Below the pieces are notes generated by a model that was not told the DNA's origin, made no database searches, and saw only the letters and a program-made list of their open reading frames with translations. Made by a program: the position numbers and the translations under genes. Of a DNA stretch of 11,653 nt, positions 1-11,653 are shown piece after piece; position 1 is the stretch's first letter, and every line of letters starts with the position of its first letter. The DNA comes from Firmicutes bacterium UBA1535. GTDB taxonomy: Bacteria > Bacillota > Clostridia > Tissierellales > Sedimentibacteraceae. The stretch lies in the NCBI GenBank assembly GCA_002323775.1, contig DCPV01000182.1:7311-18963 (forward strand), given 5' to 3'.

Positions 1-737
1 AGGGCGCCTTTACCGGTGCTACGCGTACCCGGGCAGGGCGTTTCGAACAAGCCGATGGCGGTACGCTTTTTCTTGACGAAATAACTGAAATGCCTTATAA
101 GATGCAAAGTAAACTGTTAAGAGTTTTACAAGATGGAATTATCAGTCGTTTAGGAAGCGATAAAACTATAGAAACTGATGTAAGAATAATAGCGGCGACC
201 AATATGGATATTAGAAGTGCTATTGATAAGGACAAATTCAGAAGTGATTTATTTTATAGATTGGCTGTTGTAAGTGTTGATTTACCACCTCTTAGAGAAC
301 GCAAGGAAGATATAAAGGAGCTTACAAAGTATTTTGTTAAGGGATTTTCTGAAAAAGAGAATATAAATATAAATAGCTTTGATGATGAAATCTATGGTAT
401 TTTTGAATCTTATTTTTGGGAAGGAAATATAAGAGAGCTTAGAAATGTAGTTCAAAGAATGGTTGTATTATCAAATGACGGAATTATTAAAAAAGAGGAT
501 ATACCAAGCTATATAGCTGATGGTATTGAGACTGTTCAAATAGAGAAATCTGAGGAAAATTTTATTGCCTGTGATTTTAATAATGCTATAAGAAATTTAG
601 AGACAAAAATGCTTACAGAAGCTATAAAAGTAGCTAAAGGAAATATATCTAATGCTGCAAAGCTTTTAAATTTGAATAGAACTACATTCTATTATAAAAT
701 TAAGTTATACAATTTAGAGCATCTGCTAAAAGAATGA
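1..737 (+). CDS. prdR: Sigma-54-dependent activator, 3' part (probable PrdR)
   Basis: Enhancer-binding protein that would use ATP hydrolysis to open sigma-54 promoters, here probably the proline-responsive activator of the adjacent prd operon. The reading frame is open from base 3. It shows the sigma-54 contact loop GAFTGA (bases 6-23), Walker B GGTLFLDE (57-80), sensor I (VRIIAATN), the arginine-finger region RSDLFYRL, the sensor II region [10 protein letters not shown], and a C-terminal Fis-type helix-turn-helix (about 606-725). The receiver or sensor domain and Walker A lie outside the window, so its signal cannot be seen. Identity as PrdR is inferred from position next to prdC and from a sigma-54 promoter in front of prdC. 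The first ~80 bases are about 60% GC with NtrC-like wording, whereas the rest is near 30% GC, so the left edge may not belong to this gene. Confidence 0.8.
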
Positions 738-738
738 T

Positions 739-773
739 TGTTCAAAAATTGACACAATGTTAAATTTTGAACA
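739..773. promoter_or_regulatory. Pair of 16-bp motifs, candidate activator sites (distal)
   Basis: Two copies of one motif lie immediately after the regulator's stop codon: TGTTCAAAAATTGACA at 739-754, and TGTTAAATTTTGAACA at 758-773, which is the reverse complement of TGTTCAAAATTTAACA. They start 19 bp apart, exactly as a second pair does at 10922-10956. Together the copies can also form a hairpin (738-747 with 765-774), but no T-run follows it on the plus strand, so a terminator is less convincing than a binding site. Inferred to be upstream activating sites for the sigma-54 activator. Confidence 0.55.
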
Positions 774-878
774 AAAAAATTTAAAAATATTAAATTTACA
801 AAAATCATGAAATTTCAACATATTTATTAAGATAAAAATTAAAAATATTACTTAAATTAAAAATATCTTTAAATCTCC

Positions 879-910
879 AAAAACACTGTTTAAAATCTGA
901 CAGTGTTTTT
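879..910 (+). terminator. Hairpin with T-tail, carrying a third activator-motif copy
   Basis: An 11-bp perfect stem (879-889 with 900-910) closes a 10-nt loop and ends in a run of five T. It could terminate transcription from the upstream regulator gene. The loop and inner stem are the motif TGTTTAAAATCTGACA (887-902). The hairpin core at 884-905 matches 20 of 22 bases of the hairpin at 10980-11001. That similarity between two unrelated gene ends argues that it also, or mainly, serves as a protein-binding site 142 bp ahead of the sigma-54 promoter. Confidence 0.6.
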
Positions 911-1028
911 ATTGTTGAGAAAATCAATAATTTCTTAATATATATATTTGTTAAATAAAAAACGATTTCCAACTTACTTAAATACGTTTTTAATATAAAA
1001 AAAATTATTAACAATGTTTTGTTGAAAA

Positions 1029-1044
1029 TGGCACGAAATTTGCT
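1029..1044 (+). promoter_or_regulatory. Sigma-54 (-24/-12) promoter of the prd operon
   Basis: The sequence TGGCACGAAATTTGCT matches the sigma-54 consensus TGGCAC-N5-TTGCW completely, with GG at 1030-1031 and GC at 1042-1043. Transcription would begin near 1055, leaving a leader of about 35 nt before prdC. This agrees with established knowledge that prd operons depend on SigL (sigma-54) and PrdR. Confidence 0.9.
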
Positions 1045-1089
1045 ATTGATAAATATATAACAATATCTAGCGATTAGGAGTGACAAAAT

Positions 1090-2379
1090 ATGAATTTTGT
1101 ATACAAATTTCCTTTGAAAATGCACGTAGGAGTGGCTTGTAAACCCATAGTAAATATAGGTGATACAGTAAAAAGGGGACAGTGCATAGCAGTGCCGGAG
1201 GGCTTAGGTGCTAAAATACATTCAAGTGTATCAGGTCTCGTAAAAGAGATTAGTGATACCTGCATTTTAATCCAAGCTGATGAGGTGCAAAATGATGAAT
1301 ATGTAAAGATAAAAGAGTGTAATTCAATAAAGGATGTATGTTTTGAAGCAGGAATTGTTGGAGCGGGAGGAGCAGGCTTTCCAACACACGTAAAGCTTGC
1401 AAATGATATCGCTGATGGATATATCATTGCAAACTGCGTAGAATGTGAGCCGGTGTTATCTCACAATATTTCTTTGATAGAACAAAATCCAGATATAGTT
1501 TTAAAGGGCGTAAAATACGCTATGGAAGCAGTTAAGGCAAAAAATGGAATTATAGCAATCAAGGAAAAAAATAAAAAAGCAATAGCTTCTTTAGAAAAAA
1601 TTATAACAAATTATCAAAGCATAACAATTAAAAAGCTTCCTGACATTTATCCTATGGGAGAAGAAAGAGCAATTATACATGAGATATTTGACAAGTGGCT
1701 TGAACCAACACAGCTTCCAATCGAAGCAAATTGCGTAGTACTAAATACAGAGACATTGGCTAATATAGTGAAAGCAATAGAAGATAGAAAGCCTGTAATT
1801 GACAAGGATATAACTGTTGGAGGAAAACTTGCCAATGGTAGTAAAGAAAATGTGTTTTTACAAGTTCCAATAGGAACACCGATAAAAGAAATGATAGAAA
1901 AATGCGGTGGAATTGATGGAGAATATGGAGAGGTACTGATAGGAGGTCCTTATACAGGCTTGGCAGGAAACTTAGAAAGCGATGTAGTAACAAAAACCTC
2001 TGGTGGTATCATAGTTACTATTGCCTTCCCTAAATATGAGGATAAAGTCGGCTTATTGGTTTGTGCCTGCGGTGCAAATGAAAGTAGATTAAGAGATATC
2101 GCTAATAAAATGGGCTCTGAGGTAGTAGAAGTGTTGCCATGTAAAAACATTGAAAATATCAAAGGAGCAAATAAATGTAAAACTCCGGGAACTTGTCCGG
2201 GACAGGCCGCTTTAGCTTTGCAATTTAAGAAAGCCGGTGCTAAAAGACTTATAATATCAAACTGTAGCGATTGTTCAAATACAGTTATGAATTCGGCGCC
2301 AAAGCTGGGCTTGGGAGTATATCATCATACAGACCATGTATTTAGAACAGTTGATCATGAATTAACAAGAAGATTATAG
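1090..2379 (+). CDS. prdC: PrdC, RnfC-like electron carrier of proline reductase
   Basis: Soluble RnfC-like protein believed to pass electrons from NADH, possibly via the Rnf complex, to proline reductase. The 429-residue product has an RnfC-type N-terminal barrel (about 10-50), the glycine-rich nucleotide/flavin segment GIVGAGGAGFPTHVKL (88-103), CVEC (116-119), a SLBB-like region around 240-285, and a cysteine-rich tail: C325, C327, C351, C363, C369, C392 and C395. The regular CxxCxxCxxxCP ferredoxin repeats of RnfC are absent. As far as I recall, PrdC contains selenocysteine in some clostridia. Here the frame has no internal UGA, so this is a cysteine form. AGGAG sits 8-12 nt before the ATG. 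First gene behind the sigma-54 promoter, with prdA 19 bp downstream. Confidence 0.92.
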   Translation: MNFVYKFPLKMHVGVACKPIVNIGDTVKRGQCIAVPEGLGAKIHSSVSGLVKEISDTCILIQADEVQNDEYVKIKECNSIKDVCFEAGIVGAGGAGFPTHVKLANDIADGYIIANCVECEPVLSHNISLIEQNPDIVLKGVKYAMEAVKAKNGIIAIKEKNKKAIASLEKIITNYQSITIKKLPDIYPMGEERAIIHEIFDKWLEPTQLPIEANCVVLNTETLANIVKAIEDRKPVIDKDITVGGKLANGSKENVFLQVPIGTPIKEMIEKCGGIDGEYGEVLIGGPYTGLAGNLESDVVTKTSGGIIVTIAFPKYEDKVGLLVCACGANESRLRDIANKMGSEVVEVLPCKNIENIKGANKCKTPGTCPGQAALALQFKKAGAKRLIISNCSDCSNTVMNSAPKLGLGVYHHTDHVFRTVDHELTRRL

Positions 2380-2398
2380 ATTTAAGGGAGAAAACAAA

Positions 2399-4549
2399 AT
2401 GTCATTAAACGCTGAACACATTGAAGAAATTAAAACAGAGCTTGCCATAGTTTGTTGCAGAACTGATGCAGGAACTGTTATATCAGCAGCTAACCTGGAA
2501 GATCCAGCAATATTTGATGAATTAAAAGATTCTGGACTTTTAAAAATACCTGATGATTGTCTTACAATTGAGGAGGTATTAGGAGCTAAGCTTATAAAAA
2601 CTATTGATTCGCTGACACCTATGACACCTGATATGTTTGAAAGCATAAATAAGGTGAAATCAAAGAATGAAAGCGAAGTTGACTTTGCCAGTATTGATGA
2701 AAATGCAAAAGCTGTTTTAAAGCTTAATAAAAAAGCCGGAGCTTTAATTCAAGTATCAGATTTAGAAAACCCAATGCACTTTGATAAATTAGTAGATTCA
2801 AATTTAATTACCTTAAATGATGAAGTATTAACTGTTAAAGAAGTAGTTGGCAAAAAATTAGCAAAGGATGTTGTAGCTTTGACTCCAGTATTGGGAGAAA
2901 TGCTAGAGGGATTTGCAGTAAAAAAAGTTGTTTCTAATTGCAATTCCATAGAAAATCCTATGATGAAAAAAGCATCAGGCAACAATGCAGGAGTTATGAG
3001 AATAAAAATTGAAGAAGGTAAGGGAATTGATATTCAAATACCATTAAGTATAATTGCTCAAGGTGGGTTTGATAATGAAGAAGCTGTGTGTGCAGAAACT
3101 GTAAATACAGTTATAGAAAATAACGTAAATAACACTAAAGGATTTAACACGGTAAATGCAGCAGAAGTTCAACAAGCGCCAAGGGCAGTTAGAAGCTTGA
3201 TTAAAAAGCATCACAAAATAACTGAAGTAAAATTTGGTGAAGAAACAAAAATAGAAGGCTCTTGCTTATATATAAGAGAGAACATATGTGAAGATGCTAT
3301 AAAAGGAAGCGAATTAGTAAAGGATATTAAATTAGAAATAATTACTCCTAATGATTACAATAAGTACAGCGAAACCATAATGGACGTTCAGCCGATAGCG
3401 ACAAAGGAAAAAGAATGTAAGCTTGGAAGTGGAGCTACAAGAATACTTGACGGTGTTATAGTTATGGTTACAGGAACAGACGAGGACGGAGTGCAAATAG
3501 GAGAGTTTGGCTCATCAGAGGGCATACTTGAAGAAAATATCATGTGGGGCAGACCGGGAGCGCCTGATAAGGGAGATATCTTTATAAAGACTCAAGTAAC
3601 AATAGCAAGAGGAACAAATATGGAAAGACCCGGACCATATGCTGCTCATAAAGTATCTGATGCTATTACTCAAGAGATAAGAAATGTGATGAAAGAGGCT
3701 GATGACAGTCTATTTGAAACTACAGAGGAATTGGTCCAGTACAGAAGACCTGGCAAGAAAAAAATAGTTATAGTAAAAGAAATAATGGGTCAAGGTGCTA
3801 TGCACGACAATCTGATATTGCCTGTAGAGCCGGTTGGAGTTTTAGGTGGAAAGCCAAATGTTGACTTAGGAAACGTACCTGTCATGCTTTCTCCGCTTGA
3901 GGTATTAGATGGAGGAATTCATGCTCTTACATGTATAGGGCCTGCTTCTAAGGAGTGTTCAAGACACTATTTTAGAGAGCCACTAGTAATTGAAGCTATG
4001 AATGATGAGGATGTAGACTTATGCGGAGTAATATTTATAGGAAGCCCTCAAATAAACTTAGAAAAATTCTATGTATCAGAAAGATTAGGAATGACAATTG
4101 AAGCATTAGATGTTGACGGTGCTATTGTAACTACTGAAGGCTTTGGAAACAATCATATAGACTTCGCAAGTCATATTGAGCAAATTGGACAAAGAGGTGT
4201 AGAGGTTGTCGGAATGTCATTCTGCGGAGTTCAAGGAGCATTGGTTGTTGGAAACAAATACATGAAGCACATGGTAGACAACAACAAGTCTGAGGAAGGC
4301 ATAGAAAATGAAGTTCTATCTTGCAATACATTATGCAAGGAAGATGCTCTAAGAGCCTTAGCGATGGTTAAATCGGCTATTGACAAGGAAGAAATAAAAG
4401 CTCCGGAGAAAAAGTGGAATCCAAATGTTAAGCAATCTAACATTGAAATTGTAGAGAAAGATAAGAATATATCAATAGAGCAAGTTCTAAACGAAACTTC
4501 TATTCCATTAAGTGAAAAAAGGAAAAGCAAGATGGGTGGAAATCAATAA
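2399..4549 (+). CDS. prdA: PrdA, D-proline reductase pyruvoyl proprotein
   Basis: Proprotein of D-proline reductase, which cleaves D-proline reductively to 5-aminovalerate. In the family the chain cuts itself before a cysteine, which becomes the pyruvoyl group that binds proline. The matching site here is HALT|CIGPASKE with Cys512, giving fragments of 511 and 205 residues. The conserved core starts near residue 267 and includes GTDEDGVQIGEFGSSEG, MGQGAMHDNLILPVEP, DLGNVPVMLSPLEVLDGG and TTEGFGNNHIDFASHIEQIG. The N-terminal module IVCCRTDAG...LTPMTPDM (16-81) is followed by a diverged second copy (105-170), so at 716 residues the protein is about 80-90 longer than PrdA proteins I know. RBS AAGGGAG lies just before the ATG. 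The partner selenoprotein PrdB follows two genes on. Confidence 0.95.
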   Translation: MSLNAEHIEEIKTELAIVCCRTDAGTVISAANLEDPAIFDELKDSGLLKIPDDCLTIEEVLGAKLIKTIDSLTPMTPDMFESINKVKSKNESEVDFASIDENAKAVLKLNKKAGALIQVSDLENPMHFDKLVDSNLITLNDEVLTVKEVVGKKLAKDVVALTPVLGEMLEGFAVKKVVSNCNSIENPMMKKASGNNAGVMRIKIEEGKGIDIQIPLSIIAQGGFDNEEAVCAETVNTVIENNVNNTKGFNTVNAAEVQQAPRAVRSLIKKHHKITEVKFGEETKIEGSCLYIRENICEDAIKGSELVKDIKLEIITPNDYNKYSETIMDVQPIATKEKECKLGSGATRILDGVIVMVTGTDEDGVQIGEFGSSEGILEENIMWGRPGAPDKGDIFIKTQVTIARGTNMERPGPYAAHKVSDAITQEIRNVMKEADDSLFETTEELVQYRRPGKKKIVIVKEIMGQGAMHDNLILPVEPVGVLGGKPNVDLGNVPVMLSPLEVLDGGIHALTCIGPASKECSRHYFREPLVIEAMNDEDVDLCGVIFIGSPQINLEKFYVSERLGMTIEALDVDGAIVTTEGFGNNHIDFASHIEQIGQRGVEVVGMSFCGVQGALVVGNKYMKHMVDNNKSEEGIENEVLSCNTLCKEDALRALAMVKSAIDKEEIKAPEKKWNPNVKQSNIEIVEKDKNISIEQVLNETSIPLSEKRKSKMGGNQ
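2444..2908 (+). repeat. Tandem duplication of the PrdA N-terminal module
   Basis: Residues 16-81 (bases 2444-2641) and 105-170 (bases 2711-2908) align without gaps over 66 positions with 27 identities by hand count. Shared anchors are AG..I, LE.P..FD.L.DS.L, LT..EV.G.KL.K and LTP....M.E. The two copies are joined by a charged linker (82-104). The Cys19-Cys20 pair of the first copy is replaced by Lys-Leu in the second, so the copies have probably diverged in role. Confidence 0.75.
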
Positions 4550-4620
4550 TACTAGATAATAGCATGAATTCTATTTGATAAAAAATCAGAAAGATTTCTT
4601 ATAAGATTATAGAGGCAAAA

Positions 4621-4869
4621 ATGAAATATTGTGATAATTTAATTGAAATGAAAGGTATTATTACCGAGGTTCATGATGGAGCAGTATCAATTGACTTTAA
4701 AGGGAGACTTGGAAGTATGAAAATACCAATGAGAATGTTGATAACTGATTATGAGCTTAAAGAAGGCATGGAAGTAGGAATGAAGATGAGCTTTGTTGAA
4801 GTGCTTTCGGACAAAATAGATGATAAATACACAAGAAACAAGCAAGCAAAATCAGAAAGGTGTGAATAA
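4621..4869 (+). CDS. Small conserved protein between prdA and prdB
   Basis: An 82-residue protein with no signal peptide or membrane segment. Alternating hydrophobic residues and conserved-looking glycines (GIITEVHDGAVSIDFKGRLG, then a segment around LKEGMEVGMKMSFVEV) suggest a small beta-barrel, OB- or SH3-like. The last 15 residues are charged and probably disordered. Other clostridial prd operons carry a small gene of this kind at the same place, and I recall the family being named after the Clostridium botulinum proteins CBO2463/CBO2479, but its function is unknown. RBS-like AGAGG precedes the ATG. Its stop codon lies one base before the likely prdB TTG start, so the two are probably translationally coupled. 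A role in assembly or maturation of the PrdA/PrdB complex is only a guess from position. Confidence 0.75.
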   Translation: MKYCDNLIEMKGIITEVHDGAVSIDFKGRLGSMKIPMRMLITDYELKEGMEVGMKMSFVEVLSDKIDDKYTRNKQAKSERCE

Positions 4870-4870
4870 G

Positions 4871-5581
4871 TTGAGAGGATTACAGTCAGAAATATTTGTT
4901 CCTATAACTCCGCCGCTGGTGTGGACACCAGTTACAAAAGAGTTAAAGGATATGAAAATTGCTTTTGCTACAGCAGCAGGAGTACATTTAAAAAACGATA
5001 AAAGATTTAATCTTGCCGGAGACTTTTCTTATAGATTAATACCGGGAAAGGCTAATGCGCAGGATTTGATGGTATCTCACGGTGGATATGATAATGGCGA
5101 TGTTAATAAAGATGTCAACTGTATGTTCCCTGTTGACAGGCTAAAGGAATTAAAGGAAGATGGCTTCATTGGAGATGTAGCACCAACGCATATAGGCTTT
5201 ATGGGTGGTGGCGGTAACCAAGAAAAATTTAAAAACGAAACCGGACCGGCTATTGCCCAAATATTAAAAGAAGAAGGTGTCGATGCTGTAGTGTTGACAG
5301 CTGGCTGAGGTACTTGTCATCGTTCTGCTGTACTTGTACAAAGAGCGATTGAGGAATCGGGGATTCCTACAATAGTTATAGCGGCATTACCGCCGGTAGT
5401 TAGACAAACCGGAACTCCAAGAGCAGTAGCTCCACTTGTGCCAATGGGTGCAAATGCGGGAGAGCCTAACAATAAAGAGATGCAAACTGAAATATTAAAG
5501 GCTACACTAAAACAATTAGTTGAAATACAAACACCTGGTAAGATAGTAACATTACCATTTGAATATATAGCTAAAGTATGA
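4871..5581 (+). CDS. prdB: PrdB, selenocysteine subunit of D-proline reductase
   Basis: Selenoprotein subunit that attacks the C-N bond of pyruvoyl-bound D-proline. The frame is interrupted by UGA at 5306-5308 in VVLTAG-U-GTCHRSAVLVQRA and continues with strong PrdB wording (AALPPVVRQTGTPRAVAPLVPMGANAGEPNN) to TGA at 5579-5581. Read through, the product has 236 residues with Sec146, close to the usual ~240. The motif U-x-x-C is a redox pair. Earlier family motifs are present: GLQSEIFVPITPP, NLAGDFSYR, SHGGYDN, GFMGGGG. I place the start at TTG 4871, giving MRGLQSEIF, because AAAGGTG ends 8 nt before it. GTG 4862 is possible but sits directly on the Shine-Dalgarno. ATG 4820 would overlap the upstream gene by 50 bases and adds residues that do not look like PrdB. 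It overlaps prdD by ATGA. Confidence 0.93.
5306..5308 (+). other. In-frame UGA read as selenocysteine in prdB
   Basis: TGA follows GCTGGC and precedes GGTACTTGTCATCGT, encoding AG-U-GTCHR, the known active-site context of PrdB. Family knowledge and the uninterrupted downstream homology show it is recoded. A bacterial SECIS should lie just 3' of it. A short stem (5308-5313 with 5330-5335, loop 16 nt) can be drawn, but I do not find it convincing. Confidence 0.9.
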
Positions 5582-6336
5582 TAAAAGAAATCAGTAAATT
5601 AGTTATAAAAGCATTTAATATTGAAAATGTATATCTATCTAATAAGACAAAAATTGAAGAATGTTGCTTATATATTAATGAAAATTTAGTAGAGGAAGCA
5701 TTAAATCTTAATAAGGATTATATTAAAAGCTTAGATATTAAAGTAATTAATAAGAAAGATAGAAATGTTTTTGTTAATTCAATAATGGATTTTATTCCTA
5801 TTGCAACTAAGGTTCTGGGTAAAATAGGTGAGGGAGTAACACATACTTTAACTGGTGTATGTGTTATGCTCACTGGAATTGATGAAAATGGTGTTCAAGT
5901 TGCAGAATTTGGATCATCAGAAGGATTTTTAAATGAGCAGGTTATTTTTAATCATCCGGGTACACCCAGTGATGATGATATAATTATTCATGTAAATGTT
6001 GTTTTATTTAATGGAATGGGTACAGTGAGAAAGGCAATTATTGCTTCTCACAGTGCTTGTGATTATATAGTTCAGAATATACGAGAATATGTTAAAAAAT
6101 TAACCGGTAAAAACTGTGATGAAAAACATGAGTTTATACATAGCATAGACAATACTAAGAAAAATATTGCAATAATAAAACAAGTGGCAGGACAAGGAGC
6201 TATGTATGATACTTTTGTGTTGCCTGATGAGCCTTGCGGTGTCAGTGGTGCATACTCAATTATTGACTTGGGCAACGCTCCGGTACTGCTTACTCCAAAT
6301 GAATATAGAGATGGGGCAATTAGAGCAATGTATTAA
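5578..6336 (+). CDS. prdD: PrdD, paralogue of the central part of PrdA
   Basis: A 252-residue protein that parallels PrdA from about residue 267 up to, but not including, the self-cleavage cysteine. Shared blocks include TKIEECCLYINENL, SIMDFIPIATKV, GVCVMLTGIDENGVQVAEFGSSEGF, IIKQVAGQGAMYDTFVLPDEPCG and DLGNAPVLLTP. It ends in RDGAIRAMY where PrdA has LDGGIHALT followed by Cys512. It therefore lacks the pyruvoyl precursor residue and is unlikely to be catalytic alone. A structural or assembly role together with PrdE is plausible but not demonstrated by the sequence. The start ATG overlaps the prdB stop (ATGA) and has no strong ribosome site of its own, so it probably depends on reinitiation after prdB. 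Confidence 0.9.
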   Translation: MIKEISKLVIKAFNIENVYLSNKTKIEECCLYINENLVEEALNLNKDYIKSLDIKVINKKDRNVFVNSIMDFIPIATKVLGKIGEGVTHTLTGVCVMLTGIDENGVQVAEFGSSEGFLNEQVIFNHPGTPSDDDIIIHVNVVLFNGMGTVRKAIIASHSACDYIVQNIREYVKKLTGKNCDEKHEFIHSIDNTKKNIAIIKQVAGQGAMYDTFVLPDEPCGVSGAYSIIDLGNAPVLLTPNEYRDGAIRAMY

Positions 6337-6337
6337 A

Positions 6338-6389
6338 AGCGAAGAAAAAAGAATCTTCGCTCTATGAAAGAAGCAAAAGGACGCTTCTT
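6338..6389 (+). other. Two tandem stem-loops between prdD and prdE
   Basis: The first has an 8-bp stem, AGCGAAGA (6338-6345) with TCTTCGCT (6354-6361), and an A-rich 8-nt loop. The second has a 7-bp stem, AAGAAGC (6368-6374) with GCTTCTT (6383-6389), and an 8-nt loop. Neither is followed by a T-run, so they are not simple terminators. They fill most of the only sizeable gap between prdB and prdF and could be an mRNA processing or stabilising element. Confidence 0.5.
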
Positions 6390-6425
6390 CAACGTATTTT
6401 ATAATATGTTTTAATGGAGATAAAT

Positions 6426-6899
6426 ATGGGAATAGGACCATCTACCAAGGAAACTACACTGCATCATTTTAGAGATCCTCTGCTTGATGTAGTCAGTAAC
6501 GATAATGATGTAAATTTATTGGGAGTTGTAATTGTCGGTACACCTCAATCTAATAAAGATAAATATTTTGTGGGTAAAAGGGTCGCTATGTGTATTCAGG
6601 CTATGAATATAGATGGTGCAATAATTTCCGTTGACGGTTTTGGCAATAGTCACGTTGATTTTGCCAATACAATACAAGAAGTTGCCAGTAGAAATATACC
6701 GGTTGTAGGTATGAGCTTTGTTGGTACACAAGGTAAGTTTGTTACTACAAATGAATATATGGATACTATTGTTGATTTGAATAAATCTGAGGATGGAATT
6801 GAAACATTGAGAGTTGGCGAAAATTCCTCAGTTATCTTAGATGCAAAAAAGGCTATTTCGTTGTTAAAGCTTAAAATTAGGAGGAATGACAAGAAATGA
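6426..6899 (+). CDS. prdE: PrdE, paralogue of the C-terminal part of PrdA
   Basis: A 157-residue protein matching the PrdA fragment that follows the self-cleavage site. MGIGPSTKETTLHHFRDPL corresponds to CIGPASKECSRHYFREPLV in PrdA, and later blocks SVDGFGNSHVDFANTI, GMSFVGTQGKFVTTNEYMDTIVD and NKSEDGIE also match. Where PrdA has the pyruvoyl-forming cysteine, PrdE has its start region, so no pyruvoyl group can form. I choose ATG 6426 because GGAG at 6416-6419 sits six bases upstream and because the PrdA match starts there. An in-frame ATG at 6414 would place that ribosome site inside the gene. Together PrdD and PrdE look like a split, cofactor-less copy of PrdA. The end overlaps prdF (ATGA). 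Confidence 0.9.
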   Translation: MGIGPSTKETTLHHFRDPLLDVVSNDNDVNLLGVVIVGTPQSNKDKYFVGKRVAMCIQAMNIDGAIISVDGFGNSHVDFANTIQEVASRNIPVVGMSFVGTQGKFVTTNEYMDTIVDLNKSEDGIETLRVGENSSVILDAKKAISLLKLKIRRNDKK

Positions 6900-7909
6900 A
6901 AATTAAAAAATCAATGCATGCAATAGATTCACATACAATGGGTGAACCAACAAGAATTATAACGAGTGGTATACCTAAAATACCTGGAAAAACTATAGCA
7001 GACAAGAAAGAATATTTGGAAAGTAATTTAGATTATATTAGAACTGCAGTTATGAATGAACCAAGAGGTCATAATGATATGTTTGGTTCTATACTTATGG
7101 AGCCGGTATCAGAGGAGGCAGATTTTGGTATTGTGTTTATGGATGGCGGAGGATATCTGAACATGTGCGGACATGGATCGATAGGAGCTGCTTCAGCAAT
7201 TGTAGAAACAGGAATGGTAGATGTTGTTGAACCTATAACCAAGGTAGTTTTAGAATCTCCCGCGGGACTAATAAAAGCAGATGTGAGAGTAGAAAATGAT
7301 ATAGTTAAAGATGCTACAATTACAAACGTTCCATCATTTTTATACAAAAGAGATTTAAAAATTAATGTTCCGACAGTAGGCGAAGTTACTTTAGACATTG
7401 CCTTTGGAGGAAGCTTCTTCGCTATAGTTGACATAACTCAAGGATGCTTAAACGTAGATATCTGTGTAGAAAATGCACATGAAATAAAAGAATTGGGTAT
7501 TAAAATTAGAAATGAAGTAAATAAGAGTATAACTGTTTCTCACCCATATTTGACATATATCAAAACAGTTGATTTAGTTGAATTCTATGGACCTGCTAAA
7601 AATCCTAAGGCAACTATGCAAAATGTTGTAATATTCGGCTCAGGACAGGTAGACAGATCACCTTGTGGAACAGGCACGAGTGCAAAGCTTGCCACACTTA
7701 TTGCAAAAGGAAAATTAAAGCTGAACGAAGAATTTGTGTATGAAAGTATAACGGGAACAATGTTTACAGGAAAGGCAATAGAAAAGGTCAAAATCGGAGA
7801 ATACGACGGTATTATTCCACAAATTACTGGGAGAGCTTATGTTACTGGATTTAATCATTTTATCATAAATGATGAAGACCCTCTAAAATATGGCTTTAAA
7901 TTAGCGTAG
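6896..7909 (+). CDS. prdF: PrdF, proline racemase
   Basis: Cofactor-independent racemase that interconverts L- and D-proline, supplying the D-isomer to proline reductase. The 337-residue protein carries both catalytic thiols of the family: Cys91 in NMCGHGSIG and Cys257 in DRSPCGTGTSAK. The N-terminal DSHTMGEPTR and the C-terminal ITGRAYVTGFNHF are also typical, and length and wording agree with clostridial PrdF. Hydroxyproline 2-epimerases share the same motifs, so activity on hydroxyproline cannot be excluded. The prd setting favours proline. AGGAGG at 6879-6884 lies 11 nt before the ATG, and the start overlaps the prdE stop. Confidence 0.94.
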   Translation: MKIKKSMHAIDSHTMGEPTRIITSGIPKIPGKTIADKKEYLESNLDYIRTAVMNEPRGHNDMFGSILMEPVSEEADFGIVFMDGGGYLNMCGHGSIGAASAIVETGMVDVVEPITKVVLESPAGLIKADVRVENDIVKDATITNVPSFLYKRDLKINVPTVGEVTLDIAFGGSFFAIVDITQGCLNVDICVENAHEIKELGIKIRNEVNKSITVSHPYLTYIKTVDLVEFYGPAKNPKATMQNVVIFGSGQVDRSPCGTGTSAKLATLIAKGKLKLNEEFVYESITGTMFTGKAIEKVKIGEYDGIIPQITGRAYVTGFNHFIINDEDPLKYGFKLA

Positions 7910-7962
7910 AGATAAAAAATTATTTTTAAGATACTTTTTTGTGATACAGGGAGGATAAAAGA

Positions 7963-9210
7963 ATGAAAAAGATAGCATTTATTAATGGTAATTTGATAGA
8001 TGGTACAGGCAAGGATATGATTAAGAATTCGCTTGTACTAGTTGAAGATAAAAAGATAGTATATGCAGGAATAAAAAAAGATTTTAGTCAAGATTATGAA
8101 TGTATTGATATATCAAATAAAACAATTATGCCGGGACTTATAGACACTCATTTGCATTTTAGTGGAAATTTAACTGACAATGACAGTGATTGGGTACTAG
8201 AGAATGTTGTTCAAAAAACGGTAGTAGCAGTACAACAAGCTAGAGAATGTTTAGAAAACGGATTAACAACAGTCGGAGAAATATCTCGTTCAGGTATAGC
8301 AATAAGAGATATGGTTGAGGCAGGTGTAATGCAAGGGCCAAGAGTTATAGCAACAGGACTTGGATTTTGCAGAACATGCGGACATGGAGACAGCCATAAG
8401 CTGCCTTATAGCTATAACCACGATTCACACCCTTGGGCTGAAAGAGTTGACGGACCTTGGGATTTAAGAAAAGCAATTAGACATAGACTTCGTGAAAATC
8501 CAGATGCCATCAAGATTTGGTCAACAGGCGGCGGAATTTGGAGATGGGATCAGAAGTTAGACCAGCACTATACATTTGAAGAAATAAAAGCAGTTGTTGA
8601 TGAGTGCAACATGGTTGGAATTCCTGTTTGGTCACACGCAGAGGGATATTCAGGTGCATTGGACAGCTGTAAGGCTGGAGTTCATCTAATCATACACGGT
8701 CAAACACTAAATGATGAGTGCCTAGATATAATGGCGGAAAAAGGAATTTATTTCTGCCCGACAATACAGTTTTTAAACGAATGGTTTAAAACATATGCAC
8801 CACCTTATATACCTGAAGTTCATGATAAATTCCCAGGCGAAACAGTTGCTGAAAAGGAATTGAACAGAGTTTATTCTAATTTAAGAAGGGCAAAGGAAAA
8901 AGGAATAGTTTTAACAATAGGCTCTGACTCATTCTGCTCAAGCTTAACTCCATATGGAACAACAGCTATTGGTGAAATGTACGCATTCAATGAAAAAGCA
9001 GGCATAGGCAATATGGATGTCATAGTAGCAGCAACTAAATCCGGAGCAGAAATGCTAAAAGTTTTAGATAAAACAGGCACATTAGAAGAAGGAAAATTTG
9101 CAGACTTATTAGTTATAGAAGGCAATCCACTTGAAAACATAAGAGCTATCTGTGTTGAAAACATGAAGCTAATAATGAAAGAGGGAGCTTTAGTAAAAAA
9201 TAGTTTGTAA
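7963..9210 (+). CDS. Amidohydrolase-family metal hydrolase, possible Xaa-Pro dipeptidase
   Basis: A 415-residue amidohydrolase of the imidazolonepropionase/prolidase-like group. A beta-sandwich N-terminus (FINGNLIDGTG) leads into the barrel. Predicted metal ligands of a two-metal site are all present: His63 and His65 in DTHLHF, Lys184 in AIKIWSTGGG (bridging carboxylated lysine), His225 in WSHAEG, His245 in IIHG and Asp322 in IGSDSF. The C-terminal GTLEEGKFADLLVIEGNPLEN is the usual family end. No signal peptide is seen, so it is cytoplasmic. Members of this group hydrolyse Xaa-Pro or Xaa-hydroxyproline dipeptides, and its place at the end of a proline reductase operon makes that substrate attractive, but this is inference. 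GGGAGGA precedes the ATG. It follows prdF by 53 bp without a convincing terminator and ends before a strong one. Confidence 0.85.
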   Translation: MKKIAFINGNLIDGTGKDMIKNSLVLVEDKKIVYAGIKKDFSQDYECIDISNKTIMPGLIDTHLHFSGNLTDNDSDWVLENVVQKTVVAVQQARECLENGLTTVGEISRSGIAIRDMVEAGVMQGPRVIATGLGFCRTCGHGDSHKLPYSYNHDSHPWAERVDGPWDLRKAIRHRLRENPDAIKIWSTGGGIWRWDQKLDQHYTFEEIKAVVDECNMVGIPVWSHAEGYSGALDSCKAGVHLIIHGQTLNDECLDIMAEKGIYFCPTIQFLNEWFKTYAPPYIPEVHDKFPGETVAEKELNRVYSNLRRAKEKGIVLTIGSDSFCSSLTPYGTTAIGEMYAFNEKAGIGNMDVIVAATKSGAEMLKVLDKTGTLEEGKFADLLVIEGNPLENIRAICVENMKLIMKEGALVKNSL

Positions 9211-9246
9211 AATAATATAAAATGATATAAAATTAATAAAATCATG

Positions 9247-9288
9247 AGCAGAGGCAGAATAGTCATAATACATCTTCCTCTGCTTTTT
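9247..9288 (+). terminator. Rho-independent terminator closing the prd block
   Basis: An 8-bp GC-containing stem, AGCAGAGG (9247-9254) with CCTCTGCT (9277-9284), a 22-nt loop and a run of T (9284-9288). It sits 36 bp after the amidohydrolase stop and is the first clear terminator after prdC. Confidence 0.8.
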
Positions 9289-9298
9289 AATTAAACGC

Positions 9299-9351
9299 AT
9301 AGTTTTTTTATATAAGTTAAAAATAATACTGTACTTAAATAAAAAAACTAT
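9299..9351. repeat. Perfect 12-bp inverted repeat in front of selO
   Basis: ATAGTTTTTTTA (9299-9310) and TAAAAAAACTAT (9340-9351) are exact reverse complements separated by 29 bp. The right arm stops directly beside the AAAGGAG ribosome site of the next gene. It may be an operator or a leader stem influencing translation. Being nearly all A/T it would be a weak RNA hairpin. Confidence 0.45.
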
Positions 9352-9365
9352 AAAGGAGAACATAA

Positions 9366-10907
9366 TTGATAAATAAAGATACAAATACAGGATGGAATTT
9401 GGATAATAGCTATGCACAACTTCCTCAGATATTTTTTACAAGCCTTAATCCTACGCCAGTTAGTTCACCAAAGCTAGTCGTTATTAACAATAAGTTAGCT
9501 ATATCATTAGGCTTAAATATTGAATATTTAAAAAGTGAGCAGGCTAGAGATATTTTTGCTGGAAATAAAGTGCCTGAGGGCTCTTTCCCTATTGCACAGG
9601 CTTATGCAGGACATCAGTTCGGATATTTTACAATTCTGGGTGATGGCAGAGCAATACTCTTGGGTGAACAGATAACACCTAATGGTGAGCGTTTTGATAT
9701 ACAGCTTAAAGGCTCCGGTGAGACACCCTATTCTCGTAGAGGTGATGGTAGGGCTGCACTTGGTCCGATGCTTAGAGAATATATTATAAGTGAAGCTATG
9801 TACGCACTTGGAATTCCTACTACTCGAAGCTTGGCTGTTGTAACAACTGGAGAACCAGTGTATAGGGAAAGAGTGGAGCGTGGTGCTGTTCTTACAAGAG
9901 TTGCTTCAAGCCATTTGCGTGTAGGTACATTTGGATTTGCTTCAAGTCAAGGTAATTTTGAAGAATTGAAAGCTTTGGCTGATTATACTTTGCAGAGACA
10001 TTATAATGGATTTGAGGAAAGTGAAAATAAATATCTTTTCTTGCTTAAGGAACTTATCAAGCGTCAAGCCAAGCTTATTTCAAAATGGCAGCTCGTAGGA
10101 TTTATACATGGTGTGATGAACACGGACAATATGGCTATTAGCGGTGAAACTATAGATTATGGTCCTTGCGCTTTCATGGATAATTATAGCCCTAAAACTG
10201 TTTTTAGCTCAATAGATGAGCATGGTCGCTATGCGTATGGCAATCAGCCTGTTATTGGTGCTTGGAATTTAGCACGTTTTTCGGAGGCACTGTTGCCTTT
10301 ATTGCATGACGATAGAGAAAAGGCTATAGAGCTGGCACAAGATGCGATTTCTGGCTATAATGATTTGTATAATGATAATTATATGCTTGGAATGAGAGCT
10401 AAATTAGGAATATTTAACGAAGAATCAAAGGATAAAAATTTAATTGAAGAACTGCTTAGCATTATGGAAAAATATAGTGCTGATTATACAAATACTTTTT
10501 ATGAGCTAAGTCAAGGTAATGACTTAAGCAATGGCAATGAATTAAAAAACAATAATTGTTTAAATCAAAATGACAATTTAAACACAGATAACACACAAAG
10601 CATTGATTTATATAAAAGTGATGAATTTTTAAAATGGCATAAGGATTGGCAATCAAGATTGGAAAGACAAGAGGAAAGCAAGGTTATGTCAATAAAACTT
10701 ATGCAGCAATCAAACCCTGCTATAATTCCAAGAAATCATAGAGTAGAGGAAGCCTTGGAAGCAGCTGTAAATAATGATGATTACAGCCTAATGAATAGTT
10801 TATTAGAGGCTTTATCAAAGCCATACAACTATGAAAATGTGAATTCAGAATATTCAAAATTGCCGCCAAGCTCCAAAATTCCATACAGAACATTTTGCGG
10901 AACATAA
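9366..10907 (+). CDS. selO: SelO-type pseudokinase, protein AMPylase
   Basis: SelO (YdiU/UPF0061) proteins have a kinase-like fold with flipped nucleotide and transfer AMP to Ser/Thr/Tyr of target proteins, with roles in redox stress. The 513-residue product has the family blocks [18 protein letters not shown] (79-96), [20 protein letters not shown] (111-130, with Lys115), HGVMNTDNM (249-256) and the metal-binding DYGPC (264-268). The C-terminus ends YRTFCGT with cysteine where some homologues carry selenocysteine, so this is a Cys form. Start is TTG 9366 with AAAGGAG 8-14 nt upstream. No in-frame ATG gives the full N-terminus. An Asn-rich stretch (about residues 381-415) interrupts the C-terminal third. 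It has its own leader after a terminator, so it is probably not part of the prd transcript. Confidence 0.92.
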
Positions 10908-10921
10908 GGAGAAAAAATAAC

Positions 10922-10956
10922 TGTTTAAAATCTAACATGATGTTTAAAATTAAACA
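10922..10956. promoter_or_regulatory. Pair of 16-bp motifs, candidate activator sites (second copy of the array)
   Basis: TGTTTAAAATCTAACA (10922-10937) and TGTTTAAAATTAAACA (10941-10956) are direct repeats starting 19 bp apart. They match the motif before prdC, and the spacing equals that of the 739-773 pair. They start 14 bp after the selO stop and are inferred to be sites for the same sigma-54 activator. Confidence 0.6.
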
Positions 10957-10975
10957 CAAAGAATTAAGCTTTTTC

Positions 10976-11006
10976 AAAGCACTGTTCAAAATTTGACAGT
11001 GCTTTT
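10976..11006 (+). terminator. Hairpin with T-tail after selO, carrying an activator-motif copy
   Basis: A 10-bp perfect stem (10976-10985 with 10996-11005) closes a 10-nt loop and ends in four T, able to terminate selO transcription. Its centre is TGTTCAAAATTTGACA (10983-10998). The core at 10980-11001 is the near-twin of that at 884-905, differing at only two loop bases. It lies 145 bp before the next sigma-54 promoter. Confidence 0.65.
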
Positions 11007-11127
11007 ATAATTTGCAAGATAAATAGCTTTACATTTCAAATGTTTATTTATTCACAAAGTATATGTTTGTCTTTGTTTGCAAGCAGTTGCGAGGATAACG
11101 ATTTATTTAGCTATAATTCGCTAATAA

Positions 11128-11143
11128 TGGCATAAAATTTGCA
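11128..11143 (+). promoter_or_regulatory. Sigma-54 (-24/-12) promoter of the second operon
   Basis: TGGCATAAAATTTGCA fits TGGCAY-N5-TTGCW, with GG at 11129-11130 and GC at 11141-11142, the required 10-bp spacing. Only the last base of the -24 element deviates from TGGCAC. Transcription would start near 11154, leaving a leader of about 80 nt before the [2Fe-2S] gene. Confidence 0.85.
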
Positions 11144-11232
11144 TAATTTACAAGGTATTAAATAATAACTTATTTATATATTTATACATAGAAAAGCCTT
11201 AGTTTTTAAATAATTTAGACAGGAGAACTATT

Positions 11233-11541
11233 ATGAGAATTGAGAAGCATCCAATTTTAGAATTTGACAGAAATGAAAAAATCGTTTTCACCTTTAATGG
11301 AGAAAAACTAGAGGGATACAAAGGTGAGTCCATACAAGCTGCTTTGCATGCCGCTGGTGTTAAGGTTTTGGGAAGAAGCATTGAGCTTCATAGACCAAGA
11401 GGATTTTATTGTGCTATAGGCAACTGCTCATCCTGCCAAATGGTAGTAAATGGAGTTCCAAATGTTAAGACTTGCGTCACAGAATTGGAAGAAGGAATGA
11501 TAGTTGAAACACAAGAGGGCAAAGGAGTTGTATCATGGTAG
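11233..11541 (+). CDS. Small [2Fe-2S] subunit of an amino-acid dehydrogenase-type complex
   Basis: A 102-residue ferredoxin-like subunit. The cluster motif is C60-x4-C65-x2-C68-x12-C81 within RPRGFYCAIGNCSSCQMVVNG, the pattern of the small subunit (or N-terminal domain) of HcnA, sarcosine oxidase alpha and D-hydroxyproline/opine/proline dehydrogenase complexes. It would pass electrons between flavin subunits in the cytoplasm. AGGAG lies 7 nt before the ATG. The 3' end overlaps the next gene by 7 bases, a sign of tight co-expression. The substrate cannot be read from this subunit. The shared regulatory array with prdC suggests proline, hydroxyproline or another Stickland amino acid. Confidence 0.85.
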   Translation: MRIEKHPILEFDRNEKIVFTFNGEKLEGYKGESIQAALHAAGVKVLGRSIELHRPRGFYCAIGNCSSCQMVVNGVPNVKTCVTELEEGMIVETQEGKGVVSW

Positions 11542-11653
11542 AAAAAGAATTGGTAATAGTAGGCGGAGGACCTGCTGGATTATGTGCAGCTATCAGCGCA
11601 GCACAAAGTGGTGCTAATGTACTTATAATAGAAAGAAGCAACAAGCTTGGAGG
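11535..11653 (+). CDS. FAD/NAD(P)-binding oxidoreductase, 5' part
   Basis: The window ends 39 codons into this gene. MVEKELVIVGGGPAGLCAAI shows the Rossmann dinucleotide motif GxGxxG (GGGPAG) near the N-terminus, and the second strand ends in VLIIERSNKLGG with the acidic residue that binds the ribose of FAD. This matches the larger flavin subunit that accompanies small [2Fe-2S] proteins in HcnB/sarcosine oxidase-like complexes. The ATG lies inside the end of the upstream gene, so translation is probably coupled. Whether a third, DadA-like subunit follows cannot be seen. Confidence 0.85.
   Translation, partial: MVEKELVIVGGGPAGLCAAISAAQSGANVLIIERSNKLG

Follow-up and report, generated by a model that had tools for sequence, protein, structure and literature searches.

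Two intergenic gaps of the DNA analysed here, an 11,653-nucleotide stretch from Firmicutes bacterium UBA1535 (hereafter referred to as the window), carry copies of one palindromic motif upstream of sigma-54 promoters, and in each gap one copy lies in a hairpin. Which regulator reads these copies, and what does the hairpin do? The first gap follows prdR, whose product regulates the fermentation of proline, a pathway that anaerobes such as C. difficile prefer for gaining energy. The explanation that we favor, with a probability of about 0.72, is that the copies are PrdR-binding upstream activating sites (UAS), a pair and a third site in each gap, which would activate the prd operon and a dehydrogenase operon, and that the third site would at the same time form the apex of a transcription terminator.

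Two arrays of motif copies and their genes

All the genes considered here are on the forward strand. The window opens within prdR (3..737), whose C-terminal part encodes an AAA+ domain and a Fis-type HTH with the helix LNRTTFYYK; the gene extends beyond the window, and the match to NF041552 TF_PrdR (E 6.7e-96, profile positions 343–577 of 577) was under the whole-protein cut-off, with only the C-terminal part inside the window. The first gene of the prd operon, prdC (1090..2379; TIGR04481 above cut-off), is followed by prdA, a small ORF, prdB, prdD, a prdE-like gene and a proline racemase gene (prdF-like) within 2399..7909. These assignments are based on TIGR04480 and TIGR04482, both above cut-off, and PRK13969, just below its cut-off; prdB, with an in-frame TGA at 5306, was identified by reading the sequence. 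A search of viral contigs with PrdA found no relative. Further downstream are an amidohydrolase gene nearest to the Xaa-Pro dipeptidase family (7963..9210; match below cut-off) and a selO/ydiU-family gene (9366..10907; PRK00029 above cut-off), which precedes the second gap. Beyond this gap lie a [2Fe-2S] subunit gene (11233..11541; N-terminal match to TIGR01372, SoxA, below cut-off) and the start of a gene that reads as an FAD/NAD-binding subunit (11538..11653) and extends beyond the window.

The motif TGTTYAAAATYTRACA, searched with at most one mismatch, matched the window exactly six times, at the places given in the original prediction, while 200 dinucleotide shuffles averaged 0.02 matches and never exceeded 1. 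With up to three mismatches there were 10 matches against 2.85 expected, a number reached by 1 of the 200 shuffles. Copy 1 (TGTTCAAAAATTGACA, 739..754, plus strand) lies immediately 3′ of the prdR stop codon, copy 2 (TGTTCAAAATTTAACA, 758..773, minus strand) starts 19 bp after it, and copy 3 (TGTTTAAAATCTGACA) is at 887..902 on the plus strand. The second gap contains, all on the plus strand, copy 4 (TGTTTAAAATCTAACA, 10922..10937), copy 5 (TGTTTAAAATTAAACA, 10941..10956), which again starts 19 bp after its partner, and copy 6 (TGTTCAAAATTTGACA, 10983..10998). The 19-bp spacing had been predicted for both gaps, without mention of the strand of copy 2; its minus-strand orientation makes the first pair an inverted one, in contrast to the direct pair of the second gap. 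The 19-bp pair pattern occurred twice in the window and in none of the shuffles.

The sigma-54 promoter element TGGCAY-N5-TTGCW was likewise found exactly twice (0.06 expected), before prdC (TGGCACGAAATTTGCT, 1029..1044, plus strand) and before the second operon (TGGCATAAAATTTGCA, 11128..11143, plus strand). The third copies precede these promoters by 142 bp and 145 bp, respectively, in agreement with the prediction. The pair of the second gap is 187–206 bp upstream of its promoter, and that of the prdC gap 271–290 bp, slightly outside the published range of 100–250 bp. Both gaps have the features of PrdR-type promoters, namely more than one TGT-N10-ACA UAS and a -24/-12 element, and the first also has the adjoining prdR gene. 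An Rfam search gave no match at gathering scores.

The motif class of PrdR and its target prdC have already been published (Nie et al. 2019, PMC6615313). According to that report, 15 clostridial activator groups share TGT-N10-12-ACA, which counts against our explanation; prdABDEF and prdC are the entries for PrdR in its Table 1. The regulon described there for Clostridiales has the same activator, UAS form, sigma-54 promoters and prdC target as the window, and similarly features multiple UAS, most of them 100–250 bp before the promoters, with activator genes usually beside their targets. The same core is found in the NifA- and FhlA-type UAS (TGT-N10-ACA), a likeness stated in PMC6615313, which serve other activators and genes.

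Another claim of the original prediction, that the adjacent activator uses the copies as its UAS, gained support from relatives, where the same kind of array lies between prdR and prdC and where the site sequence varies together with the PrdR recognition helix (see below). In G031 and Lutispora thermophila, too, prdC is preceded by a pair and a third copy; in G001 the pair is accompanied by a weak candidate for the third copy, next to a stretch of N. A genome scan with the motif, as had been proposed, gave a mixed outcome. Single copies with up to two mismatches were rejected as non-specific in four relatives compared with a reversed control (67 versus 85 in G001, 77 versus 65 in G005, 75 versus 97 in G031 and 53 versus 30 in G032), and a perfect single copy in G031 (C1:49569) had no forward sigma-54 element within the 13-kb stretch examined. 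We therefore used the 19-bp pair, which occurred in 2 of 249 genomes of G001's order, once in each and both times directly before prdC, with no occurrence in the reversed control. The six copies are almost certainly UAS to which PrdR is predicted to bind; the pair and the third site upstream of the sigma-54 promoter would serve PrdR to activate prdC and the prd operon.

Hairpins centred on the third UAS

In each gap, the third copy forms the apex of a terminator-like hairpin, a feature that is new relative to the known PrdR system and that the original prediction named in its title without interpreting it. The first hairpin (879..910, plus strand; arms 879–890/899–910) has a 12-bp stem with an A-rich 5′ side and a T-rich 3′ side, a folding energy of -13.5 kcal/mol (z -4.5) and the top rank among the terminator-like hairpins of its gap in our own scan. 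The second (10976..11005, plus strand; arms 10976–10986/10995–11005) has an 11-bp stem and a folding energy of -13.9 kcal/mol (z -4.9). We regard them as candidate terminators of prdR and, probably, of selO. A stricter terminator scan of the window, which returned 5 sites versus 5.1 in shuffles, listed the second hairpin and not the first, in our reading because the T-run of the latter is absorbed into the stem. With the third site at such an apex, one palindrome would be both a protein site in DNA and a hairpin in RNA.

We examined the recurrence of this overlap in 49 of 77 loci (the window and G031 included), which were kept by requiring that an upstream activator gene end less than 700 bp away; L029, one of the 76 loci, was dropped because its contig starts at prdC. 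Site-based counts used the 44 gaps with a matching site. The best terminator-like hairpin was UAS-centred in 19 of the 49 activator-prdC gaps, or 19 of 44, against 4.8 (maximum 8) in 20 flank shuffles; 15 of the 19 had a score of at least 18, against 0.1 (maximum 1) in the shuffles. At least five flank pairs were present at 21 of 103 sites (permuted mean 2.8, maximum 9; 2000 permutations). The stem flanks diverge between clades with their pairing kept, beyond permuted controls, and comparisons of close loci, covering 9 of the 21 extended sites, revealed stem pairs altered on both sides. The two hairpins of the window differ by A-T versus G-C stem pairs, each comparison with the second hairpin also including one broken pair. 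The overlap is not universal: 22 of the 49 gaps had neither geometry, and the third copy of L. thermophila has just three flank pairs, the best hairpin being elsewhere in the gap.

A general rule by which a UAS serves as the terminator in every sigma-54 activator gap was rejected after examination of 11 other activator gaps, among which L185 has the overlap and L178–L180 a similar arrangement with a different palindrome; L014 has by eye an ordinary terminator with a loop too long for our script. In searches of the open-licence literature, PMC6060812 included, we saw no report of a UAS/terminator overlap; papers outside it may exist. The main text of PMC6615313 does not contain the words terminator, hairpin or stem-loop. 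The site of E. coli AtoC (PMC3118216; NC_000913.3) has a related layout, with atoC, directly after it an inverted site pair and then the target operon with TGGCAC...TTGCT, and its arrangement between atoC and atoD resembles those PrdR gaps that have the 'arms' geometry. However, no T-run follows the AtoC palindrome in NC_000913.3, and the word terminator is absent from the main text of PMC3118216.

Two other accounts of the hairpins have to be weighed against a combined site and terminator. The extended palindrome could be no terminator at all, serving instead as a longer and stronger PrdR site or as a cruciform. The two hairpins of the window share CACTGT...ACAGTG, so that the flanks could belong to the recognition sequence, and the stricter scan missed the first hairpin. 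Against this stand the flanks that vary between clades yet remain paired; the tail, which is T-richer after extended sites (mean best-of-seven T count 5.6 versus 3.0, with counting starting near the stem end and hence at places that are not quite equal); and the rarity of extended flanks before the [2Fe-2S] genes of relatives (2/39 versus 20/100 sites, p 0.037), a modest contrast. We therefore consider this account unlikely. The converse, that the hairpin is a terminator only, its UAS likeness being incidental and PrdR using the pair alone, appears more improbable still: in some gaps (L011, L013, L053, L056 and L076) a strong hairpin does lie apart from the sites, but the best terminator-like hairpin is UAS-centred in 19 of 44 gaps with sites, and both apex copies of the window match the motif without a mismatch.

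Half-site base, recognition helix and the second operon

The half-sites vary together with the recognition helix of PrdR. An Asn preceding the recognition-helix Arg, found in the PrdR of the window and in three relatives, goes with TGTT half-sites, and Lys or Pro with TGTC (T:C counts of 18:6 for Asn and 21:155 for Lys and Pro). The T fraction was at least 0.67 in 4/4 Asn loci and at most 0.5 in the 40 others. Two changes to Asn were placed on the tree, and 0 of 200 bootstrap trees had a single change. The TGTT variant with an Asn helix is new relative to PMC6615313. The analogy with Asn84 of Fis supports a DNA-facing position of this residue but not the exact base register, since the aligned Asn of Fis contacts the neighbouring, more interior base rather than the one that changes here; we retain it as a lead only.

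The second operon would encode a complex whose gene set is present in relatives L145 and L149, where a SoxA-like gene stands in the place of the partial gene of the window; the window itself covers no more than the [2Fe-2S] gene and the beginning of its neighbour, so that operon content is taken from these relatives. The SoxB-like subunit of a relative had its best match in 1y56_B (E 9e-84), 1Y56 being an archaeal dye-linked L-proline dehydrogenase complex. The SoxA-like subunit was closer to sarcosine oxidase alpha, with 1y56_A third, and a small Fe-S protein, which had no family match, was judged by its cysteines. The probable product of the operon is an imino-acid (proline) dehydrogenase, although it may act on a different imino acid or on an N-methyl amino acid. 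Compared with the archaeal dye-linked enzymes (PMC8704557), which it resembles through the SoxB-like FAD subunit and the SoxA-like subunit, the complex has separate [2Fe-2S] and small Fe-S-type subunits, and heterotetrameric sarcosine oxidase is a close alternative. Besides the apex UAS and the TGTT/Asn variant, this dehydrogenase operon, as a probable PrdR target, is what the window adds to the published regulon. We also considered whether the second gap arose by recent duplication of the entire first gap. This was not supported: a two-sequence alignment gave 70% mean column identity, which in our judgement is not clearly above the AT-rich background outside the motifs, hairpin and promoter (the hairpin regions share 30/39 positions and the pairs 25/35).

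The original prediction had one adjacent activator serving both arrays, in what would be a regulon of two operons. A single activator is supported for the first array and likely for the second; the orthologous [2Fe-2S] operon of relatives is probably read by a different, PrdR-like activator. A separate paralogue could accordingly read the second array in the window too, the arrays being alike through similar specificity. A paralogue clade of ~480 aa, scoring 491–569 bits with the PrdR model, is present in 18 of 27 family genomes, 16 of which have no prdC match at 1e-100; in G007 the paralogue gene is directly upstream of the [2Fe-2S] operon, and G001 has both PrdR and the paralogue. The 19-bp spacings recur in 13 of the 22 [2Fe-2S] loci kept from 30 (those with less than 70% identity or no match were left out), and an Asn-helix paralogue in the window's species may exist that could read the array. 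However, the helix of the clade has Pro in 18/18 rows, and the half-sites before the [2Fe-2S] operon in the 22 loci are C-type (72 C, 6 T), whereas those of the second array in the window are T-type (5 T, 1 C), as in the array of its Asn-helix PrdR. Moreover, the second operon adjoins the prd cluster in the window, and G031, with an Asn PrdR, has no match to the operon at 1e-20 and none of the paralogue class. We thus regard a paralogue as an improbable reader here, about on a par with a hairpin that terminates nothing. That the copies are chance occurrences or repeats unrelated to PrdR is hardly credible: the sequence is AT-rich, and single copies fell below the reversed control in G001 and G031 (while exceeding it in G005 and G032), but the six copies far exceed the expected number, the pair is confined to prdC upstream regions in the 249 genomes and the half-site base co-varies with the helix. 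The T-type second array suggests that PrdR has probably taken over an operon that a Pro-helix paralogue probably reads in relatives; in the window's lineage, PrdR would then activate the dehydrogenase operon as well.

Implications for proline metabolism and activator design

A broader reading, which we offer tentatively and hold to be rather doubtful, is that sigma-54 enhancer-binding proteins have repeatedly and convergently come to have a UAS placed within the intrinsic terminator of their own gene, at its apex or in its arms. With the activator bound to the same DNA that encodes the hairpin, enhancer occupancy would tighten termination of the activator transcript and shield the downstream promoter from read-through; in the window's lineage, the design would have moved with the array to the second, oxidative proline operon, so that a single switch would govern both the reduction and the oxidation of proline.

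The recurrent overlap of enhancer and terminator would provide a simple link between the binding of an activator and the termination of its own gene. It also suggests a search rule for the UAS of orphan enhancer-binding proteins, which is to inspect the terminator. The co-variation of one residue with one base, at two places on the tree, is a proposed specificity determinant for the Fis-type helices of these activators. Finally, the second operon suggests a route by which proline oxidation and reduction may come under one regulator.

Predicted activating sites and sigma-54 promoters before prdC

As the original prediction held, the window contains six copies of the 16-bp motif, the predicted PrdR upstream activating site (UAS): exactly six matches were found at one mismatch or fewer, against 0.02 expected, at 739–754, 758–773 and 887–902 in the prdR-prdC gap and at 10922–10937, 10941–10956 and 10983–10998 in the gap between selO and the [2Fe-2S] gene. 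TGGCAY-N5-TTGCW was found at two places in the window, 1029–1044 and 11128–11143, and at no others, with third-copy-to-promoter distances of 142 and 145, respectively. The 19-bp pair spacing occurred twice in the window and never in shuffled sequences. The positions of all copies stood; the one correction is that 758–773 lies on the minus strand, which makes the first pair inverted, as opposed to the direct second pair.

The 3′ end of prdR (3–737) is followed by prdC, prdA, prdB, prdD, a prdE-like gene, the genes for a proline racemase and an amidohydrolase, the selO-family gene, the [2Fe-2S] gene and the start of a gene for an FAD enzyme. We identified prdB by reading the sequence; an in-frame TGA at 5306–5308, followed by GGTACTTGTCAT, is presumably the selenocysteine position expected for D-proline reductase. 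The prdD and prdE-like genes (5578–6899) matched successive stretches of the PrdA profile (166–412 and 415–564), as if they were a split prdA copy. Inspection by eye of the region 3′ of the amidohydrolase gene revealed a G-C-richer hairpin of 8 pairs (loop of 22) followed by a T-run (9247–9288). It plausibly marks where the prd operon ends, and its loop exceeds the range of our terminator scan of the window.

Scanning the PrdC alignment against genome contigs gave at least 76 distinct prdC loci, of which 75 were used (L029 was omitted, its contig starting at prdC). Upstream of prdC, both Lutispora thermophila and genome G031 (prdC 76% identical) carried the 19-bp pair together with the third copy; in genome G001 (72% identical) the pair was accompanied by a weak candidate for the third copy, in a gap that partly reads N. 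Two TGTY-N8-RACA sites spaced 17–20 bp were found in eight more loci (L007, L010, L011, L013, L028, L030, L041 and L049), and outside the window's clade the majority of sites were TGTC-N8-GACA. A composite pair pattern matched 2 of the 249 genomes of G001's order, once each and both immediately 5′ of prdC; since it was composed after inspection of the matching genomes and the window, these matches are not independent, but its absence from the other genomes is. Its reversed control gave zero matches in the same 249 genomes. The 19-bp pair was specific to the prdC upstream region in these genomes, but single copies were not: with up to two mismatches, the single motif and its reversed control gave 67 and 85 matches in G001, 77 and 65 in G005, 75 and 97 in G031, and 53 and 30 in G032. 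One perfect copy lies distant from prdC in G031 (C1:49569; L148:6569), and no forward sigma-54 element was found around it in a 13-kb stretch.

Predicted activating sites within terminator-like hairpins

In both window gaps, the third copy folded as the apex of a stable hairpin whose 3′ side is T-rich (879–910 and 10976–11005). We examined the window and 48 other loci in which fewer than 700 bp separate the end of an activator gene from prdC. Among these 49 gaps, a UAS occupied the centre of the best terminator-like hairpin in 19 and lay within a hairpin arm in eight more, one of them weak (L003) and five having one UAS per arm. Neither geometry was seen in 22 gaps, including L044, which is without any hairpin. 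In four of these 22 (L043, L054, L057 and L058), related palindromes were suggested by eye but left uncounted, as they fall outside the motif rule or the best-hairpin choice. The gaps of L043 and L057, where the PrdR helix reads PRTTLHSK, had no TGTY sites; the arms of their terminator-like hairpins resemble GACTAAT/ATTAGTC and may represent a further UAS type.

Because a palindromic site alone already promotes a hairpin, we restricted a further test to the flanks on either side of the 16 bases. Of 103 sites, counting those in the window's second gap, 21 had at least five flank pairs, as compared with a mean of 2.8 and a maximum of 9 in 2000 permutations. When the sites were kept and the remainder shuffled 20 times, UAS-centred best hairpins numbered 4.8 (maximum 8) against 19 observed in the 44 gaps with a matching site, and those with a score of at least 18 numbered 0.1 (maximum 1) against 15 observed. 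Near-copy loci (L002/L006 and L034/L035) make the flank-pair and hairpin counts non-independent.

Stems were compared in three sets of close loci, covering 9 of the 21 extended sites. Relative to G031, the window's first and second hairpins had 3 and 2 two-sided pair changes, respectively, and between these two hairpins one pair was altered on both sides, from A-T to G-C. The Tissierella loci differed by 2–3 such changes, L009 from L002 or L006 by 2, and L002 from L006 by none. Every comparison involving the window's second hairpin included one broken pair.

The terminator scan of the window returned 5 terminator-like sites, where shuffled sequences gave 5.1, with the second hairpin among them and the first absent; the proposed terminator function therefore rests on comparative data. 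At the [2Fe-2S] loci of 22 relatives, 2 of 39 UAS-like sites had at least five flank pairs, whereas the prdC gaps had 20 such sites among 100 (p 0.037). The gene upstream of the [2Fe-2S] operon, in the five relatives listed, is divergent in L149, L150 and L151 and co-directional in L145, where it apparently has its own separate terminator, and in L153, where it encodes a PrdR-like paralogue and the site sits within a hairpin. Our reading of these arrangements is that the hairpin would serve the upstream gene, at its end, an existing palindrome having been recruited for that role.

Similar arrangements were noticed elsewhere. Locus L185 (G007:C7) has a PrdR-like paralogue immediately 5′ of the [2Fe-2S] operon, with the site TGTTCAGCAATGGACA at a hairpin apex and a long T-run. 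Loci L178, L179 and L180 carry a different activator group (helix HRTALYKK), with TGTAGA-N6-TCTACA-like palindromes repeated 3′ of the activator gene; one such palindrome lies within a terminator-like hairpin, ahead of a sigma-54 element (two of the three hairpins were folded). In E. coli K-12 atoC-atoD (L187:4253–4305), the AtoC palindrome begins about 12 bases past the atoC stop, resembling the arms geometry, but it is without a T-run.

Recognition helix and half-site

The residue preceding the helix Arg of PrdR is Asn in the window, G031, G001 and L. thermophila, and Lys or Pro in the other 45 of 49. TGTT (T) and TGTC (C) half-sites, counted from every match to a loose site rule per gap, weak matches too, occurred at T:C ratios of 18:6 with Asn, 11:61 with Lys and 10:94 with Pro. 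The T fraction per locus was at least 0.67 in all four Asn loci and at most 0.5 in all 40 others, a split with a chance probability of 7 in a million (computed with 45 loci where the listing has 44, a small effect, and with kinship ignored). A tree of 77 activators requires two changes to Asn, one in the clade that unites the window with G031 and G001 and the other in L. thermophila; a single change was obtained in 0 of 200 bootstrap trees. Lutispora BIN23, sister to L. thermophila, has Lys and C-type sites.

The variable residue aligns with Fis Asn84, which, in the excerpts of PMC4784862 consulted, adjoins the G-contacting Arg85 and contacts the base at position 4. As the base varying in PrdR half-sites is one step away from this register, a Fis-based structural reading of the link would be only a lead.

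The second operon and its probable regulator

In L145 and L149, two FAD subunits, first a SoxA-like and then a SoxB-like one, are encoded downstream of the [2Fe-2S] gene, with the gene for a small protein between them. The small protein has ferredoxin-like cysteines, and a family search with it gave no match. For the SoxA-like subunit, sarcosine oxidase alpha (8.6e-25) came ahead of 1y56_A (2.6e-18). The top match of the SoxB-like subunit was 1y56_B (E 9e-84), an entry whose database name is sarcosine oxidase; we take 1Y56 to be the L-proline dehydrogenase complex of Pyrococcus horikoshii, and the next genes in L149 to resemble Xaa-Pro peptidase and dipeptidases. A structure study of the P. 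horikoshii complex is cited in an excerpt of PMC8704557. Our best guess is that the second operon encodes a proline or imino-acid dehydrogenase, although it may instead oxidize sarcosine.

Among the 27 genomes of G001's family, the [2Fe-2S] gene or a relative was found in 24 (at 1e-20) and prdC in 5 (at 1e-100). We kept 22 of 30 [2Fe-2S] loci, defined by proteins at least 70% identical: 13 had a 19-bp-spaced site pair, the half-sites of the 22 loci numbered 72 C and 6 T, and 20 had a sigma-54-like element within 360 bp by a loose rule. A PrdR-like clade member occurred in 18 of the 27 genomes (491–569 bits with the PrdR model; helix Pro in 18 of 18 rows), and in G007 it lies immediately 5′ of the operon. 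G001 carries both an Asn PrdR and a Pro paralogue; the pair before its prdC is T-type, and the pair before its [2Fe-2S] gene has three C and one T half-sites, with an extra T-T match 81 bp upstream. In G031, where PrdR also has Asn, neither the [2Fe-2S] operon (at 1e-20) nor a paralogue-class match was found. The window's second array has five T and one C. We infer, as the least certain step, that the second operon passed to PrdR in the window's lineage.

As far as the excerpts go, Nie et al. 2019 (PMC6615313) described the PrdR motif class, its targets prdC and prdABDEF, and sigma-54 binding to the prdC and prdA promoters of C. difficile; both promoters are listed in Soutourina et al. 2020 (PMC7438776), and the excerpts of these two papers do not mention terminator overlap or a dehydrogenase operon. 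Our searches of an openly licensed library gave no report of UAS-terminator overlap, and nothing but a racemase study for proline dehydrogenase alongside proline reductase, Stickland and sarcosine oxidase. In C. difficile, PrdR mediates the induction of both prdC and the prdA operon by proline, according to excerpts of PMC7438776 and PMC12285225. PrdR at the pair and the third copy would loop to the sigma-54 polymerase, and the hairpin would stop the upstream transcript ahead of the promoter. The activator and its motif are known; the placement of the UAS is unusual, and the dehydrogenase operon is probably a new target.
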